Assembly (NCBI RefSeq): GCF_003627755.1
Contig: NZ_CP032695.1
Location: forward strand, 2,232,001 to 2,296,000
Length of the DNA: 64,000 nt
DNA from: Rhizobium jaguaris
GTDB lineage: Bacteria; Pseudomonadota; Alphaproteobacteria; Rhizobiales; Rhizobiaceae
Direction of reading: 5' to 3'
The notes under the pieces are model-generated. The model saw only the letters and a list, made by a program, of their open reading frames with translations. It did not search any database and was not told the origin of the DNA. Positions 1 through 64,000 of this stretch are shown piece after piece (position 1 is the stretch's first letter; every line of letters begins with the position of its first letter). The position numbers and the translations under genes are program-made.

Positions 1-773
1 ACTGGAAGGAAGTCAATATTGGCGTGGAAGGAGCATTCCCGCCCTTCAATATGTCGGGATCTGATGGAACGCTCAGCGGTTACGACATCGATGTCGCCAA
101 CGAGGTCTGCAAGCGCGCAAACCTGACGTGCCACATCATCGCGCAGGACTGGGATAGCCAAATTCCGAGCCTCAACGCCGGCAAATTCGATGCGGTATTG
201 ACGATGGGACCGAACGAGAGCCGCCGCAAGGTCATCGATTTCACTGTTCCCTATGCCGTTACGGCGAACGCGCTCCTGGTTTCCAAATCCGGATCGCTTG
301 GGTCGCTGCCGCATGGCGGCGAGGCGGTCAACGTCAATGATGGCTCCGCAAAGCCGATCATTGATGAGCTGCACAAGGCTCTGGACGGTAAGATCGTCGG
401 CGCCCCGCTATCGACCAGCCAGCAGCAATTCATGGAACAGACCTTCGGCGATGTCATTCAGGTACGCACCTACAAGTCGTCTGAGCAAACGGACCTCGAT
501 CTCGCCTCCGGCCGCATTGACGCCGAATTCAACAATATCGTCTATCTGAACAGCGTCGTTTCCAAGCCGGGCAATGAGGACCTCGCGATCGTCGGCCCCC
601 TCTTTACGGGCGGCGTCATGGCGACGGATGTCTGCTTCGGGGTCCGCAAGGGCGATTCCGATCTGCAAGCTATCCTCAGCAAAGCCATCGGTGAAGCCGT
701 TGCCGACGGTACGCTCAAGAAGCTTTCTATGAAGTGGTTCAAGATCGACGTGAGCCCTAAGCCGAAAGCTTGA
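1..773 (+). CDS. Polar amino-acid ABC transporter substrate-binding protein (5' truncated by window edge)
   Basis: The reading frame is open from base 3 without a start, so the gene begins left of the window; about 256 residues are visible. The visible start (V-E-G-A-F-P-P-F-N followed by G-Y-D-I-D-V-A-N-E-V) is the classic first strand and helix of the SBP_bac_3 fold (HisJ/ArgT type), followed by the DWDSQIPSLNAGKFDAV segment and a C-terminal DGTLKKLSMKWF helix. It should be a periplasmic receptor for a cationic or polar amino acid or an opine-like compound. Two matching permeases lie at 4205-5613 on the same strand, separated by an opposite-strand block; no ATPase is visible. It is followed 19 bases later by a strong terminator. 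The signal peptide lies outside the window. Confidence 0.9.
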   Translation, partial: WKEVNIGVEGAFPPFNMSGSDGTLSGYDIDVANEVCKRANLTCHIIAQDWDSQIPSLNAGKFDAVLTMGPNESRRKVIDFTVPYAVTANALLVSKSGSLGSLPHGGEAVNVNDGSAKPIIDELHKALDGKIVGAPLSTSQQQFMEQTFGDVIQVRTYKSSEQTDLDLASGRIDAEFNNIVYLNSVVSKPGNEDLAIVGPLFTGGVMATDVCFGVRKGDSDLQAILSKAIGEAVADGTLKKLSMKWFKIDVSPKPKA

Positions 774-792
774 ATACAGGCGCACTCATTGG

Positions 793-824
793 AAAAGCCG
801 GCCGCATTCACGCGGCCGGCTTTT
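793..824. terminator. Strong bidirectional Rho-independent terminator
   Basis: A perfect 13-bp inverted repeat (AAAAGCCGGCCGC at 793-805, complement at 812-824) encloses a 6-base loop. It has an A-run on the left and a T-run on the right, so it can end transcription from both the binding-protein gene (+) and the deacetylase gene (-). Confidence 0.9.
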
Positions 825-843
825 GCGTACCTGCAAACCGGCC

Positions 844-1764
844 TTAAAGGCCGGCGTCCTTCCCGACGTAACGAACGACCTGTTCGTGGGTCGCAAACCA
901 GACGTCCTTTTCGGCACGAATGCGCGTCAGGAGCTCGTCCAGAATCCAGATGCGCGAACGGTGGCCGATGATGTCGGGATGCATCGTCAGTTGGAAAAGG
1001 CCGCCTTCGGCTTTCGCCTGCTGGAATTCGCGCCAGAAGATGTTGAAGACCGCCTCAGGCGATGTATAGGGGCGCAAGCCCGTCCAGCGGTTCATGTCCA
1101 TATAGACAGCGTCGTCGCGAATCCATTCGACGGGTAGCTCCACAACGCCCGTCCGCTCTCCGTCCATCAGCAATTCATAGCAATCGTCGTCGGCCATGAG
1201 GGAGGAATCGTAGAGAAGGCCCATTTCACGGGTGATCTGCAACGTGTTGGGGCTGAAATCCCAGGAGGGCGTGCGGATGCCCACCGGTCGCCTGCCGGTC
1301 ACCTTTTCCAGGGTATCGGCCGCGCGCATCTGCAGATCGCGTTCCGCTTCAACCGGCAGGATTGTGTTGCGCTCATGGATCCATCCGTGGATGCCGATTT
1401 CATGCCCTCCTGCGACGAGCGCACGCTGCTCATCGGGATAGAGCAGCGCTGAGACGGCCGGTACGAAGAAGGTCGCGGAAACCGCGTGCTTCTCCAGCAG
1501 GCCGGAAATCCGGGGAATGCCCTGCCGCGGACCGTACTGACCTTGCGACAGGCGGCTGGTGGATTGACCGCCGTCCCTCAATTCGGATGTTTCATGGTCC
1601 GAGTCGAACGAGAGAGCTACGGCGCATTTCGCTCCATCGGGCCAGGTTTCAGGCGCTAGCCTGCGTCCGGCAGAAACTCTTCCGACCGTCTTGCGCCATT
1701 GTTCCTCCGGCCATTGCCAGGGTTCCAGCGCCTTGGCTTCGGGGCTTGCCGCATCATATGTCAT
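844..1764 (-). CDS. Polysaccharide deacetylase family protein (PuuE/allantoinase-like)
   Basis: A 306-residue NodB-fold hydrolase. Visible metal-site motifs are SFDSDHE (about residues 52-58, first Asp pair), ATFFVPA (98-104), HEIGIHGWIH (121-130, metal His residues), RTPSWDFS (164-171) and LTMHPDIIGHRS near residue 265. This set is typical of the cytoplasmic branch that includes PuuE-type allantoinases and peptidoglycan-deacetylase-like enzymes acting on small amides rather than on chitin. No signal peptide is seen, so it is probably cytoplasmic. It lies 15 bases downstream of an SDR gene in the same direction, with an IclR gene further up, which suggests a catabolic operon iclR-SDR-hydrolase for a small amide or its derivative. 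The substrate cannot be read from sequence. Confidence 0.85.
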   Translation of the reverse strand: MTYDAASPEAKALEPWQWPEEQWRKTVGRVSAGRRLAPETWPDGAKCAVALSFDSDHETSELRDGGQSTSRLSQGQYGPRQGIPRISGLLEKHAVSATFFVPAVSALLYPDEQRALVAGGHEIGIHGWIHERNTILPVEAERDLQMRAADTLEKVTGRRPVGIRTPSWDFSPNTLQITREMGLLYDSSLMADDDCYELLMDGERTGVVELPVEWIRDDAVYMDMNRWTGLRPYTSPEAVFNIFWREFQQAKAEGGLFQLTMHPDIIGHRSRIWILDELLTRIRAEKDVWFATHEQVVRYVGKDAGL

Positions 1765-1779
1765 TTCACACTCCGATTT

Positions 1780-2544
1780 TCAGAAATGGCCGCCATCGAC
1801 CGAAAGGACCTGGCCGGTAATCCAGTCCGCTGCGTCGGACGCCAGGAAGAGGGTTGCGGCCGCGATATCCTCGGGCTTTCCGAGCCGTCGGCGCGCAACC
1901 GAACGGATCACCGCCTGCTGCTTTTCCTCGCCATAGGATGCCCATTGGCGCTCGTAGTCAGGACTGGTGCGCAGAAAGCCAGGTGCTACGGCATTGGCCG
2001 TAATGCCACAGGGACCGAGTTCATGGGCAAGTTGCCGGATGAGGCCCAATTGCGCCGCCTTCGCGCTGGCATAGGCCTGAATGCCTGTCATGCTAACGCC
2101 GAGGCCGGCTCCGCTGGAAATTGCGATAATGCGGCCATAGCCTCGGGATTTCATGCCCGGGATTGCGGCCTGCGCAACCGAAAAAGCTCCGCGGACGTTG
2201 ACATCATAGATCGCATCCCAATCTTCGAGCGGCACCTCTTCGGCGGGTCGATGTCTTTGTCCGAGCACGCCTCCGGCGACATGGACCAGAATGTCCACGC
2301 CTCCCTGCTCGGCTTCGATACTGCCGACGACCGCGTCTATGCTTGCCCTGTCGGTCACATCGAGAAAGCTGGTTTTCAATGTGCCGGCGCCATCGCTCGA
2401 GACCATCGTTTCGATCTCCTCACGCAGAATATCGGTCGCGACGACATTGGCGCCGCTTTCGACAAACGCCCTTGCTATCCCGTGGCCGATGCCGCGCGCG
2501 GCTCCGGTGATCAGAACGGTGCGGCCCGCAAAGTCGATGTGCAT
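1780..2544 (-). CDS. Short-chain dehydrogenase/reductase (SDR)
   Basis: A 254-residue classical SDR. The NAD(P)-binding TGAARGIG is at about residues 13-20, the VAGG equivalent of NNAG near 89, catalytic Ser near 143 and the YASAK active site at 158-162; it ends with the usual GQVLSVDGGHF. An upstream GTG at 2562 is possible, but the ATG at 2544 is preceded by a good GAAGGGG ribosome site at the right distance, so it is preferred. The gene sits between the IclR regulator upstream and the deacetylase-like hydrolase downstream, all on the minus strand and closely spaced, so it probably belongs to one operon. It should oxidise or reduce an alcohol/ketone in the same pathway; substrate unknown. 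Confidence 0.85.
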   Translation of the reverse strand: MHIDFAGRTVLITGAARGIGHGIARAFVESGANVVATDILREEIETMVSSDGAGTLKTSFLDVTDRASIDAVVGSIEAEQGGVDILVHVAGGVLGQRHRPAEEVPLEDWDAIYDVNVRGAFSVAQAAIPGMKSRGYGRIIAISSGAGLGVSMTGIQAYASAKAAQLGLIRQLAHELGPCGITANAVAPGFLRTSPDYERQWASYGEEKQQAVIRSVARRRLGKPEDIAAATLFLASDAADWITGQVLSVDGGHF

Positions 2545-2558
2545 TTGAGATATCCCCT

Positions 2559-3344
2559 TCACCTCTGTTCGATCGCCGGAATTTCACCCTTGAAGCCGTT
2601 GCGCAGATCGAACTCTCTGGCGCACTGAAGAAGCGCGTCGATGATCCTGTCGCGATTCATAGCAAAGCGTGCCGTAACGACCGCGACATTGAGGGCGCCC
2701 ACGACCTTGCCGGTCAAATCATGGACCGGCGCCGCCAGCCCGGAGCCGCCGATTTCGACTTCCTGATCGCTGATGGAATAGCCCAGACTGCGCGTTTCGG
2801 CGATGATCCGCCTGATCTCGCCGCGATCGACAACCGTGTAGTCGGTATGTTTCACAAGGCGTTCGGATGCGAGATATTCGTCGATCAGCCTCGGCTCCAA
2901 TGCGGCAAGGAGTACGCGGCCTATGGCGCTGCAATAGGACGGGAAAGAGCCGGCAAGCTCGGAATCGTAACGGATCGTCTGTTTGCTGACGCACTTGGCG
3001 ATCGTCTTCACCCGCCGGCCGGGTGAAGGAACGCCGAGGAAGGTGCTCTCGCCGGTATCATCCCTCAGCTTCTGCAATATGGGCTGTGCGATCGCGATGA
3101 GCTGCGCATCTCTTCCGGACGTCCAACCTGGCCCGCTGCGGCAAGCTTCATTCAGGCGATAACGTTCCGGTTCCTCACGCACGGCATAGCCACGCGACAC
3201 GAGCGTCTGAAGCAGGTTGAATGCACTGCTTTTGGGATAATCGAGTTCCGCCACGATCTGGCGCAGCGTAAGCGGTTCGCTCGCGCGCGCCAGCAGCTCC
3301 AGAAGCTCCAGTATACGGCCGGCCGATTTAACGTCATTGTTCAT
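2559..3344 (-). CDS. IclR family transcriptional regulator
   Basis: A 261-residue protein with an N-terminal winged helix (about 8-65: SAGRILELLELLAR, then LTLRQIVAELDYPKSSAFNLLQTL) and a C-terminal IclR effector domain (about 80-250; IGRVLLAAL and GYSISDQEVEIGGSGLAAPV are characteristic). An in-frame extension reaches 3713, but that part is low-complexity and overlaps the divergent SDR gene; the ATG at 3344 begins exactly where IclR homology begins. It faces the SDR/permease operon across about 100 bases and leads the SDR-hydrolase genes, so it probably controls both directions. The segment TTCA-N6-TGAA (3340-3353) next to its start is a weak operator candidate. Confidence 0.85.
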   Translation of the reverse strand: MNNDVKSAGRILELLELLARASEPLTLRQIVAELDYPKSSAFNLLQTLVSRGYAVREEPERYRLNEACRSGPGWTSGRDAQLIAIAQPILQKLRDDTGESTFLGVPSPGRRVKTIAKCVSKQTIRYDSELAGSFPSYCSAIGRVLLAALEPRLIDEYLASERLVKHTDYTVVDRGEIRRIIAETRSLGYSISDQEVEIGGSGLAAPVHDLTGKVVGALNVAVVTARFAMNRDRIIDALLQCAREFDLRNGFKGEIPAIEQR

Positions 3345-3445
3345 GTATGTGAACCATATTTCTATTGTGGAATGAAGTTCAATCGATAACACTGCCAATG
3401 TCAAGGGCTGAATGGCCGACATCGAGATCGAAAGGATGAATGCAA

Positions 3446-4189
3446 ATGGATCGGACCGCAATCGTGACGGGTGGCGCAAGAGGCATTGGCAAGGCTTGCG
3501 CCATCGGGTTGGCCAAAGCCGGTTTCGACATTGCGCTTGTCGATCTGCTTGAGCCAGAGATGCAGGCGACGGCGTCGGCCATTCGGGCCATCGGTCGCCG
3601 TGCAATCGTCCATCAGGCGGATGTTTCCGATTTCGCTCGTGCTGGTGAGATCGTGTCAGATGTGGAGAAGGCGTTCGGTCGCGTCGACTTTCTGCTGAAT
3701 AACGCCGGCGCATCGAACCCGACCGGCATCCTGGAGATCACGGAGGCGTCTTTTGATCGAACGATTGCGATCAATCTGAAGAGCTGCTTCAACTATATTC
3801 ATCATGCCGCCCCCATTATGCTCGCCCAAGGTGGTGGCCGGATTACGAGCATCTCTTCGCTGAACGCACTCTCCGGCGGAGTGACGGCCGCGGTCAGCAA
3901 GTTTGCCTATGCCTCGGCCAAAGCCGGTATTCTTGGAATGACGCGGGCGCTGGCCAAGGAACTGGGACCAAGCATCTCCATCAACGCGATCTGCCCCGGC
4001 GTCATCCAGACCGAGATCGACACGCTTTTTACGGGTGAGCGCGAAGCGGAAACCGTATCGGGCATTGCGTTGGGTCGCCTTGGCTGTGCCGACGACGTGG
4101 CAAACCTCGTTGTTTTCCTGGCAACGTCCGAACCGCTGTTCATGACCGGGCAAGCTCTCGTCGTCGACGGCTTTCAATTCAAAGTTTGA
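3446..4189 (+). CDS. Short-chain dehydrogenase/reductase (SDR)
   Basis: A 247-residue classical SDR with TGGARGIG at residues 8-15, NNAGAS near 89, SISSLNAL (catalytic Ser) near 137 and YASAK near 152-156; it ends GQALVVDGFQFKV. ATG codons occur at 3440 and 3446; the AAAGGA ribosome site at 3431-3436 is better spaced for 3446. The stop is followed after 15 bases by two amino-acid-type permeases, so dehydrogenase and transporter are probably co-transcribed. The enzyme is likely to act on the imported solute. Resembles 3-oxoacyl-ACP reductase-like sugar/polyol dehydrogenases; substrate unknown. Confidence 0.85.
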   Translation: MDRTAIVTGGARGIGKACAIGLAKAGFDIALVDLLEPEMQATASAIRAIGRRAIVHQADVSDFARAGEIVSDVEKAFGRVDFLLNNAGASNPTGILEITEASFDRTIAINLKSCFNYIHHAAPIMLAQGGGRITSISSLNALSGGVTAAVSKFAYASAKAGILGMTRALAKELGPSISINAICPGVIQTEIDTLFTGEREAETVSGIALGRLGCADDVANLVVFLATSEPLFMTGQALVVDGFQFKV

Positions 4190-4204
4190 CGCTCACTGAT
4201 ACCG

Positions 4205-4930
4205 ATGCAGGCGCATATTCCTTCCATCATGGAAATTATCGGCTTCGGACCCCGCGGATGGGGGCTCGCACTGCTGCTGGCGACCGGCGTTACCTTTGCG
4301 GTCGCGCTTAGCGGCTTTGCCCTTGGTGCCGTCTTCGGCATAATGGGCGCACGTGCGAAGCTCTCCAGGCGTCGTTGGGCTCGAACGTCCGCGGATGTCT
4401 ACACAACGGTCCTGCGCGGCCTGCCGGATCTGCTGATCATCTATCTCTTCTATTTCGGCGGCAGCGTTCTCCTAACCTCCATCGCGCGGTTCTTCGGGTC
4501 CAGCCAGTTCCTGGGACTTCCCGCCTTTCTCACCGGAACGCTGGCGCTTGGCATCGTCGCCGGCGCCTATCAGACAGAAGTGCTGCGCGGAGCCTATCTC
4601 GCCGTTTCCACCGGACAAGCGGAAGCCGCCAAGTCCCTTGGCCTGTCCCGATGGCACACGTTTCGCCTTGTGCTGGCACCGCAGATATTGCGCTTTGCCC
4701 TGCCGGGCCTCGGCAATATCTGGCAGCTCGTGCTGAAGGATTCTGCGCTGATTTCTGTCACCGGCCTTGTTGAACTGATCCGTCAGGCGCAGATCGGCGC
4801 CGGCAGCACGCGAGAGCCCTTTCTGTTCTATGTCGTTGCTGCCGCACTTTATCTGGTCATCACGTCAGCCTCGAGCAGCGCTTTCCGTCTTGCCGAGACC
4901 CGGTCCTATCGCGGGGTGGCCCGGCGATGA
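4205..4930 (+). CDS. Amino-acid ABC transporter permease (HisQ/ArtQ type)
   Basis: A 241-residue inner-membrane protein with about five hydrophobic segments. The EAA loop EAAKSLGLSRWHTFRLVLAP (about residues 139-158), which docks onto the ATPase, is typical of the HisM/HisQ permease family. The LRGLPDLLIIYLFYF segment near 76-90 is also diagnostic. It overlaps the next permease by 4 nt (ATGA), so the two are translationally coupled and should form the heterodimeric channel. Partner receptor is probably the truncated protein at the left edge. No ATPase gene accompanies them here. Confidence 0.9.
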   Translation: MQAHIPSIMEIIGFGPRGWGLALLLATGVTFAVALSGFALGAVFGIMGARAKLSRRRWARTSADVYTTVLRGLPDLLIIYLFYFGGSVLLTSIARFFGSSQFLGLPAFLTGTLALGIVAGAYQTEVLRGAYLAVSTGQAEAAKSLGLSRWHTFRLVLAPQILRFALPGLGNIWQLVLKDSALISVTGLVELIRQAQIGAGSTREPFLFYVVAAALYLVITSASSSAFRLAETRSYRGVARR

Positions 4931-5613
4931 TCGACTTCGCGTTTTTTGCTGATACCTTTCGCCAACTACTCGGCGGTATGCCGCTGACACTTGCCCTCAC
5001 CGGAATTGCGACGGTCGCGGGCTTGATACTGGCGCTTGTCCTGGCAGCGATGCGCTTGTCTTCCAATCGCTTTTTTGACTGGCCGGCACGCTTCTATATT
5101 TTCTGCTTCAGGGGGTCTCCTCTGCTGGTGCAGATCTTTCTGATCTATTACGGTCTTAGCCAGTTTCCGGAACTGCGCAGAAGCATTCTCTGGCCTTATC
5201 TGCGCGATCCTTTCTGGTGCGCCTCACTGGCTCTTTCGCTGAACACTGCGGCCTATGCGAGTGAGGTATTTCGCGGCGGATTCCTGTCGGTACCGAAGGG
5301 AATGGTCGAGGCTGCGCGGGCCTGCGGCATGTCACGATCCCTGACATTTCGCCATATCATTGCCCCTCTTGCCTTAAGGCAGGCTCTGCCGGCCTACGGC
5401 AATGAAATCATCCTGATCGTCAAGGCATCGTCACTCGCTTCGACCGTCACCCTGATGGAAGTCACAGGCATTGCGGCCGGAATTATCGCCGAAACCTATC
5501 GTCCCATAGAGGTTTTCATCTGCGCTGCGGCCATCTATCTCACGGTGAACTTCATCGTGACGCGCGCCGTGCAGGCGGCCGAATATGTGATCACGCCGGA
5601 ACGGCGATCCTAA
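4927..5613 (+). CDS. Amino-acid ABC transporter permease (HisM/ArtM type)
   Basis: A 228-residue membrane protein. It has the FRGSPLLVQIFLIYYGL segment of polar-amino-acid permeases and an EAA loop EAARACGMSRSLTFRHIIAP around residues 127-146. It starts inside the stop of the preceding permease (ATGA at 4927-4930) and closes the operon; the next gene (LysR) is convergent, 51 bases away. Together with the 4205 permease it should form the membrane channel of a polar-amino-acid or opine importer whose ATPase is outside the window or shared. Confidence 0.9.
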   Translation: MIDFAFFADTFRQLLGGMPLTLALTGIATVAGLILALVLAAMRLSSNRFFDWPARFYIFCFRGSPLLVQIFLIYYGLSQFPELRRSILWPYLRDPFWCASLALSLNTAAYASEVFRGGFLSVPKGMVEAARACGMSRSLTFRHIIAPLALRQALPAYGNEIILIVKASSLASTVTLMEVTGIAAGIIAETYRPIEVFICAAAIYLTVNFIVTRAVQAAEYVITPERRS

Positions 5614-5664
5614 TATGTTGTTCTACCGTCAAAGCTGAGACGGCATACCGTGCGCCGACGGACG

Positions 5665-6576
5665 TCAAGCCCGCTGAGCCGATACCCTGACGAAGTCGAT
5701 GAATGCCCTTAGCGGCGCGGGCACGAGGCGCCGTCCGGGATAGTAAAGGAACGGCCCCGAGAAGCGCTGCCACCATGGTTCGAGGATCGGCTCGAGTGCG
5801 CCGCTGTCAAGAAACGGACGCAACCAGTCTTCGAAGAGGTAGACGATCCCCGTCCCGGCGATCGCCGCATCGACCGCAAGATCGGTCGCGCCACCCAACC
5901 GGACAATCAGTGGCCCAGTGCAATCGACCCGCAACACCTCGCCTCCGCGCTCGAACTCCCACGGCGTCGTCATCGCACCGCTGGAGAAGCGACCCAAGAT
6001 GCAGGCGTGGCCGAGCAGCTCGCTCGGGTGCTGCGGCCGACCATGGCAATCGAGGTAGGCCGGGGAGGCTGCGACGGCGAAGCGCTGGAAGCGCGGTCCG
6101 ATCGGCACCGCGATCATATCCTGCTCCAGCCGCTCGTCATATCGGATGCCGGCGTCGCAGCCGGCAGCCAGCACGTCGACGAAGCTCTCCTCGGTGATTA
6201 CTTCGAGTCGGATGTCGGGATAGGCGGCAAGGAATGCAGGAATGATGCTGGGGAGCACCAACCGCGCGGCGCTGACCGGCACATTAAGACGCAACGTACC
6301 TGCCGGCCTGTCGCGAAATCGGTTGACGACGTCGAGGGCCGACTCCACCTCGATCAAAGCCGGGCCGAGCCGCTCCAGCAAACCTTTGCCCGCCTCAGTT
6401 GGGACGACACTGCGCGTTGTGCGGTTGAACAGTCTGACGCCCAGCTGTGTTTCGAGACGGCGAACCGCTTCACTGAGAAAGGAGGCGCTGCTACCGCTTG
6501 CACGCGCTCCCTCGCGAAAGCCGCCTGCACGCGCTACCGCCACAAAGGCATTGAGATCACCGAGATCGACCTTCAT
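5665..6576 (-). CDS. LysR family transcriptional regulator
   Basis: A 303-residue LysR protein: N-terminal winged HTH (residues 1-60; DLNAFVAVARAGGFREGARASG then SFLSEAVRRLETQLGVRLFNRTTR) and a C-terminal periplasmic-binding-like effector domain beginning near LRLNVP (about 93). The start at 6576 (MKVDLGDL) is chosen because LysR proteins begin at this point; a longer frame to 6615 adds unrelated residues. It is divergently placed from the aldo-keto reductase, the classical LysR/target arrangement. A perfect inverted repeat (6592-6609) sits in the shared promoter. Confidence 0.9.
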   Translation of the reverse strand: MKVDLGDLNAFVAVARAGGFREGARASGSSASFLSEAVRRLETQLGVRLFNRTTRSVVPTEAGKGLLERLGPALIEVESALDVVNRFRDRPAGTLRLNVPVSAARLVLPSIIPAFLAAYPDIRLEVITEESFVDVLAAGCDAGIRYDERLEQDMIAVPIGPRFQRFAVAASPAYLDCHGRPQHPSELLGHACILGRFSSGAMTTPWEFERGGEVLRVDCTGPLIVRLGGATDLAVDAAIAGTGIVYLFEDWLRPFLDSGALEPILEPWWQRFSGPFLYYPGRRLVPAPLRAFIDFVRVSAQRA

Positions 6577-6591
6577 TGTTCGCCATTCCGC

Positions 6592-6609
6592 ACAACCTGT
6601 ACCGGTTGT
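6592..6609. promoter_or_regulatory. LysR-type operator candidate
   Basis: ACAACC-TGTACC-GGTTGT is a perfect 6-N6-6 inverted repeat located 16-33 bases upstream of the lysR start and 67 bases from the reductase start. Such dyads in LysR divergons usually bind the regulator; binding is inferred. Confidence 0.5.
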
Positions 6610-6675
6610 ATCCAATTTTCATGCATTGCGACAACGCCTATCTTTTTGCTGTCATCTCTTGAAAGGAGTTAGCTC

Positions 6676-7551
6676 ATGTCCACAATCGATCAATCCGGCA
6701 TGTTTACCCTCGGCAAGCACAGCGTGAAGCGGCTCGGCTACGGCGCCATGCAACTTGCGGGGCCGGGTGTGTTTGGCCCGCCTCGGGATCATGAAGCGGC
6801 GCTGATCGTGCTGCGTGAAGCGGTCGAGAGTGGCGTAAACCACATCGACACCAGCGACTTCTACGGCCCGCATGTTACCAACCAAATCATCCGCGAAGCG
6901 CTCCACCCCTATCGCGACGATCTGGTCATCGTCACCAAGATCGGCGCACGGCGCGGCGCGGATGGATCATGGAACCCGGCCTTCTCCCGCGAAGAACTGA
7001 CAAAGGCGGTGCACGACAATCTCCGCAATCTGAGCCTGGATGTGATGGAGGTGGTCAATCTTCGCATCGTGTTCGACGTGCATGGCCCTGCCGAAGGGTC
7101 GATCGAAGCGCCTCTGACGGTCTTGGCCGATCTCCAACGGCAAGGTCTGGTCCGTCACATCGGGCTGAGCAACGTCACGCCCACACAAATCGCCGAAGGT
7201 CGTCGGATCACCGAGATTGTCTGCGTGCAAAACCAGTACAATCTCGCGCATCGGGCCGACGATGCGCTGATCGACGATCTTGCCCGCGACGGCATCGCCT
7301 ACGTGCCGTTCTTTCCGCTGGGCGGGTTCACCCCACTGCAATCGTCCACTTTGTCCGAGGTCGCCGCACACCTCGGCGCCACGCCCATGCAAGTGGCGCT
7401 CGCCTGGCTGCTGCGCCGCGCGCCAAACATCCTTTTGATACCCGGCACCTCGTCCGTCGGTCATCTGCGAGAAAATCTCGCCGCCGCCGCACTGGTGCTA
7501 CCTGATGACGCCGCTAAGGAGCTGGACCACATGGCGAATATCGCCTCGTAG
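6676..7551 (+). CDS. Aldo/keto reductase, E. coli YdbC-like
   Basis: A 291-residue TIM-barrel oxidoreductase. NHIDTSDFYGP (residues 55-65) supplies catalytic Asp58 and Tyr63, and IVTKIGARR supplies Lys88. The place where most family members have the catalytic His (L-H-R) reads VVNLRI, as I recall from E. coli YdbC, to which the whole protein appears very similar. The C-terminal IPGTSSVGHLREN is the NADPH 2'-phosphate loop. The start ATG has GAAAGGAG upstream (6660-6667). Divergent LysR gene suggests inducible expression, perhaps in aldehyde detoxification. It is followed by a strong terminator. Confidence 0.88.
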   Translation: MSTIDQSGMFTLGKHSVKRLGYGAMQLAGPGVFGPPRDHEAALIVLREAVESGVNHIDTSDFYGPHVTNQIIREALHPYRDDLVIVTKIGARRGADGSWNPAFSREELTKAVHDNLRNLSLDVMEVVNLRIVFDVHGPAEGSIEAPLTVLADLQRQGLVRHIGLSNVTPTQIAEGRRITEIVCVQNQYNLAHRADDALIDDLARDGIAYVPFFPLGGFTPLQSSTLSEVAAHLGATPMQVALAWLLRRAPNILLIPGTSSVGHLRENLAAAALVLPDDAAKELDHMANIAS

Positions 7552-7572
7552 AGGCATCGGAAGCTGCAGGTA

Positions 7573-7614
7573 GCCGATGCTACGCCAGGCTCTCGCTCGT
7601 GGCGTAGCATCGGC
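7573..7614. terminator. Perfect 15-bp hairpin downstream of the aldo/keto reductase
   Basis: GCCGATGCTACGCCA at 7573-7587 is the exact complement of TGGCGTAGCATCGGC at 7600-7614, with a 12-base loop. It starts 21 bases after the reductase stop. There is no clear T-run, so it may be a terminator or a 3'-stabilising hairpin. Confidence 0.7.
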
Positions 7615-7707
7615 GCCGAACTTGACGGCAACAGCAGAAAAGCCTCTTCTACACTTCCCCATTGATGCCTATCCTCTTGCCTCTAGATCTGGACCATGGA
7701 GAGCTCG

Positions 7708-8382
7708 ATGCGCATTGAACATGCCTTTCTATTCGATCTTGACGGCACGTTGGTAGACAGCGTCTATCAGCATGTGCTTGCCTGGAAAGAGGCCTTGGAC
7801 GCCGAGGGCATAGACCTCTCAATATGGCGTATCCATAGAAAAATCGGCATGAGTGGCGGGCTGTTCACCAATCAGTTGCTTCGTGAAACCGGTATGTCGA
7901 TAACCGACGACACGAATGAGCGGTTGCGGCAACTTCACGCCGAGGCCTATCGCCGCCTCGGCGCCCAGATACGCCCTCTTCCCGGCGCAAGCGAACTTCT
8001 GCAATGGCTTTCGGACGCCGGGATCCCGTTCGCGATCGCCACAAGTGGCCGCATGGAGACGGCAGCGGTCAATATTGCTGCCTTGGGGATCGACCCGGAA
8101 GCTTTTCCGATCATCACCCGAGACAAGGTCAAATATGCCAAGCCCGACCCGGACCTGTTTATTGCGGCCGCAGAAGCTCTGGGCGTTGCGATAGAAAATT
8201 CAGTCGTCGTCGGAGACAGCATCTGGGACATGCTTGCGGCGACGCGCTGCAAGGCGCTCGGGGTCGGGCTGCTCAGCGGTGGCTATGGCCGGGAAGAACT
8301 CAAGGACGCCAGGGCGATCCGCGTCTACGAAGATCCGGCCGACCTTCTCTATCACATCGACGAAGTGGGAGGGCGGCGCTAA
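7708..8382 (+). CDS. HAD-superfamily phosphatase (phosphoglycolate-phosphatase-like)
   Basis: A 224-residue HAD hydrolase. Motif I is DLDGTLVDS (about residues 10-18, nucleophile and acid Asp), motif II is ATSG near 111-114, motif III is KVKYAKPDPDLF (Lys near 140) and motif IV is VVVGDSIWD near 168. An alpha-helical cap lies between motifs I and II, so it is a subclass C1 phosphatase of the Gph/PgmB type. ATG codons at 7696 and 7708 are in frame; the GGAGAG between them is a ribosome site for 7708. It stands alone, with a promoter region of about 90 bases after the hairpin. Substrate is probably a small phospho-sugar or phosphoglycolate. Confidence 0.85.
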   Translation: MRIEHAFLFDLDGTLVDSVYQHVLAWKEALDAEGIDLSIWRIHRKIGMSGGLFTNQLLRETGMSITDDTNERLRQLHAEAYRRLGAQIRPLPGASELLQWLSDAGIPFAIATSGRMETAAVNIAALGIDPEAFPIITRDKVKYAKPDPDLFIAAAEALGVAIENSVVVGDSIWDMLAATRCKALGVGLLSGGYGREELKDARAIRVYEDPADLLYHIDEVGGRR

Positions 8383-8402
8383 ACGACGAAAGCGCCGCCA
8401 AA

Positions 8403-9434
8403 TCAGTTGTTCGCGGGCATATTATACGGCGTGATAATTTCGACTGCGGATAGTACCGCCGGCGCGGCACGTTCTTTCACCAGACCGCTCATAATTGCCC
8501 GAAATGCCGAACGCGCATCCGTTCGCAGGTCGTGATGCAACACGAAACCGATCTTGCCCGCAGCAAGCAGTGCGCGATTGTCGGCATCGAGATCATGCGC
8601 GACAAAAATGCGGATTTCCCTCCCAGCCTCTTCGAAGGCGGCGAGCACGGCCCTGTTTCCGCCACCGATGGAATAGACCGCATTGATCATCGCATCCGCC
8701 GCGATGGCACGAGCGGCAAGGATCCCAGTGGCGGCATCGGCGCCGTGACCTTCGCTGATCTCGGCAACGCCGATCTCAGGATAGCGCTCGCGAAGAACGC
8801 GGCGAAAGCCTATCTCCCGCTCCTCCTCGCCGCGAAAGCGGCCGCTCGACAGTGTCACAAGCACCCTGGCGGCGGCTCCATCGAAGCGGTTGCCGATAAG
8901 GTAGGCCGCCGTCTCCCCAGCCGCGCGATTATCGGCGCCGGCGTAGACCGCACGGGAAGAATTCGGCAGGTCCGTCACCAGTGTGACGACGGTGATGCCG
9001 GTTTTGGTCGCGCGCTCGACCGCAGCAGCAATCTCGGGAATATCCGGAGCCTTCAGCACAATTCCATGGGTGCCGCGCAGCCGGATGCGATCAAGCAGTT
9101 GCACCAATTCAATGGGCTTCATGATTTCTGCGAAATGAAACCGGCAGCGAAAAACCGTCGGCAGAAAGGTCGTCACTTCTGCTTCGAAGGCGGCACGCAC
9201 GGCGTCGGAAAAACGCTCCGGCGTCTCCATGACGATATCGATCGCCAGTGTCCGTCCGCTCGCTGTGACACCCGCCTGCTGCTTTTCCAACTCGGCAATC
9301 GCCGCCTTCACCCGCATCTCGGTCTGCCGCCGCACGCCTGCCCGTCCGTTCAGCACCCGGTCGACAGTGGCGGTGCTGAGCCCGGCTTGGAAAGCGATGT
9401 CCTTGACGAGAAATGGATGTGACACGAGGTTCAT
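8403..9434 (-). CDS. LacI family transcriptional regulator
   Basis: A 343-residue regulator. The N-terminal helix-turn-helix FLVKDIAFQAGLSTATVDRVLNGRAGV (residues 8-34) is followed by a hinge and a periplasmic-binding-protein domain of the ribose/galactose type (from about 60). The frame is open to 9533, but the ATG at 9434 gives the canonical LacI start. It is divergent from the PhyH-type dioxygenase gene (start 9520) and stands at the head of a region with a ribose-type ABC transporter, so its ligand is probably the transported sugar or a derivative. A short dyad CGGCA-TC-TGCCG (9474-9485) lies in the shared promoter. Confidence 0.88.
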   Translation of the reverse strand: MNLVSHPFLVKDIAFQAGLSTATVDRVLNGRAGVRRQTEMRVKAAIAELEKQQAGVTASGRTLAIDIVMETPERFSDAVRAAFEAEVTTFLPTVFRCRFHFAEIMKPIELVQLLDRIRLRGTHGIVLKAPDIPEIAAAVERATKTGITVVTLVTDLPNSSRAVYAGADNRAAGETAAYLIGNRFDGAAARVLVTLSSGRFRGEEEREIGFRRVLRERYPEIGVAEISEGHGADAATGILAARAIAADAMINAVYSIGGGNRAVLAAFEEAGREIRIFVAHDLDADNRALLAAGKIGFVLHHDLRTDARSAFRAIMSGLVKERAAPAVLSAVEIITPYNMPANN

Positions 9435-9473
9435 TCTGATGGTTTTTTGATGGATTCGTGATCTATAACACAC

Positions 9474-9485
9474 CGGCATCTGCCG
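9474..9485. promoter_or_regulatory. Short palindrome in the lacI/phyH divergent promoter
   Basis: CGGCA-TC-TGCCG, a perfect 12-bp dyad located midway between the LacI-type regulator start (9434) and the dioxygenase start (9520). LacI proteins bind palindromes with central symmetry; assignment to this regulator is a guess. Confidence 0.35.
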
Positions 9486-9519
9486 TATAGTGGCTTCATC
9501 AGAGATGGAGGAACATCTG

Positions 9520-10713
9520 ATGAAAACCGACAATCTTCAGAAGCAGCGTGCCGACCGCGTCTGGCTGACCGAGGACGCCTGCGACCTTGGCGATTTCCGA
9601 GCGCTGGCTGAAAAGACCACCTCGCTTTCCGACTATCCAACCGCCGATCGCGTCGAGAAAAATGTCCTGATCTATGACAGCCGCAAGGTTCTGGCTGATA
9701 TTGCGATCCCACAAGGTCGTCGCGCCGTGCTCGCTGAAATCTGTGAGGCCTTTGGCGAGGGCCCGGGCGTCGTCGTCTTCAAACGTGCCTACGAGGATCT
9801 CTCCGTCATTGATCGCGCCAGCGCGATTTTCGACGATATCATCGAGCAGCAGCACCGCACGGCCACCGGCGGCGGGGATCATTTCGCCAAGCCTGGCGCC
9901 AACGACCGTATCTGGAATTCGCTGGAAAAACATTGCCTCGCCGATCCCGAAAACTTCGCGGAATATTACGGCAATGCCATTATCGCCATCGCAAGCGAAG
10001 CCTGGCTCGGGCCAAGCTATCAAATGACCGCGCAGGTCAATCGCGTCAATCCGGGTGGTGCAGCACAATCCGCTCACCGCGACTATCATCTCGGTTTTCA
10101 GTCGTCGAAGGTGATCGAGCAATTTCCGGCCCATGTGCACAGGCTTTCGCCCGTTCTGACGTTGCAGGGCGCAGTTGCCCATTGCGATATGCCGCTCGAA
10201 AGCGGGCCGACGCTTTTCTTGCCGCACAGCCAGACTTACGTGCCCGGCTATCTCGCACTGAAGCGTCAGGAATTCCGCGACTATTTCGATCGCAACCATA
10301 TCCAGCTTCCGCTCGAAAAAGGTGATGTCGTCTTCTTCAATCCCGCTCTCTTCCATGCGGCCGGCAACAACCGCTCGGCGGATATCAAGCGCGTGGCAAA
10401 TCTGTTGCAGGTTTCCTCCGCCTTCGGCCGCGCCATGGAGACGGTCAATCGCGAACGCATGAGCGTGCGGCTGTTTCCGGCGCTGAAAGCGCTGAAATCG
10501 GCAGGCAAGCTCTCCGAGACCGAAGTGTCGAACGCAATTGCCGCCTGCGCCGAAGGCTATTCCTTCCCCACCAACCTCGACCGTGACCCACCCCTCGGCG
10601 GCCTTGCCCCGAAGACGCAGGCTCAACTGATGCATGAGGCGCTACAAGAAAGCTGGAGCGACGAAGCTTTCACGAAAGCCCTCGCGGAACAGGCCGAGAA
10701 GAAACTGACCTGA
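9520..10713 (+). CDS. Phytanoyl-CoA dioxygenase (PhyH) family Fe(II)/2-oxoglutarate oxygenase
   Basis: A 397-residue protein with the double-stranded beta-helix oxygenase motif: SAHRDYH places metal ligands His186 and Asp188, and LFHAAGNN supplies the distal His279, followed by Arg (285/291) for 2-oxoglutarate. The family hydroxylates unactivated C-H positions of small molecules. The start at 9520 has a strong GGAGG site 9-13 bases upstream; the longer frame from 9490 does not. It is followed by an SDR gene, so hydroxylation and alcohol oxidation may be consecutive steps. It faces the LacI gene and so is probably inducible. The substrate cannot be told; context with a sugar-type ABC importer suggests a sugar- or polyol-like compound. 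Confidence 0.8.
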   Translation: MKTDNLQKQRADRVWLTEDACDLGDFRALAEKTTSLSDYPTADRVEKNVLIYDSRKVLADIAIPQGRRAVLAEICEAFGEGPGVVVFKRAYEDLSVIDRASAIFDDIIEQQHRTATGGGDHFAKPGANDRIWNSLEKHCLADPENFAEYYGNAIIAIASEAWLGPSYQMTAQVNRVNPGGAAQSAHRDYHLGFQSSKVIEQFPAHVHRLSPVLTLQGAVAHCDMPLESGPTLFLPHSQTYVPGYLALKRQEFRDYFDRNHIQLPLEKGDVVFFNPALFHAAGNNRSADIKRVANLLQVSSAFGRAMETVNRERMSVRLFPALKALKSAGKLSETEVSNAIAACAEGYSFPTNLDRDPPLGGLAPKTQAQLMHEALQESWSDEAFTKALAEQAEKKLT

Positions 10714-10746
10714 CGACCGCCAAAGGCACCGGCCATCCACCACACC

Positions 10747-10773
10747 AAAGCCTCTCGTATCGCGAGGGGCTTT
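10747..10773. terminator. Hairpin between the dioxygenase and SDR genes
   Basis: AAAGCCTCTCG (10747-10757) pairs with CGAGGGGCTTT (10763-10773) with one G-T pair and a 5-base loop. It lies 34 bases after the dioxygenase stop and 38 before the SDR start, so it may act as a partial terminator within the unit. Confidence 0.55.
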
Positions 10774-10810
10774 CCGCATATCGCATCAGACCATTCCGGG
10801 AGGAAACCAC

Positions 10811-11632
10811 ATGAGCACAGACTACAGCCGTCTCGACGGCAAGATCGCAATCGTCACCGGCGGTACCCAGGGGCTCGGCGCCACAATTGCCCGCCTCTTT
10901 GCCGAGCGCGGCGCCAAAGGCATCGTCATCTGCGGCCGCAACGAGGCGAAGGGCAAAGCCAAGGCGCAGGAGATTTCGGCCGCAACAAGCGCCGAAGTCG
11001 TTTACGTCAAAGCCGATCTCGGCAAGGTGGAGGATGCGCGCAATGTCGTGCACGTCTGTGACCGGACCTTCGGTCGCATCGATGCGCTGGTGAATGCCGC
11101 CGCCATCACCGATCGCGGCACAATTCTAGACACCAGTCCCGAGCTTTTCGACGCCATGTTCGCCGTCAATGTCCGGGCACCGTTCTTCCTGATGCAGGAA
11201 ACCGTCAAAGTCATGCGGCGCGAGAAGATCGAAGGCACGATTGTCAATATCGGCTCGATGTCGGCCAAAGCAGGCCAACCCTTCATCGTTGCCTATTGCG
11301 CCTCCAAGGGCGCGCTGGAAACACTGACGAAAAATACCGCCTACGCGCTGCTGCGCAACCGTATCCGCGTCAACGGCCTCAACATCGGCTGGATGGCCTC
11401 AGAAGGCGAAGACCGGATCCAGCGGGAATATCACGATGCGCCCGCCGACTGGCTGGAAAAGGCGGCAGCGAGCCAGCCCTTCGGCCGTCTGGTCGACCCG
11501 CAAGAAGTGGCCCGCGCCTGCGCCTATCTGTCGTCGGCCGAGTCCGGTCTCATGACCGGCTCGGTTATCTGTTTCGACCAGTCGGTCTGGGGTGCTTACG
11601 ACGGATCGCCGCATCCGATGGCCGCGCTTTGA
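10811..11632 (+). CDS. Short-chain dehydrogenase/reductase (SDR)
   Basis: A 273-residue classical SDR: TGGTQGLG at residues 16-23, NAAA in place of NNAG near 94, NIGSMSA (Ser) near 146 and YCASK near 159-163. The ending SVICFDQSVWGAYDGSPHP is longer than in fatty-acid-type SDRs and replaces the common GQVLxVDGG. The start has GGGAGGAAA directly upstream. It is downstream of the PhyH oxygenase and convergent with the ribose-type ABC operon. It probably oxidises the hydroxylated product or a polyol imported by that transporter. Confidence 0.85.
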   Translation: MSTDYSRLDGKIAIVTGGTQGLGATIARLFAERGAKGIVICGRNEAKGKAKAQEISAATSAEVVYVKADLGKVEDARNVVHVCDRTFGRIDALVNAAAITDRGTILDTSPELFDAMFAVNVRAPFFLMQETVKVMRREKIEGTIVNIGSMSAKAGQPFIVAYCASKGALETLTKNTAYALLRNRIRVNGLNIGWMASEGEDRIQREYHDAPADWLEKAAASQPFGRLVDPQEVARACAYLSSAESGLMTGSVICFDQSVWGAYDGSPHPMAAL

Positions 11633-11652
11633 AAAAAAACGCGAAAACAATC

Positions 11653-11672
11653 GGCGCGCGGGAATGCGCGCC
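11653..11672. terminator. Shared terminator between convergent genes
   Basis: GGCGCGC (11653-11659) and GCGCGCC (11666-11672) form a GC-only stem with a 6-base loop, between the stops of the SDR (+) and the ABC permease (-). A run of eight A bases lies just after the SDR stop at 11633-11640, which would be the U-run for minus-strand transcripts. Confidence 0.7.
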
Positions 11673-11691
11673 ATCTTCATTGAATATCGTG

Positions 11692-12663
11692 TCAGATCGT
11701 CGTGCGGATATGGCGCTCACGCCCGTAGAACGAGACCAAAACGACGATGATGAAGCCCAGGGCGGCCTGGACGGCTGCAGGTTGCAGACCGAGCCCGATC
11801 AGCAGCGTGTTGATCTCGGTCAGCACCAGCACACCGGCAATCGTGCCAAGGTAGCTGCCGCGCCCGCCGACTAGGGCAGCCCCGCCGACTACCACGGCGG
11901 CAATCGTCTGAAACAGATAGGGCTGCCCGACATCGCCATAGGCCGAACCGGTGAAGCCGAGCAACAGGACGCCGGCGACAGCCGCAAAAACGGCGCTGAT
12001 TGCGAAGGTTACGACCCACATGCGGACCGGATCAATGAGAGCGAGCGGCGCCGCGCCCGGATTGCTGCCGAGTGCATAGAGCCTGCGTCCGTAAGGCGAT
12101 CGGGCGAGCACCGCGATGATGCAGATCGTGAGTACTAGAATTGCCGGAACAATCCAGGGAAACGGCAGGGGACCGACCGAACCACCGATCGAAACGAAAT
12201 CCGAAACGGCCCGCGGTGCCGAACCGGAGGGAAAACCGGCCGTCCACAACAGCACGCAGCCCTGGACGACCATACCCGAGCCGAGGGTGACGATCAGCGG
12301 ATGGATCTCGAGCCTACGGGCCACATAACCATTGAAGGCACCGATCAGGATCGCAATTGCCACCACGATGAGGCAGACGACGCCAAAATTCCATTGTTCG
12401 CCATAGAGCTGCGCGGCCGTCACGTTGGCGAAACCGATGACAAAGGGAATGGAAAGATCGATGCCTCCGAGGATCACGACCAGCGTTTGACCGACACAGG
12501 CCACCGCCAGCAGCGAAGCAATGACGAGCATGGCGCGGATCGAAAAGGAGGAGGAATAGCCGTCGATCAGCACCGTGCCTGCCAGATGCAATAGTGCCGC
12601 GATCACGAAGGCGCCGAAAATCCTGCCGCCGGTGCTGCCGATAAAGCTCTTCAAGCTGGTCAT
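11692..12663 (-). CDS. Ribose-type ABC transporter permease (RbsC/AraH family)
   Basis: A 323-residue polytopic membrane protein of the BPD_transp_2 family, with roughly nine hydrophobic stretches. The GGIDLSIPFVIGFANVTAA segment (about residues 67-85) and VVVGGAALVGGRGSYLGTIAGVLVL near 260-285 are diagnostic for the CUT2 class. It overlaps the preceding permease by 4 nt (12660-12663) and is the last gene of the operon. It should form the translocation channel for a pentose, hexose or polyol with the 12660 gene. Confidence 0.9.
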   Translation of the reverse strand: MTSLKSFIGSTGGRIFGAFVIAALLHLAGTVLIDGYSSSFSIRAMLVIASLLAVACVGQTLVVILGGIDLSIPFVIGFANVTAAQLYGEQWNFGVVCLIVVAIAILIGAFNGYVARRLEIHPLIVTLGSGMVVQGCVLLWTAGFPSGSAPRAVSDFVSIGGSVGPLPFPWIVPAILVLTICIIAVLARSPYGRRLYALGSNPGAAPLALIDPVRMWVVTFAISAVFAAVAGVLLLGFTGSAYGDVGQPYLFQTIAAVVVGGAALVGGRGSYLGTIAGVLVLTEINTLLIGLGLQPAAVQAALGFIIVVLVSFYGRERHIRTTI

Positions 12664-13619
12664 AGCGCGCTCCCCTTGACGGCGCGTTCCTGTATCGCCG
12701 TCAAAACGACCGCAGCCACCAGGATGGCGCCGTAAGCGATCTGCAGGACATAGGTGGAAACATTGAACGATGTCAGCACGCTCTGCAGCAGGAAGATATC
12801 GATCGCACCGATCGCCGCACCGACAAGGCCGCCGCGACCGCCCGCGAGGCTGATGCCGCCGAGCGCGACGGCGGCGATGGCGATCAGCGTATAGGTCTGT
12901 CCGATATTCGGGTCTGCGGAGCCGATCAGCGCGGTCAGCATCAGCCCGGCGATGCTGGCAAAGACGCCGGTGATGACGTGGGCGACAAAGCGCACGCGGG
13001 TGACGTCCACCCCGGCAGTGTAAGCGGCGCGGTCATCGCTGCCGATCGCCATCAGCTGATCATAGTAAGGCAATCGCCGGATCAGCCACCAGGCAACCGC
13101 AATGACGGCTAATGGCAGAACCGAATAGGAACTCGACATGGCTTTCAGCCAGTCCGGAGCCGGACCGACGGGCGCCGGAAGGATCGTCAGAGTGACACCC
13201 GTCAGCACCAGATAGGTGCCGAGCGTGGCAACGATCGGCTGGATGCGAACGACGGTCGTCATGAAACCGTTGATCGCGCCGATGGACGCGCCGACGACAA
13301 GTGCTGCCGGAATGAGGACGAAGGGCGAGGAGATCCCCGCCGACAGAAACAGCGTCTGGATGACAATCGCGTTGACGAAACCCATAAGCGGCCCGACGGA
13401 AATATCGATACCGCCGCGACCGCCGAGGATGACCGGCGCGGAGGCGAGAGCAGCACCGATCAGCGGCGCCGCAAGACCGATCAGTGTTCCCCAGGCGGCA
13501 GGCGCGAAACGCGCCGGATTGAGATAGAGATTGATGGCGAGAAGCACGATCAGCAGAACGAGCGCAAAACCGGCGCTGCGCAGGATCGTCGATAGGGTCG
13601 ACAAGGGCCTCATGGTCAT
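12660..13619 (-). CDS. Ribose-type ABC transporter permease (RbsC/AraH family)
   Basis: A 319-residue CUT2 permease. GGRGGIDISVGPLMGFVNAIV and AVALGGISLAGGRGGLVGAAIGAIDI are the two conserved family segments. The start ATG at 13619 overlaps the stop of the upstream ATPase gene (ATGA at 13616-13619); the open frame to 13724 lies within that gene and is ignored. A second in-frame ATG two codons later is possible. Coupled translation with both neighbours indicates a stoichiometric complex. Confidence 0.9.
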   Translation of the reverse strand: MTMRPLSTLSTILRSAGFALVLLIVLLAINLYLNPARFAPAAWGTLIGLAAPLIGAALASAPVILGGRGGIDISVGPLMGFVNAIVIQTLFLSAGISSPFVLIPAALVVGASIGAINGFMTTVVRIQPIVATLGTYLVLTGVTLTILPAPVGPAPDWLKAMSSSYSVLPLAVIAVAWWLIRRLPYYDQLMAIGSDDRAAYTAGVDVTRVRFVAHVITGVFASIAGLMLTALIGSADPNIGQTYTLIAIAAVALGGISLAGGRGGLVGAAIGAIDIFLLQSVLTSFNVSTYVLQIAYGAILVAAVVLTAIQERAVKGSAL

Positions 13620-14359
13620 GCCGCCCGTCCGAACATGGCCGCGATGACGTTTTCGGTCGTCATGGTCTCTCCGCTCATTTCCGCCGCCACGTGATTTTCC
13701 CGGAAAACCAATACGCGCCCGCACAGCAGAAGGATTTCCTCGATTTCGCTGGACAGAATGACGAGCGCCATGCCTTCTCGCGCCAGCTCCCGGAAGACAT
13801 CGTAAAGAACATGGCGTGTCGCGACATCGACACCGCGGGTGGGATCGTTCAGCAAGAGCACACCGGGCTCCAGCGCCAGCGCGCGCGCCAGAAGCACCTT
13901 CTGCTGATTGCCGCCGGAAAGCGCGGTAATTGCAGCGGTCGGTTTCGGCGCGGAAATCGACAGTTTTTCGCGATAGGTCTCGTAGCGGCGACGGCGGCTG
14001 GCGAAGCTGATCAAGCCGAGACGGGCGTCACGCCCGACGGTCGAAATCGCAAAATTGTCGAGCACGGATTGCGTGGGAAAGATGCCTGTCGCCCGCCGGT
14101 CGCGCGGCAGATAGGCAACGCCGTTGGCGACGGCCTTGCGAAAACCGCCGATCGCCGTACTGCGGCCGGCCTTGTCCAGTAAGACTTCACCCGAAAAAGG
14201 CGCCTGCAACCCTGCGAGCACCTCAAGGAAACGCTCCTGCCCATGTCCGTCCAGCCCCGCAAGGCCGACGATCTCGCCGGGATGGATCGTTTGCGAAATC
14301 GGCGTTGCACCCTGGTGGATGACGACGCCCTTGGTTTCAAGCGAGATACGGTCAGGCAT
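13616..14359 (-). CDS. Sugar ABC transporter ATPase, C-terminal half (separate gene)
   Basis: A 247-residue protein that corresponds to the second cassette of RbsA/MglA-type tandem ATPases. It has the degenerate P-loop GLDGHGQE, typical of the second cassette, then YLPRDRRATGIFPTQSV, the signature LSGGNQQKVLLARAL and Walker B VLLLNDPTRGVDVATR. Its ATG lies 8 nt inside the end of the first-half gene, in another frame. In most relatives both halves are one protein of about 500 residues; here the halves sum to 492, so nothing appears lost. Either a working two-subunit version or a recent frameshift in the linker. Confidence 0.88.
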   Translation of the reverse strand: MPDRISLETKGVVIHQGATPISQTIHPGEIVGLAGLDGHGQERFLEVLAGLQAPFSGEVLLDKAGRSTAIGGFRKAVANGVAYLPRDRRATGIFPTQSVLDNFAISTVGRDARLGLISFASRRRRYETYREKLSISAPKPTAAITALSGGNQQKVLLARALALEPGVLLLNDPTRGVDVATRHVLYDVFRELAREGMALVILSSEIEEILLLCGRVLVFRENHVAAEMSGETMTTENVIAAMFGRAA

Positions 14360-15089
14360 CGGAAAGCTCCGCTGCGGTCTGCGGCGCCATGGCTTTGAGC
14401 AGGTCGGCGGGCGTCGACACGCCGCAATCTTCCGTCTTGACGACCTTGCCGCCGCGCAGGATCGAGATGCGGTCGGACAAGGACATGACCTCGTCCATGC
14501 GATGGGTGATGAACAGCAGCAGGCATCCCTCAGCCGCCAATTGCCGCATCAGCTTGAAGACCGATTCGCGATCGGCATAGTCGAGAGCCGCGGTGACTTC
14601 GTCCAGAATCAGAATCCGCGGTTTTCGCACCACGGCGCGCGCCAGCACGATGAGTTGCTGTGCCGCCAGCGGCAGCGAGCCGGCAGCAGCATCAAGCGGA
14701 ACCTCCGTCACCGCGAAACGGCCAAGAGCCGCAGCAGCGGTTTCCCGCCGCTTGTCCCGCGGGATACGGCGGCTGATCAGGCCGTCCAGGCCAAGAAGGA
14801 TGTTGTCGGTGACAGTCCGGTCAGGAGCGATCAGCACCTCCTGAAAAACGGTCGCAAAACCTACCCTCTGGAAATCGGCCGGCGCATTGCCGGCAAACGG
14901 CCGCCCGTCGAGGCGGATCATGCCGCCGTCCGGCTGAACGATGCCGGACAGCAGCTTGACCATCGTGCTTTTTCCCGAGCCATTCTCACCCAGGATCGTG
15001 TGCACCGTTCCCGCCCGGAAGGTGATCGTGGCTTCTGAAATGGCCACGGTCTCGCCGTAACGCTTCGAGACGTTTTCGATTTCCAGCAT
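14352..15089 (-). CDS. Sugar ABC transporter ATPase, N-terminal half (separate gene)
   Basis: A 245-residue ATP-binding cassette. It has an intact Walker A GENGSGKST (residues 34-42), Q-loop FQEV, Walker B ILILDEVTAALD and switch His in FITHRMDEV. The signature reads LPLAAQQL, degenerate as in many first cassettes of the RbsA/MglA family. It ends ...AAELSDA and stops while its last 8 bases contain the ATG of the second-half gene. The division lies in the inter-cassette linker, where separation would do least harm. Both catalytic sites of the dimer would need both gene products. Confidence 0.88.
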   Translation of the reverse strand: MLEIENVSKRYGETVAISEATITFRAGTVHTILGENGSGKSTMVKLLSGIVQPDGGMIRLDGRPFAGNAPADFQRVGFATVFQEVLIAPDRTVTDNILLGLDGLISRRIPRDKRRETAAAALGRFAVTEVPLDAAAGSLPLAAQQLIVLARAVVRKPRILILDEVTAALDYADRESVFKLMRQLAAEGCLLLFITHRMDEVMSLSDRISILRGGKVVKTEDCGVSTPADLLKAMAPQTAAELSDA

Positions 15090-15107
15090 TTCTCACTCGT
15101 GAAGGAA

Positions 15108-15136
15108 GGGATCGCAGGTACGAGGACTGCGATCCC
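15108..15136. terminator. Intra-operon hairpin after the binding-protein gene
   Basis: GGGATCGCAG (15108-15117) and CTGCGATCCC (15127-15136) form a perfect 10-bp stem with a 9-base loop, just downstream of the binding-protein stop and upstream of the ATPase. Such hairpins commonly raise the level of the receptor mRNA relative to the rest of an ABC operon. Confidence 0.7.
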
Positions 15137-15143
15137 ACATTGA

Positions 15144-16331
15144 TCACTTTGCGCAGGCATCCGGCGTTTTCGAATAATCCCAGCCGATGGTTGGCTTGGC
15201 ACCCGCAAAATAGGCGTCGAGCAGGTCTTCCGGCATCGGATCGGTCGGCGGGACCGGGAAGATCGAGACGGCATCCGGCGTCATGCAGTCCTTATACCAT
15301 TTTCCGAGATCGGCTTCATGGACGGCTGGGATCGGGATCATCAGCGTGTTGAGCTTCGGCTTTTGGCCGTCCAGCATACGGGCTCCGACGCGGAAGAGCG
15401 TCTGAGCCGTCCAGTGCGGCAGCAGCGCATGACCTTCGAAACGGTACTTGTTCGGATTCGCCTTCCAATAGCCGAGCGCGTCGCCGGTAAGCGAGCCGGT
15501 GATCAGAGGCGCGGGGCGTTCGGCCTGGGCGAAGGCTTCGGCGATGACACGGCTTTCGCTGCCCGTCGACCAGACGGCATCGATCTTGGCCGGGTTGGTG
15601 GCGATCGCCTGCAGGACGACGGTCTTGGTGACGTTGGCCGTCCAGTTGCCGTTGACGCTGCGCGCGACCTTGAGCTTCTTGTCCTCCGCCAGCGCCTTGT
15701 CGGCACCTTGGCGTTCCTGGGCAACGATCGGATGACCGGCAATGCCTTCGACCATCAGCACGTTGCCGCCGTTCGGAAGCGACTTGTTGATGGCCGACAT
15801 CATATCATAGCCCCAGCGGGCATAGTTGGAATCGACATTGATCGCATTCGGGCTTGTGACCGAACCGGCAGCGGTAATGAAGGGGATGCCTGCCTTGGCA
15901 GCGGCATCGACGGCGTCGTCGAGCGCGGTGGCAGAACCCGGAATAGACGTGATGATGGTGCACTTCTTGTCGATGAAGGCGCGGATCTGGTTGATCTGCT
16001 GGCTGACGTCATTGTTCGAATCCGACACCTCGAAGCTTGAGACGACCCCATCCTTGATCAGTCCGTCGACCAGGCGCTTCAGCTCCTTGGTCACCGTCAC
16101 ACGCCAGGGATTGCCCTGATAGGATTCCGAATGGCACCACTTCCAGGGCTTCGGCGGCGGGGTCCAGTTGTCCCACGCCGAGGGCAGGATCTTCTGCGGC
16201 GCGCCGTCGTATTGGGCTTTGAGCGGGTCCGGTAGCCCGCTGACCACCGAAGCCACATCTGCAGCATGCGCTTGGGCACCGATCGACAGGGCAGCGGCGA
16301 TCGCCGCCGCACCGGTCAGAACTCGTTTCAT
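15144..16331 (-). CDS. Ribose-type ABC transporter periplasmic substrate-binding protein
   Basis: A 395-residue secreted receptor. The signal peptide (residues 1-24: MKRVLTGAAAIAAALSIGAQAHA) starts at the ATG at 16331; a longer frame to 16391 spoils it. The mature protein has the Peripla_BP_4 layout: VSDSNNDVSQQINQIRAFIDKKCTIITSIPGS (first domain), PFITAAGSVTSPNAINVDSNYARWGYDM and IDAVWSTGSESRVIAEAFAQAE (second domain). At about 370 mature residues it is longer than ribose-binding protein, as is common for rhizobial CUT2 receptors. First gene of the operon binding protein-ATPase halves-two permeases, reading left from a promoter shared with the lactonase gene. Confidence 0.9.
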   Translation of the reverse strand: MKRVLTGAAAIAAALSIGAQAHAADVASVVSGLPDPLKAQYDGAPQKILPSAWDNWTPPPKPWKWCHSESYQGNPWRVTVTKELKRLVDGLIKDGVVSSFEVSDSNNDVSQQINQIRAFIDKKCTIITSIPGSATALDDAVDAAAKAGIPFITAAGSVTSPNAINVDSNYARWGYDMMSAINKSLPNGGNVLMVEGIAGHPIVAQERQGADKALAEDKKLKVARSVNGNWTANVTKTVVLQAIATNPAKIDAVWSTGSESRVIAEAFAQAERPAPLITGSLTGDALGYWKANPNKYRFEGHALLPHWTAQTLFRVGARMLDGQKPKLNTLMIPIPAVHEADLGKWYKDCMTPDAVSIFPVPPTDPMPEDLLDAYFAGAKPTIGWDYSKTPDACAK

Positions 16332-16633
16332 AATCGCTCTCCTCCACATGTTAAGCCAGCCCACGCCGGCTCGATTCCCTTGCACTCCCAAGAATGATCT
16401 TTGGAAAAAGGCGCATCGCGCTCGGCAGGCGATCGTGAAGCTTCGACTGCCATCCTCCTGAGCAGATACATCTTCTTAGGTGAATAGTCTTTTCACATAT
16501 GGAATAATTTGGCAAGTAGGATGAAAGGCGCTCGCTTCGTTCCCCAGCCGGCAGTATATCGTTCGGACGTTGGTTTGAGCGCGGCGGAAGCGGGGGTCGC
16601 GCGCAGGGATATCGGCTGCAGAGGAGGAATGCG
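16332..16633. promoter_or_regulatory. 302-base divergent promoter region
   Basis: This gap separates the binding-protein operon (-) from the lactonase gene (+). The centre (about 16,470-16,515) is AT-rich compared with its flanks and could hold both promoters. A purine-rich GAGGAGG ribosome site precedes the lactonase ATG. I see no convincing long dyad or small gene here. Confidence 0.4.
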
Positions 16634-17728
16634 ATGGGTATGCAATTTCTGGTCTTCGTCGGAACGCTGAATCGCGAAGCGCCCTATTTTCAAGGTGCCC
16701 GGGGCGAAGGCCTGTCAGCCTATCGTTTCGATGAGGAGACACTTGCGATCGAGAAGCTCGCAAATGCGCCTGAGATCGAAAATCCGACATTCCTGTCCGT
16801 AGCTGCCGGCGGAAATCACATCTATGCGAATTCTGAAGTCTTCGGCTGGAAAGAAGGCCTGGTCACTGCGTTCCGCTTCGACCGCGACGCCGGCACACTT
16901 ACCTATATCAACACGCAGCCGACACTCGGCAGCATCACCGCCCAGAACACTGTAACAAGGGACGATCGCAGACTGCTCCTTGTCAACTACGCCATGGGCT
17001 CCAGCGGCCCGGACCAAGCGGTTGTGGTCTACGGGCTCCGCGATGACGGCGGCCTAACGCCGCCCCTCGCTAGTGCCGCAAGAACAGGCACCGGGCCAAA
17101 CAACGAGCGACAGGAGCGCAGCCATGCCCATAGCGTCACACAAATCGCCGAGGATATCGTCATCGTCGCCGACCTCGGAACCGACAGCCTTGCCTCTTAT
17201 CGGCTGACGCGGGAAGGCGCTTTGGAGCCGCTAACGGAGACGAAGACGGCGCCGGGCAGCGGTCCTCGTCACGTCGCCCTCCACCCGAATGGCCGGTTTT
17301 TGTTTGTGATGAACGAGCTCGACTCGACCGTCGCAAGCTACGCGATCAACGCCGCAGATGGCCCGCTTACGCTATGTGACGTACAACCGGCCGTTCCCGC
17401 AGAAGCCCGGTCGCAGAACCATTGCGCAGACATTCAGATCTCGCCCGACGGACGCTTCGTTTACGGTTCCAATCGCGGCCATGACAGCATCGTGGCGTTC
17501 GAAGCCGATCCGGAAGATGGCAAGCTTTCGCTCGTCAACTTCTTTCCCTGTGGCGGCATCACACCACGCAATCTCGCACTAACGCCGTCCGGCTGGCATC
17601 TGTTCTGCGCGAACCAGAATTCCGATCGCATTTCGATCTTTGAGCGGAATATCGCGACGGGTGCGCTTTCAGATACCGGTCATGCGATTGAAGTCGGCAC
17701 GCCGATGTGCGTTCGCATCATCCGCTGA
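16634..17728 (+). CDS. Beta-propeller lactonase family protein (6-phosphogluconolactonase/YbhE-like)
   Basis: A 364-residue seven-bladed propeller of the lactonase family (PF10282 type). Repeated blades are visible as F-L-S-V-A-A-G-G-N-H-I-Y-A-N, D-R-R-L-L-L-V-N-Y, H-P-N-G-R-F-L-F-V-M-N-E and S-P-D-G-R-F-V-Y-G-S-N-R-G. HAHSVTQIAEDIVIVADLGTDSLASYRL near residue 160 is the conserved acidic/His segment. No signal peptide, so cytoplasmic. It follows a GAGGAGG ribosome site and faces the ribose-type transporter; it could open a lactone formed after oxidation of the imported sugar by an SDR. Confidence 0.85.
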   Translation: MGMQFLVFVGTLNREAPYFQGARGEGLSAYRFDEETLAIEKLANAPEIENPTFLSVAAGGNHIYANSEVFGWKEGLVTAFRFDRDAGTLTYINTQPTLGSITAQNTVTRDDRRLLLVNYAMGSSGPDQAVVVYGLRDDGGLTPPLASAARTGTGPNNERQERSHAHSVTQIAEDIVIVADLGTDSLASYRLTREGALEPLTETKTAPGSGPRHVALHPNGRFLFVMNELDSTVASYAINAADGPLTLCDVQPAVPAEARSQNHCADIQISPDGRFVYGSNRGHDSIVAFEADPEDGKLSLVNFFPCGGITPRNLALTPSGWHLFCANQNSDRISIFERNIATGALSDTGHAIEVGTPMCVRIIR

Positions 17729-17869
17729 CGCGGATTGGCCGTACTTTGTCAGAGGCGCAAGCGCTACTCGCACGCGCCCGCTGGCCTGCCAATTTGGTAG
17801 CGGTTTGAGTTTTCGCACGGCCAATGGTAAGGCAGCCTAACGAATAGAATCCGAGCATCGAGAGTTTTC

Positions 17870-19084
17870 TTGAATCCTGTCTGGTCCACTGCCGAACCGA
17901 GTTCCCCGACTTTGACGGATAGCGCACGCGCCGTTCTCAAGACCATAGCAGTGAACGGTCCGGCCACCCGTCCTCAACTCAGCGCCTTGCTGCACTTTTC
18001 CAAACCCACGATGTCGGCCGCCGTCACTGAGCTTGAGCGTTACGGGCTGCTCGCGCCGACGGGCGTGAACCGTGGACAAGTGGGGCGAACATCAGTTTCC
18101 TATGGTCTTGGCCCCAATGCGGGCTACGTGATCGGGATCGACTGCGGCACGACGCAGGTGCATGCGATTGCCCGCGGGCTGGACGGCTCGAAACTCGCCG
18201 AAGTCGCCCATCCCCTGGATGACAAATCGGGAAGGGACCGTTTCCAAACCATTGAAACCGTGATCGCCGAGCTTCTGCCGGATTGTGCGGGCAAGGCAAC
18301 GCCTCTACGCGCAATCGCCATCGCCTTGCCGAACATCATTTCGCCATCGCTCGAGCGGCTTCCCGATCGGGACGCGTTCATAAGCGTCCTTGAGCGGCTG
18401 AAGAACAGCTATGGCGTTCCTGTCCTGCTTGAGAACAACGTCAATTGTGCTGCCCTTGCGGAATACCACGAAGGGGCCGCGAAACAGCATTCCTTCGCCA
18501 TCTATATGCAGATCGGCGTCAAAGTGGGTGTTGGCATCGTTCTCGAGGGTAAGCTCTTCCGGGGCTTTAGAGGCGCGGCGGGCGAAGTCGGGCATCTGCC
18601 ATTTCCCTGGTCCGAACGGGAGCAGCCGAGATGGCAGCATGTCGAAACATATCTCGGCTCGGCGGCATTGCTTGAGCGCGCGGCGCAGGAATGGCCGCCG
18701 CAGGAAGGAAATCCGCCTGCAAGCGCCAGCGAGCTGTTCGCGCTTGTCGATTTGTCCGCGACGGCGCGCAAGATCGTCGAGAAACATGCGGGCGATATTG
18801 GAAATCTGGCCGCTGCCTGCGTCAGCATCCTCGATCCGCAACTGATCGTGTTGGGCGGGGGCGTGGGCCAAAATGCCATTCTGCTGCCCGGCGTGGCGAA
18901 GGCCATCTGCGATTTATGCTGGCCTGTCGAGGTGGTCGTCAGCCAATTGTCGAACCAGGCAACCGTGTTGGGCGCGGTACGCCTTGCCATCGATTTCGCA
19001 ATGGCAAGGCTGCTTGGCGAGGACAGCAAAGCCGCCTTCCTCTATCCCGGCGCGCTGACGGCCGATCTCATCAATATCCGATAG
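17870..19084 (+). CDS. ROK family transcriptional regulator (NagC/XylR type)
   Basis: A 404-residue protein: winged HTH (about residues 20-75; LKTIAVNGPATRPQLSALLHFSKPTMSAAVTELE) followed by a ROK sugar-kinase-like domain with VIGIDCGTTQVHAIA (about 83-97), LENNVNCAALAEYHEG and LIVLGGGVGQN. It starts at TTG 17870; no nearby ATG gives the full HTH. The usual ROK zinc motif (C-x-C-G-x2-G-C) after GEVGHLPF is absent and replaced by REQPRWQHVETYL. It converges on the amino-sugar operon and ends 3 bases from its last gene; ROK proteins typically sense amino sugars or their phosphates, which fits that operon. Confidence 0.85.
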   Translation: MNPVWSTAEPSSPTLTDSARAVLKTIAVNGPATRPQLSALLHFSKPTMSAAVTELERYGLLAPTGVNRGQVGRTSVSYGLGPNAGYVIGIDCGTTQVHAIARGLDGSKLAEVAHPLDDKSGRDRFQTIETVIAELLPDCAGKATPLRAIAIALPNIISPSLERLPDRDAFISVLERLKNSYGVPVLLENNVNCAALAEYHEGAAKQHSFAIYMQIGVKVGVGIVLEGKLFRGFRGAAGEVGHLPFPWSEREQPRWQHVETYLGSAALLERAAQEWPPQEGNPPASASELFALVDLSATARKIVEKHAGDIGNLAAACVSILDPQLIVLGGGVGQNAILLPGVAKAICDLCWPVEVVVSQLSNQATVLGAVRLAIDFAMARLLGEDSKAAFLYPGALTADLINIR

Positions 19085-19087
19085 CGC

Positions 19088-20095
19088 TCAGATATCCCGC
19101 TTGGTGTCGGTTTGCCTATAGCGGAAATTGCAGACCGGAAGACCCGCGTCTTCCGAAAGCGTGCCAATCAGGAGTTGCGCTGGAATGGCCTGCAGAATAG
19201 CGTCGCCAATCCCTTTCGAGAAGCCCGGCACATGGATAACGACGAGATTGGCCTGGTCGTCGACATCCGTGCGCGAGGTCACGAGAACGGACGGGATGCC
19301 GAAAGCGGCGAGATCTTTCGCCAGCTTGACTTCTCGGCCGTCGCCGAACAACAGGACACCACTGTCCTTGTCGTTGGACTCCATAGGTCCATGCAGGAAG
19401 TTCAAGCTATCCCAGTCCTGCGCGGCGACGCGCGCGGCCTCGCGGATGAGCAGCGCGGCGTAGCCTGCAGTGCCGTAGGCGCAGCCGGCGCCGACGCAAT
19501 CGATGGATTTCTTGCCGGCCAGGAGCTTTGCGGCCTTGTCCGCCTGCCTGCGTGTCTGATCGAGCGTTGCTGCCGCACGTGCGGAAAGCTCAGACCAACG
19601 CACGCCGGACGGCTTGCCGACTTTATCGGCAAGCAAAGCCGCCGTCAGAAGCGACCCCAGATAGCTCGTCGTGTTCGGGCCGCTGTCCGTTCCGCTGTCG
19701 GTTGCGATCATATGTTTGACGACACGGGAAAGCGGCGTGCCGTCGGCCTTTGCGATGCCGTAGGTGGCAGCCGCGGGGCGTAGTTCCATCGCATGGGCGG
19801 GTTCCTCGCTCCGGCCGGAGGCGGAGAAGGCAATGTAGGCGCCGCCGGCATCAACGGACGCTTCGTAGAGGTCGGTCGCCGGCAGGGCGAAGGCCCGGAT
19901 GCCCTGACTGCGCATCTGTGCGGCCGCGACGGCTGCGGCATAGAGGCTGGCACCAATGCCGGCGAGAACGACCGGTCCGCTCTTCAATGGTGCGACATCC
20001 AATGTTTCGAGGCGGCTGGACACGGCTTTGAGGCACGCATCCAGCGCTGCGGGCTGCAGGGCGATCGCTTCGCGGTATGGCACTCTGTCTGTCAT
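19088..20095 (-). CDS. SIS-domain sugar isomerase/deaminase/deglycase-like protein
   Basis: A 335-residue protein with two SIS domains as in the isomerase half of GlmS. VVLAGIGASLYAAAVAA (about 42-58) and AYIAFSASGRSEEP (about 112-125) make the first sugar-phosphate site; the second domain begins near KSIDCVGAGCAYGTAGYAAL. No glutaminase domain. Relatives include NagB-II glucosamine-6-phosphate deaminases and FrlB-type fructosamine-6-phosphate deglycases. In the operon with a BadF-type kinase and a polar-amino-acid-type importer, it would act on the phosphorylated amino sugar or Amadori product. It is the last gene, separated from the binding-protein gene by a hairpin. Confidence 0.85.
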   Translation of the reverse strand: MTDRVPYREAIALQPAALDACLKAVSSRLETLDVAPLKSGPVVLAGIGASLYAAAVAAAQMRSQGIRAFALPATDLYEASVDAGGAYIAFSASGRSEEPAHAMELRPAAATYGIAKADGTPLSRVVKHMIATDSGTDSGPNTTSYLGSLLTAALLADKVGKPSGVRWSELSARAAATLDQTRRQADKAAKLLAGKKSIDCVGAGCAYGTAGYAALLIREAARVAAQDWDSLNFLHGPMESNDKDSGVLLFGDGREVKLAKDLAAFGIPSVLVTSRTDVDDQANLVVIHVPGFSKGIGDAILQAIPAQLLIGTLSEDAGLPVCNFRYRQTDTKRDI

Positions 20096-20127
20096 TGTTA
20101 CGTCCGTACTTGAACCAAAGAAAAAGA

Positions 20128-20150
20128 GGCCGGATGAGGAACCTCCGGCC
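20128..20150 (-). terminator. Attenuator-like hairpin between the binding-protein and SIS genes
   Basis: GGCCGGA (20128-20134) and TCCGGCC (20144-20150) pair; read on the minus strand the stem is followed by TCTTTTTCTTT. This is a good intrinsic terminator that would let only part of the transcription reach the SIS gene. Confidence 0.75.
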
Positions 20151-20170
20151 GTCGTTGCAGATCCTGCGTC

Positions 20171-21064
20171 TTAATCGTCGAGCTTCATGTAGTCGGCGAA
20201 CCGCGCGGCATCGTTGATGGTGACCTTGTCGAGCTTGTTTTCGCCGAGGCCCCATTTTTCGAAGATCTTGGCATAGGTGCCATCGTCGATCATCGACTGC
20301 ATGGTGGCGGCAAGCGCGTCGCGCAGTTGCGGGCTTTCCTTGCTGACGAGCATCGCCTGATAACCGACGGCGTATTGTGCGCCGCCAACCAGCTCGAGCT
20401 TCCTATTGCCTTCCGGCTGATGCTGCAGGCTGTAGGCGGCAACGCCGGTCGTATCCATCGACAGATCGGCACGACCGCTTTGAAGTGCGATCTTGATCTG
20501 GTCGTTGGAGGGGAACTGCATGACGTTCAGCGGTTTGTCCGCCGGGCAAAGGCCTTTCTGCTTGTCGAGAAGCTGCAGCGGGATCGAGCCCTGCACGGCG
20601 CCAGCATTGAGACCGCAGGCATCCTTCAGTTTATGGACGCCCTTCGGGTTGCCATCCAGAACGATGATGCTGGTGCCCTCGAGCATGTAGTTCACGACAT
20701 CGACGATCTTTTCGCGATCGGCGAAATCGCCGAAGGCAGACATGCCCATATCGAAGCGGCCAGCTTGAATGCCCGGAATGATGCTGGCGAACTGGGCCGG
20801 CATATCGGTGAACTTCACGCCGAGGCGCGTGCCCATTTCGTCGCGCAGCTCACGCTCCAGGCCGATGATCGTCTTGTTGTCGTCGCCATAGAAATCATAG
20901 GGCGGCGTCTGCGGCTCCGTGCCGACCTTGATTTCGCCTGCCGACTTGATCTTCTCGGGCAGCATGTCGTGCAATTTCTGGTCCAGGCCGGCCGCCGACG
21001 CCACGCCGGCCGAAAGGATTGCGACAGCCGAAACCATGACTGTCAAAATGAACTTCGCTTTCAT
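20171..21064 (-). CDS. Amino-acid-type ABC transporter substrate-binding protein
   Basis: A 297-residue receptor with a signal peptide (MKAKFILTVMVSAVAILSAGVASAAG, cleavage near residue 24) and an SBP_bac_3 fold: EIKVGTEPQTPPYDFYGDDNKTIIGLERELRDEMGTRLG, FASIIPGIQAGRFDMGMSAFGD and the C-terminal DGTYAKIFEKWGL helix. The ATG at 21064 is chosen over 21088 because it starts the signal peptide. Although of polar-amino-acid type, its operon partners are sugar enzymes, so the ligand is probably an amino sugar, amino-sugar acid or fructosyl-amino acid. Confidence 0.9.
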   Translation of the reverse strand: MKAKFILTVMVSAVAILSAGVASAAGLDQKLHDMLPEKIKSAGEIKVGTEPQTPPYDFYGDDNKTIIGLERELRDEMGTRLGVKFTDMPAQFASIIPGIQAGRFDMGMSAFGDFADREKIVDVVNYMLEGTSIIVLDGNPKGVHKLKDACGLNAGAVQGSIPLQLLDKQKGLCPADKPLNVMQFPSNDQIKIALQSGRADLSMDTTGVAAYSLQHQPEGNRKLELVGGAQYAVGYQAMLVSKESPQLRDALAATMQSMIDDGTYAKIFEKWGLGENKLDKVTINDAARFADYMKLDD

Positions 21065-21130
21065 GTCATTCCCCTTTTCTTGATGCACGTGGAGGACGTG
21101 CGGCCTTTCGAGCCAATGCCTGCCGACCGG

Positions 21131-21916
21131 TCAGTGCATCCGCCTGAGAAATGCTTGCGTTCGCTCGTGTTTTGGATGGTCGAGAACCTCGCGCGCCGGT
21201 CCTTCCTCCACGACGATGCCCTGGTCCATTAAGACCACGCGATCTGCGACGTCGCGCGCGAAGGAGAGTTCGTGGGTGACCACGATCATGGTCATGCCAT
21301 CAGCCGCGAGTTTGCGCATGACATTGAGAACTTCCCCGACCAGCTCCGGATCGAGGGCCGAGGTCGGCTCGTCGAAGAGCATCAGCTTCGGGTTCATCGC
21401 GAGCGCCCGGGCAATCGCGACACGCTGTTGCTGGCCGCCGGACAGTTGGTAGGGATAGGCGCCCTCCCGGCCTTCGAGATCGACCATCTTGAGGAGTTGC
21501 CGGGCGCGGGCAAGCGCCTCATTGCGCGGCTGGCCGCGGTTGAGAACGGGCGCCTGAGAAATGTTGGTCAGCACGTCCTGATGCGCGAAAAGATTGAAGC
21601 GCTGGAAGACCATGCCGATGTCGCGACGCTGGACGGCAAGTTCTTTTCCGCTCATCTCGTGAAGCGCGCCGCCCCGTTCGTGGTAGCCGATGAGCTGACC
21701 ATCGACGAGAATCCGTCCGCTCGTCATCCGTTCCAGGTGATTGATGCACCGAAGAAAAGTGGATTTTCCGCTGCCGGACGGACCGAGCAGGCAAACGACT
21801 TCGCCCTTGCGGACGGAAAGATTGATCCCCTTCAGCACGTCGAGCACGCCGAAGGATTTGTGAACATCGATTGCCTCGACGATCAGTGGCGACAAGGTGT
21901 TTTCGGGGGCGCTCAT
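21131..21916 (-). CDS. Amino-acid-type ABC transporter ATP-binding protein (HisP/GlnQ)
   Basis: A 261-residue ATPase with Walker [10 protein letters not shown] (residues 45-53), [16 protein letters not shown] (Q-loop), signature [15 protein letters not shown], Walker [13 protein letters not shown] and switch [12 protein letters not shown]. The start at 21916 overlaps the permease stop by 4 nt. Typical HisP/GlnQ length. It energises the importer formed with the 21913 permease (probably a homodimer, since only one permease gene is present). Confidence 0.92.
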
Positions 21917-22779
21917 CCGTTGCTCCCTTCGGCGCGCATCAGGCGTAGGGCATTGCGCCACCCGACTGGTGTCTGATGGGTGGATCTGCCAAGCCGTCGC
22001 TCGATGACGTACTGGATGCAGGATGCGATCGTCGTCATCACGAGGTACCAGATGCTGGCGACCAGCAGCAGTTCGATGATCAGGAAATTCTTGGCGTAGA
22101 TATTCTGCGCACGCGTCAGCAGATCCTGCGCAGCGACGACGGAAACGAGCGAGGTTGTTTTCAGCATCGATATCGTCTGGTTGCCGATCGGCGGGATGAT
22201 CACCCGCAGCGCCTGCGGAAAGATGATGCGAAGCATTGCCTGCGCGGGGGTATAGCCAAGCGCCTTGGCGGCTTCATGCTGGCCGCTGTCGACAGCCAGA
22301 AGCCCTCCGCGGACGATCTCGGCCATGTAGGCAGCCTCATTGAGGCTGAGCGCCAACAGCGCGGCAACGAAAGCCGTCACGATGGCGTTGGTGTCCAGAT
22401 GGAACGAACCTATGTCGATGCTTGGAATGAATAGCTGGATGTTGAACCAGAAGATGATCTGGACGAGCAGCGGCGTCCCGCGGAAGAACCAGATATAGAG
22501 GCTCGCAAAGCCTGAGAGGACGGAATTGGACGCCAGCCGCATCGTCGCGAGTATCGCACCGGCGATGATGCTGATGATCATCGACAGCACAGTGAACAGG
22601 ATCGTCAGCCGGATGCCGTCCAAAATGGTTTCATCGAAGATGTATTGCGGTATGGCCGACCAGTTGATGTGACGGCTCGTAGCAACCATGAAGACCAGCA
22701 GGCCAACCACTAGGATCAGCAGCGTGGCAGCAGCTCTCTGGCCCCAGTTGCGAGCGGGAATGATCTTTTGCGCGGTCAT
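21913..22779 (-). CDS. Amino-acid-type ABC transporter permease
   Basis: A 288-residue membrane protein of the HisM/GlnP family with an extra N-terminal hydrophobic segment (about 15-33). [16 protein letters not shown] and the EAA loop [25 protein letters not shown] are clear. It is the only permease in the operon, so a homodimeric channel is expected. Both ends overlap neighbours by 4 nt (kinase upstream, ATPase downstream), which ties transport to phosphorylation of the solute. Confidence 0.92.
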
Positions 22780-23732
22780 GCTGCTCTCCCATCATCGGTG
22801 GTTTCAACCTTGCCCGCGACATGCGGCAACGGCAGCGACGCCGGGCGTTCACCGGTCGCCAGCCGGCGCGCGAGGAGGATCGCCCCTTTGACTGGGGGCT
22901 CTTTCAGCAGGGTGAGACTGAGCTTTGGGGCTTTGTTCGCGAGTGCTCTGCTGAACGCTTCAAAGAGGCGCGGCTGCCGCGTGATGACACCGCCGCCGGT
23001 GACCACGTCGCTTTCCTTCGCGCCCCGAGCAATCAGCCGTGCGGCAAGCAGGGCAAGCGTTTCGCCGCCATATTCGATCACGCCAGATGCAAGGGAGGAA
23101 CCGTCATCCGCCGCCTGAAAGACGATTGGAGCAAGCTCACCGATGCCTGCGGCAGAGCCTATGTCGCTGAGCGCGCGCCCGAATTCGACCGGGCTCTTGA
23201 TGGCGAGTGCGTCCATCAGCGCACGCCCAAGGCCATCGAGCGCCCCACCGGCATCGAGAGACCCGCGGACGGCGCGGGCCGCCTCGCGGACGAGACCGCT
23301 CGCGCTCCCCTCGTCTCCGAGATACCAGCCCCAGCCACCTGCAGCGATCATCTTGCGATTTCGATTTCGGCCAACCGCGATCGAGCCCGTCCCCGAAATG
23401 ACGGATATGCCGTCTGGTTTTCCGGCCGCCGGCAGAAGCAGTTCGGAGTCGTTCAAAACGAGCACTGTGCCGGAGAGTTGACCGGCAAGCTGCGCCTGCA
23501 GGCTCGAGCACTCCTCATCGGTGTCACAACCGTGCGAGCCGACGACCACGGCCGCCGGCGTACGATCTCCAACCATGCCGTTGATGAGGGAGACGAGCAT
23601 CGACGCGTCGCGCTCGGCCTCCCGCCTTCCGCGCCATTCCGAAGTGGCAAGCGTCCGCTCCCCTATGCGGCCATGTTCGTCTTCGCCCATCAGGTGGGTC
23701 TTCGTGCCGCCTATGTCTATTCCAACGATCAT
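22776..23732 (-). CDS. BadF/NAGK-type sugar kinase (N-acetylglucosamine-kinase-like)
   Basis: A 318-residue ASKHA-fold kinase. It has GIDIGGTKTHL (phosphate-1 loop, residues 4-14), VLVLNDSELLLPAA (phosphate/catalytic Asp near 106), ISVISGTGSIAVGRN (adenosine/phosphate-2) and WYLGDEGSASGLVREAA, all typical of the BadF/BcrD branch that contains eukaryotic GlcNAc kinase and bacterial glucosamine kinases. The weaker alternative is an activase of 2-hydroxyacyl-CoA dehydratase, but the CxxC for an iron-sulfur cluster is absent. It is the first gene of the operon, 17 bases downstream of a perfect operator palindrome. Confidence 0.85.
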   Translation of the reverse strand: MIVGIDIGGTKTHLMGEDEHGRIGERTLATSEWRGRREAERDASMLVSLINGMVGDRTPAAVVVGSHGCDTDEECSSLQAQLAGQLSGTVLVLNDSELLLPAAGKPDGISVISGTGSIAVGRNRNRKMIAAGGWGWYLGDEGSASGLVREAARAVRGSLDAGGALDGLGRALMDALAIKSPVEFGRALSDIGSAAGIGELAPIVFQAADDGSSLASGVIEYGGETLALLAARLIARGAKESDVVTGGGVITRQPRLFEAFSRALANKAPKLSLTLLKEPPVKGAILLARRLATGERPASLPLPHVAGKVETTDDGRAA

Positions 23733-23748
23733 GCTCGCCTCGCTTTCG

Positions 23749-23765
23749 TTAGGTAACTTACCTAA
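23749..23765. promoter_or_regulatory. Operator palindrome of the kinase-transporter-SIS operon
   Basis: TTAGGTAA-C-TTACCTAA is a perfect 17-bp dyad, 17 bases upstream of the kinase start. It is the obvious operator of the operon. The ROK regulator at the other end (17870) is the best candidate protein. Confidence 0.75.
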
Positions 23766-23843
23766 TTAAATTTTTAGCGCAAGGCAGTTTTTGACGCGAC
23801 GCGACGGTGGCGGGGTCGTTCATGAGAGTATCGTTCCCACGAG

Positions 23844-23872
23844 CAAAGGCGCCGCTTAAAGCGGCGCCTTTG
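23844..23872. terminator. Terminator downstream of the GST gene
   Basis: CAAAGGCGCCGCTT (23844-23857) is the exact complement of AAGCGGCGCCTTTG (23859-23872), giving a 14-bp stem. It lies 58 bases after the GST stop and isolates the GST gene from the kinase operon promoter. Confidence 0.85.
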
Positions 23873-23929
23873 TGGGAGAGCAAGCAATAGTGGACGCAAC
23901 CTGGAATTTGGCCTGCGAGATTGCGTGCA

Positions 23930-24616
23930 TCAAAAGCCGAGCCGGCGCAAATCCTCCGCAACGAACATCTGGCCGCTGCGGTTGCTGACGCTCGGCAATT
24001 CGGCGACTTTCGCCCACCAGATGATTAATGGCGAAAAGCTTTCCGGCACGGCGACGCCGGCGGCGTCGGCAAACATCAGGCCCGCAAAGACCGTAATGTC
24101 AGCCATCGAGAAATCGTCGCCGGCAACGAATGGCTGGCTCTCGAGAACCGTATTGAAATATTTCATGCCGTTGAGCGCCTTGTCGCGCTGACGATTGCCC
24201 CACTCCTGGCGGCCGGCCCATTCCAGACTCTTGAACGTCTGCAGGTCGTGGCCTAAGCCGGGCGTGGCGTAGTGGAAATAGTTGCCGACCGCATCAAGCA
24301 GTTCGGTTTCGGCTCTTTTCTGCATCATATGGATGAGAGCTTTTTCCTTTGGCGTTTTTCCAGTCAGCTTCGGGTCGCCATCGAGATTGTCGAGATATTC
24401 GGTAATTGCCGTGCATTCGGCAATGAAGGTGCCGTCATCAAGCTGCAGCACGGGCAGAACGCCGGAGGGGTTTTTCTCAAGGAAAGCAGGTTGCTTGTGC
24501 TCGGCGGCTATGAGGTCGACGGAAACAAACTCCACCTGCGGTTCGAGCTGCTTCTCTGCCAGAACGATGCGAATACGAGCCGGATTGGGAAAACCGGGGC
24601 GATCGAAGATTTTCAT
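23930..24616 (-). CDS. Glutathione S-transferase family protein
   Basis: A 228-residue GST: N-terminal thioredoxin-like domain (MKIFDRPGFPNPARIRIVLAEK, NPSGVLPVLQLDDGTFIAECTAITEYLD, with cis-Pro near 54 and the glutathione-binding E-C/S-x-A-I near 67) and an all-helical C-terminal domain (about 90-215; GDDFSMADITVFAGLMFAD N-capping box). The Ser/Pro near residues 10-12 replaces the usual catalytic Tyr/Ser position. Divergent from a TetR gene across a promoter full of palindromes, so it is probably repressed by that regulator and induced by an electrophile. Confidence 0.88.
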   Translation of the reverse strand: MKIFDRPGFPNPARIRIVLAEKQLEPQVEFVSVDLIAAEHKQPAFLEKNPSGVLPVLQLDDGTFIAECTAITEYLDNLDGDPKLTGKTPKEKALIHMMQKRAETELLDAVGNYFHYATPGLGHDLQTFKSLEWAGRQEWGNRQRDKALNGMKYFNTVLESQPFVAGDDFSMADITVFAGLMFADAAGVAVPESFSPLIIWWAKVAELPSVSNRSGQMFVAEDLRRLGF

Positions 24617-24631
24617 GACGTTGCCTTTCTT

Positions 24632-24711
24632 TATCTATCGATAGATAGACTACAGCGCTGTAGTTATCGCTTCCCTTTTTCGTAGTCAATAACTATCTAT
24701 CGGGTGATAGA
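24632..24711. promoter_or_regulatory. GST/TetR divergent operator cluster
   Basis: Three dyads lie in the 105-base gap: TATCTATCGATAGATA (24632-24647, perfect 16 bp), ACTACAGCGCTGTAGT (24649-24664, perfect 16 bp) and TCTATC-GGGT-GATAGA (24696-24711). The first and third share the TCTATC half-site, consistent with two binding sites for the adjacent TetR protein, one near each start. Confidence 0.65.
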
Positions 24712-24721
24712 CAGAGGACCA

Positions 24722-25297
24722 ATGATGGCGAAGACGAAATCCGATATGCGCGAAGCGGTCATGGCGGTGGCAAAGGCGGCGGTGCAGGCGCACGGCTATA
24801 ACGCGCTGAGTTTTCGCGAGCTTGCAAAGGATGTCGGTATCAAGAGCGCCAGCGTGCATTATCATTTTCCGACAAAGGGCGCTCTCGGGGCTGCACTGGC
24901 GCGGCGCTATACGGAGGACGGCGCCACCTATCTCGATGAATTGCTGGTCAAATCCCAGGATCCCAAATGGTGCATGGATCGATATGCTGAAGTTTTTCGC
25001 GCGGCGCTCGCCAATGAAAATCGCATGTGCCTGTGCGGCATCATGAGCGCGGAATTGGATGATCTACCCCCAGAGGTGAGAAGCGAGGTCGATAATTTCG
25101 CTGCCATGAACGTCGCCTGGCTCGCGCGCGTTTTGAAACTGGCAAACCCTGACGCGGCCGAGCATGTCTTGAACGAACACGCGATGGCGATTTTTGCGGC
25201 CATTGAGGGAGCACAGCTCATCGCCCGCGGATGTCGCGACATCGCGATCTACGACCGGACGGTACAGACCTATCGGCAGACAGGGCTCATTCCGTAA
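24722..25297 (+). CDS. TetR/AcrR family transcriptional regulator
   Basis: A 191-residue regulator. The HTH is clear (YNALSFRELAKDVGIKSASVHYHFPTKGAL, about residues 24-53). The C-terminal domain has a LIARGCRDIAIYDRTVQTYR end seen in NemR-like regulators. ATG codons 24722 and 24725 are adjacent, with AGAGGA upstream. It faces the GST gene; Cys residues near 105-108 (RMCLCGIM) could sense electrophiles, as in NemR, but this is inference. Confidence 0.85.
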   Translation: MMAKTKSDMREAVMAVAKAAVQAHGYNALSFRELAKDVGIKSASVHYHFPTKGALGAALARRYTEDGATYLDELLVKSQDPKWCMDRYAEVFRAALANENRMCLCGIMSAELDDLPPEVRSEVDNFAAMNVAWLARVLKLANPDAAEHVLNEHAMAIFAAIEGAQLIARGCRDIAIYDRTVQTYRQTGLIP

Positions 25298-25638
25298 GCG
25301 CGCCCGGCGCTGTGAATCCCACATGTGACCTGCTTCTACCGAGGAGCTACGGCAATATGCCCGCCGACCCCATCCAGGCACCGTCACTTCTATTTCAAAG
25401 ATCGGCTTGATCGATAGCGACAGATCGGAGGCCGTGCGAGCGCGCCTGCGAGACGCATGCTAGACATGATCACACAGAAGCCTTGTCTGTACCTCCTCGA
25501 TACTTTGATCATTGCGTCATTCACAGGAACAAGGCAGCATATTCTTCATTGGCGCGGCGGCAGGCCAATAGACCTTAGTATTTCTTTCGCATGCTACTTA
25601 TCGCCAGGAACGCTGGCACGAAGGGGATCGACATCGTA
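25298..25638. other. 341-base intergenic region
   Basis: The gap between the TetR gene and the adenylate cyclase holds no recognisable gene, long dyad or repeat. The region just before the cyclase (about 25,500-25,600) is locally AT-richer and is the likely promoter. An in-frame ATG at 25591 would lengthen the cyclase by 16 residues. Confidence 0.4.
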
Positions 25639-27816
25639 ATGGTGACACGCGCGCAGCAGATTGGCGTCGTTATCGGCTTGGCGATTGTCGCGGCGTTGAC
25701 AATCCTGCGGGCAAGCGATCCCCAGTTTCTAAGGCTCGCCCGTAATTTGACATTCGACCAGTATCAGCGCCTGGTGCCCCGGACCTTCGAGAACCTGCCT
25801 GTGCGGGTCGTCGACATTGACGAAGCATCGCTGCGCGAGTTCGGTCAATGGCCGTGGCCAAGAAATCGGATTGCCGCCCTTGTCGACAGGCTCTCCGGCA
25901 TGGGTGCATCCGCTATCGCTTTCGATGTGCTCTTCGCAGAGCCCGATCGCCTGTCGCCTCGCAATGTCGTTCGCGACGTCCCTGGCGTTGATCCGGCGCT
26001 GCTTGGCCAATTGCCTGACAATGATGAGATATTTGCCAAATCACTGTCCGGACGGCCTGTGGTGCTGGGTTTCGGCCTCTCCAACGAAGGAAACTATCTG
26101 CCGCCTGTCAAAGCCGGTTTTGCCTACACTGGCGCAAGTCCTTTCGGTGCGCCGCCCGCGATCAAGGCCGCGACACCGCTGCAGCCGCAATTGGAAGCCA
26201 ACGCCGCCGGCATCGGGCATATCAGCCTCAATCCGGGCGCCTCGTCCGCGGTGGTGCGCGCGGTTCCGCTTTTCCTCAGCGACAGCAAGCAGCTTTACCC
26301 CAACCTTGCGATCGAGGCACTCCGGGTTGCGCAGGGAGCCTCCACCTACATACTGGACAGTGCGTCAGACGCGCCGAACACCATAACGCGGGTCAAGATC
26401 GGAGATTTCGTGGTGCCGGTAACCGCGGCGGGCGAGCTCTGGCTCTATGTCAGCCCCGACACCAAAGAAAGATATATTTCCGCAAGCAAAGTGCTCGCGA
26501 CAGGAGACGTCTCCGCCGATATCAAAAACGCCATCGAAGGCAGCATCGTGTTCGTCGGGACATCTGCCGCTGGCCTGCAGGATATCCGCACGACCGCTCT
26601 GGACGAAAACGTACCGGGTGTCTCCGTGCACGCGCAGATCGTCGAGCAGATCCTTTCAGGCCGCTTCCTTTCCCGACCGGACTGGGCAGACGGTCTGGAA
26701 ATCCTGTCCATCGCCGTGCTGGGCAGCCTTTTGGTAATCCTGACCACCTTCGTCACTCCGGCAGTCGCGCTCGCCTGCGGTCTGCTGATTACCTTTCTCG
26801 CCCTCGTCGCCTCCTGGACCGCCTTTCTCTACGCAGGCCTTCTCTTCGACCCGCTGGCACCGATCGTCGCCGGATCGATCACGCATTTCGCTGCGACGGC
26901 ATTCCGCTTTCTCGTGACAGACCGGGAACGGCGCGACGTGCGGCGGGCCTTCGGCCATTATCTTTCACCTTCCCTGCTCTATCGCATCGAGCATACGCGC
27001 AATGCCCTGCGTCTCGGGGGAGACGAGCGCGAATTGACCGTCATGTTCGTCGATGTGCGAAACTTCACGCAGATCAGCGAGCAGATGACGCCGAGCGCCT
27101 TGGTCGCATTTCTCAACACGCTGCTAGATGCGCTGAGCCACCATGTCATCGCGAATGACGGCACGCTCGATAAGTTCATCGGGGATTCGATCATGGCCTT
27201 CTGGAACGCTCCCATTGATGTGCCAGACCATGCCGGCAAGGCCGTGCGCGCGGCGCTGGGCATGCGTGAGACGCTTGCTCGCCTCAACAGCAGCGATGCG
27301 TTCGGCTTCGGAGATGAGCGACAAGTCGCGATAGGGATCGGCATACATACCGGGCTTGCCTGCGTCGGCAATATGGGTGCGGAGACCCGCTTCAATTACT
27401 CTGCAGTCGGCGATGCCGTGAACATTGCCGCGCGAATCGAATCCGCCTGCAAGGACATCAGTTTCGACGTTCTGGTGTCCGAACCCACGGCAAAGCTGCT
27501 GTCCGATTGCGCACTGCTCGAAGCGGGAGCGCTAATGCTGAAGGGGAAGAGCATGCGAACCAAGCTCTTTGCGGTGATCGGTGATGCACGTCTGGCAAGA
27601 TCCGGCGAATTTGTTGAACTTCACGCAGAGCACAAGCGGCTTGTCGAGGCCTTGCGAACACACTCGACGGGCACCCGCAAACTGATCGGCGCCGCAAAAC
27701 TCAAGGCGCAGGCCGCGGCAGCAGGGTTGCTGCAGGAATTCTATGGCCATATCTCGCACAGAGCCGCGCACTTCGCCGATGAGCATGCAGATAGAGCCGA
27801 TCATGCCGATACCTAG
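25639..27816 (+). CDS. CHASE2-domain class III adenylate cyclase
   Basis: A 725-residue membrane sensor enzyme. After an N-terminal membrane anchor (about 6-22) comes a periplasmic CHASE2 domain (about 30-340; VVDIDEASLREFGQWPWPR and IAFDVLFAEPD are typical). Three hydrophobic segments follow (about 355-430), then the cyclase domain from about 455 to 640. Metal-binding Asp residues are in FVDVRNFT (near 470) and FIGDSIMAFWN (near 515); the purine-specifying Lys (LDKFIGDS) and Asp (SAVGDAVN) are those of ATP-using enzymes, and NIAARIE supplies the transition-state Asn/Arg. It should make cAMP in response to a periplasmic signal. The stop codon TAG lies at the first bases of a palindromic repeat split by an IS element. 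Confidence 0.9.
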   Translation: MVTRAQQIGVVIGLAIVAALTILRASDPQFLRLARNLTFDQYQRLVPRTFENLPVRVVDIDEASLREFGQWPWPRNRIAALVDRLSGMGASAIAFDVLFAEPDRLSPRNVVRDVPGVDPALLGQLPDNDEIFAKSLSGRPVVLGFGLSNEGNYLPPVKAGFAYTGASPFGAPPAIKAATPLQPQLEANAAGIGHISLNPGASSAVVRAVPLFLSDSKQLYPNLAIEALRVAQGASTYILDSASDAPNTITRVKIGDFVVPVTAAGELWLYVSPDTKERYISASKVLATGDVSADIKNAIEGSIVFVGTSAAGLQDIRTTALDENVPGVSVHAQIVEQILSGRFLSRPDWADGLEILSIAVLGSLLVILTTFVTPAVALACGLLITFLALVASWTAFLYAGLLFDPLAPIVAGSITHFAATAFRFLVTDRERRDVRRAFGHYLSPSLLYRIEHTRNALRLGGDERELTVMFVDVRNFTQISEQMTPSALVAFLNTLLDALSHHVIANDGTLDKFIGDSIMAFWNAPIDVPDHAGKAVRAALGMRETLARLNSSDAFGFGDERQVAIGIGIHTGLACVGNMGAETRFNYSAVGDAVNIAARIESACKDISFDVLVSEPTAKLLSDCALLEAGALMLKGKSMRTKLFAVIGDARLARSGEFVELHAEHKRLVEALRTHSTGTRKLIGAAKLKAQAAAAGLLQEFYGHISHRAAHFADEHADRADHADT

Positions 27817-27840
27817 AGCAATTCCAGGAAAAGTGCGCAG
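27813..27840. repeat. Left half of a rhizobial palindromic repeat, cut by the IS110 element
   Basis: The bases after the cyclase stop, TAGAGCAATTCCAGGAAAAG followed by TGCGCAG, are the first arm and part of the loop of an intergenic repeat that I recognise as common in Rhizobium. The second half resumes at 29007. In the joined form, ATTCC-A-GGAAAA pairs with TTTTCC-GTCC-GGAAT and the loop is GTGCGCAGCGG. Confidence 0.75.
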
Positions 27841-27852
27841 TATCCGTCTTAG

Positions 27853-28800
27853 TCAAGCGTGTTCAGGTGTCCAAAATCGATCCTCTCGGATGAGTGCGTT
27901 TGCGAGAATGACGAGCTTTCGCATGATGGCGGTAATGGCGGCCTTGGCGGCTTTTCCGCCGGCGGTGAGTTGCTGGTATTTGCTCTTGAGGGGTGGATTG
28001 AAGCGAATGGCGACGAGGGCCGGCATATAGAGGGCGCGGCGAAGCTGGGTCCTGCCGCCTTGAATGAAGCTTTTGCCTTTCCATTGGCCGGACTGTCGCA
28101 CGACCGGCGCGAGACCGGCCAGGCTGGCGGCCTGTTTGTTGGCCAGTGTTCCAAGTTCCGGCATGTCGGCAATCAGCGCCAGGGCGCAGGTTGCCCCGAT
28201 ACCGGGAATGCTGGTGAGGATGTCGAGACGGCGCTGCAATTGCGGCTCGGCGGCAATCAATCGACGGCTTTCGGCATCGACAGCCTCGATTTGGGCGTCG
28301 ACCTGCCGCAGCCGTTGCTCGGCCTGGCGCTGCAGCAGGGGGATGGTCACATTCTTCTGCCGATGCAGGAGAGCGTTCCGGTCCTTAACGAGCGCGCGGC
28401 GAGCGGCGAGCAGTTCGGCGAGAAGATCAAGCACTTGGCTGCGCATTGGCCGGATGTCCGGGGCCATCAATGTGCCGAACCGGGCCATGACGCGCGCGTC
28501 GATGCGGTCCGTCTTGGCCAGCCGGCCACAGGCTTTGGCGAAGGCGCGTAGGCGCTGCGGGTTCACCTTGACGCCGGGCAGGTCCGCCGTTGCCAGCATG
28601 CGTTCGAGGCGCCGATGGTAGGCGCCGGTCGCCTCGAAGACAATGCGCTCGGGCGCGTAAGGCAACAGCCAGCGGATCAATGCCCGCAGCCCTTTGGCGT
28701 CGTTGGGGAACTGCTTGTCGATGCCGTCCGGCAGGAGATGGACATCGAGGCGATCTTTCGAGATGTCGATACCGAGGGTTCGTGCTATCGTATGAGCCAT
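27853..28800 (-). CDS. IS110-family transposase (DEDD recombinase)
   Basis: A 315-residue transposase. The N-terminal RuvC-like DEDD domain shows GIDISKDRLDVHL (first Asp, residues 11-23), IVFEATGAYHRRLE (Glu near 56) and KTDRIDARVMARF (two Asp near 97-100). The C-terminal Tnp domain has LTSIPGIGATCALALIADMPELG and the serine-containing LAGLAPVVRQSGQWKGKSFIQGG. Length matches the family (about 310-340) and no frameshift is seen, so it is probably intact. The start ATG at 28800 follows directly after the RNA-encoding 5' end. Confidence 0.93.
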   Translation of the reverse strand: MAHTIARTLGIDISKDRLDVHLLPDGIDKQFPNDAKGLRALIRWLLPYAPERIVFEATGAYHRRLERMLATADLPGVKVNPQRLRAFAKACGRLAKTDRIDARVMARFGTLMAPDIRPMRSQVLDLLAELLAARRALVKDRNALLHRQKNVTIPLLQRQAEQRLRQVDAQIEAVDAESRRLIAAEPQLQRRLDILTSIPGIGATCALALIADMPELGTLANKQAASLAGLAPVVRQSGQWKGKSFIQGGRTQLRRALYMPALVAIRFNPPLKSKYQQLTAGGKAAKAAITAIMRKLVILANALIREDRFWTPEHA

Positions 28801-28804
28801 CTTT

Positions 28805-28990
28805 TCCGTGTCCCATGCTTGTCATGCGGGCCGTCAAAGCCCGGCTATCCGTTCAGGCCTCATGGAAAAGAAAGGGGCGATCCTACTGCGCAACGGTTCT
28901 GTCAAACCAGCGGTTTCTCGATCCCACCCCTCCCGCCGTCTGTGGGTGTTCAGGCCCACAGGCGGCAATCCATTGTCGCCTCAAAACAAG
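28805..28990 (-). ncRNA. Predicted bridge RNA of the IS110 element
   Basis: Read on the minus strand, the 5' non-coding part folds into three parts. First, a 5' stem-loop: GCCG-N-CTGTGGG (28935-28946) pairs with CCCACAG-N-CGGC (28955-28966). Second, a target loop with guides AAACCGCT (28916-28909) and TGCGCAG (28892-28886), separated by a GGTT/AACC hairpin and closed by AGGGG/CCCCT (28873-28877 with 28927-28931). Third, a donor loop with guides ACGGATA (28852-28846) and GACAAG (28823-28818), separated by a CGGGC/GCCCG hairpin. The first pair of guides matches the genomic halves flanking the insertion and the second matches the IS ends, as in the bridge-RNA model known from IS621. Exact RNA ends are not visible. 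Confidence 0.85.
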
Positions 28991-29006
28991 ACAAAGTCAT
29001 AAGACA

Positions 29007-29086
29007 AGCGGTTTTCCGTCCGGAATGCGTAAAAACAAAGGGATAGAGCGGGAAAGCGATTCCGCGAAACGCTGAACCGCTCTAGC
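29007..29086. repeat. Right half of the interrupted palindromic repeat
   Basis: AGCGGTTTTCCGTCCGGAAT completes the hairpin begun at 27813, and is followed by GCGTAAAAACAAAGGGA and a second dyad in which TAGAGCGG (29044-29051) pairs with CCGCTCTA (29077-29084). The order of parts is that of a mosaic rhizobial intergenic element. Confidence 0.75.
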
Positions 29087-29159
29087 TGATTTTGCAACCA
29101 GTGCCCGTAACCGCAATCATTGAAAGCGGACAGGATTTCGGGGCTCAGATAGCTTTGGG

Positions 29160-30152
29160 CTACCTATGGTGATCCCCGCCACCATTGTCGCCATGATCGC
29201 CGTCATGGCCGTCGCTGTCATGATGACCGCGATGATCATGGTGACCGTGATGATCATGATCATCGCCGTCGTCTTTGTCAGGTGTGCTCGGCGGGCTTGG
29301 AACGTCCGGTGTGCTAGGTGTTTGGGGCGTACTGGGCGCGGCCGGCGCCTCGGCACGTGGCGATTCAGGTGCGCTCGGTGTACTGGGGGCACTAGGAGTG
29401 TCGGGCGGTGACGGAGCGGGACTAGTGGCTGGAGCGCTGCGTTGGGGTGTACCGTTTGGCCGGTCTCTCATCGCGGTCGATAGGCCACAATCGCCGCCGC
29501 CGGCAAAAGCCATTCTTCCCGAAAGCCTTTGATCGCCGGACAGGAACGGTAGGGCGCGCTGGTTGCCGAGCGTCTTGAGAATATCGCGATTGACCCGGCG
29601 CGGATCACTTATCTCGCCATTGCGTTTGGCGACCACGCAGTCGCATTGCGCTTTCAATTGCCTGCAGCCGCCCGCGCCGCAAAATTGAGCGGCGCCGTTC
29701 AACAGAACTACCGCCGTCGTGCCGTTGGGGCCGACATAGAAATCAAACGCTGTTCCGCGCACACCGATCGTTCCCGCCGGCGTCACGATTTGATAGGCCG
29801 AGTGGTTTGAGTTTCCGCTCATCCAGCGAAAAGTGCCCTTCGCGGCGTTAATGGTGAGCTTTTTTACTGAACCCGAGTCGTCGAAGACGAATTTGTCGAT
29901 GGTCACCGAGGAGCCGGCTCCGACAGCCAATTTCGTGCCATCTCGAAATGTGAACTGACCAAGACCGGAAATGGACGTGCGAATTCGCTCGTCCCGGTGG
30001 ACCGGATCATCGACCGCCATCGGACCGCTTGCGCCGGAGACTTCAGTTTTGATCAAGACCGCCTCGCCGACCTTCTCGTCGGCTTTCGAAGGTAGCGGAG
30101 CGAACAGCGTGACGCTCAGCACAGCAATTGCGGCGTCACGCAGATATACCAT
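29160..30152 (-). CDS. FecR-domain secreted protein with Pro-rich and His/Asp-rich tail
   Basis: A 330-residue protein. The signal peptide (about 1-24, MVYLRDAAIAVLSVTLFAPLP...KA) starts at ATG 30152, preceded by GGGGGT; GTG 30164 would add four residues. A FecR domain follows (about 35-170; DDPVHRDERIRTSISGLGQFTFRDGTKLAVGAGSSV and TPAGTIGVRGTAFDFYVG). Cys-rich CGAGGCRQLKAQCDCVV is near 180-196. Then comes a Pro/Ser/Ala/Thr repeat region (about 235-290, P-S-T-P and S-A-P units), and about 37 residues that are almost all His, Asp and Gly. FecR proteins of this type are often found beside CHASE2 cyclases, here convergent at 25639. The tail may bind metal ions or Ca2+. Probably periplasmic. Confidence 0.82.
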   Translation of the reverse strand: MVYLRDAAIAVLSVTLFAPLPSKADEKVGEAVLIKTEVSGASGPMAVDDPVHRDERIRTSISGLGQFTFRDGTKLAVGAGSSVTIDKFVFDDSGSVKKLTINAAKGTFRWMSGNSNHSAYQIVTPAGTIGVRGTAFDFYVGPNGTTAVVLLNGAAQFCGAGGCRQLKAQCDCVVAKRNGEISDPRRVNRDILKTLGNQRALPFLSGDQRLSGRMAFAGGGDCGLSTAMRDRPNGTPQRSAPATSPAPSPPDTPSAPSTPSAPESPRAEAPAAPSTPQTPSTPDVPSPPSTPDKDDGDDHDHHGHHDHRGHHDSDGHDGDHGDNGGGDHHR

Positions 30153-30377
30153 CCAGACCCCCACAAAGATTATCTATGTTTTACCATAAGATAGCCGTTG
30201 GCGCCCATCATCCATTCTGAGTATAATGTATGTAGCCGGCGCCACTGGCGGGTAGGTTTTTGGCCGAAACTAAACTCCGATACAGTTTATTTCCGCGATT
30301 ATCTGAAAACTCCACTTCACAACCACTACGTTTGGATCGTCGGGGTCTATGTCGACGTGCGGAAACAAACATCCATG

Positions 30378-31115
30378 CTAAACGCCGCGCTTGTTACCCC
30401 AAAGCAGAACGTGCAATTGCGGTAGAACCCGCGCCTCGAACCATCCGTCAGCCGTCACCCTGTCCACGAGCCAGCGCATCCGATCCAAGATGCCGTCGAT
30501 ATCGATCGCTGCGTCATCTGTTTCGGGCGGAGGCGGCGTGTGGTTGCCGGGCTGCAGATAGACCGGCAAGCGCGGATAGCGGGCGGAGGCATCGCGAGCA
30601 TAGGCATAATCGCGGTCATCGAAAACGACGATCTTCAGCGCGATCTGCGGTCTATCGGCCGCCTGACGAAGACAGTCGTCGAAGGCATCCCAATCCGTTG
30701 CCATGCCGCTCGAAGGCGGCTTTGGGCTGAGCACCAGCACATCGAGATCGGCAAACCACTCTTTGGCGATGCTTGCCTGCGTTTCCAGAGCAAAGCTGTA
30801 GCCGTGATCATGGCCGCGGGCGATCAGCGGCCCGAGCGGCTGGATCGCCGGATTGCCGCCCGAAAGAGAGACCGTCAGCGGTTTGCCGCCAGAGAGTCGG
30901 GTCACCTCTTGCCAGATCTCGTCGACCGACATTGGCTGCCATTGGTCGCGATAGTCGCGGTCGACCGCATGCAGCGTATCGCACCAGAAGCAGCGGTAAT
31001 CGCAGCCTCCGGTCCGGACGAACACGGTAGGAAGGCCGATCAATATTCCCTCGCCCTGGATAGTCGGTCCGAATATTTCGCTGACGCGAATCCGGGTCTC
31101 CCGCGCCTCGCTCAT
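30378..31115 (-). CDS. queE: 7-carboxy-7-deazaguanine synthase QueE
   Basis: A 245-residue radical-SAM enzyme that rearranges 6-carboxytetrahydropterin to 7-carboxy-7-deazaguanine. The cluster motif is C38-x3-C42-x2-C45 ([12 protein letters not shown]), the standard radical-SAM C-x3-C-x2-[25 protein letters not shown] is the family N-terminus, and [10 protein letters not shown] is the SAM-contacting GGE-like motif with Asn in place of Glu. The start overlaps queD's stop by 4 nt. Last gene of queC-queD-queE, which together make preQ0, the precursor of queuosine in tRNA. Confidence 0.95.
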
Positions 31116-31471
31116 GGCCGATATTCCGCCCAGGTCCTCGGCGTCTCGCTGACGCGCACCGCCGAAGTCTCGGGCAGCCTCTGCTTACACCAGTCATAGA
31201 AGTGCTTGGCCAGATATTCCGACGTCACCCGGTCGTGACCGAGAACTTCGTTCAGATGACGGTGGTCGAAACGCTCGTCGATGTAACGCTTCAGCGGCGC
31301 AAGCTCGTGATAGTCACGGACAAAGCCGTCAGCATCGAGTTCAGCAGCCGAAAGCTCCACCTCAACGATATAATTGTGCCCGTGCAGCCGGGCGCATTGG
31401 TGATCGGCGGGAAGGTGGCTGAGTTGATGCGAGGCGGAGAAATGAAATTGCTTGGTGATGCGGAACATCAC
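31112..31471 (-). CDS. queD: 6-carboxy-5,6,7,8-tetrahydropterin synthase QueD
   Basis: A 119-residue PTPS-fold enzyme converting dihydroneopterin triphosphate into 6-carboxytetrahydropterin. Zinc ligands His15 (SASH), His30 and His32 (LHGHNY) and catalytic Cys26 ([10 protein letters not shown]) are present, and the second catalytic part DHRHLNE is near 68-74. Both ends overlap neighbouring genes by 4 nt, so all three que genes are translationally coupled. Confidence 0.95.
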
Positions 31472-32178
31472 TTCACCTCCTCAGCCGAAAACCCTGCCGT
31501 CGCCGCAACCCAGAAATCCGGATCGTCGTATTCCGTCGGATCTTCGACGCCGGCGAGATGGAAAGCTTCGCGCCGTTCGACGCAGGTGCCGCAACGGCCG
31601 CAATGACGAATGCCACCCTTGTAGCAAGACCAGGTGTCGGCAAACGGCGTGCCGTTCCTCACGCCGTCGGTCACGATGTCTGCCTTGGAGACGTTCACAT
31701 AGGGTGCATAGAGCGAAACGCTGGCATAACCATCCAAAGCGTGGTTCTGCATCTGCTGAAAGGCATCGATGAAGCCAGGGCGGCAATCCGGATAGATGAA
31801 ATGGTCGCCGCCATGAACGGCAACGGCTACGGCATCCGCCTTTTGCGCGGCCGCAAGGCCAAAGGCGATTGCGAGCATGATTGCGTTGCGGTTCGGAACG
31901 ACGGTCGCCTTCATCGTTTCCTCCGCATAATGTCCATCCGGCACCTCGACATCGTCCGTCAGGGCCGATCCGGTCAGGTGCCTGCCAATGGCGGTGATGT
32001 CGATGATATGATGCGGCACGCTGAGGCGCTTGGCGCAGGCGGCGGCAAAATCCAATTCCTTGCGATGCCGCTGTCCGTAATCGAACGAAACGAGTCCGAT
32101 GAGTTGATGTTCCGCGGCGACCTTTTGGGCCAGCGAAACGGAGTCCAATCCGCCGGAGCAGATCACGATAGTCTTCAT
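31468..32178 (-). CDS. queC: 7-cyano-7-deazaguanine synthase QueC
   Basis: A 236-residue ATP-dependent amidase/nitrile synthase that makes preQ0 from 7-carboxy-7-deazaguanine. The PP-loop SGGLDS is at residues 8-13 and the zinc-binding Cys cluster SCYKGGIRHCGRCGTC lies near the C-terminus (about 188-203). The frame is open to 32292, but the ATG at 32178 gives the canonical MKTIVICSGGLDS start. First gene of the que operon. I looked for a preQ1 riboswitch in the leader and saw none. Confidence 0.95.
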   Translation of the reverse strand: MKTIVICSGGLDSVSLAQKVAAEHQLIGLVSFDYGQRHRKELDFAAACAKRLSVPHHIIDITAIGRHLTGSALTDDVEVPDGHYAEETMKATVVPNRNAIMLAIAFGLAAAQKADAVAVAVHGGDHFIYPDCRPGFIDAFQQMQNHALDGYASVSLYAPYVNVSKADIVTDGVRNGTPFADTWSCYKGGIRHCGRCGTCVERREAFHLAGVEDPTEYDDPDFWVAATAGFSAEEVK

Positions 32179-32280
32179 AATTTGGATCCCTTGTTTTGAC
32201 CGGGTGGGCTGCGACCGGATATTTAGCCTTCCAAAAGCTATAGGCGGGTCAGTAGCAGCAGATCCCGTCAGAAGCAAGGC

Positions 32281-32424
32281 ATGCACGATCACTCAGATAA
32301 GATCGCCGCGGCCACCGTCACCGTGACGACTCCGGACGGGAAAAGCATGCCGATCAAATTGTTGCTCGACGGCTTTCCAGAAGCGTTCGCAGCGACGAAA
32401 GCCGCAGACCGCGACGACAAGTAG
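32281..32424 (+). CDS. Possible small protein of 47 residues
   Basis: An open frame beginning MHDHSDKIAAATVTVTTPDG and ending with an acidic tail. The composition is protein-like and it lies in the gap between queC and the double winged-helix gene, with GAAGCAAGG upstream as a weak ribosome site. No family recognised; may be spurious. The remainder of the 412-base gap (32,425-32,590) is AT-rich and is probably promoter. Confidence 0.3.
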   Translation: MHDHSDKIAAATVTVTTPDGKSMPIKLLLDGFPEAFAATKAADRDDK

Positions 32425-32590
32425 CGCTGCCTGCGCCGTCACAATCATAGCATGAACAATACTTCGCGACATATCGTGTTCGACGCCTTAAGCTTAACAA
32501 CGCATCTCGAAAGACAAGCAAAACTTTGGTATTTATGGGAACATAATTATATTACAACAAAGACTTAGCTTATCCTAAACTAATGAAAGA

Positions 32591-33514
32591 ATGCTGGCGC
32601 CAATGGCCTTCACAGCAAAAGAGCTCAGCCAAAACGAGAACTTTCTGTCTGCTATATTACATAGCGCACATGAACTTATGGCGATCTACGATGAGCACCC
32701 TCGCATAGCCTCGATTTTTGCTGCGCAGCAGAGATGGCTTCTGGCGCATGCCGGCTACGCCCTGTTTCTCGGCTATCCGGATGACCCCGTGCCGGCACTC
32801 TATTCGGGTCGGTTTGTTGATTTCGCGGTCAAGCACAAAATCGCGAGCCGCAATACGGCGGCAGCCTTCCTGAAGGAAATGATTGCCTATCGTTTCGTTC
32901 GACCTACCGCCGGCAGTTCCGACCGCCGCATTACCTTGCTTGAGCCCACCGAGACGACCAATGACTACATGGCCCGCTGGATCTATACGCATTTGCTCGT
33001 CCTGGATGCGCTGGACGGCGGTGACAGGATGGCCAGAACGACCGCCAGCGCCGGCGCAGTTCTACAAATGCAGCCTGTGATCGCCAAGATGATCCTGGAC
33101 AGCGAAAGCCTGAGGAATCCCGGCGTGACCTTCGCTCTGTTCAACTGGGCGACCTCCGGTGGCGTGGTGATGGATTACCTTATCTCCCGAATCAGCAAGA
33201 TCGATCCCAGCTCGGACAAAGTCTTGATTGGCCCGATCTCACCGAAAATCATCCAGAGCCAATTCATGATTTCGAGTGCTCATCTGAAGCGGCTTTTCAA
33301 GCAGGCAACAGAACTCGGAAGCGTCGGTTGGCTCGGCGCTCCGGGCAAAAGCAGCTTCTGGCTTTCCCGAAACTTCGTCTCGGAATATTGGAACTATCAA
33401 GCCGAGAAATACGCGATCGTCGACACCGTCAGCCAGGCAGTTCTCGATCAGCCGGACCATTCAGCCAAAACTGGCGAAGAACTTCTCGCGCTCGCGCTTG
33501 CAATTTCCGCATAA
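32591..33514 (+). CDS. Hypothetical protein with two winged-helix-like segments
   Basis: A 307-residue soluble protein that I do not recognise. Residues about 60-120 (FAVKHKIASRNTAAAFLKEMIAYRFVRPTAGSSDRRITLLEPTE) look like a MarR-type winged helix, including the wing D-R-R-I-T-L-L-x-P-T-E. Residues about 225-275 (MISSAHLKRLFKQATELGSVGWLGAPGKSSFWLS) look like a second one. Between lies a helical segment with no membrane spans. It would fit an unusual DNA-binding regulator with an internal duplication. A second ATG (32603) is possible. The upstream region is unusually AT-rich for this window, which may indicate a strong promoter or foreign origin. Confidence 0.6.
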   Translation: MLAPMAFTAKELSQNENFLSAILHSAHELMAIYDEHPRIASIFAAQQRWLLAHAGYALFLGYPDDPVPALYSGRFVDFAVKHKIASRNTAAAFLKEMIAYRFVRPTAGSSDRRITLLEPTETTNDYMARWIYTHLLVLDALDGGDRMARTTASAGAVLQMQPVIAKMILDSESLRNPGVTFALFNWATSGGVVMDYLISRISKIDPSSDKVLIGPISPKIIQSQFMISSAHLKRLFKQATELGSVGWLGAPGKSSFWLSRNFVSEYWNYQAEKYAIVDTVSQAVLDQPDHSAKTGEELLALALAISA

Positions 33515-33673
33515 AAGCTAGCGGAGGCCAGGCTGGGACTGGCCCCCTGCACATCGGGGTCCGATCAATTTGGATAGTGACAATAACGCATTCGAAAAAT
33601 GGATGCTGTCCCCCCAACTCTGGGGCTTCCCTCGTACCATCTGAGGATAACCGAGAGCGATGATCGATGGTAT

Positions 33674-33844
33674 TCAGCGCATGTTGAGGTCGTCGGTGGA
33701 TGCAGAGATGATGTCATCGGTTCCGTCGATCTTCGGAACGGGCTTTAATGGTGAGCGCTCGGCCTGAACCAGCCGCCACTCATTTTCCAAACGATCGACT
33801 ACGTGTGCGGGTATCTCCTTCCGCACGGTATCACGCTCTTGCAT
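33674..33844 (-). CDS. Small hypothetical protein (56 residues)
   Basis: Starts MQERDTVRKEIPAHVVDRLE with an excellent AAGGAGG ribosome site 5 bases upstream, which favours 33844 over the longer frame to 33904. Highly charged, no membrane segment, ends DDIISASTDDLNMR. Family not recognised. It lies downstream of the 1131-residue membrane protein on the same strand, 100 bases after its stop. Confidence 0.6.
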   Translation of the reverse strand: MQERDTVRKEIPAHVVDRLENEWRLVQAERSPLKPVPKIDGTDDIISASTDDLNMR

Positions 33845-33944
33845 CGAGGCCTCCTTGATAACTACATTAGCTGAATGCCACGGGAGAAATGCTTTGTAAA
33901 TCACAGCATTAAAAAGTTTAAACGATTGAATTTATTTTAATCGA

Positions 33945-36900
33945 TTAGAGCCGGCCCGCGAATGCGAACATCCGGGCAAGGCCAAGGCGGACCTCATTTA
34001 AATGTCTGGCGGCACCGCTCGATAGAGACGTTATCTCGCCGTATACTTTTACCATCCAGGTTCGGCCTTCTTCAGCATCGCTGCGCGTTTCAGCACGACT
34101 GTCGCCTGGAACGAGATAACCCTCCTCCGGATCAATCGCGTTGAGCAGGAAGAGATAGGCGAGCGCAGGAGACATGCTGCGTTTCGGGAAATAGGAAGCA
34201 AACAGCGCCGTTGCCGTCGAGCGGTGGGAGAATATCTGATAGATACGTTTCTGAACAAACTGCACCAGCTCGGGGTCGTTTCTGTCTACGAGCAACGCAT
34301 AGGGCTCGTAGGTCAGATATTCGGCGCCGGTTGGCTGCTCAACCGAACATGGGCTGTTCTTGGCATTCCAGGTGTCGAGCTTACCGAGAATAAGCTCGCG
34401 ATCGCCCATGAATATAGGCCGCAGTCCCGTTTTTGCGCCGCAAAACCATTGGATGAGTTCCCCATAACTTTCCATGGGGCAGAAATGATATTCGCGCCAG
34501 GACTTTTTATCGGTCTTGTTGTCCTCGGCAGCTGAGTTGGTCGGTGGGCATACGGGATCGGTAAGGTCCGATTCCAGCGTCTCCAGGTTTGCCTCCTGGA
34601 ATGCCGTATTGCACACTTCGATTTGCTCCGCTGGCTCGTCTCCATTGTTCGTGCCGGGTGAGCAGATTTCCTTCAACGTCGCTAGCACTTTTCTAGCCAT
34701 CTCCTTGGACGGCAGAGGGAGAAACGATGGAGCTTCATCCGGCGGCAGAATTGTCAGACCATTCACAATCCGAGCATTCTCCACCGCCTTTTCTATCGTT
34801 TTTTGGGTGGCTTCCAGAGCCTCGCCACTTGCCCGAAACATCTGGATCCTGCGCTTTGCCGCGGCGGCCGCATCAAGAAACCGGCACCTTTCGTAGAGCG
34901 CTTTTCGCTGAGTAGGCGCAATCGCCTTGAAGAGGTCGACCTGACAGCTCTTCAAAGCGACGTCAGCGGCGGTGGTCGCTGAGACATAACCAATGGCGAC
35001 GTCGCCTCCGCGCGTTGTTGGATCCCTTGACGACCGATCCAGGTATGAGACGCCGGAAGTGAAGACGATGGGCGAGTAAATGCTGTTCCAGTTACGCTTG
35101 GCCTCACCGTCGTCACTGTTAGCGCTGAGCGACGATCCGGAAAAGCGCATGGTGATCGTGTCACACAGAACCTGGATAGGTTGCTTGTTGCCGACCCGTT
35201 CCCCATTCACCAGCTTGAAACGTTCGGCCACCTCAACCGACTGCTCCTCGACCGTGTACTCTCCGCCCTCGAATATCTGATGACACAGATCGGCCAGGTA
35301 GCCGATGTAGTGAGGCTTTCCGCGTCCGTCATCGACAAGGTAGGAAAATGGCTCGACATCGTCGCGAAAGCCAACTCTGATCTCCCTGGCGAGAACTGGC
35401 GTACTCAAGGCAAAAGCGGTCGCCAGCATGATGCTGAAGGCCAATCCGGCGGCCTTACGGTCGATCCGCAGGCGCACGCGGCTGGACCCGGGCTGACCCA
35501 AAACCCAAGTCGACAGAAAGACCAGGATGATCAATATCAGGCGACTGAGCGTGTCCGTGCGCCGGCTGCATTCGGCGGTCGCAATGGTCGCCATTTTCAA
35601 GCATTCATCGGCCCAGCGGGGATCCCAGAACGAACTATGGGCGATGGAGAACACAAAGACCGCAATAGCGCAAGTCACGGCATAGCCAAGCACGGGTCTG
35701 CCTCGAGCCCGCTCATCGGCTGCCATCAGGCATATAGGCACCATGGGAATAACGGTGACGGCAAGAGTCGGATAATAGAGCATGAAGGGGCTCGATCCTC
35801 CAACTAGCAGGGCATTGAAATAATTCGCGTTCTGAGCGACGGCGAATGCGCGCAGCATCGCGACACCGGTTAATCCGACGACTGACACAGCCAGGGCAAG
35901 TGCGAGGCACGCCATCATCTGCGACAATCGCGATGAATGGCTATATTCCCTGCCTGATTGGGCTCCAGCCCAATCCTTCGTGTCCCATCGATATTGGCGG
36001 AGCGAAAATGCAGCAAGAAGAGGCAACCAGGTAAGCGAAGCGATTGTCAGCGTTCCCACAAGTGCAGTGAGCAGGACGCCGGCCAAATTTGTCGTTTCGA
36101 CATATTGGCCGACAAGCTCTTGCGTGCCCTGCCAGGCGCCAGCTGCAAATAGGATGAAGACTGGAATGAGCGATACCAGAAGCCCGGCTTCGGGGCCGCT
36201 GCCGACAGCATCGGGCCGATCTGTTTCTCGCAGCAGATCGGCAAGGGCATCGATAGGATGTACATCGTTCGGTTTTGGCGCGTTCCCCGGTCCTCGAAAA
36301 TCCGGATCGCGCTCGAGGAAGATCGCGAGCAAGGTCACCAGCTCAAAACGGATAGCGGTTGCGTCCTTGATGACTTGCGAAAGATAATCATCAAACCGTG
36401 CTTCCCTTTCACTGGAATGCGCTTCTGGCTTAGTTGGATCCCCAGTTTCCCGCAGCCTCCGCTGACAGTCATTCAGCAGCTTATCCGCCCTGGCGACGAA
36501 ATCGCTCTCAGCCTCCCGCACGTGCGTTGACACCTCGGCTCCTGGCCAACTGCCACGGGTGGTCTTCGCCCAAACGACCAGGAGTTCGATTTCCGACAGG
36601 AGGTTGAGCAGCTCCTTTTTGCGGGAGATCCGCTTCCCGAGTAACCGTTTGACGCGTTCATTGCCTTCGATTTGCTCGTTCCAGTTCTTGCGATAGTCGT
36701 CCAACAACTCACGAAGCGAGCCCGCGCTTTTGTTGCCTCGGTCTCCCTTCGCATCCTGAGTTAGACGAACCGAAGGTTCCTCCAGCGTGGCGATGAGGCT
36801 GCGCGTCGTCTGCTCGATACGCACGGGGATACCCGCGGCCCGGAAAGCACGATTTCGAAGCCACTCTTCGGCAAGCCGCACGGGGGGAAGCAGATCGGCG

Positions 36901-37340
36901 AGCCCAGCAAAGGCGAAGGCAAGCGTGAGCGGCCATTGCGGGCTGTCGAACTTCAATTCGGCAATATCGACCGAGATGCCGGCAACGGGAATCATCTGCG
37001 TTGCCTGGAAGATGAGCTTGCCGAAAAACGTGAGCGATATATAGAGGATGAGCAGCGCACCCGCGTAGATGAAATAGGCTCTGTGGAGTGAATTTTGGCC
37101 GCCGAGATCGGTAGCGTCGAAGTTGCGTAGCGCTTCGGATGTGGCGCTGATGTTCTTCCCCTTGCTTTTGAACCGCGGCCACGAGAAGAACATCACGAAA
37201 ACGCAGCCGAAAGCGAAGGCGTAGAGAAAAGACGGATCGAACCGAACGCCCATCATGGGAAGTTGCGGCACGTCGGTGAGACTTAGACCCTGGTACTTCC
37301 AGAGCGACCAAGGGATATCTGCAGGCCAAGGATTATCCAT
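33945..37340 (-). CDS. Large membrane protein with C-terminal receptor-like (SBP_bac_3-like) domain
   Basis: A 1131-residue protein, start at ATG 37340 after AAGGGGGG. N-terminal part: two hydrophobic segments (about 35-55 and 88-110), a long charged cytosolic region (about 165-370, rich in Arg/Lys/Glu and probably helical), then about six more hydrophobic segments (about 390-660). The last ends in a signal-peptide-like A-L-S-T-P-V-L-A. From there REIRVGFRDDVEPFSYLVDDGRG...GYLADLCHQIF is the start of a glutamate-receptor/SBP_bac_3-like fold. NWNSIYSPIVFTSGVSYL and a final YLTYEPYALLVDRNDPELVQFVQKRIYQIF match its second lobe. The two lobes are separated by long insertions (about 810-960) with several Cys. 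It looks like a sensor or ligand-gated membrane protein. I know no characterised protein of this architecture. Confidence 0.75.
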   Translation of the reverse strand: MDNPWPADIPWSLWKYQGLSLTDVPQLPMMGVRFDPSFLYAFAFGCVFVMFFSWPRFKSKGKNISATSEALRNFDATDLGGQNSLHRAYFIYAGALLILYISLTFFGKLIFQATQMIPVAGISVDIAELKFDSPQWPLTLAFAFAGLADLLPPVRLAEEWLRNRAFRAAGIPVRIEQTTRSLIATLEEPSVRLTQDAKGDRGNKSAGSLRELLDDYRKNWNEQIEGNERVKRLLGKRISRKKELLNLLSEIELLVVWAKTTRGSWPGAEVSTHVREAESDFVARADKLLNDCQRRLRETGDPTKPEAHSSEREARFDDYLSQVIKDATAIRFELVTLLAIFLERDPDFRGPGNAPKPNDVHPIDALADLLRETDRPDAVGSGPEAGLLVSLIPVFILFAAGAWQGTQELVGQYVETTNLAGVLLTALVGTLTIASLTWLPLLAAFSLRQYRWDTKDWAGAQSGREYSHSSRLSQMMACLALALAVSVVGLTGVAMLRAFAVAQNANYFNALLVGGSSPFMLYYPTLAVTVIPMVPICLMAADERARGRPVLGYAVTCAIAVFVFSIAHSSFWDPRWADECLKMATIATAECSRRTDTLSRLILIILVFLSTWVLGQPGSSRVRLRIDRKAAGLAFSIMLATAFALSTPVLAREIRVGFRDDVEPFSYLVDDGRGKPHYIGYLADLCHQIFEGGEYTVEEQSVEVAERFKLVNGERVGNKQPIQVLCDTITMRFSGSSLSANSDDGEAKRNWNSIYSPIVFTSGVSYLDRSSRDPTTRGGDVAIGYVSATTAADVALKSCQVDLFKAIAPTQRKALYERCRFLDAAAAAKRRIQMFRASGEALEATQKTIEKAVENARIVNGLTILPPDEAPSFLPLPSKEMARKVLATLKEICSPGTNNGDEPAEQIEVCNTAFQEANLETLESDLTDPVCPPTNSAAEDNKTDKKSWREYHFCPMESYGELIQWFCGAKTGLRPIFMGDRELILGKLDTWNAKNSPCSVEQPTGAEYLTYEPYALLVDRNDPELVQFVQKRIYQIFSHRSTATALFASYFPKRSMSPALAYLFLLNAIDPEEGYLVPGDSRAETRSDAEEGRTWMVKVYGEITSLSSGAARHLNEVRLGLARMFAFAGRL

Positions 37341-37413
37341 CCGCCCCCCTTGAGACAATCACATAGTTCTCAAGCAGAACCAATCAGAGCCGGTAGATCC
37401 GAGCTAATCCCTG

Positions 37414-37524
37414 CTAGCAGCGAGCCACGTTCGGGTCGCATGGGCCTGCCATAGCCGCGGGTGAAACGGCCGCCACGGTCGACAAGCATAGACCTATAGC
37501 GATGAGAAGAACGAAAATACGCAT
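37414..37524 (-). CDS. Small secreted peptide (36 residues)
   Basis: MRIFVLLIAIGLCLSTVAAV is a textbook signal peptide, cut probably after AAMA, leaving GPCDPNVARC. The ATG at 37524 has GGGGAGGG 6 bases upstream. It ends 73 bases before the start of the 1131-residue receptor-like protein on the same strand. The two Cys in the mature peptide could form a disulfide. Too short for a family call. Confidence 0.55.
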   Translation of the reverse strand: MRIFVLLIAIGLCLSTVAAVSPAAMAGPCDPNVARC

Positions 37525-37726
37525 CTTACCCTCCCCTAATTCTCTTTATAGTAGCAGACGTGGGCGACCGAGGGAAGAGGGCGGCGCTTGAGGCGGTAGC
37601 TCGAGATGAACAAAAAACACCGAAAATACGGGGTTGTCGTGGTCATCCAAATGCCGTTCCACTTCGCCTTTTTGCCATCATGCATTGAATTAGCATGTTC
37701 GTAAATTCATCGTACATATCCGTGAC

Positions 37727-37945
37727 CGCCGCCGTATCGCCGAGATGATCGCCTATCCCGGCTTTCGCAGGGTAATCGGCGCCAACATGCGCTCAGGTCT
37801 TTCCGAAATGTGGGACTCGCTGAATAAATGCAGCTATCTCGGGCGCTGCCGGCGTTATTGCCTGGAACTGACGCTGAGGGACCTGGAGTCCTATCGCCCC
37901 GGCATCCGCGCCCAGGCCGTCCTCGCCGACGGCACGCTGGTGCAT
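37727..37945 (+). pseudogene. lhgO: Fragment of L-2-hydroxyglutarate oxidase gene (lhgO remnant)
   Basis: The plus-strand frame reads about 70 codons that match, from memory, the C-terminal third of LhgO: R-I-A-E-M-I-A-Y-P-G-F, G-L-S-E-M-W-D-S-L, Y-L-G-R-C-R-R-Y-C, L-T-L-R-D-L and PGIRAQAVLADGTLVH. The N-terminal FAD domain and the terminal part (the segment around APSPAATSAIPIG) are missing. Similarity stops exactly where a 38-bp palindrome begins. There is no upstream ribosome site. It is a decayed piece of a former gene. Confidence 0.75.
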
Positions 37946-37981
37946 CGTGCGGTCGATGGTTCGAACCATCGACCGCACGAT
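37944..37981. terminator. Perfect 38-bp palindrome (putative terminator or recombination scar)
   Basis: The two 19-base arms (ATCGTGCGGTCGATGGTTC and its exact complement) join without a spacer. It lies 18 bases beyond the stop of the acyltransferase/ligase gene (-) and at the break point of the lhgO fragment (+). No T-run follows on either strand. No such perfect long dyad occurs elsewhere in the window. Confidence 0.7.
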
Positions 37982-37998
37982 CGTTGAGGTACGGAATT

Positions 37999-40900
37999 TT
38001 AAGCCGCTTGCGACTGCGACAGTCCATCCATCGCCATGGCGCGGGCCGCCACAAAATCGACCTTGCCAGAGCCGAGGACCGGCACCTTGCAGACGGTGAC
38101 TTCTGCAGGGACCATCATTTCAGTGGCGCCCTTCGATTTGGCGAATGTCAGGAAATCACTTCGAGTGGCGTTTGCCGCATCGGTCAGCAGCACGAGACGC
38201 TCGCCTTTCTTCGGGTCCGGCACCGCGGAGACGACGCTGAGAGCACCGGGCCAAAGCTGCGCGGCAAGGGTTTCCACTGCAGCAAGTGAGATCATCTCGC
38301 CGCCGATCTTGGCGAAGCGCTTGGCGCGGCCGCGGATCTTCACGAAGCCGTCCTCATCGATGGTGACGATATCGCCGGTATCATGCCAGCCTTCCGGCAG
38401 CGGCTCGAGGATGCCGGGATTGTCGGCGCGCAGGTAGCCGGCCATCACGTTGGCACCGCGGATGAGAAGACGGCCGCCCTCTTCGATACCAGGAACCGGC
38501 TCGAGCTTCCATTCCATGCCCGGCATGATCTTGCCGACCGTTCCCGAGCGATTGTACATCGGCGTATTCAGCGAGATCACCGGGGCTGCCTCGGTCACGC
38601 CATAGCCTTCGAGGATGCGCAAACCGAATTTCTCCATATAGACCTCCCGGGTCGACGCCTTCACCGGCTCGGCGCCCGAGAAGATGTAGCGGATCGATCT
38701 CAAGTCATAAGGATGGGCGGTGCGCGCATAGCCGTTCAGGAACGTATCCGTGCCGAAGACGATGCTCGCGTTCGAGACGTAGATCAGCTCCGGAACGATG
38801 CGATAGTGCAGCGGCGACGGATAAAAGAACACTGGCACGCCCGAGACCAGCGGCAGGATCGTGCCCGCTGTTAGGCCGAAGGAGTGGAACATCGGCAGGA
38901 TGTTGAATACCTTGTCGCCGGGGTGGAAGTCGATGCGCGAAGCCGCTTGGGCCGCGTTCGACAGGATATTGCGGTGAGTCAGCACCACTCCCTTTGGCGC
39001 ACCTTCGGAGCCGGAGGTGAAAAGGATCACTGCCGGATCATCAGCACCACATTTGACCAGCGGCCGATATTTGCGAAGCAGACCGACGATCTTATCGAGG
39101 AGGGTCACCTGCGTACGCAGCTCATCCAGCCAGACAAAGGTCACCTGCTTTTCGAGTTCCTCGACCACCGGGCCGAGCTTTGCCTGCGTGATGAAGGCGC
39201 GCGAGCTCAGGACATGCTTGACCTCTGCAGTCCTGCAAGCCGAAAGGATATTTGTAGCGCCGGCCGTGAAATTCAGCATGGCCGGAACTTTGCCTGCCGA
39301 CATGACGCCAAAGACGGTCGCGGCCGTGCCGTTCGCGTTTGGCAGCATGACGCCAAGCGTCTTCTCCTTGGGGAACATCTTCCTGAACTTCGCACCCAGC
39401 ACCGCAGCACCGGTGAGAAGCTTGGCATAGGACAGCTTGCCGGCGATCGGGTCCTCGACGGCGAGTCTCCTGCCGCCGTATTCGTGGGCGGTTTCGATGA
39501 CGCGACCGAGGACCGTGTTGTCGGTGTCGGCCGTGCGGAACATCAGTGTCGACATGATCTGGTAGAGGGCAGCACCGGCCGCGATGCGACGCTTCCTGCC
39601 CTTCAGCTCCGCCGGAACGTCGAGCTTGACCGGTTCGAGGATCGTCACTTTGACCTTGGGAAAGAGACAGCGGCGAACATGGCTCGACGTCAGATAGGAG
39701 GCGTAGCTCTTTTCCAGACCGTCGATACGCACCGGCACAATCATGGTGCCCGTCTTGTCGGCGACCATGGCGGCGCCGTCATAGACCTTCATCAGCGTGC
39801 CAGTAACGGTCAGACGCCCCTCGGGGAAAATGCCGACCGGGCTGCCGTCCTGGATCACCTTGATCAGCGAGCGCGTCGCCATCGGCTTTGTCGGGTCTAG
39901 CGGCAGGAATTTGCACTTCGTCAGCAGCGGCCGCACCCACCATTTCTTGGCAAAGGAATAGTCGATCGCAAATACAGGCTCTTCCTCGGTGATGGCGAGT
40001 GCCAGAGCGCCGTCGAGCAGGCTTACATGGTTGAGGGCGATGATCGGTGCGGGGCCGGCCTTGCGGATATTTTCCAGACCTTCGACTTCCAGCCGCATGA
40101 AGGCGCGGAAGATGATAGAGATGAGGTCGCGGAAGGCGTTGGTCGGCAGCATCTTCAGCATGACCCAGGCGATCGCGATGTTGAGCACGGAGATGCTGAG
40201 AATAATCACCGGAACCGACAGGCCGACAGCCTGTAGGACAGCCACGAGCGTCAGGCCGACGGCGATGAAGAGAGCGGAGAGAACATTCGAGGCGCCGATG
40301 ACGCGGGCACGGCGATCCTCATGTGCCCAGCTCTGCATTGCCGCAAAGGTCGGAACCGCAAGGAAGGCACCGCCGATCGCCATGCCGGCGAGATCGATGG
40401 CAACGCGGAAGGTCTTCGGCCCGGCGAAGAAGGCGAGAATGGTTTCGGCGTGGTCGGTCGACTGAAGGCCCCAGAGGTTCCAGGCGAGATCGAGACCAAA
40501 GAGCGCAACGATCAGCATGCCGATAGGCGCCGGCAAAAGCACGATGCGGCCGGCAGCCATCCATCCGGCAATGGCCGAGCCGACGGCAACGGATATGGCA
40601 AAGATCGCCAGATAGGCGGGAACGACGATTTCCGAGCCACCGAGAATATCGGTTACCATGACAGGCAGCATCGACATGATGAAGGCACCGACGAACCAGA
40701 ACCAGCAGTTCATCAGCGAGGCACGCCAGATGCGGCTATCGGCGCGAAGCTCGTTGACCAACCTGCAGCTTGAACGCACGACATTGGTGTCGACGACAAG
40801 ATCGGGAGCCTTGGAACCGGTCGAGGGGATCATGCGCGCAGCAAACCAGCAGAGGATGGAAAGCCCCATCATCATCGGGCCGAAGATCCAGACATTCTCG

Positions 40901-41394
40901 CCCTCGCGGAAGGCGACCGCCGCGACCATGGTGCCGGTGAGAATGGCGATGAAGGTGCCTCCCTCGATCCAGGCGTTCGCTTTGGGAAGATCCCGGCTTT
41001 GCAAATGATCCGGCAGGATGCCGTATTTGATCGGCCCAAAGAGGGAGGAAATGACGCCAAAGCCGAAGAGGGCAAGCATCAGGATCCAGATAGACGAGAA
41101 GGCGATACCGACGACGGAGATCGCCGCCACTCCAAGCTCGCAGCGCTTCAGAAGCTCGGCCATCTCGGCCTTGTCGTATTTGTCGGCGAGCTCACCGGCA
41201 ATCGCCGACAGCAGCAGAAACGGCACAATGAAGATGCCGCCGGCAAGCGTCACCAGCGCCGCACCCTCTGTCGCCATTTGCGCGAGAATGACAAAAACCA
41301 GTGTCTGCTTGAGGAAATTATCATTGAAGGCGGTGAGGAACTGCGTCCAGAACAGTGGCGCGAACTTCCTCGATCTCATCAGGTGCTTTTGCAT
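37999..41394 (-). CDS. MFS-acyltransferase-acyl-ACP/CoA synthetase fusion (LplT-Aas-like)
   Basis: A 1131-residue trifunctional protein for lysophospholipid uptake and re-acylation. Residues 1-410 are an LplT-like major-facilitator transporter (FWTQFLTAFNDNFLKQTLVFVI at the start, SSLFGPIKYGILPDHL). Residues about 430-620 are a PlsC acyltransferase with NHVSLLD (H-x4-D) and FPEGRLT. Residues about 640-1120 are an AMP-binding ligase with LFTSGSEGAPKGVVLTHRN, GYGVTEAAPVISLN, and WHDTGDIVTIDEDGF. In E. coli transporter and Aas are separate neighbouring genes; here they are one polypeptide, as in several alphaproteobacteria. Start ATG 41394 follows GAGGGGGT; 41379 is an alternative. Confidence 0.9.
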   Translation of the reverse strand: MQKHLMRSRKFAPLFWTQFLTAFNDNFLKQTLVFVILAQMATEGAALVTLAGGIFIVPFLLLSAIAGELADKYDKAEMAELLKRCELGVAAISVVGIAFSSIWILMLALFGFGVISSLFGPIKYGILPDHLQSRDLPKANAWIEGGTFIAILTGTMVAAVAFREGENVWIFGPMMMGLSILCWFAARMIPSTGSKAPDLVVDTNVVRSSCRLVNELRADSRIWRASLMNCWFWFVGAFIMSMLPVMVTDILGGSEIVVPAYLAIFAISVAVGSAIAGWMAAGRIVLLPAPIGMLIVALFGLDLAWNLWGLQSTDHAETILAFFAGPKTFRVAIDLAGMAIGGAFLAVPTFAAMQSWAHEDRRARVIGASNVLSALFIAVGLTLVAVLQAVGLSVPVIILSISVLNIAIAWVMLKMLPTNAFRDLISIIFRAFMRLEVEGLENIRKAGPAPIIALNHVSLLDGALALAITEEEPVFAIDYSFAKKWWVRPLLTKCKFLPLDPTKPMATRSLIKVIQDGSPVGIFPEGRLTVTGTLMKVYDGAAMVADKTGTMIVPVRIDGLEKSYASYLTSSHVRRCLFPKVKVTILEPVKLDVPAELKGRKRRIAAGAALYQIMSTLMFRTADTDNTVLGRVIETAHEYGGRRLAVEDPIAGKLSYAKLLTGAAVLGAKFRKMFPKEKTLGVMLPNANGTAATVFGVMSAGKVPAMLNFTAGATNILSACRTAEVKHVLSSRAFITQAKLGPVVEELEKQVTFVWLDELRTQVTLLDKIVGLLRKYRPLVKCGADDPAVILFTSGSEGAPKGVVLTHRNILSNAAQAASRIDFHPGDKVFNILPMFHSFGLTAGTILPLVSGVPVFFYPSPLHYRIVPELIYVSNASIVFGTDTFLNGYARTAHPYDLRSIRYIFSGAEPVKASTREVYMEKFGLRILEGYGVTEAAPVISLNTPMYNRSGTVGKIMPGMEWKLEPVPGIEEGGRLLIRGANVMAGYLRADNPGILEPLPEGWHDTGDIVTIDEDGFVKIRGRAKRFAKIGGEMISLAAVETLAAQLWPGALSVVSAVPDPKKGERLVLLTDAANATRSDFLTFAKSKGATEMMVPAEVTVCKVPVLGSGKVDFVAARAMAMDGLSQSQAA

Positions 41395-41485
41395 GGCGTA
41401 CCCCCTCGTTCAGCCAACAAGACGCCACAGAGTGATTACGCAAAGGTTGAGTGCGAATACAACTCTGCGGCGTAGTTAACAAAGA

Positions 41486-41767
41486 TTAGTCCTGACCGTC
41501 ACGATTGAACTTGACCAGGAGCTTCTCCGTACGGGCGTCCTCGACCTTGCGGATCAGCTTGTCGGCCTCGGTATTGTCGCGGATCGTCTTTGTAACGTTG
41601 ACCGCCGTCTGCACCAGCATCAGGATACCCATCGCCAGATAGCCTTTGCCCCAGAGATCGATCGGCATCATGTAAAGCCCGACGAAAAGCATGAAGGCGG
41701 CGACTCCAAAGGAGATATAGGAAAAGCTGACCCAAGCCTGGGAATGTTTCTGAAAGCTGTCGTTCAT
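41486..41767 (-). CDS. YiaA/YiaB-family two-helix inner-membrane protein
   Basis: A 93-residue protein with two membrane helices (about 12-32 WVSFSYISFGVAAFMLFVGLY and 40-58 GYLAMGILMLVQTAVNVTK) and a charged C-terminus, matching the YiaA/YiaB family. The ATG at 41767 is preceded at a good distance by GAGGAT; an ATG two codons earlier (41773) is too near. It follows pspA by 44 bases on the same strand, so both are probably in one membrane-stress operon controlled by the divergent TetR protein. Confidence 0.85.
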   Translation of the reverse strand: MNDSFQKHSQAWVSFSYISFGVAAFMLFVGLYMMPIDLWGKGYLAMGILMLVQTAVNVTKTIRDNTEADKLIRKVEDARTEKLLVKFNRDGQD

Positions 41768-41811
41768 AATCATATCCTCTTTTATATGTTCATATGTTGG
41801 TGTGTTCAGTC

Positions 41812-42501
41812 TCAGGCGGCCGAATTCGCGCGTTCGCGAAGGCGGGCAAGCACGCCGTCGGCCGAAGGGCCAAGCGGCGTGCCGAAGCCGGCGTTGGCCA
41901 GCTTTTCGATGGCGACTTCTGGCCGGTTAGCGGCGTCCATTTCCTTCATGGCCGCTGCAGCAATCTCGCAGCGATCCTGATGGGCCCGAAGGCGGGCAAG
42001 CGTTTCCTCGGCGTCGTTCAAAGTCGCCAGCCCGGAATTGTTATCGCATACGGTGTCGAGTTTCTGGGTCTCCTTGATGGCGTGGGCCAGGCGCTCGCCA
42101 CGCTGCAATTCCTGCAGGCGCGCTTCCGATGCGCTAACGGTTGCCTTGAGCTTGCCGATCGTCTGGGTGAATTGCGCTTGCGCCTTCTCGGAAGCATCGC
42201 GCTCGGCTTCGAACTGGGCGATCGCCTCGGCCGCTTCCCTGGCAAGCTCGCCGCTCCCCTTCTGCAAGGCAGCAATCGTCCGGGTTTCCAGATCCGCGAT
42301 GCGACCGACAATCACCGCCTGCCGGCTCTTTTCCTGCTCATTCTGCGCAACCGCAATTGCCACCGCCCGCCGTGCCGACTGAATGGCACCAGCCGCGTCG
42401 CGGATCTGCTGCGCGAGTAGAGGCACGGCGTTGCGGTCCATGAAAGCCTGCTCCGCATCGTGGGCCCGACCGCGAATAAGCGTCAGAATTGAATTGAACA
42501 T
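41812..42501 (-). CDS. pspA: PspA/IM30-family membrane-stress protein
   Basis: A 229-residue, almost wholly helical protein. MFNSILTLIRGRAHDAEQAF is the amphipathic membrane-sensing helix, and residues about 25-190 form long coiled coils (QQIRDAAGAIQSARRAVAIAVAQNEQEKSRQ; QTIGKLKATVSASEARLQELQ), characteristic of the PspA/IM30/Vipp1 ESCRT-III-like family. It is slightly longer than E. coli PspA. No pspF or sigma-54 partners are present; three identical dyads and a TetR gene take their place, suggesting a different mode of control. Confidence 0.85.
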   Translation of the reverse strand: MFNSILTLIRGRAHDAEQAFMDRNAVPLLAQQIRDAAGAIQSARRAVAIAVAQNEQEKSRQAVIVGRIADLETRTIAALQKGSGELAREAAEAIAQFEAERDASEKAQAQFTQTIGKLKATVSASEARLQELQRGERLAHAIKETQKLDTVCDNNSGLATLNDAEETLARLRAHQDRCEIAAAAMKEMDAANRPEVAIEKLANAGFGTPLGPSADGVLARLRERANSAA

Positions 42502-42518
42502 TTGTCGCCTCCGATTTA

Positions 42519-42590
42519 TGAACGATGTTCACGAAGCAAGGTATGCCAGAATCGTGAACACCGTTCAAGGATAATTTTGAACGACGTTCA
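42519..42590. promoter_or_regulatory. Three tandem TetR operators, TGAAC-N3-GTTCA
   Basis: TGAACGATGTTCA (42519-42531), TGAACACCGTTCA (42555-42567) and TGAACGACGTTCA (42578-42590) lie between pspA (start 42501) and the TetR gene (start 42612). All three share identical 5-base arms and a 3-base spacer, with centres 36 and 23 bases apart. The arrangement allows repression of both directions. Confidence 0.85.
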
Positions 42591-42611
42591 AAAATCGAAT
42601 TGGAATGGTTA

Positions 42612-43220
42612 ATGGCGAGAAAAACCCTGGAAAAGCGTGAGGATCTGAAGCTGCGGCTGATCGAGGCGGCACGCAATCGCATAGCGGCCGACGGACTTTC
42701 CAACCTGCGGGCGCGCGACATCACACAGGATGTTGGCTGCGCTCTTGGAGGCCTTTACACTGTCTTTGCCGATCTCGACAATTTGGTCGTTCACGTCAAT
42801 TCGGCCACACTGAAGATGCTTGAGGCCTCCTTGACGCTGGCTGAGGTCAAGGATCACACGCCGACGGACCGACTGCGCAACCTCGCACTCGGCTACCTGC
42901 GGTTCGCGGTCGCCCATCGCAATTTATGGAAAGCACTCTTCGACCATCGGCCGCCAGACGACCGCCCGAGCCCCGAATGGCACCTTCAAGAGCATATGTT
43001 CCTGATGGGCGTCATTGCCGAGCCGCTCACCGAACTGCAGCCGACCATGTCGGAGACAGCGCGCGCCATCCGCGCGAGAACCCTGTTCGGTGCCGTTCAT
43101 GGTGTTGTCAGCATCAGCCTGGAAGGACGGTTCGTTGGCCTTCCGGCCGAAAGCCTGGAACGGGAGCTCGACGACTTCATCCTGACGGTCGCGGCCGGAG
43201 CCGCTGCGAGACAGGGCTAA
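42612..43220 (+). CDS. TetR/AcrR family transcriptional regulator
   Basis: A 202-residue regulator with an HTH at about 12-55 (LRLIEAARNRIAADGLSNLRARDITQDVGCALGGLYTVFADLDNL) and a C-terminal WHG-type ligand domain (YLRFAVAHRNLWKALFDH, ARTLFGAVHGVVSISLEGRF). Start ATG 42612 is used; TTG 42600 is in frame but weak. Faces the pspA-yiaA operon across three identical operators, which makes repression of that operon and of itself very likely. Confidence 0.9.
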   Translation: MARKTLEKREDLKLRLIEAARNRIAADGLSNLRARDITQDVGCALGGLYTVFADLDNLVVHVNSATLKMLEASLTLAEVKDHTPTDRLRNLALGYLRFAVAHRNLWKALFDHRPPDDRPSPEWHLQEHMFLMGVIAEPLTELQPTMSETARAIRARTLFGAVHGVVSISLEGRFVGLPAESLERELDDFILTVAAGAAARQG

Positions 43221-43327
43221 GGCATGCCGGGACACAGAGGAGCCTTTATCCCGGATAACGAAGTCCACCATAGAAGGTCTCCCAGCGCGCAAAGCACGAG
43301 AAAAACGGCCGTTAGACGCGTAACCGG

Positions 43328-44779
43328 CTAGCGCCAGAACCGCTTCGTATCGAGCACGTCATCGAGGCATGACTGCGCCTCTTCGATCAGGGAGGTCTTG
43401 TTTGCATGCGAGACGAGAGTCTCCGCCTCGGGATGCGAGCGCAGTCCGTGTTTTTCCAGAACGTCCGGGCCTATGACAAGGTCGTTCAATGTTCCGAGCT
43501 GATCTTGCAAACGCTCCATGGCGGCGATGAAGTGCTTATGGCGACGCGCACTGCGCTTTTCGGTGAAGAGCGGACCGAAGAATTCGGCTGCATAACGCAG
43601 TTTCTTCGCGTCCTTGCGAACCTGATGTCTTTGTTCGTCGTCAACGCCGAGGAGATCACGGCCATGCTTTTTGATCTTCTTTCGCATCTTGTCGAGCGCC
43701 TCGGATGCGAACCCCTCCGCGGACCTTTCACGCTCCTCCTGCCTCGCCGGCAGTCTCAGGTAATCCCCGCAATGAAGCCATTCGTTGAAATCGAGCATCA
43801 GCGCGCTGGCTCGAGGCGACTTCAATGCGTCGAAGGCGTCATCATAGGCGTGTTCCTGTGCGGTACCGAGCTTCCGGCGAAGCTCGCCGTTCTGCGCCTT
43901 GGGAAGCAATACATCCAGGTTCCTCGCTTCTCCCAATACATGTGCAAGCCAGCGAAACTCGTCGCTCAATCGTCCGGCCTCACCATCAAGAACGAGCACT
44001 TTGAAGAGAGAAAATGCCGAGCGCAGACGTCGGATTGCAACGCGGGCTTGATGCAGCGCTTCCGCGCTTTTACCTCGCAGCAGGATCGTCTCGTTGAGAC
44101 GGAATTGCCGGAAGCATGATTGGGCGATGGTTTGGAACGCGCTGATGGCGGTGGTGGCTTGACCGAGTTCGACCGCCTCCGCTTTAACGGCCGATTTCGC
44201 GGCCTCCATCAACCAATATCCGCGTTCCGCTTTCGACTGCACGCCGAACTTCACCGGAGCGACCGCTTCGAACTTTCTTGCAAGAACGAAAAGATCGCGG
44301 GCATCGCCGTCCTTGAGTTCGAGTTCAATCTCGCAGATTGAGGTCTGCCGGTCCCCCGCGATCACCGTACCCTCGTCGAGCACAGCCTCAATTTGCGAGC
44401 TGTTTTCTTTTACATTCCAAATGTGCCGCTCAACGGAAACCTTGAACTGGGGCGAGACGTCGGTGGAGTTCAAGCCGAATTCGGTGGCGATGGGGCTGGT
44501 GCTCTCAAGAACGGGCAAATCGTCAACGATCGGCGTCTCCCATTCAGACCGTGCAAACAGGGATACACCTTTGCCAGTCGCCTTGACTGTCTGCATCCTG
44601 GCGTCTCCAGATCGCCTGACGCGCAGAGTAAAGCCTTTTTTGAACAGCGTCCGGTCGTTCGTGTCAAAATAAACCGATTGCTGACGGACCGAGCCTGCAG
44701 ATTCGCCGACAACGCCGCTCGTAAGAAAAGCCTTTCGGTTGGCACGTGGAATTTCGAGCTTCAGTTCAATTTCGGCCAC
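43328..44779 (-). CDS. CYTH-CHAD domain protein (inorganic triphosphatase-like)
   Basis: A 483-residue protein. The N-terminal CYTH domain (about 1-200) has the EIELKLE (E-x-E-x-K) metal/triphosphate motif at residues 3-9, alternating R/K strands (GFTLRVRRSG, MQTVKATGKG) and EIELELKDGD. The C-terminal CHAD domain (about 215-475) is helical with conserved His/Arg residues (LHQARVAIRRLRSAFSLFK, HQVRKDAKKLRYAAEFF). E. coli YgiF of this type hydrolyses inorganic triphosphate; CHAD domains bind polyphosphate. Stands alone; start ATG 44779. Confidence 0.9.
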   Translation of the reverse strand: MAEIELKLEIPRANRKAFLTSGVVGESAGSVRQQSVYFDTNDRTLFKKGFTLRVRRSGDARMQTVKATGKGVSLFARSEWETPIVDDLPVLESTSPIATEFGLNSTDVSPQFKVSVERHIWNVKENSSQIEAVLDEGTVIAGDRQTSICEIELELKDGDARDLFVLARKFEAVAPVKFGVQSKAERGYWLMEAAKSAVKAEAVELGQATTAISAFQTIAQSCFRQFRLNETILLRGKSAEALHQARVAIRRLRSAFSLFKVLVLDGEAGRLSDEFRWLAHVLGEARNLDVLLPKAQNGELRRKLGTAQEHAYDDAFDALKSPRASALMLDFNEWLHCGDYLRLPARQEERERSAEGFASEALDKMRKKIKKHGRDLLGVDDEQRHQVRKDAKKLRYAAEFFGPLFTEKRSARRHKHFIAAMERLQDQLGTLNDLVIGPDVLEKHGLRSHPEAETLVSHANKTSLIEEAQSCLDDVLDTKRFWR

Positions 44780-44935
44780 GTTCCGCTCCTCCCCAGTCCA
44801 CCCCAGAGAAGAACGTTTAGTTCATAAAATAGTTCAGCAGTCTCATGCTCGTGGGGCAGCCTTTCACGTTCGATCAACCTCTTCGGCGTGGGAAGTGAAG
44901 AACCGAAGACAAGGCAGTCAATGACGGAAGGGCGA

Positions 44936-45036
44936 CGGCGGAAGAGAGTGGGAGTCGAACCCACCAAAGACCGTCACTCGGCCCCTCCCGGGATTTGAAG
45001 TCCGGACGTCCCACCGGCGACTTGGTGACGTCGAGG
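44936..45036 (-). tRNA. selC: tRNA-Sec (anticodon UCA)-like gene, probably decayed selC
   Basis: Read on the minus strand, the segment has the anticodon loop CTTCAAA (anticodon TCA), the long variable arm GGCCG-agtga-CGGTC, the T arm GTGGG-TTCGACT-CCCAC and the acceptor 3' strand CTCTCTTCCG as in bacterial selenocysteine tRNAs. Defects are visible. No 5' GGAAGAG strand exists to pair with the acceptor, the anticodon stem CCGGA/TCCCGG has an extra C, the D arm contains an insertion, and the 3' end is CCG instead of CCA. It therefore looks like a degenerate copy or integration remnant. No selA or selB is in the window. Confidence 0.6.
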
Positions 45037-45107
45037 AAGACAGTCCCGGACTGCGTGTGGCGGGCTGATCGCGGGCTGGACCGCGTCGTTGCCGGTCTAG
45101 ACGTGAT

Positions 45108-45863
45108 TTAAGACTCGCTTCGCCTCGCGAGAGCGTCAAGCAACTGGCTGGTATTGTCGATCGAAAACTGGACCCGCTCCCCCGGCCAAACCGATTCGGA
45201 ATAAGCAACAGGCATACCCTTCAGATCCACATCGACCTTCTTCAAAGCAACGACAGGAAGCGACGGATCCTGCATGAGATGTCGCGCTTCTTCGGCGGTC
45301 GGTAACCTGGCAACAATGTCGGTGCGAAGGCGGATGTAGTCCGGAACGCCATAGTCCGCCAAAATTGATGTGATGCTTCGGCCACTGCGGCGGGCATCGT
45401 TGAAGCCCGGGAAGCGACGCACCGGAAAATACGAGTGCGAGTGGGAGATTGGCTTGTCGTCGACGAACTCGCGCCTGACGATGTGATAGACCGGCTCTCC
45501 GATCGGCAGCCGCAACGCTTCCGCGATCTTGGTGGGAGCCTCTATCACTTCCTCATGGATCGGTTGGCCAAGCGTCTCCCTCCCCTGGTCGAGCAGATTC
45601 TGCGAAAAGCGCGTTCTTTCGGACAGGCGGTAGTCAATCCGGCTTTGTACAAACGTTCCCCGCCCTTGCTCTACCCGCACGAGGCCGCGAGTTTCAAGTT
45701 GTGATATGGCGCGACGAACCGTGTGTCGGCCAACACCGAATTTCTCCATCAGCTCGGTTTCTTTGGGCAGTTGCGTTTGTGGTGCAATCCGGCCAGCGAG
45801 AATATCTTCGGCGATGTCGCTTTCAACCATTCGCCACTGCCCGTGAAGCAGCTTTTTCTGCAT
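45108..45863 (-). CDS. GntR family regulator, HutC/PhnF type with UTRA domain
   Basis: A 251-residue regulator (259 if the ATG at 45887 is used). The winged helix is at about 12-75 (MVESDIAEDILAGRIAPQTQLPKETELMEKFGVGRHTVRRAISQLETRGLVRVEQGRGTFV), followed by the UTRA ligand domain (about 90-245; EPVYHIVRREFVDDKPISHSHSYFP, LPVVALKKVDVDLKGMPVAYSESVWPGERVQF). ATG 45863 is preceded by GAGGTAGG, whereas 45887 has no ribosome site. It is divergent from the sugar ABC operon with a PfkB kinase; repeated TTCGAATG motifs lie in the gap. Confidence 0.88.
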   Translation of the reverse strand: MQKKLLHGQWRMVESDIAEDILAGRIAPQTQLPKETELMEKFGVGRHTVRRAISQLETRGLVRVEQGRGTFVQSRIDYRLSERTRFSQNLLDQGRETLGQPIHEEVIEAPTKIAEALRLPIGEPVYHIVRREFVDDKPISHSHSYFPVRRFPGFNDARRSGRSITSILADYGVPDYIRLRTDIVARLPTAEEARHLMQDPSLPVVALKKVDVDLKGMPVAYSESVWPGERVQFSIDNTSQLLDALARRSES

Positions 45864-45890
45864 ACCTACCTCAATGCGATCTGCCATGTC

Positions 45891-46061
45891 ATTCGAATGT
45901 CACATATCTGCGACGAAATCGATATTCAACATAAAATAATGGCAAACGTCCTAAAGACCACAATCAATGGGCTAGTCGCCAAGCGATGTCATCTCGATAG
46001 TCATACGATTGTTACGCCGCTCCGATAGCAGTTATTCGAATGTATTTACTTCTTTCGAATG
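45891..46061. promoter_or_regulatory. Divergent promoter with three TTCGAATG repeats
   Basis: CATTCGAATG-type palindromic octamers occur at 45891-45899, 46034-46042 and 46054-46061. The two on the transporter side are 20 bases (two helical turns) apart and lie just before the binding-protein ribosome site; the third is at the regulator start. They are candidate operators of the GntR-type protein. Confidence 0.55.
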
Positions 46062-46075
46062 AAGAGGCCAAAAGC

Positions 46076-47323
46076 ATGACTGCAATTAGCCGACGCCAAT
46101 TCGCCGCGGGGGCCACCTTAGCCTTTGGGGCAAGCATAATCACTGCACGAGCAGCGAGATCTGCCGACGCCGAGATCGTCATCTCGAGCACGTGGGGCTC
46201 CGACAAGCCGTTCCAGAAGGTCGTTGATGCCTTTAATTCCAAGAGGTTGGGCGTGACGGCGGTAAACCGGTTCGACGGCGACTACGAGGCGGCAACGGCA
46301 AAGGCGGTGGCCAGCGTCGCAGCAGGGCGCCCCCCGGCCATGATGATCACGGGATGGAAGTTCGGCTACTTCGCCAAACGGACGCTGGGCGCGCGCGACC
46401 TTCGCGAGGTCAATGCCGCGAAGGCAGAGGCAATCCTTGCCAATTTCCGGCCTTCCGTTCTGCCGCTCGTGACCGTCGATGGCGCCGTGATTGGCCTTCC
46501 CTGGGCCATGTCTACGCCGATCACCTACATCAACAGCGAAATGTGGAAGGCGGCGGGCCTCGATCCTCAGTTGCCGGAGACGCCGGACACCAGGTGGCTG
46601 TACGATAGCGCCCGAAAACTCGATGCCGCGCTCAAGGGCAAACACCCGACTTACCGCTCGCCGATTGCCCTGTCCAACAACGAGTGGACAAGCCAGTCCT
46701 TCATTCAGAATGCGGGCGGTTTCATCATCGATCCAGATGGCAAGCTTGCTCTCAACAGCCCAGAGGCAATTGCCGGTATGACCGAATACTGCGCGCCAGC
46801 GCATGAAGGTCTCTGGCTTCCCGTGAGCGACAAAGATCAGACAGCAGCATTCCAGTCGGGAGCACTCGCGATCTGCACGACCAGCTCGACATCCGCCGTC
46901 ACGTTCCCCTTCGGCGAAGCGAAAGCGATTACGACGAAATTCCCCGGGCTCGCCGGGCACGCGCGGAAAATGAACAGTGGCGGCAACTTCCTCGCTGTCT
47001 ACACCAAGAACAAAGAGCAGGCGGAAGCATCGCTCGCCTTCCTCGAATTCTGTGCCTCGAAGGAAGGACAGATGATCTGGTCGCAGGTCGGCTATCTCAA
47101 CACTTCGGTTCACGACATCCCGCTGATCAACGAGTTCATGAAGCCCGCCGCCGCGCAGCTTGCGGATGGGCTGACGGCGGAGACGATCTGGCCGGGCAAG
47201 CGCGGTCTTGAAGGTCAGGCGGTTTGGCGCAAATGGGTTTCGCGCATGCTTCTGAAGGAGACAACCGTGTCCGACGGAGTGAAAGGCGCCCATGACGAAC
47301 TTGCGGGATTGATTTCAGCGTAA
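46076..47323 (+). CDS. Sugar ABC transporter substrate-binding protein (CUT1), Tat-type signal
   Basis: A 415-residue extracellular solute-binding protein family 1 receptor. The N-terminus MTAISRRQFAAGATLAFGAS contains a twin-arginine-like S-R-R-Q-F motif, so export may be by Tat. Typical motifs are FNSKRLGVTAVNRFDGDYEA, GLPWAMSTPITYINSEMWKAAGL and FLEFCASKEGQMIWSQ. ATG 46076 follows GAAGAGG; the longer frame from 46040 would bury the signal. First gene of an operon with two permeases and a PfkB kinase. The ligand is probably a carbohydrate or polyol. Confidence 0.9.
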   Translation: MTAISRRQFAAGATLAFGASIITARAARSADAEIVISSTWGSDKPFQKVVDAFNSKRLGVTAVNRFDGDYEAATAKAVASVAAGRPPAMMITGWKFGYFAKRTLGARDLREVNAAKAEAILANFRPSVLPLVTVDGAVIGLPWAMSTPITYINSEMWKAAGLDPQLPETPDTRWLYDSARKLDAALKGKHPTYRSPIALSNNEWTSQSFIQNAGGFIIDPDGKLALNSPEAIAGMTEYCAPAHEGLWLPVSDKDQTAAFQSGALAICTTSSTSAVTFPFGEAKAITTKFPGLAGHARKMNSGGNFLAVYTKNKEQAEASLAFLEFCASKEGQMIWSQVGYLNTSVHDIPLINEFMKPAAAQLADGLTAETIWPGKRGLEGQAVWRKWVSRMLLKETTVSDGVKGAHDELAGLISA

Positions 47324-47334
47324 GCTAGGTACCC

Positions 47335-48219
47335 ATGCGTCTCAAATTTCGATCGCTGGCCCCTTACCTGTTCGTGGGGCCAGCCGTGCTTTCCGTCGCC
47401 GTCTTCCTCTACGGTCCCCTGATCGCATCCGTGTTGTTGTCACTGGTGGACTGGAATCTTCTTTCCTCTGACATCCGTTTCATCGGCCCCGACAATTACA
47501 CATCGGTCTTGGAGAACGCCGATTTCCGGCTGTCGGCCTGGAACACGCTACTTTATTGCGTGGTTCTCATCCCGGCCGAAATCATATTGCCGTTGATCCT
47601 GGCGTTGATGCTGCACTCAGTGCGCAAGAGCCCCGTGCAAGCGATCTACCGCAGCAGCCTGTTCTTGCCGACGATCGTCGCCTTCTCGGTGGCAGGCGTC
47701 GCGTGGTCCTGGCTGTTCAACCCGGTCAACGGGCTTCTCAATGAAATCCTGGGTTTCTTCGGACTTCCTCCGTCCAGGTGGCATACTGACCCTGACTTGG
47801 CGCTGCTATGTGTTTGTGTCGTGACATTCTGGAAGACCTTCGGCCTCAACATGCTTCTCTGGCTGGCAGCGCTCGCAAACTTGCCGCCCGTACTACGCGA
47901 GGCGTCCCAGCTCGATGGGGCCAGCGCCCGCCTGCACTTTTTCACCATCAGCCTTCCGCTGATGACGCCGACCGCCTTCTTCATCAGCGTTACGACTTTC
48001 TTCCACGTCCTTGACGACATTGTTGGCGTTATCGATGTTTTGACCCATGGCGGGCCCGCCGGAAGAAGTTCGAGCATCGTTTACTACCTCTGGCAGCAGG
48101 GTCTACAGTTCTTCCAGTTCGGACCAGCAAGCGCCGTCGCGGTGATCATCATCGTCCTCGTGCTCGCTATCACGTGGCTGCAGTTTCGCATCGGCGAAAA
48201 GCGGGTGCATTACAGATGA
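47335..48219 (+). CDS. Sugar ABC transporter permease (MalF/UgpA type)
   Basis: A 294-residue membrane protein with six hydrophobic segments. PYLFVGPAVLSVAVFLYGPLIASVLLSL is the usual first segment of the CUT1 family, and the EAA loop REASQLDGASARLHFFTISLPLMTP (about 189-213) docks onto an ATPase. Overlaps the next permease by 4 nt (48216-48219). Confidence 0.9.
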   Translation: MRLKFRSLAPYLFVGPAVLSVAVFLYGPLIASVLLSLVDWNLLSSDIRFIGPDNYTSVLENADFRLSAWNTLLYCVVLIPAEIILPLILALMLHSVRKSPVQAIYRSSLFLPTIVAFSVAGVAWSWLFNPVNGLLNEILGFFGLPPSRWHTDPDLALLCVCVVTFWKTFGLNMLLWLAALANLPPVLREASQLDGASARLHFFTISLPLMTPTAFFISVTTFFHVLDDIVGVIDVLTHGGPAGRSSSIVYYLWQQGLQFFQFGPASAVAVIIIVLVLAITWLQFRIGEKRVHYR

Positions 48220-49064
48220 TCTCCCGTCCCACTCCGAGCCATACATTTCACCGGCTATTTATTCATGCCGCACTGCTGGTCACGTGCTTCGCCACCATTT
48301 TTCCCCTTCTTTGGATGGTGACGGCGGCCTTCACACCGAACGACTTGATTTTGGCCAAGGCGGTTCGTTTCTGGCCGGACGACCCGACACTCTCGAATTT
48401 TATGATCGCCGCAAGCCGTCACCCGATCTGGATCTGGCTATGGAACTCGTTTCTTACAGCCACGCTCATCACCATTGGGAAGCTTATCCTCGCCGTACCC
48501 GCGGGCTATGCTTTCGGCCGCATGGAGTTTCCAGGCCGGCAGGCGCTGTTCTGGTTCATCATCGCAACCATGTCGTTTCCAACTGTTATCGCAATCATTC
48601 CAACCTATATCGCCGTGGTGAAACTGCAGGCGGTCGACAGCTACGGCGCGATGATCATTCCTTCCATCCCCTACATCGGCTTTTACGTCTTCTACATGCG
48701 CCAGGCGTTTCGGTCGTTGCCCTCGTCAATCTTTGAAGCGGCAAAGATCGACGGGGCCAACCTCTGGCGTCAATTCATCGAAATAGCCGTTCCCAATGTA
48801 ATCCCGGCGATCGCGGCGCTCTCCGTGATATCCTTCATGGGTGCCTGGAACATCTATCTCTGGGGCCAGCTTGTTCTGGATGATGCATTCAAGAAGACGC
48901 TCACGACCGGTATCGCCACCTTCGCCGACCTCGAGGGTGCCGACAGAGCCTGGGGTCCGCTTATGGCCACCAGCCTCCTTTCGATCCTTCCAGTGCTTCT
49001 GGTTTTCCTGTCTGCGCAACGGTTCATCGTGGATGCGCTTGCACCGGGTATCGACGAGAAATAG
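48216..49064 (+). CDS. Sugar ABC transporter permease (MalG/UgpE type)
   Basis: A 282-residue membrane protein; the EAA loop is FEAAKIDGANLWRQFIEIAVPNVIPA (about 173-198). FPLLWMVTAAFTPNDLIL near 28-45 is typical of the family. Start ATG 48216 is coupled to the upstream stop; the frame extends to 48174 but that part lies within the previous gene. The kinase follows 6 bases after its stop. No ATPase gene follows in this operon. Confidence 0.9.
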   Translation: MISRPTPSHTFHRLFIHAALLVTCFATIFPLLWMVTAAFTPNDLILAKAVRFWPDDPTLSNFMIAASRHPIWIWLWNSFLTATLITIGKLILAVPAGYAFGRMEFPGRQALFWFIIATMSFPTVIAIIPTYIAVVKLQAVDSYGAMIIPSIPYIGFYVFYMRQAFRSLPSSIFEAAKIDGANLWRQFIEIAVPNVIPAIAALSVISFMGAWNIYLWGQLVLDDAFKKTLTTGIATFADLEGADRAWGPLMATSLLSILPVLLVFLSAQRFIVDALAPGIDEK

Positions 49065-49070
49065 GCTGCC

Positions 49071-49886
49071 ATGCATCGTATACTTGTCATCGGATCGGTT
49101 TGCCACGACCGCATCTGGCTGCTTGATGGCCCGTTCACAGCCGGCGCCCGCTTGCGCTTCTCCGACAGGAGGACCCAGCTCGGCGGCGGCGCCTACTATA
49201 CGGGCCGCCAGCTTCTGGATCTTGACGCCGACGTCACGCTCGTGACCCGGTTGATGGACGACGAAGACGGAAGGGCGGCACGCGCTTCGCTTTCCGCTGC
49301 GGGCTTCGACGACGCCCATATAACAATGGCGCCTGGCAAGACCGAACCGCTGGAAATTCTCCTGGAGCCGAATGGAGAGCGGACCATCATCGCCCCTAGT
49401 CGCGCACGCTCGATTCCTCTGGAAATAAGCTCAACGCTAGATGCCGATGCCGCTTATGTTAACGCCGTTCACCTTGGCGAAAAACTGGTCGGCGATTTGG
49501 AGGCGATTCCCCTTATCGTCTCGCAGCTTCCGTTGGACCCAGCGACACCGCGGCCAGCTGACTTTGTGATCACGTCCCGTAGCGACGTTTCCAACGACAT
49601 TTCGGCGGCATGGCACCGTGCCCGCCAGGTGTGCGGACCCCGGCTGAGAACACTCGTTGTGACCGATGGTCCCCGTCCCATCACCCTCTTTGACGGCCGG
49701 TCGAACACAAATATCCAGCCGCCGGCAACAGTCGAGGCTACCGATACGATCGGAGCAGGCGACCGTTTCGCCGGATCCTTCCTTCTTGCGATTTTGCAAG
49801 GGCATGCGCCCTCCTCCGCGGCATTTGAAGCCAGCCGCGTGACGGTTGATTGGCTGCGCGAAAAAAGATTGATCGCTTCGACTTGA
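49071..49886 (+). CDS. PfkB-family carbohydrate kinase
   Basis: A 271-residue ribokinase-fold kinase. RTQLGGGAYYTGRQLLDLDADVTLVTRLMDDEDG is the substrate-binding signature 1 region, and VEATDTIGAGDRFAGSFL (about 222-239) is signature 2 with catalytic Asp and anion hole. It is slightly shorter than ribokinase. Located directly behind the two permeases, it should phosphorylate the imported carbohydrate. Confidence 0.88.
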   Translation: MHRILVIGSVCHDRIWLLDGPFTAGARLRFSDRRTQLGGGAYYTGRQLLDLDADVTLVTRLMDDEDGRAARASLSAAGFDDAHITMAPGKTEPLEILLEPNGERTIIAPSRARSIPLEISSTLDADAAYVNAVHLGEKLVGDLEAIPLIVSQLPLDPATPRPADFVITSRSDVSNDISAAWHRARQVCGPRLRTLVVTDGPRPITLFDGRSNTNIQPPATVEATDTIGAGDRFAGSFLLAILQGHAPSSAAFEASRVTVDWLREKRLIAST

Positions 49887-49926
49887 GTGCAGTATCCGTG
49901 ATTGCGCGGGGAATCTAAGAGACGGT

Positions 49927-51219
49927 CTAATATGAGACACGTCCATCGATAATGGGCGATGAACCCGAGGAAAGTTGCTGTTTTAACACCTGCCTCGCAT
50001 CATCGCTGATAAGCGACATGGGCGCTGCGACAGCGACTTTCGCTGCGGAACCCGCCAAGTCTGCGGTTCGGACGGCTGCCATACCCACTCTATCCGCAAG
50101 AGAGACTTGTTCCGTGTCCAACGACTGTCCTGCCAGCCGCCTTCCAAGCAGTTGGACCATATCCCGATTGTCCGCAAACGTATTGTGGCCCAGCGCGTCG
50201 TCCGGTTTGGCGGAGCTGGTATCGATGACCGTAATCCCGAGATTGGCCAAATCTGCCGCGTAAGGCGTCGAATCGAAGCCGCCGACACGAGTGACGCCAC
50301 CGGAGAGCCATCGCGAAACCTGCAGCGCCTTATCCTTCGTCGACGCAAAGATCGTGAAGTGAGGGTGCTGCGGCCCCATCTCGATCATCTGCCGCCGAAA
50401 TACGTCGATATCGATATCAGGCGATGCCAATATGACATTCTTCACTTTCAACGGAATTGTCTTGTTGCGCATGGCAACGCCACGCAACGCCTCAGCGGTC
50501 AGCCAAGATCCCATGGAGTGGGCGAGGATCGTCACTTCGCCGACATCCGGACTTTTGGCGGATTGCAGAATCAGATCCTCCAGCGCCCGCCGTGAGAAAT
50601 TCGTGCTCTCCTTATCGTAGAGGTAATCGAAGACGTTGCCGCGCGAAGGCCAGGTAAAGAGGATCGGCGCGGCATCCGTTTGGGAATCGTGAACGATCTG
50701 CGCGAAGCGAAAGACTGCGTCGGAATAGGTATTGTTGAAGCCGTGCACGAAAATGACGACCTGCCGCTTGGCGTTGCGATTCTTGCTGAACCATTCGAGA
50801 ATGTTGCGCTCGGATGCCACCCTTCCGACCTTAAGGACAGCAAATTCCTTTTCGGGATTGGACGGCACATGCGATGGCCATTGCACTTCACCGACTTTGC
50901 GATTTCGATCCGGAGGAATGGAGACGACGATATCGTTGAGAGAGATCGCCGTTCCGCGCTCGCCGGAGTAAAGTTCGCCCGGTTTGTCGGTCGGGCGGCG
51001 GGTCGTCGCCACCAACATGTCCACGGTGCTCGTGCTTGGTCCCGCTGCTGCGACGGGCTGGAGAACATTCTCCAGCCGCCCTGCGCAACCCGCCAATACC
51101 GAAAGGGCCATTAGAACAAAAAGACACGATCGCTTGCGAGCAAATGGGATTAGGCTACGTGGCAAGCTGACGATCAGATGGCCGCTGCCGACAAGAGACG
51201 TTTTTCCAACCTGTGACAT
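49927..51219 (-). CDS. Alpha/beta-hydrolase lipoprotein (DUF900 family)
   Basis: A 430-residue protein with an N-terminal lipoprotein-like signal (about 35-48: VLMALSVLAGCAG). The hydrolase fold shows QVVIFVHGFNNTYSDAVFRFAQ (oxyanion strand), the nucleophile elbow TILAHSMGSWLTAEAL (Ser in A-H-S-M-G) and SSAKPDDALGHNTFADN with the likely catalytic His. This is the DUF900 family (esterase/lipase-like, unknown substrate). The start at 51219 lies 5 bases after the RND pump stop, so it may be the last gene of the efflux operon; the longer frame starting at 51273 overlaps the pump gene. Confidence 0.8.
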   Translation of the reverse strand: MSQVGKTSLVGSGHLIVSLPRSLIPFARKRSCLFVLMALSVLAGCAGRLENVLQPVAAAGPSTSTVDMLVATTRRPTDKPGELYSGERGTAISLNDIVVSIPPDRNRKVGEVQWPSHVPSNPEKEFAVLKVGRVASERNILEWFSKNRNAKRQVVIFVHGFNNTYSDAVFRFAQIVHDSQTDAAPILFTWPSRGNVFDYLYDKESTNFSRRALEDLILQSAKSPDVGEVTILAHSMGSWLTAEALRGVAMRNKTIPLKVKNVILASPDIDIDVFRRQMIEMGPQHPHFTIFASTKDKALQVSRWLSGGVTRVGGFDSTPYAADLANLGITVIDTSSAKPDDALGHNTFADNRDMVQLLGRRLAGQSLDTEQVSLADRVGMAAVRTADLAGSAAKVAVAAPMSLISDDARQVLKQQLSSGSSPIIDGRVSY

Positions 51220-51223
51220 CGGA

Positions 51224-54200
51224 TCAGCTCGTCTGTGTTGCAGGCCGTCGTGGAATGCGAAACCAGGCAACATACAAGGCCGGAAGGAAGAGCAGCGTCA
51301 GGACCGTACCGACGACAATGCCGCCCATCATCGCATAGGCCATCGGACCCCAGAATATCTCCCTGGAGATCGGGATGAGCGCAAGCGTTGCCGCGGCAGC
51401 CGTCAGCATAATGGGCCGCATTCGATGCTCCGTCGCTTCGATGACGGCTTGCCAGGCCGGCACGCCCTCGCTTCGAAGGTGCTCAATCTGCACGACAAGA
51501 ATCACCGAGTTGCGGATCAGAATGCCGATCAGCGCCAAGACACCCAGGATGGCGACAAACCCCAGTGGCGCATTGCTGAGCAACAGGGCCGCGACAACGC
51601 CGATCAGTGCCAGGGGAGCAACGGCAAAGACCAGAAAGAGCCTGCTGAAACTTTGCAACTGGATCATCAGGATCGTTGCCATGATGAACAGCATCAGCGG
51701 CGCTACTGCCACGATTGGCCCCTGCGCTTTCGCACTTTCCTCGACCGAACCGCCCTCGACAATATGGTAGCCGCTAGGAAGGCGCTTGCGGAATTCGTCG
51801 ACTTTCGGCTGCAGTTCGGTGACGATCGTCGCCGGCTGCGTCGATCCGACGACGGCAGCCTTGATGGTGATGGTCGGTATGCGTGTCCGGCGCCAGATCG
51901 TTGGCTGTTCCAGCTCATAGTGGAAATTGGCGACTGCCGAGAGAGGCACGGACTTGCCGTTGGAACCCGCCAGTTGAAGGTTCTGCAGTGTCTCGATCGA
52001 ACCGCGCTCAGCCGTCTGGGCCCTGCCGATCACATCGATCAGATAGATGCCGTCCCGAATATTCGTCGCCGCCGTACCCTCGACAATGCCATTGAGGGCC
52101 GTTGCGATATCCTGCGACGAGACGCCCAATTGCCGCGCTTTGTCCTGAAGAACATCAACTTTGACGACGCGCGAAGGTTCGTTCCAATCGAAGGTCATGT
52201 TGGACAGCAAGGGATGCTGACCGACGATACCTGCAAATTGCTGCGCGATGTCCCGGACCTTCTGGATATCAGGCCCGCTGATCCGGTATTGCACCGGCTT
52301 GCCGACCGGGGGGCCGATGTCGAGCAGCTTCACGAATGCGTCCGTTCCGGGGAAAGTCTTGGTCAGATAATCCTGCAATTCGGCTTTGACCTTGTCACGA
52401 ACGTCAAGCCCCTTGGTCACGATCACCGTCTGGCCGAACGAGACGTCGGGCGTCTGGACATCGAAGGACAGGATGAATCGGGGAGCGCCTTGTCCGACAT
52501 AGCTCGTCCAGTGATCGATATCCTTGTTGTTGGCGAGCATCTCACGTTCGAACCTGGCCATTTGCTTGTTCGTCTCCGAAATCGAGCTGTTCTGCGGCAG
52601 GTTCCAGTCGACGATCAGTTCGGGCCTGTCGGAGGAAGGGAAAAACTGTTGCTGCACCAGGCTCATCCCGCCGATGGAGAGGGCAAACGCAGCTACGGTC
52701 GCGCCGATGGTTATCCAGCGCCAACGCAGGGCAACGTTCAGGAGCCATGAAAAGGCACGCGCAAAGCGACCTTTCTGATCATGGTGGGATTTCATACTCT
52801 TCGGAAGGATCGTCACGCCCAAAAGCGGCGTGAACAACACCGCGACGATCCATGAAACCAGCAGTGAAACCGCAATTACCACGAAAAGAGTGAAAGTGAA
52901 TTCGCCGGCCGCACTGGTATTGAGGCCGACGGGGATAAAGCCGGCGACCGTCACAAGCGTGCCCGTCAACATCGGGAAGGCCGTCGAGGTATAGACGTGT
53001 GTCGCTGCCTTTCTCAGATCATCGCCCACCTCCAGCCGGGCAACCATCATCTCCACCGCGATCATTGCGTCGTCAACGAGAAGGCCAAGAGCGATGATCA
53101 ATGCCCCAAGCGAAATGCGCTGCATGGAGATGCCGCTATAGGCCATGACGAGAAAGGTGATCGCCAGCACGAGCGGAATGGAGATGGCAACCACCAGCCC
53201 CGCCCGGACGCCGAGGCTGATGAAGCTGATCGCAAGCACGATGACGATCGCTTCGAATAGCGCGCGTGTGAAGCCCGACACGGCATCGTCGACGACGGCA
53301 GGCTGATCGGAAACGCGCTGGACGTCCACGCCGATGGGAAGATCTGCAGTGACCTGCTCAATTTCCTTGTCGAGCGCCTTGCCGAATTCAAGCAGATTCG
53401 CCCCGGTCTTCATGCCGATGGCAAGCCCAATGGCTGGCTGGCCATTATATCTGAACAGGGATGAGGGAGGATCGACATAGCCGCGTTTAATCGTCGCGAC
53501 GTCGGTCAACGGAAAGAAGCGGTCGTTGACACGAAGATTGATCGATTTGAGGCTTTCCTCGGATGTGAACTGGCCACTCACCCGCAAGGCGATGCGCTCA
53601 GGACCCGCATCGACGAAACCCGACTGGGTCACGGCATTCTGTGCCTGAAGCGTGTTGATGACAGATTGCTGGTTAAGCCCCAGAGCTGCAATCTTTCGCG
53701 TGGAGAATTCGAGATAGATGGCCTCGTCCTGCGCGCCGATGATATCCACCTTGCCGACATTAGGGACCGTCAGCACTTTCGCGCGCGCATCCTCGACGAG
53801 ATCACGAAGCTGGCGCTGTGTCAGTCCATCGCTGGTAAAGGCGTAGATATTCCCATAGACGTCGCCGAAGCTATCGTTGAAAAACGGTCCGACGACACCG
53901 CTTGGAAAATCGCCCTTGATGTCGCCGATCATATTGCGGACTCGCGTCCAGATGGCATTGACATCCTTGGCCTTGGTCGTCGGCAGAAGCTCCACAAAAA
54001 TGGTCGTCTGGCCAGCAACGGTCTCGCTCTTGGTATAATCGAGCGAATCCAGTTCCTCGAGCTTCTTTTCGATGCGGTCGGTGACCTGCTTGGTCACTTC
54101 CTCGGCTGACGCGCCAGGCCATTGCGCCTGAATGATCATGGTCTTGATGGTGAAGGCTGGATCTTCTTCGCGACCGAGCCCGATATAGGAAAATGCGCCG

Positions 54201-54280
54201 GCCAGAATGAAGACGATCATGAAGTACCAGACGAGCGAACGATGTTCGAGTGCCCAGTCGGACAGGTTGAATTTTTTCAC
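51224..54280 (-). CDS. RND-family efflux pump inner-membrane subunit
   Basis: A 1018-residue proton-driven exporter with the twelve-helix RND layout: TM1 at about 12-33, two large periplasmic loops (about 38-330 and 555-860) and the proton-relay TM4 segment LGALIIALGLLVDDAMIAVEMMVAR (about 390-414, with two adjacent Asp). The early GREEDPAFTIKTMIIQAQWPGASAEEVTKQVTDRIEKKL is typical of the branch related to NolG and multidrug pumps. Two adaptor genes precede it and a TetR repressor is divergent. No outer-membrane channel gene is present. Confidence 0.93.
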   Translation of the reverse strand: MKKFNLSDWALEHRSLVWYFMIVFILAGAFSYIGLGREEDPAFTIKTMIIQAQWPGASAEEVTKQVTDRIEKKLEELDSLDYTKSETVAGQTTIFVELLPTTKAKDVNAIWTRVRNMIGDIKGDFPSGVVGPFFNDSFGDVYGNIYAFTSDGLTQRQLRDLVEDARAKVLTVPNVGKVDIIGAQDEAIYLEFSTRKIAALGLNQQSVINTLQAQNAVTQSGFVDAGPERIALRVSGQFTSEESLKSINLRVNDRFFPLTDVATIKRGYVDPPSSLFRYNGQPAIGLAIGMKTGANLLEFGKALDKEIEQVTADLPIGVDVQRVSDQPAVVDDAVSGFTRALFEAIVIVLAISFISLGVRAGLVVAISIPLVLAITFLVMAYSGISMQRISLGALIIALGLLVDDAMIAVEMMVARLEVGDDLRKAATHVYTSTAFPMLTGTLVTVAGFIPVGLNTSAAGEFTFTLFVVIAVSLLVSWIVAVLFTPLLGVTILPKSMKSHHDQKGRFARAFSWLLNVALRWRWITIGATVAAFALSIGGMSLVQQQFFPSSDRPELIVDWNLPQNSSISETNKQMARFEREMLANNKDIDHWTSYVGQGAPRFILSFDVQTPDVSFGQTVIVTKGLDVRDKVKAELQDYLTKTFPGTDAFVKLLDIGPPVGKPVQYRISGPDIQKVRDIAQQFAGIVGQHPLLSNMTFDWNEPSRVVKVDVLQDKARQLGVSSQDIATALNGIVEGTAATNIRDGIYLIDVIGRAQTAERGSIETLQNLQLAGSNGKSVPLSAVANFHYELEQPTIWRRTRIPTITIKAAVVGSTQPATIVTELQPKVDEFRKRLPSGYHIVEGGSVEESAKAQGPIVAVAPLMLFIMATILMIQLQSFSRLFLVFAVAPLALIGVVAALLLSNAPLGFVAILGVLALIGILIRNSVILVVQIEHLRSEGVPAWQAVIEATEHRMRPIMLTAAAATLALIPISREIFWGPMAYAMMGGIVVGTVLTLLFLPALYVAWFRIPRRPATQTS

Positions 54281-54291
54281 GGGGTCTTTCC

Positions 54292-55362
54292 TTAATCTAC
54301 CCTGACGGCTTGGCCGTCGGCGAGCTTGTGAACGCCGGCAATGACGATGCGTTCGCCGGGGTTGATGCCTTCGGCGATCCTCACGGAACCGCCCTCGACG
54401 AGGTCTCCGTCGATCTTGATCGCGCGAATGGAGACCTCGCGAGCCGCGGTATCGACAACCCAGACGTTCGGCTTCCCGTCCTTCATCAGGACCGATGACG
54501 ACGGCAGCAGGATCATCGGATCTGCAACAACGGTCGCGGTCGCGGTGACGACAGAGCCTAGGCGAAACGTGGCTGGCGGATCGATGAGCGTGATTTTCGT
54601 GCGTCGCGTGCGGGTCGTAGCCTCAGCTTCCGGGGCGATCTCTCTGACAACACCGCGTGCGCGGATGGTTGGATCCAACTGGAGAGCGACCTCGAAGGGC
54701 GACCCCACCTTGAGACCATCGAAGCTTGCCACAGGTATGTCGATGATGGCGTCCCGCTGGTCAGGGCGGGCGATGGTGGCAATGCTCTGGCCCGCGGCCA
54801 CGACCTGGCCCACCTCGGCCGAAGTCGCTGTCACGACGCCGTCGAATTCCGCGCGAAGCTGCGCGTAGCCCAGTTGCTCTTCGGCCTTATCCAAATTGGC
54901 CTGCGCCTTGGCAACCGAAGCACTCGCGCTTCTGCGCCCAAGTTCCGCCTCTTCGTAGGCAGCTTCACTTCCCGATCTGCTCTCGAGCAAGGACCGCTGG
55001 CGTTCTTCGGAGGATGCGGCATTTGCCAACTGCGCCTGGGCATTCGAAAGCTCGGACTGCGAACTCTTGACCGCGAGCTCCAGTGAAAGCGGATCGATCG
55101 CCGCAACAACGTCGCCCTTCTTGACGATGTCGCCGACGCTGACCTTGCGCGCTATGACCCGTCCCAGAACCCGAAATGCGAGCTGGGTCTCGATCTTCGC
55201 CTCGATCGTTCCCGGCAGGGTCAGCGCAGAAGCCGCGGTGGACTTGGCGACAATCGAAAGGACGGGGCGCGGCGGCTCGTAGTGGGCTTCAGCCTGTTTC
55301 TGGCAAGACGTCAGCAGCAATGACCCGAGCATCGCAAGGCCGGCTGTGATACGGATATTCAT
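54292..55362 (-). CDS. RND efflux periplasmic adaptor lipoprotein (MFP) 2
   Basis: A 356-residue membrane-fusion protein. Lipobox LLTSC with Cys20 shows lipid anchoring. Then ALTLPGTIEAKIETQLAFRVLGRVIARKVSVGDIVKKGDVVAAID (lipoyl half), a helical hairpin (about 95-160, rich in Gln/Ala/Glu), and QLRAEFDGVVTATSAEVGQVVAAGQSIATIA (second lipoyl half). Overlaps the first adaptor by 4 nt. Two different adaptors with one pump suggest a hetero-hexameric ring. Confidence 0.92.
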   Translation of the reverse strand: MNIRITAGLAMLGSLLLTSCQKQAEAHYEPPRPVLSIVAKSTAASALTLPGTIEAKIETQLAFRVLGRVIARKVSVGDIVKKGDVVAAIDPLSLELAVKSSQSELSNAQAQLANAASSEERQRSLLESRSGSEAAYEEAELGRRSASASVAKAQANLDKAEEQLGYAQLRAEFDGVVTATSAEVGQVVAAGQSIATIARPDQRDAIIDIPVASFDGLKVGSPFEVALQLDPTIRARGVVREIAPEAEATTRTRRTKITLIDPPATFRLGSVVTATATVVADPMILLPSSSVLMKDGKPNVWVVDTAAREVSIRAIKIDGDLVEGGSVRIAEGINPGERIVIAGVHKLADGQAVRVD

Positions 55363-56435
55363 TTTGCAGCTCCTTTGTCGTAGGTGACGGCTTGGCCCGG
55401 TCGCAGGAATTTCGCGCCATCGACGACGACGATCTCGCCTGGAGACACGCCCGCCCGCACTGCAAAGCGGCCGGTCTCATAACCGGAGACATCGATCTGA
55501 CGAAGAGACACGCTTGATGAAGTAGGATCGATGATCCAAACGGCCGGCTGCCCGCTTTTTGAGGTCATTGCCGACCAAGGCAGTTCGATTGCATCTCGCG
55601 CGACGGACCGAAACAAGCCGACGACGGGAGCGCCAAGCTGCATGTCCGGCGCCCCTTCGAGACCCACCTTGACCCTGATCGTCCCGGTCGACGAGTCGAT
55701 CGTGGGCGAGATTTCGCGCACCGAAGCTTCTGCCTTGTGAGACGGTGCCGAAAGGAGGCTAACGGCGACCTTGTTTTCAAGGTTTCGACCCAGATAAAGC
55801 GACTCAAAGACGTTGAAGACAGCGTCGCGAGGACCGTCATGGGCAAGTGTAAAGATCAGCTGTGCCGCTTGCGCGACCTGCCCAACTTCGGCGTTTCTGG
55901 CGGTGATGACGCCGTCGGCATCGGCGCGCAGTTCCGTATAAGAGAGCGCGTCCTGGGCCGTGTCGAGTTGAGCTTGCGCCGATTTCACGCTTCCCTGGGC
56001 GGTCAACAGCGCTTCTTGGGCCTGATCGAGCGCAGCACGGGTCGTCACCTGCGTCTTGAAGAGATTCTGCTGCCGGTCGAAGGCTAGCTGGGCCTGCGTT
56101 TGCTGGGCAAGCGTCGACTGCAGGTTCGCAGTGGCAACGTCGAGATCCGCCTTCTGTTCTTCGGCGTCCATACGGGCAAGAACCTGCCCCTCCTTCACCG
56201 ATGAGCCAACATCGACGAGACGTTCGACAATGCGCCCGCTGACCCTGAAAGAGAGGTCGCTCTCGACGCGTGCGCTGATCTCTCCGGTGATGGCGCTGGT
56301 TTCGACGACCGGCGCGACCTTGGCCACGACGGTCTCCACGTTCTTTGGCTTTGCCTCACTCGCGCTTTGCTTTTCGCATGAGGCAAGCGCGACGGCACTG
56401 ACGCCAAGCCAGGCCGCAACAAGGACAGTTTTCAT
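55359..56435 (-). CDS. RND efflux periplasmic adaptor lipoprotein (MFP) 1
   Basis: A 358-residue adaptor; start ATG 56435 (MKTVLVAAWLGVSAVALASC, lipobox Cys20) is preferred to 56453. It has the same order of lipoyl half, helical hairpin (LDVATANLQSTLAQQTQAQLAFDRQQ...AALDQAQEALLTAQGSVKSAQAQLDTAQ) and lipoyl/beta-barrel as the second adaptor but differs strongly in sequence. First gene of the operon, with its promoter in the TetR divergon. Confidence 0.92.
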   Translation of the reverse strand: MKTVLVAAWLGVSAVALASCEKQSASEAKPKNVETVVAKVAPVVETSAITGEISARVESDLSFRVSGRIVERLVDVGSSVKEGQVLARMDAEEQKADLDVATANLQSTLAQQTQAQLAFDRQQNLFKTQVTTRAALDQAQEALLTAQGSVKSAQAQLDTAQDALSYTELRADADGVITARNAEVGQVAQAAQLIFTLAHDGPRDAVFNVFESLYLGRNLENKVAVSLLSAPSHKAEASVREISPTIDSSTGTIRVKVGLEGAPDMQLGAPVVGLFRSVARDAIELPWSAMTSKSGQPAVWIIDPTSSSVSLRQIDVSGYETGRFAVRAGVSPGEIVVVDGAKFLRPGQAVTYDKGAAK

Positions 56436-56473
56436 GATTTGACCCTCTTGCATTCGTTTGCCAGTGGAATATT

Positions 56474-56495
56474 ATTGACTGACTCGTTAGTCAAT
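56474..56495. promoter_or_regulatory. Operator dyad of the RND efflux operon
   Basis: ATTGACT-N8-AGTCAAT lies between the first adaptor (start 56435) and the TetR gene (start 56543). It contains a further pseudo-repeat GACT within the spacer. A 22-bp dyad with 7-base arms is usual for TetR regulators of efflux pumps. Confidence 0.7.
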
Positions 56496-56542
56496 AGAAA
56501 TTGTCTTGACGATAACCCACCGATGACGCTCAAGGTGAAGAT

Positions 56543-57172
56543 ATGGATGATCAAAAGAAGCTCACGCGTGCAGAGCAAAAGGCTCGCCGACCCGTTCAGA
56601 TCTTGGATGCTGCGTTTGAAGAGTTCGTCGAGCGCGGCTATGTCGCCACACGTGTTGAAGACATTGCCAGCAGGGTCGGAGTAACGAAGGGCACTATTTA
56701 CGTCTACTTCGAGACCAAGGAGCAGCTTTTCGAAGCGATGATCCGGCATATTTCCGTGCCGCTCGAAGAGCTTTTAGCCAGTTCAAATGAAATAAAAGGG
56801 ACCGCTGCGGAGCGGCTTCAGAAACGTATCGAACTAATCTACGATCTCATAATCAAGGATCGCAAACTGCGGGAGCTGATAAGATTCGTCATCGCCGAAG
56901 GATCGCGGTTTCCCCAGATCGTCGATCGACACCACGACATATTTATTGATCCTCTCGAGAGACAAATGCAGTCTCTTCTCGATGAGGGCATAAAAAATGG
57001 CGAGTTCCGGCCCACGCCGGCAGCCTTCAGCGATGCGGTTATCGCACCCGCAATCGCCTTTCTTGTATTCAAACTCATTTTTGAAGACCGACGCATTTTG
57101 GACAGGGATACCTACCTGAAGGCTCACGTCGATCTCATCTTGCATGGGTTGTGCGAACCCGCGCCTCGCTAG
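56543..57172 (+). CDS. TetR/AcrR family transcriptional regulator of the efflux operon
   Basis: A 209-residue regulator: HTH at about 17-63 (QILDAAFEEFVERGYVATRVEDIASRVGVTKGTIYVYFETKEQLFEAMI) and a C-terminal TetR_C domain. Divergent from the MFP-MFP-RND genes, with the dyad between; the classical acrR/ramR-like arrangement in which an exported compound relieves repression. Ends 47 bases before the convergent QueA-like gene. Confidence 0.9.
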   Translation: MDDQKKLTRAEQKARRPVQILDAAFEEFVERGYVATRVEDIASRVGVTKGTIYVYFETKEQLFEAMIRHISVPLEELLASSNEIKGTAAERLQKRIELIYDLIIKDRKLRELIRFVIAEGSRFPQIVDRHHDIFIDPLERQMQSLLDEGIKNGEFRPTPAAFSDAVIAPAIAFLVFKLIFEDRRILDRDTYLKAHVDLILHGLCEPAPR

Positions 57173-57219
57173 ATGGCGAAGCCATCGCCAGTATAGCCAC
57201 GTCCAGTAGACGCTTCGTG

Positions 57220-58272
57220 TCAAGCGCCTCGGCCCGTCGATAGAAGCAGCGGCTGGCGATTGAGCAGCATGGAATCGCCGAATTCATGCGCGCGGTAGCC
57301 GTACGCAGTGAGGCTTGCGGACGTCCTCGCAAGTCGGGCATCGTCGGCAAAGGCGCGCAGGAGCTCGAAGTGGCTCTCGCCTGGCTGGTGGATGCCTGTG
57401 AGAATCGAATCGACCACGCGAACCGGCATGCCCCGCGCGATACGCCCTGTCGCAATGCCATCTCCGGCGCGAACACTGCCATCGGGATTGGCGGCAGCCT
57501 CGAGCGCGCGTACGACGCTCGTTCCTATCGCGATGATGCGGCTGCCGCGCAGCTTCGCCCGCGCGACCTGCGCCGCGGTGTGCTCAGGGATGCGATAGGG
57601 CTCGTCGAAAGGAAGCCGCAAGTCGAGCGTGGGATCGCCGGTGGAAGAAACGCCAGCGGCATGCGTGAGTGTTGTGAAACCGATGGCGCGCCGACGCCAG
57701 GCTTGGAGCGTACGCCAGTCGAGCGCGAAGCCGGCCGACGGCGCTTCGAACGCGAATGGCGAGGCCGCAATCTTCGTCCAAACATCCCACAGTGCCACCG
57801 GTTCGGGAACATGCGCGTATTGGATCGGCCGACCGTGCCGCGCGAGTCCTGCAAGCACCGCTGCGTGGTTGTTTAGGAAGCGCAGTTCCACTAGGCGAGG
57901 ATGGCCGCGAAGGCGCTCTATAGCCGCTTCAAGCGGGCCGAGCCGGAGGCGATCGCCTGCCGAAAGCGGCGGCGGCGGCAGCCGGTCTTCGGTGCGCGTG
58001 CGATGATCGCCCGGCCCGAAGGCAATCGCCACGAAGCGAGCTGGGTCGGAACGTGATACCCAGCCAGCAAGGCGAATCTCGATCGCTTGATCGCTGGGGA
58101 GATGCGTGCCGTGAAGGCTCGCCGGCAAAGTCGCAGCGTCATTGGCGACGACCAGATCACCAGGATCGAATAGTGTCCCGAGTCCACCGCGCGGCAGGTC
58201 ACGCATAGTGCCGTCCGCCTCGATGACAAACAGCCTGGCTGAGTGCGGATTGGAGTGGTCAGCGGCAATCAT
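57220..58272 (-). CDS. Divergent paralogue of S-adenosylmethionine:tRNA ribosyltransferase-isomerase (QueA-like)
   Basis: A 350-residue protein of the QueA family. Its segments GDLVVANDAATLPASLHG, PEPVALWDVWTKIAASPFAFEAPSAGFALDW, THAAGVSSTGDPTLDLRLPFDEPYRIPEHTAAQVARAK, IIAIGTSVVRALEA and VDSILTGIHQPGESHFELLRAF follow the family order, but many QueA-invariant residues differ (for example the D-R near the N-terminus and the full E-H-Y loop). The start at 58272 overlaps the SDR stop by 4 nt; an in-frame extension to 58680 lies within that gene. Because it is co-transcribed with an SDR and faces SoxR, it may not be the housekeeping queuosine enzyme. Confidence 0.75.
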   Translation of the reverse strand: MIAADHSNPHSARLFVIEADGTMRDLPRGGLGTLFDPGDLVVANDAATLPASLHGTHLPSDQAIEIRLAGWVSRSDPARFVAIAFGPGDHRTRTEDRLPPPPLSAGDRLRLGPLEAAIERLRGHPRLVELRFLNNHAAVLAGLARHGRPIQYAHVPEPVALWDVWTKIAASPFAFEAPSAGFALDWRTLQAWRRRAIGFTTLTHAAGVSSTGDPTLDLRLPFDEPYRIPEHTAAQVARAKLRGSRIIAIGTSVVRALEAAANPDGSVRAGDGIATGRIARGMPVRVVDSILTGIHQPGESHFELLRAFADDARLARTSASLTAYGYRAHEFGDSMLLNRQPLLLSTGRGA

Positions 58273-58991
58273 GCAACTGCTCCGGTGGTAAGCGTATCGC
58301 GCGCCGGCAACGCGTCGAGCATCTTTTCGATGATCTCGGCAGCGGCCAGCTCGGGGCTCTTCAAGGTCGACGGATCGGCGTCCGGGAGCGCCAGCGCGTG
58401 CAATGGGGTGTCCATATCTCCGGGATCGAGCGCGAGGAGCCTTATGCCATCGGCTTTCGCCTCCTCGTCCCAAATCGCCGCCAGATGGGTAAGAGCGGCC
58501 TTGCTTGCACCATACGCGCCCCATCCGGGATAGGCATTCACAGCCGTGTCGCTGGAGATGTTGATCACCAGGGCGCCGCGGCCCGCGCGGGCGGACGCGG
58601 CAAGCGCACCGAACAAAGCTTTCGTCAGCCGGAATGCGCCGACGAGGTTGACGGCGAGCGCCGCTTCCAGCTCCTCGCAATCGGTATCGGCAAGAAGGGC
58701 CAGAGGGACGGGACCAAGGCTGGATGCATTGTTGATCAGGACGTCGATCTCGCCGAGGCTTGCCGTGACCTGCAGCGCGATCGCATAGATGTCCTCCTTC
58801 TTGCCGACGTCGCCGACAATGCCGTGTGCGCCAGTCTCATCTGCGATGCGTTCAACATTTTCGGCGGTTCGGGCGACGAAGGCGACGCGTGCACCCATTG
58901 CTGCAAGCTGTCGCACCAGCGCGAGTCCGAGGCCGGACGTACCACCCGTAACCGCCACACGAAGCCCCTGAAGATTAATGTTCGTTTGCAT
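58269..58991 (-). CDS. Short-chain dehydrogenase/reductase (SDR) beside SoxR
   Basis: A 240-residue SDR: TGGTSGLG at residues 15-22, NNASS near 88, NISSDTAVN (Ser) near 144, and YGASK near 157-161. First gene of a two-gene unit with the QueA-like gene (4-nt overlap), transcribed divergently from soxR. SoxR targets in non-enteric bacteria are often redox enzymes, so quinone or redox-dye reduction is possible. Confidence 0.85.
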   Translation of the reverse strand: MQTNINLQGLRVAVTGGTSGLGLALVRQLAAMGARVAFVARTAENVERIADETGAHGIVGDVGKKEDIYAIALQVTASLGEIDVLINNASSLGPVPLALLADTDCEELEAALAVNLVGAFRLTKALFGALAASARAGRGALVINISSDTAVNAYPGWGAYGASKAALTHLAAIWDEEAKADGIRLLALDPGDMDTPLHALALPDADPSTLKSPELAAAEIIEKMLDALPARDTLTTGAVA

Positions 58992-59032
58992 TGTCGATGT
59001 TCCTTCAATGTTGATCGAGTAGTTGCTACAAG

Positions 59033-59048
59033 TTCAAGTTAACTTGAA
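59033..59048. promoter_or_regulatory. SoxR box
   Basis: TTCAAGTTAACTTGAA is a perfect 16-bp palindrome whose centre matches the known SoxR box (CCTCAAGTTAACTTGAGG). It lies between the SDR gene (start 58991) and soxR (start 59079). Confidence 0.85.
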
Positions 59049-59078
59049 GTCAAGTGGGAATCGTGCTTTCCTGTGTGC

Positions 59079-59513
59079 ATGGATACGATGCTCACCATTA
59101 CCGACGTATCGAGGCGCAGCGGCGTCGCCTCATCGGCCCTGCGCTTCTATGAGGAGCGTGGGCTGATCGCCTCCGAGCGCGCGGGCTCCGGACACAGGCG
59201 CTATCACCGATCCGTGCTGCGCCGGATCGCCTTCATCGTCTTTGCGCAGCGCATTGGGCTGACGCTCGAGGAGATCGGCGCCGAGCTCGGCAAGTTACCG
59301 TCCGATCACGTGCCGTCGCGTCGGGACTGGTCTCGGCTGTCGGGCGAGTGGGCAAAGCGCATCGACGAGCGCATCAGCGAGTTGCAGCGCCTGCGGTCGG
59401 GGCTTACCGAGTGCATCGGTTGCGGCTGCCTGTCGATCGACCGGTGTAGCCTGGCAAATCCAGCCGATGTGGCTGGGCGCAAGGGGCCAGGGCCGAGATA
59501 TTGGTTGGGGTAA
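59079..59513 (+). CDS. soxR: Redox-sensitive MerR-family activator SoxR
   Basis: A 144-residue MerR regulator. The HTH reads ITDVSRRSGVASSALRFYEERGLIASERAGSGHRRYHRSVLRRIAFI, followed by the dimerisation helix. The [2Fe-2S]-binding cluster C-x2-C-x-C-x5-C (CIGCGCLSIDRC, near 113-124) is complete. ATG 59079 is preferred to GTG 59073. Facing it is the SDR-QueA-like unit with the SoxR box between them, so this unit is its likely target. Confidence 0.93.
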   Translation: MDTMLTITDVSRRSGVASSALRFYEERGLIASERAGSGHRRYHRSVLRRIAFIVFAQRIGLTLEEIGAELGKLPSDHVPSRRDWSRLSGEWAKRIDERISELQRLRSGLTECIGCGCLSIDRCSLANPADVAGRKGPGPRYWLG

Positions 59514-59545
59514 TCGTCCTCCGGCGGCCGAGCTGACGATCTTGG

Positions 59546-59689
59546 ATGACTATTCCGTATTGGCTGGACGGCGATCACCTCGTCTTGCGGTCTCGCGATG
59601 CTGGCAGGTTTCTCCTTGCCGCCGCTGCCATGCGGGCGCGGGGTCAGGCCTGTAGAGGCGGGCCCGAGGAAGATATTTGGGCGCCCTAG
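59546..59689 (+). CDS. Possible small protein of 47 residues
   Basis: Frame MTIPYWLDGDHLVLRSRDAG...DIWAP in the 512-base gap between soxR and the next transporter. It has hydrophobic, strand-like beginnings but no convincing ribosome site (TTGG before the ATG). Could be a relic of a larger gene. No family recognised. Confidence 0.25.
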   Translation: MTIPYWLDGDHLVLRSRDAGRFLLAAAAMRARGQACRGGPEEDIWAP

Positions 59690-60025
59690 ATCATTGCTGT
59701 GATCGCGTCCGCTCTGAATCGCTCCGTCAGAGGTTGTTCGTGCGATAGCGCTGCGCTTCAATCTACTCGCTCGCAGGGTTGCGCGGCGCTGTCGAAGCGC
59801 GTGGTTAGCCGTTTTTGGCGAAAGCCCGTTGACGTTTGAGGGGCGTAAAGCCTGCAACGATATTCCGTATCGGGGGCGCAAATTGGAGAAGAGCTGCGCG
59901 CGGCCTGGGCTAGCAATCGGAGTAAATCGGTTTTGGCGACGCAATGGCACATAAAATCAAAATTGCTATTTTTGAGATGACAAAATTAACTCGGTCCTGG
60001 AAATAAAACCGATAAGGGGACCACA
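59690..60025. promoter_or_regulatory. 336-base region upstream of the CUT1 sugar operon
   Basis: No gene is seen. The last 80 bases (about 59,945-60,015) turn AT-rich and probably contain the operon promoter; AAGGGGACC at 60014-60022 is the ribosome site of the binding-protein gene. No clear operator dyad was found. Confidence 0.4.
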
Positions 60026-61258
60026 ATGGGAATGAAACTTTCATTGACCGGCGCAAGCACCGCGATTGCCTTGCTGCTTTCGAACCAGGCTTTTGCACAG
60101 ACGGCCGAGGTCATGCACTACTGGACAAGCGGCAGTGAAGCAGCTGCGATCAAGGTCATCGCCGATGACGTCGCCAAGAAGGGCGGAACGTGGAAGGACA
60201 GCCCGGTCACCGGTTATGAAGCTGCCCGCGCCGCCGTTCTCAGTCGTGTTGCCGGTGGCGACGCACCGACCTCGATGGTCGTAGATCTCGGCGAAATCAA
60301 GCCGCTGGTCGACCAAGGCATCCTCGCGCCGATCGACGACATCGCCGCCACCAAGGGCTGGCAGACATTCCTGCCCAAGCTGGTCGTCGACAAAGCAAGC
60401 GTCGACGGTCACCTATACGCCGTTCCGATCGATATCGGCACTGCCAATTGGATGTGGTACTCCACTAAAGTCCTGAACGATGTCGGCGTAAAGCCGCCAG
60501 CAACTTGGGAGGAGTTCTTCGCCGCAGCCGACAAGATCAAGGCAAAGGGATATGTGCCGCTCGCCTTCGGCGGCCAAGCTTGGCAGGAAGCGCTCGTCTT
60601 CCGCTCGATCATGATCGCAACCGGCGGCAACAAGTTTTACACCGACGTCTACACCAAGCATGACGTCGATGTCGCCGGCGGCCCGCTGATGGTGAAGTCC
60701 TTCGAAACCTTCGCCAAGCTGCGCGGCTACGTCGACGATGGCAATGTCAATCGCAATTGGAACGACGCCACGAATATGGTCATCACCGGCAAGGCTGCGA
60801 TGCAGATCATGGGCGACTGGGCTAAGGGCGAATTCCAGGCTGCCGGCCTGACGCCGGGCAAGGACTATGGCTGCGAACTGGCACCGGGCACGAACGGAGT
60901 GCTGAACATCGTCTCCGATACCTTCGTCTTCCCGGTTGGCGACAAGCCCGAACAGGTCGCTGCTCGCAAGCTGCTGGTCGACGTGATGATCGCGCCGGAA
61001 ACGCAGGTTGCCTTCAACGCGATCAAGGGCGCCCTACCGCCGCGCATCGACGTAAACCTCACGAACGCCGATATCTGCACACAGAAGGCTGCCGGGCTGC
61101 TCAAGGATCCCAACGCACTCGCTCCGAACGCCGAGCTTTCCTTCACCAGCGAAACGGTCGGTGCCATCAAGGATCTGGTAACCCAGTTCTGGAGCAACCC
61201 GTCGATGACGCCTGCTGATGCTGCCAAGCAGTATGCTGATATCGTTGCACGGAACTAA
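60026..61258 (+). CDS. Sugar ABC transporter substrate-binding protein (CUT1, glucose/mannose-type)
   Basis: A 410-residue secreted receptor with signal peptide (about 1-24, ending NQAFAQ). Residues AEVMHYWTSGSEAAAIKVIADDVAKKGGTWKDSPVTGYEAARAAVLSRVAGGDAPTS are typical of glucose/mannose-type receptors (GtsA-like), and NWNDATNMVITGKAAMQIMGDWAKGEF and DTFVFPVGDKPEQ follow the family pattern. First gene of a complete operon with two permeases and an ATPase. A hairpin follows its stop. Confidence 0.92.
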   Translation: MGMKLSLTGASTAIALLLSNQAFAQTAEVMHYWTSGSEAAAIKVIADDVAKKGGTWKDSPVTGYEAARAAVLSRVAGGDAPTSMVVDLGEIKPLVDQGILAPIDDIAATKGWQTFLPKLVVDKASVDGHLYAVPIDIGTANWMWYSTKVLNDVGVKPPATWEEFFAAADKIKAKGYVPLAFGGQAWQEALVFRSIMIATGGNKFYTDVYTKHDVDVAGGPLMVKSFETFAKLRGYVDDGNVNRNWNDATNMVITGKAAMQIMGDWAKGEFQAAGLTPGKDYGCELAPGTNGVLNIVSDTFVFPVGDKPEQVAARKLLVDVMIAPETQVAFNAIKGALPPRIDVNLTNADICTQKAAGLLKDPNALAPNAELSFTSETVGAIKDLVTQFWSNPSMTPADAAKQYADIVARN

Positions 61259-61278
61259 GTCCTGCCGCTAGGTGTCTG

Positions 61279-61304
61279 CTGCCCCGGCATGATTGCCGGG
61301 GCAG
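61279..61304. terminator. Intra-operon hairpin after the binding-protein gene
   Basis: CTGCCCCGGCA (61279-61289) and TGCCGGGGCAG (61294-61304) form a perfect 11-bp stem with a TGAT loop, followed by TTTCG. It probably partially terminates or protects the receptor mRNA, so that the receptor is made in excess of the permeases. Confidence 0.8.
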
Positions 61305-61346
61305 TTTCGTAAATGAGTTGCGGTGTCGACGAACGGGGGGCAAGCA

Positions 61347-62213
61347 ATGTTTAGAAAGAACCTGGCGGCCAAGCTGACGCTTGTGCCTAGTGCCGTGGTT
61401 ATCGCCGTGTGCTTCTACGGCACGATCCTCTGGACGTTTTATATTTCGCTCACGCATTCGACGATGCTGCCGAACTATAGGTTCTACGGGTTCGGCCAGT
61501 ATCTGACGCTGCTGTCCATGCCGCGCTGGCACACGGCCTTCGCCAATATGCTGATCTTCGGTAGTCTGTTTATCGCCGGCTCGCTCGTCATTGGCACGAC
61601 GTTGGCTGCGCTTCTCGATCGAAACGTCAAGGCCGAAGGGCTTTTTCGCGTCTTCTTCCTCTATCCGCTTTCCATGTCCTTCGTCGTGACAGGCCTCGCC
61701 TGGCAATGGCTGCTGAACCCGACGACTGGTATTGAAGCCCTCGTGCGCAGCTTCGGCTGGGAAAGCTTTCAGTTCAACTGGCTGGCGAGCCCGGAAAAGG
61801 CGATCTATGCCGTTTCGATCGCCGCCATCTGGCAGTCTTCGGGGCTCGTCATGGCCATCATGCTCGCCGGTCTTCGCGGCGTCGACAGCGACATCTGGCG
61901 CGCCGCAAAGATCGATGGCATCCCCGTCTGGCGCTCCTACATCAGCATCGTGCTGCCCATGCTGCGCCCGCTGATCCTCACCTGCGTCATCCTGTTGGCA
62001 ACCGCCGTGGTCAAGAGCTACGACCTCGTCGTCGCCATGACGGGTGGTGGCCCCGGCATCAGCACCGATGTGCCTGGAAAGTTCGTGGTCGACCTGCTGT
62101 TCCAGCGCGCCAATATCAGCACGGCAGCGGCTGCAGCGATCTTGATGTTGCTGTCGGTGATCTGCGCCCTTTCCCCCTATGTCTATATCGAGCTCAAGAG
62201 GCAGAAGCGATGA
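61347..62213 (+). CDS. Sugar ABC transporter permease (MalF type)
   Basis: A 288-residue membrane protein with six hydrophobic segments and the EAA-type loop RAAKIDGIPVWRSYISIVLPMLRPLIL. The start at 61347 has a GGGGGGC site; an upstream in-frame GTG at 61323 is unlikely. Overlaps the next permease by 4 nt (62210-62213). Confidence 0.92.
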   Translation: MFRKNLAAKLTLVPSAVVIAVCFYGTILWTFYISLTHSTMLPNYRFYGFGQYLTLLSMPRWHTAFANMLIFGSLFIAGSLVIGTTLAALLDRNVKAEGLFRVFFLYPLSMSFVVTGLAWQWLLNPTTGIEALVRSFGWESFQFNWLASPEKAIYAVSIAAIWQSSGLVMAIMLAGLRGVDSDIWRAAKIDGIPVWRSYISIVLPMLRPLILTCVILLATAVVKSYDLVVAMTGGGPGISTDVPGKFVVDLLFQRANISTAAAAAILMLLSVICALSPYVYIELKRQKR

Positions 62214-63121
62214 CTGCGACCCCTCTCGCCCAATCCGAGGCTTCAATTGTCCACATCGTGCCTCACGCAAGCAAGACAAAGCCCGGCCGTGTTCTCCTCT
62301 ATATCATCCTTTCACTCGCGGTAGTCTATTACGCGATCCCGCTGCTGCTGGTGATCTCCACATCGCTGAAGACAGCCGACGAACTGCGCAGCGGCAACAT
62401 CTTCACCCTGCCCCAGAGCCTCAATTTCGACGCCTGGACCAAGGCCTGGCTAACGGCCTGCACGGGTATCGAGTGCAACGGCATTCACGGCAATTTCTGG
62501 AACTCCGTCGAGATTGTCGTGCCCAGCGTCGTCTTCTCGATCCTGTTCGGCGCACTGACCGGCTTCGCGCTGTCGCAGTGGCAGTCGAAACTCAGCCGCG
62601 TGATGCTGCTGTCGCTGATGCTCGGCGCCTTCATTCCCTACCAGGTCATTCTCTATCCGCTCGTCCGGATATTCAGCACTGTCGGCCTTTACGGCACGCT
62701 GCCGGGGATCATCCTGATCCACATCATCTTCGGCCTGCCCTACATGACGCTGCTGTTCTTCAATTTTTACCAGGGCGTATCGCCAGAGCTTTCGAAGGCG
62801 GCGAAGATGGATGGCGCCGGCTTTTTCACGATCTTCTTCGAGATCATGCTGCCGATGTCCGTCAACGTCCTTGTGGTCGCCATCATCATGCAGGCGACCG
62901 GCATCTGGAACGACTTCCTGCTGGGCCTGATCTTCGCCGGGCGAGATCACCTGCCGATCACGGTGCAGCTCAACAATATCGTCAATACAACGACCGGCGT
63001 CAAAGAATACAATGTGAACATGGCCGCGACCTTCCTCACCGCGCTGCCGCCGCTTCTCATCTACATTCTTTCCGGACGCTATTTTGCGCGCGGCCTCGCC
63101 GCCGGCGCGGTGAAGGGCTAA
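62210..63121 (+). CDS. Sugar ABC transporter permease (MalG type)
   Basis: A 303-residue membrane protein with the EAA loop PELSKAAKMDGAGFFTIFFEIMLPMSVNV and YYAIPLLLVISTSLKTADELRSGNIF near the N-terminus (typical of the glucose/mannose-type CUT1 permeases). The ATPase begins 4 bases after its stop. Confidence 0.92.
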   Translation: MTATPLAQSEASIVHIVPHASKTKPGRVLLYIILSLAVVYYAIPLLLVISTSLKTADELRSGNIFTLPQSLNFDAWTKAWLTACTGIECNGIHGNFWNSVEIVVPSVVFSILFGALTGFALSQWQSKLSRVMLLSLMLGAFIPYQVILYPLVRIFSTVGLYGTLPGIILIHIIFGLPYMTLLFFNFYQGVSPELSKAAKMDGAGFFTIFFEIMLPMSVNVLVVAIIMQATGIWNDFLLGLIFAGRDHLPITVQLNNIVNTTTGVKEYNVNMAATFLTALPPLLIYILSGRYFARGLAAGAVKG

Positions 63122-63125
63122 AGCA

Positions 63126-64000
63126 ATGACACAGATTTCCGTTATCGATGCAAACAAGTCCTTCGGGCAGCAGCATATCCTTCGCGATATCAATCTTTCG
63201 ATTGCCAGCGGCGAATTCATTGTCCTCCTCGGCTCTTCCGGCTGCGGAAAGTCGACGCTGCTAAACGTCATCGCCGGGCTCGAAGATCTCGACACCGGCA
63301 AGATTATCGCCGGCGATCAGGATGTAACCAATGTTGATTCCAGCCGCCGCAAGATGTCGATGGTGTTTCAGTCCTACGCGCTCTACCCAACGATGACGGT
63401 GCGCAAGAACCTCGGCTTCGGCCTGCGCGTTAACAAGGTGCCGAAGGCGGAGATCGCCAAGCGCGTCGAATGGGCTGCCAACCTGCTGCAGCTGGCGCCG
63501 CTGCTGGATCGCCGCCCGTCGCAGCTTTCCGGTGGCCAGCGCCAGCGCGTGGCAATCGGCCGGGCGCTGGTGCGCCGCAGCCCGATCTGCCTTTTCGACG
63601 AGCCTTTGTCGAACCTCGATGCCAAGCTACGCACCGAGATGCGACTGGAGATCAAGAAGCTGCATCAGGAGTTGCGCAGCACCATCGTCTACGTCACCCA
63701 CGACCAGATCGAAGCGATGACGCTGGCAACCCGCGTTGCCGTCATGAAGAGCGGCAAGATCGAACAGTATGCGTCGCCGGACGAACTCTATGAGAAGCCC
63801 GAGACCTTGTTCGTCGCCGGCTTCGTCGGCTCGCCGGGCATGAACCTGCTCTCCGCTCGCATCAAGATCGAGGACGGCGAGCCGATGGCCGCCATCGGCG
63901 ATCATCTTCTGCCCATCGACGCCTATCCATTCCGACGCCCGGCCGTCGATGGCCAGGAGATCGTCATCGGCTTTAGACCCGAAGACATCCAGCTAGCCGA
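63126..64000 (+). CDS. Sugar ABC transporter ATP-binding protein (MalK/UgpC type), 3' truncated by window edge
   Basis: The reading frame opens at ATG 63126 and runs to the end of the window (291 codons visible) without a stop. Walker A GSSGCGKST is at residues 36-44, Q-loop VFQSYALYPTMTV follows, then signature LSGGQRQRVAIGRAL (about 134-148), Walker B LCLFDEPLSNLDAKL-like (ICLFDEPLSNLDAKL) and the switch YVTHDQIEAMTL. The C-terminal regulatory beta-domain (from about 240: GSPGMNLLSARI, IGFRPEDIQLA) shows that it is a MalK/UgpC-type protein. It could also serve the ATPase-less sugar operon at 46076-49886. Confidence 0.93.
   Translation, partial: MTQISVIDANKSFGQQHILRDINLSIASGEFIVLLGSSGCGKSTLLNVIAGLEDLDTGKIIAGDQDVTNVDSSRRKMSMVFQSYALYPTMTVRKNLGFGLRVNKVPKAEIAKRVEWAANLLQLAPLLDRRPSQLSGGQRQRVAIGRALVRRSPICLFDEPLSNLDAKLRTEMRLEIKKLHQELRSTIVYVTHDQIEAMTLATRVAVMKSGKIEQYASPDELYEKPETLFVAGFVGSPGMNLLSARIKIEDGEPMAAIGDHLLPIDAYPFRRPAVDGQEIVIGFRPEDIQLA

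Follow-up and report, generated by a model that had tools for sequence, protein, structure and literature searches.

Bridge RNAs have been predicted for 85.7% of the IS110-group elements in ISfinder, according to excerpts of Durrant et al. (PMC11208160), and the group includes the Escherichia coli element IS621. In rhizobia, the IS110-family element ISRm19 of Sinorhizobium meliloti had all four of its copies in rhizobial REPs (PMC1525189, in excerpt), a likeness to the present locus at the level of description. No rhizobial bridge RNA appeared in titles and abstract openings among the matches listed from the open-licence PMC literature, which is weak evidence of absence. Here, we analyzed a window of 64,000 nucleotides (the whole stretch of DNA under study) on contig C2 of an 8.0-Mb genome. 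The data are almost certainly best explained by an IS110-group insertion sequence that carries its own bridge RNA and is guided by it to REP-like repeats through an IS621-type mechanism. The element, its recombinase, and the sequences at its ends are as follows.

27839..29008, minus strand: IS110-family insertion sequence, 1170 bp including both CT cores; its five copies share the boundary but differ in their flanks
27853..28800, minus strand: DEDD recombinase (transposase), 315 aa; Pfam PF01548 (E 6.1e-21) and PF02371 (E 7.5e-21)
29007..29008, minus strand: left core CT, which would be target-derived by the IS621 mechanism
27839..27840, minus strand: right core CT, which would be donor-derived by the IS621 mechanism
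29009..29014, minus strand: left target flank AAACCG
27834..27838, minus strand: right target flank GCGCA

When the recombinase was compared with proteins of solved structure by phmmer, the best match was ISCro4 (9t56; E 1.6e-33), and IS621 (8wt6) matched at E 9.5e-32. Residues 8 to 305 align with both proteins, and the D, E, D..D, and S residues, whose roles in the IS621 recombinase are described in PMC11208158, match by eye. The protein combines a DEDD RuvC-like domain with a C-terminal Tnp domain containing the conserved Ser (residues judged by eye), the domain composition that defines the IS110 group. As in that group, the noncoding left end is long (206 nt, 29006-28801) and the right end is short (12 nt, 27852-27841). 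Long terminal inverted repeats are absent, as none of the 25 longest among 32 inverted repeats of at least 10 nt pairs both ends. Insertion took place at the core without further target duplication, the rebuilt one-core sites reading like uninterrupted repeats.

The initial annotation had read two pairs of guides in the noncoding left end, and all four words were found where it placed them, each occurring once within 28801-28996.

28909..28916, minus strand: left target guide AAACCGCT
28886..28892, minus strand: right target guide TGCGCAG
28846..28852, minus strand: left donor guide ACGGATA
28818..28823, minus strand: right donor guide GACAAG

Its reconstructions of the target site and of the joined ends were reproduced (here AAAACCG-CT-GCGCAC and ACGGATA-CT-TGTC), and the order of the guides, their strands, and the CT core are those of IS621. 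At each of the five sites occupied in this genome, the left target guide matched 8 of the 9 bases that end with the core. The right target guide, proposed as complementary to the core and right target, matched in full (seven bases) at the window's copy but over six bases at the other four, in which the base after the core is T (three copies) or A (one). Both donor guides match the joined ends and rank with the best-conserved segments in the alignment of related elements described below. Judged from the sequence, the terms complete and programmable, which the initial annotation had applied to its description of the recombinase, may be appropriate.

Five copies of the element were found in the genome, of which four are identical over 1174 bp and therefore apparently recent. 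The fifth copy (L005, C1:440019-441205) is shorter by 2 bp, and its transposase gene appears as two separate pieces. All five split a REP-like repeat at one point, AAACCG-CT-NCGCACTTTTCC, where N, the base after the core, is G only in the window's copy. These are guide-matching sites in five of five cases, which bears out the proposal that other copies would insert where the guides match. The rebuilt sites resemble uninterrupted repeats elsewhere in the genome, 14 of which were compared. The 13-mer AAACCGCTNCGCA occurs uninterrupted 44 times, with T at N in 27, G in 10, A in 6, and C in 1, and a reversed control pattern occurs once. G follows the core at 1 of 5 occupied sites and at 10 of 44 uninterrupted ones (Fisher p = 1), a comparison to which five copies lend little power. 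With a stricter pattern in which the core and its neighbors were left free, 28 sites were obtained, carrying a CT core in 27 and TT in 1.

Across the genus, the 22-bp center of the repeat (at most one mismatch) was present in 120 of 148 genomes, this one included, and copies of the insertion sequence at least 92% identical over nearly the full length were present in 2 of 148 (this genome and Rhizobium tropici G140), with two candidates scored per genome. An orthologous empty site, sought by means of the flanking gene, was not found. In the best-matching relative (G012, locus L137), the stretches matching the two flanks of the element (window 27815-29158) lie 41 bp apart, and both the repeat and the insertion sequence are absent. 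The uninterrupted repeats of the genome itself were therefore used as the empty-site control.

Two further features of the repeats were observed. AAACCGCTNCGCA forms the shared center of at least three REP-like families whose outer stems differ (L187-L205, L006-L020; by eye), and the five copies of the insertion sequence occupy one of these families. The orientation of the target repeat is skewed in this genome (43 versus 8, at most two mismatches), with no mid-contig switch along C1, and in G140 (24 versus 6). In the genus, many genomes are near balance and a few are skewed (G068, 15:1; G070, 10:1; G086, 17:3).

Copies of the element were also present in R. tropici CIAT 899 (G140; Rhizobiaceae, same genus), whose plasmid pRtrCIAT899c holds two copies with 91.4% recombinase identity to the window element. 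The left target guide is the same, and the right target guide is the same except at the base facing the first core base, which is G in the window element and A (L133) or N (L132) in R. tropici. L132 lies in the repeat, with a left core GT and a right core CT, which fits a left core taken from the target and a right core taken from the donor. The other copy is inserted at GCAACTG-CT-GCGCAC, a guide-like site with flanks unlike the repeat (by eye). Because of this one R. tropici insertion, it seems that the guide, rather than the repeat, chooses the site.

We then examined whether guides and flanks change together in more distant relatives. Homologous loci were collected by one contig scan (80 loci) and by genus and family searches. 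Of 135 loci analyzed, 134 had a match; the ends were placed in 62 by donor-side motifs, which lie outside the target, and the 72 unplaced loci were left out of the tests. Removal of the duplicates L169 and L156 gave 60 aligned rows, and the shuffle test, conducted without L105 (no left flank), L040, and L152, comprised 57 insertions with 39 distinct guides; 7 of the 57 are the window's element and its R. tropici relative. For the 39 distinct guides, the best match of the left guide averaged 6.13 of 8 bases at its own flanks and 4.23 at shuffled flanks, and the right guide matched 4.44 of 5 bases versus 2.13, with none of 2000 shuffles as high in either case. The left guide was free to slide within a short segment in both the real and the shuffled pairs. 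The flank shuffles ignore relatedness; a site may have been inherited in common by a few relatives (the left flanks of L023 and L027 are identical). With L040 and L152 restored (41 guides), the values were 6.07 versus 4.21 on the left and 4.24 versus 2.08 on the right, again with 0 of 2000. At least 4 of 5 right-guide bases matched in 90% of cases at the element's own flank and in 10% at the flank of a differently guided element (41 distinct guides). Whole target types switch with the guides, as seen with CTGCGCTG accompanied by CAGCGCAG in L042 and with CTCGACCG accompanied by CGGTCGAG in L048.

By position, the right target matched its guide in 52/57 insertions at +1, 55/57 at +2, 57/57 at +3, 54/57 at +4, 37/57 at +5, and 21/55 at +6; four of the five misses at +1 are the window element's own copies, and the fifth is L043. 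At the best register, the left target matched in 54 of 57 insertions at -1, in 43 to 51 at -2 to -6, and in 21 at -7. The left-guide base facing the second core base T was T in only 34/57, and the left guide fitted poorly (3 or 4 of 8) in 7/57 insertions. In L040 and L152, the right flank is TGTCTTG, which resembles the element's own donor right side and disagrees with the right guide; one reading is that donor-donor recombination lies behind these right ends. Tandem copies were ruled out by eye for both loci, in neither of which a left end follows the right end. Altogether, the results indicate that the guides track the insertion flanks across relatives.

To define the structure of the RNA, we aligned 35 relatives at most 79% identical to the window element, with the window element and its R. 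tropici relative excluded. RNAalifold returned two loops, each with a stem enclosing two guides and, between the guides, a hairpin. These loops and the 5' stem-loop are placed in the window as follows.

28935..28966, minus strand: 5' stem-loop of the bridge RNA, 12-nt arms with 11 pairs
28874..28934, minus strand: target-binding loop with outer stem, left guide, hairpin, and right guide; helices 1 to 3, matched by the model
28895..28908, minus strand: hairpin separating the target guides (helix 3); 3/4 pairs show two-sided changes
28800..28871, minus strand: donor-binding loop with its outer stem (arms 28861-28871 / 28800-28810); helices 4 and 5, matched by the model
28827..28843, minus strand: hairpin separating the donor guides (helix 5); 4/4 pairs show two-sided changes

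Compensated changes on both sides were seen in 12 of 17 pairs versus 6.8 in shuffled alignments (0/500 as high), the structure being tested on the same alignment from which it was derived. Paired cells amounted to 97.6% versus 85.4% in shuffled alignments (0/500), and slid controls gave 22.6 to 64.2%. Further pair types, one of five structure measures, were not clearly above the shuffled value (24 versus 21.2; 50/500). The hairpin described between the guides of each pair is thus present and covarying; the 5' stem-loop is present with 12-nt arms (28935-28946 / 28955-28966) but has 11 pairs and one mismatch and is not the 12-bp stem first proposed. A covariance model built from these 35 relatives, with the window element held out, matched the window at 28934-28798 with an E-value of 8.3e-29, the sole match up to E 1 in the 64 kb, and its five matches in the whole genome are the five copies of the insertion sequence (150 of 2755 first-look candidates scored). 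A search of 26500-30000 against Rfam at E up to 5 gave four weak matches, none above its family cut-off.

Sequences at the two ends of the element are consistent with a promoter created by their joining, and positions next to two of the guides correspond to those that pair in the handshake of IS621.

27851..27856, minus strand: -35-like box TTGACT in the right end; TTG in 60/60 elements
28996..29001, minus strand: -10-like box TATGAC in the left end; third base T in 59/60
28884..28885, minus strand: putative target-loop handshake guide TA, assigned by the rule in PMC11208158; its complement is the donor end TA
28816..28817, minus strand: putative handshake guide CA in the donor loop; its C is able to pair with G, the final base of the left target, and its A is unpaired with the preceding C

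When the ends are joined, TTGACT and TATGAC come to lie 17 bp from each other, forming a putative promoter at the level of sequence; in the integrated copy, target sequence fills the -35 position. The TA of the -10 box (60/60) was demanded by the motif used for placing left ends, and the conservation of those letters is not independent evidence. Assuming a transcription start roughly 7 nt past the -10 box, the RNA would span approximately 28989 to 28801, near the segment given by the initial annotation. The donor end facing the target-loop handshake guide is nearly invariant (A in 59/60). The position after the right donor guide is a handshake position in IS621 (PMC11208158, in excerpt), and pairing of the corresponding first donor-loop position with the final base of the left target is possible for 34 of 39 distinct guides, versus a shuffled mean of 24.0 (0/5000 as high), and for 49/57 insertions versus 37.8.

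By analogy with IS621, the following mechanism may be proposed. The element would be excised as a circle, whose joined ends would create a promoter, and this junction promoter would transcribe an RNA of about 180 to 190 nt from the left end and probably the recombinase as well. Bound by the recombinase, the RNA would pair through its target-binding loop with AAACCG-CT-NCGCA in REP-like repeats and through its donor-binding loop with the element's joined ends, ACGGATA-CT-TGTC, and the recombinase would then exchange strands at the CT core.

Several other explanations were weighed against this one. Selection of the site by the recombinase or by the repeat hairpin, with REP palindromes as the target and guide matches as a by-product, would account for the location of all five local copies in one repeat family, and descriptions of REP targeting by IS110 elements predate those of bridge RNAs (PMC1525189, in excerpt); we nevertheless regard it as very unlikely, because guides and flanks change together in relatives (the 90% versus 10% contrast in right-guide matches above) and because the R. 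tropici copy at GCAACTG-CT-GCGCAC, with the same left guide and nearly the same right guide, has flanks unlike the repeat by eye. Chance matches arising from the reader's free choice of ends and lengths have a negligible probability. The motifs are short, and GACAAG alone was found in 1714 of 20000 dinucleotide shuffles of the 196-nt segment 28801-28996; however, none of the four guide words was present in 17885 of these shuffles, one in 2090, two in 25, and three or four in none, and chance predicts neither the match of the held-out model nor the covariation of guides and flanks.

Somewhat more plausible than either, but still unlikely, is that target choice depends only on a shorter processed RNA that carries the target matches (a seekRNA), with some other purpose for the donor loop. 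In the IS110 relative ISEc21, a 58-nt RNA, 16 nt shorter than the 74-nt seekRNA, was enough for transposition (PMC11187229, in excerpt). Three observations speak against a role for such an RNA only: high conservation of the donor guides, covariation in the hairpin that separates them, and a first handshake position in the donor loop that changes with the target base. That the left-end RNA mainly regulates transposase expression, like the two small RNAs of ISPpu9, is highly improbable as the principal explanation, as it does not predict guides that track insertion flanks; such regulation is compatible with a guide role. A bridge RNA that guides the element to REP-like repeats thus remains the preferred reading.

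The target rule of the window element may be looser than that of IS621, with the base after the core ignored and the bases that are read forming the center of at least three REP-like families, a proposal that we put forward tentatively and rate as somewhat less probable than its negation. If true, the bridge RNA would be adapted to a degenerate target found at places throughout the genome and not to one exact site. The system offers a compact recombinase of 315 aa, guides that are directly readable, and a native host with many unoccupied sites, and it constitutes a natural test of which guide positions matter. Two features would be of most interest to specialists: a mismatch is tolerated directly after the core, and the motif chosen is shared by several repeat families.

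It remained to relate the window element to bridge RNAs of the IS621 type. Since a phylum search at E up to 1e-70 detected ISCro4-like recombinases in 1 of 398 genomes, the IS621-type model was built from four named records, i.e., IS621, one relative, an ISCro4-like element, and an E. coli plasmid element. The initial annotation had counted on a bridge-RNA covariance model to hit this segment and had listed a miss among the outcomes that would refute it. One such outcome occurred, as the IS621-type model had no match in window 26000-31000 (the best E-value, 0.86, lies elsewhere), but the model of the 35 relatives matched strongly, as given above. The IS621-type model also had no match up to E 1 in four loci of the window element's clade (L022, L042, L048, and L092), and the model of that clade had none in the left end of the ISCro4-like element.

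Elements with 36 to 43% protein identity, on the other hand, match both models at the same position, and the miss is read as evolutionary distance because of these intermediates. L082 matched the window-clade model at E 3.6e-6 and the IS621-type model at 7.6e-4. Among 30 further loci, the IS621-type model matched 13 at E up to 0.1 (3.5e-5 to 0.082), values that are modest and come from a roughly calibrated model, and all 13 overlap a match of the window-clade model, which matched 27 of 30 loci (a list with L082 instead of L100). By coordinates, the dual matches lie directly upstream of the gene in L069, L082, L091, L099, L159-L164, and L167; L116, L124, and L127 also carry dual matches. Such dual-matching intermediates provide a path to a wider bridge-RNA family model, in a region where Rfam has no family above cut-off.

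ISCro4 (PDB 9t56) is the best sequence match of the recombinase among solved structures, and the left end of an 88% relative (L182) aligns readily with that of IS621 but is not matched by the window-clade model. Compared with IS621, as described in excerpts of PMC11208160 and PMC11208158, its target and donor differ, and neither covariance model matches directly in either direction; its right donor guide is six contiguous bases, while pairing in IS621 is discontiguous, and it does not read the base after the core strictly, unlike IS621. It resembles IS621 in recombinase homology over nearly the full length, an RNA located in the left end, a 5' stem-loop followed by two guide loops, the order and strand of the guides, the CT core, a predicted promoter across the joined ends, a handshake position, and REP targets. 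The window element therefore looks like a clear member of the known bridge-RNA recombinases, and not an unprecedented one, because bridge RNAs have already been predicted for 85.7% of IS110-group elements.
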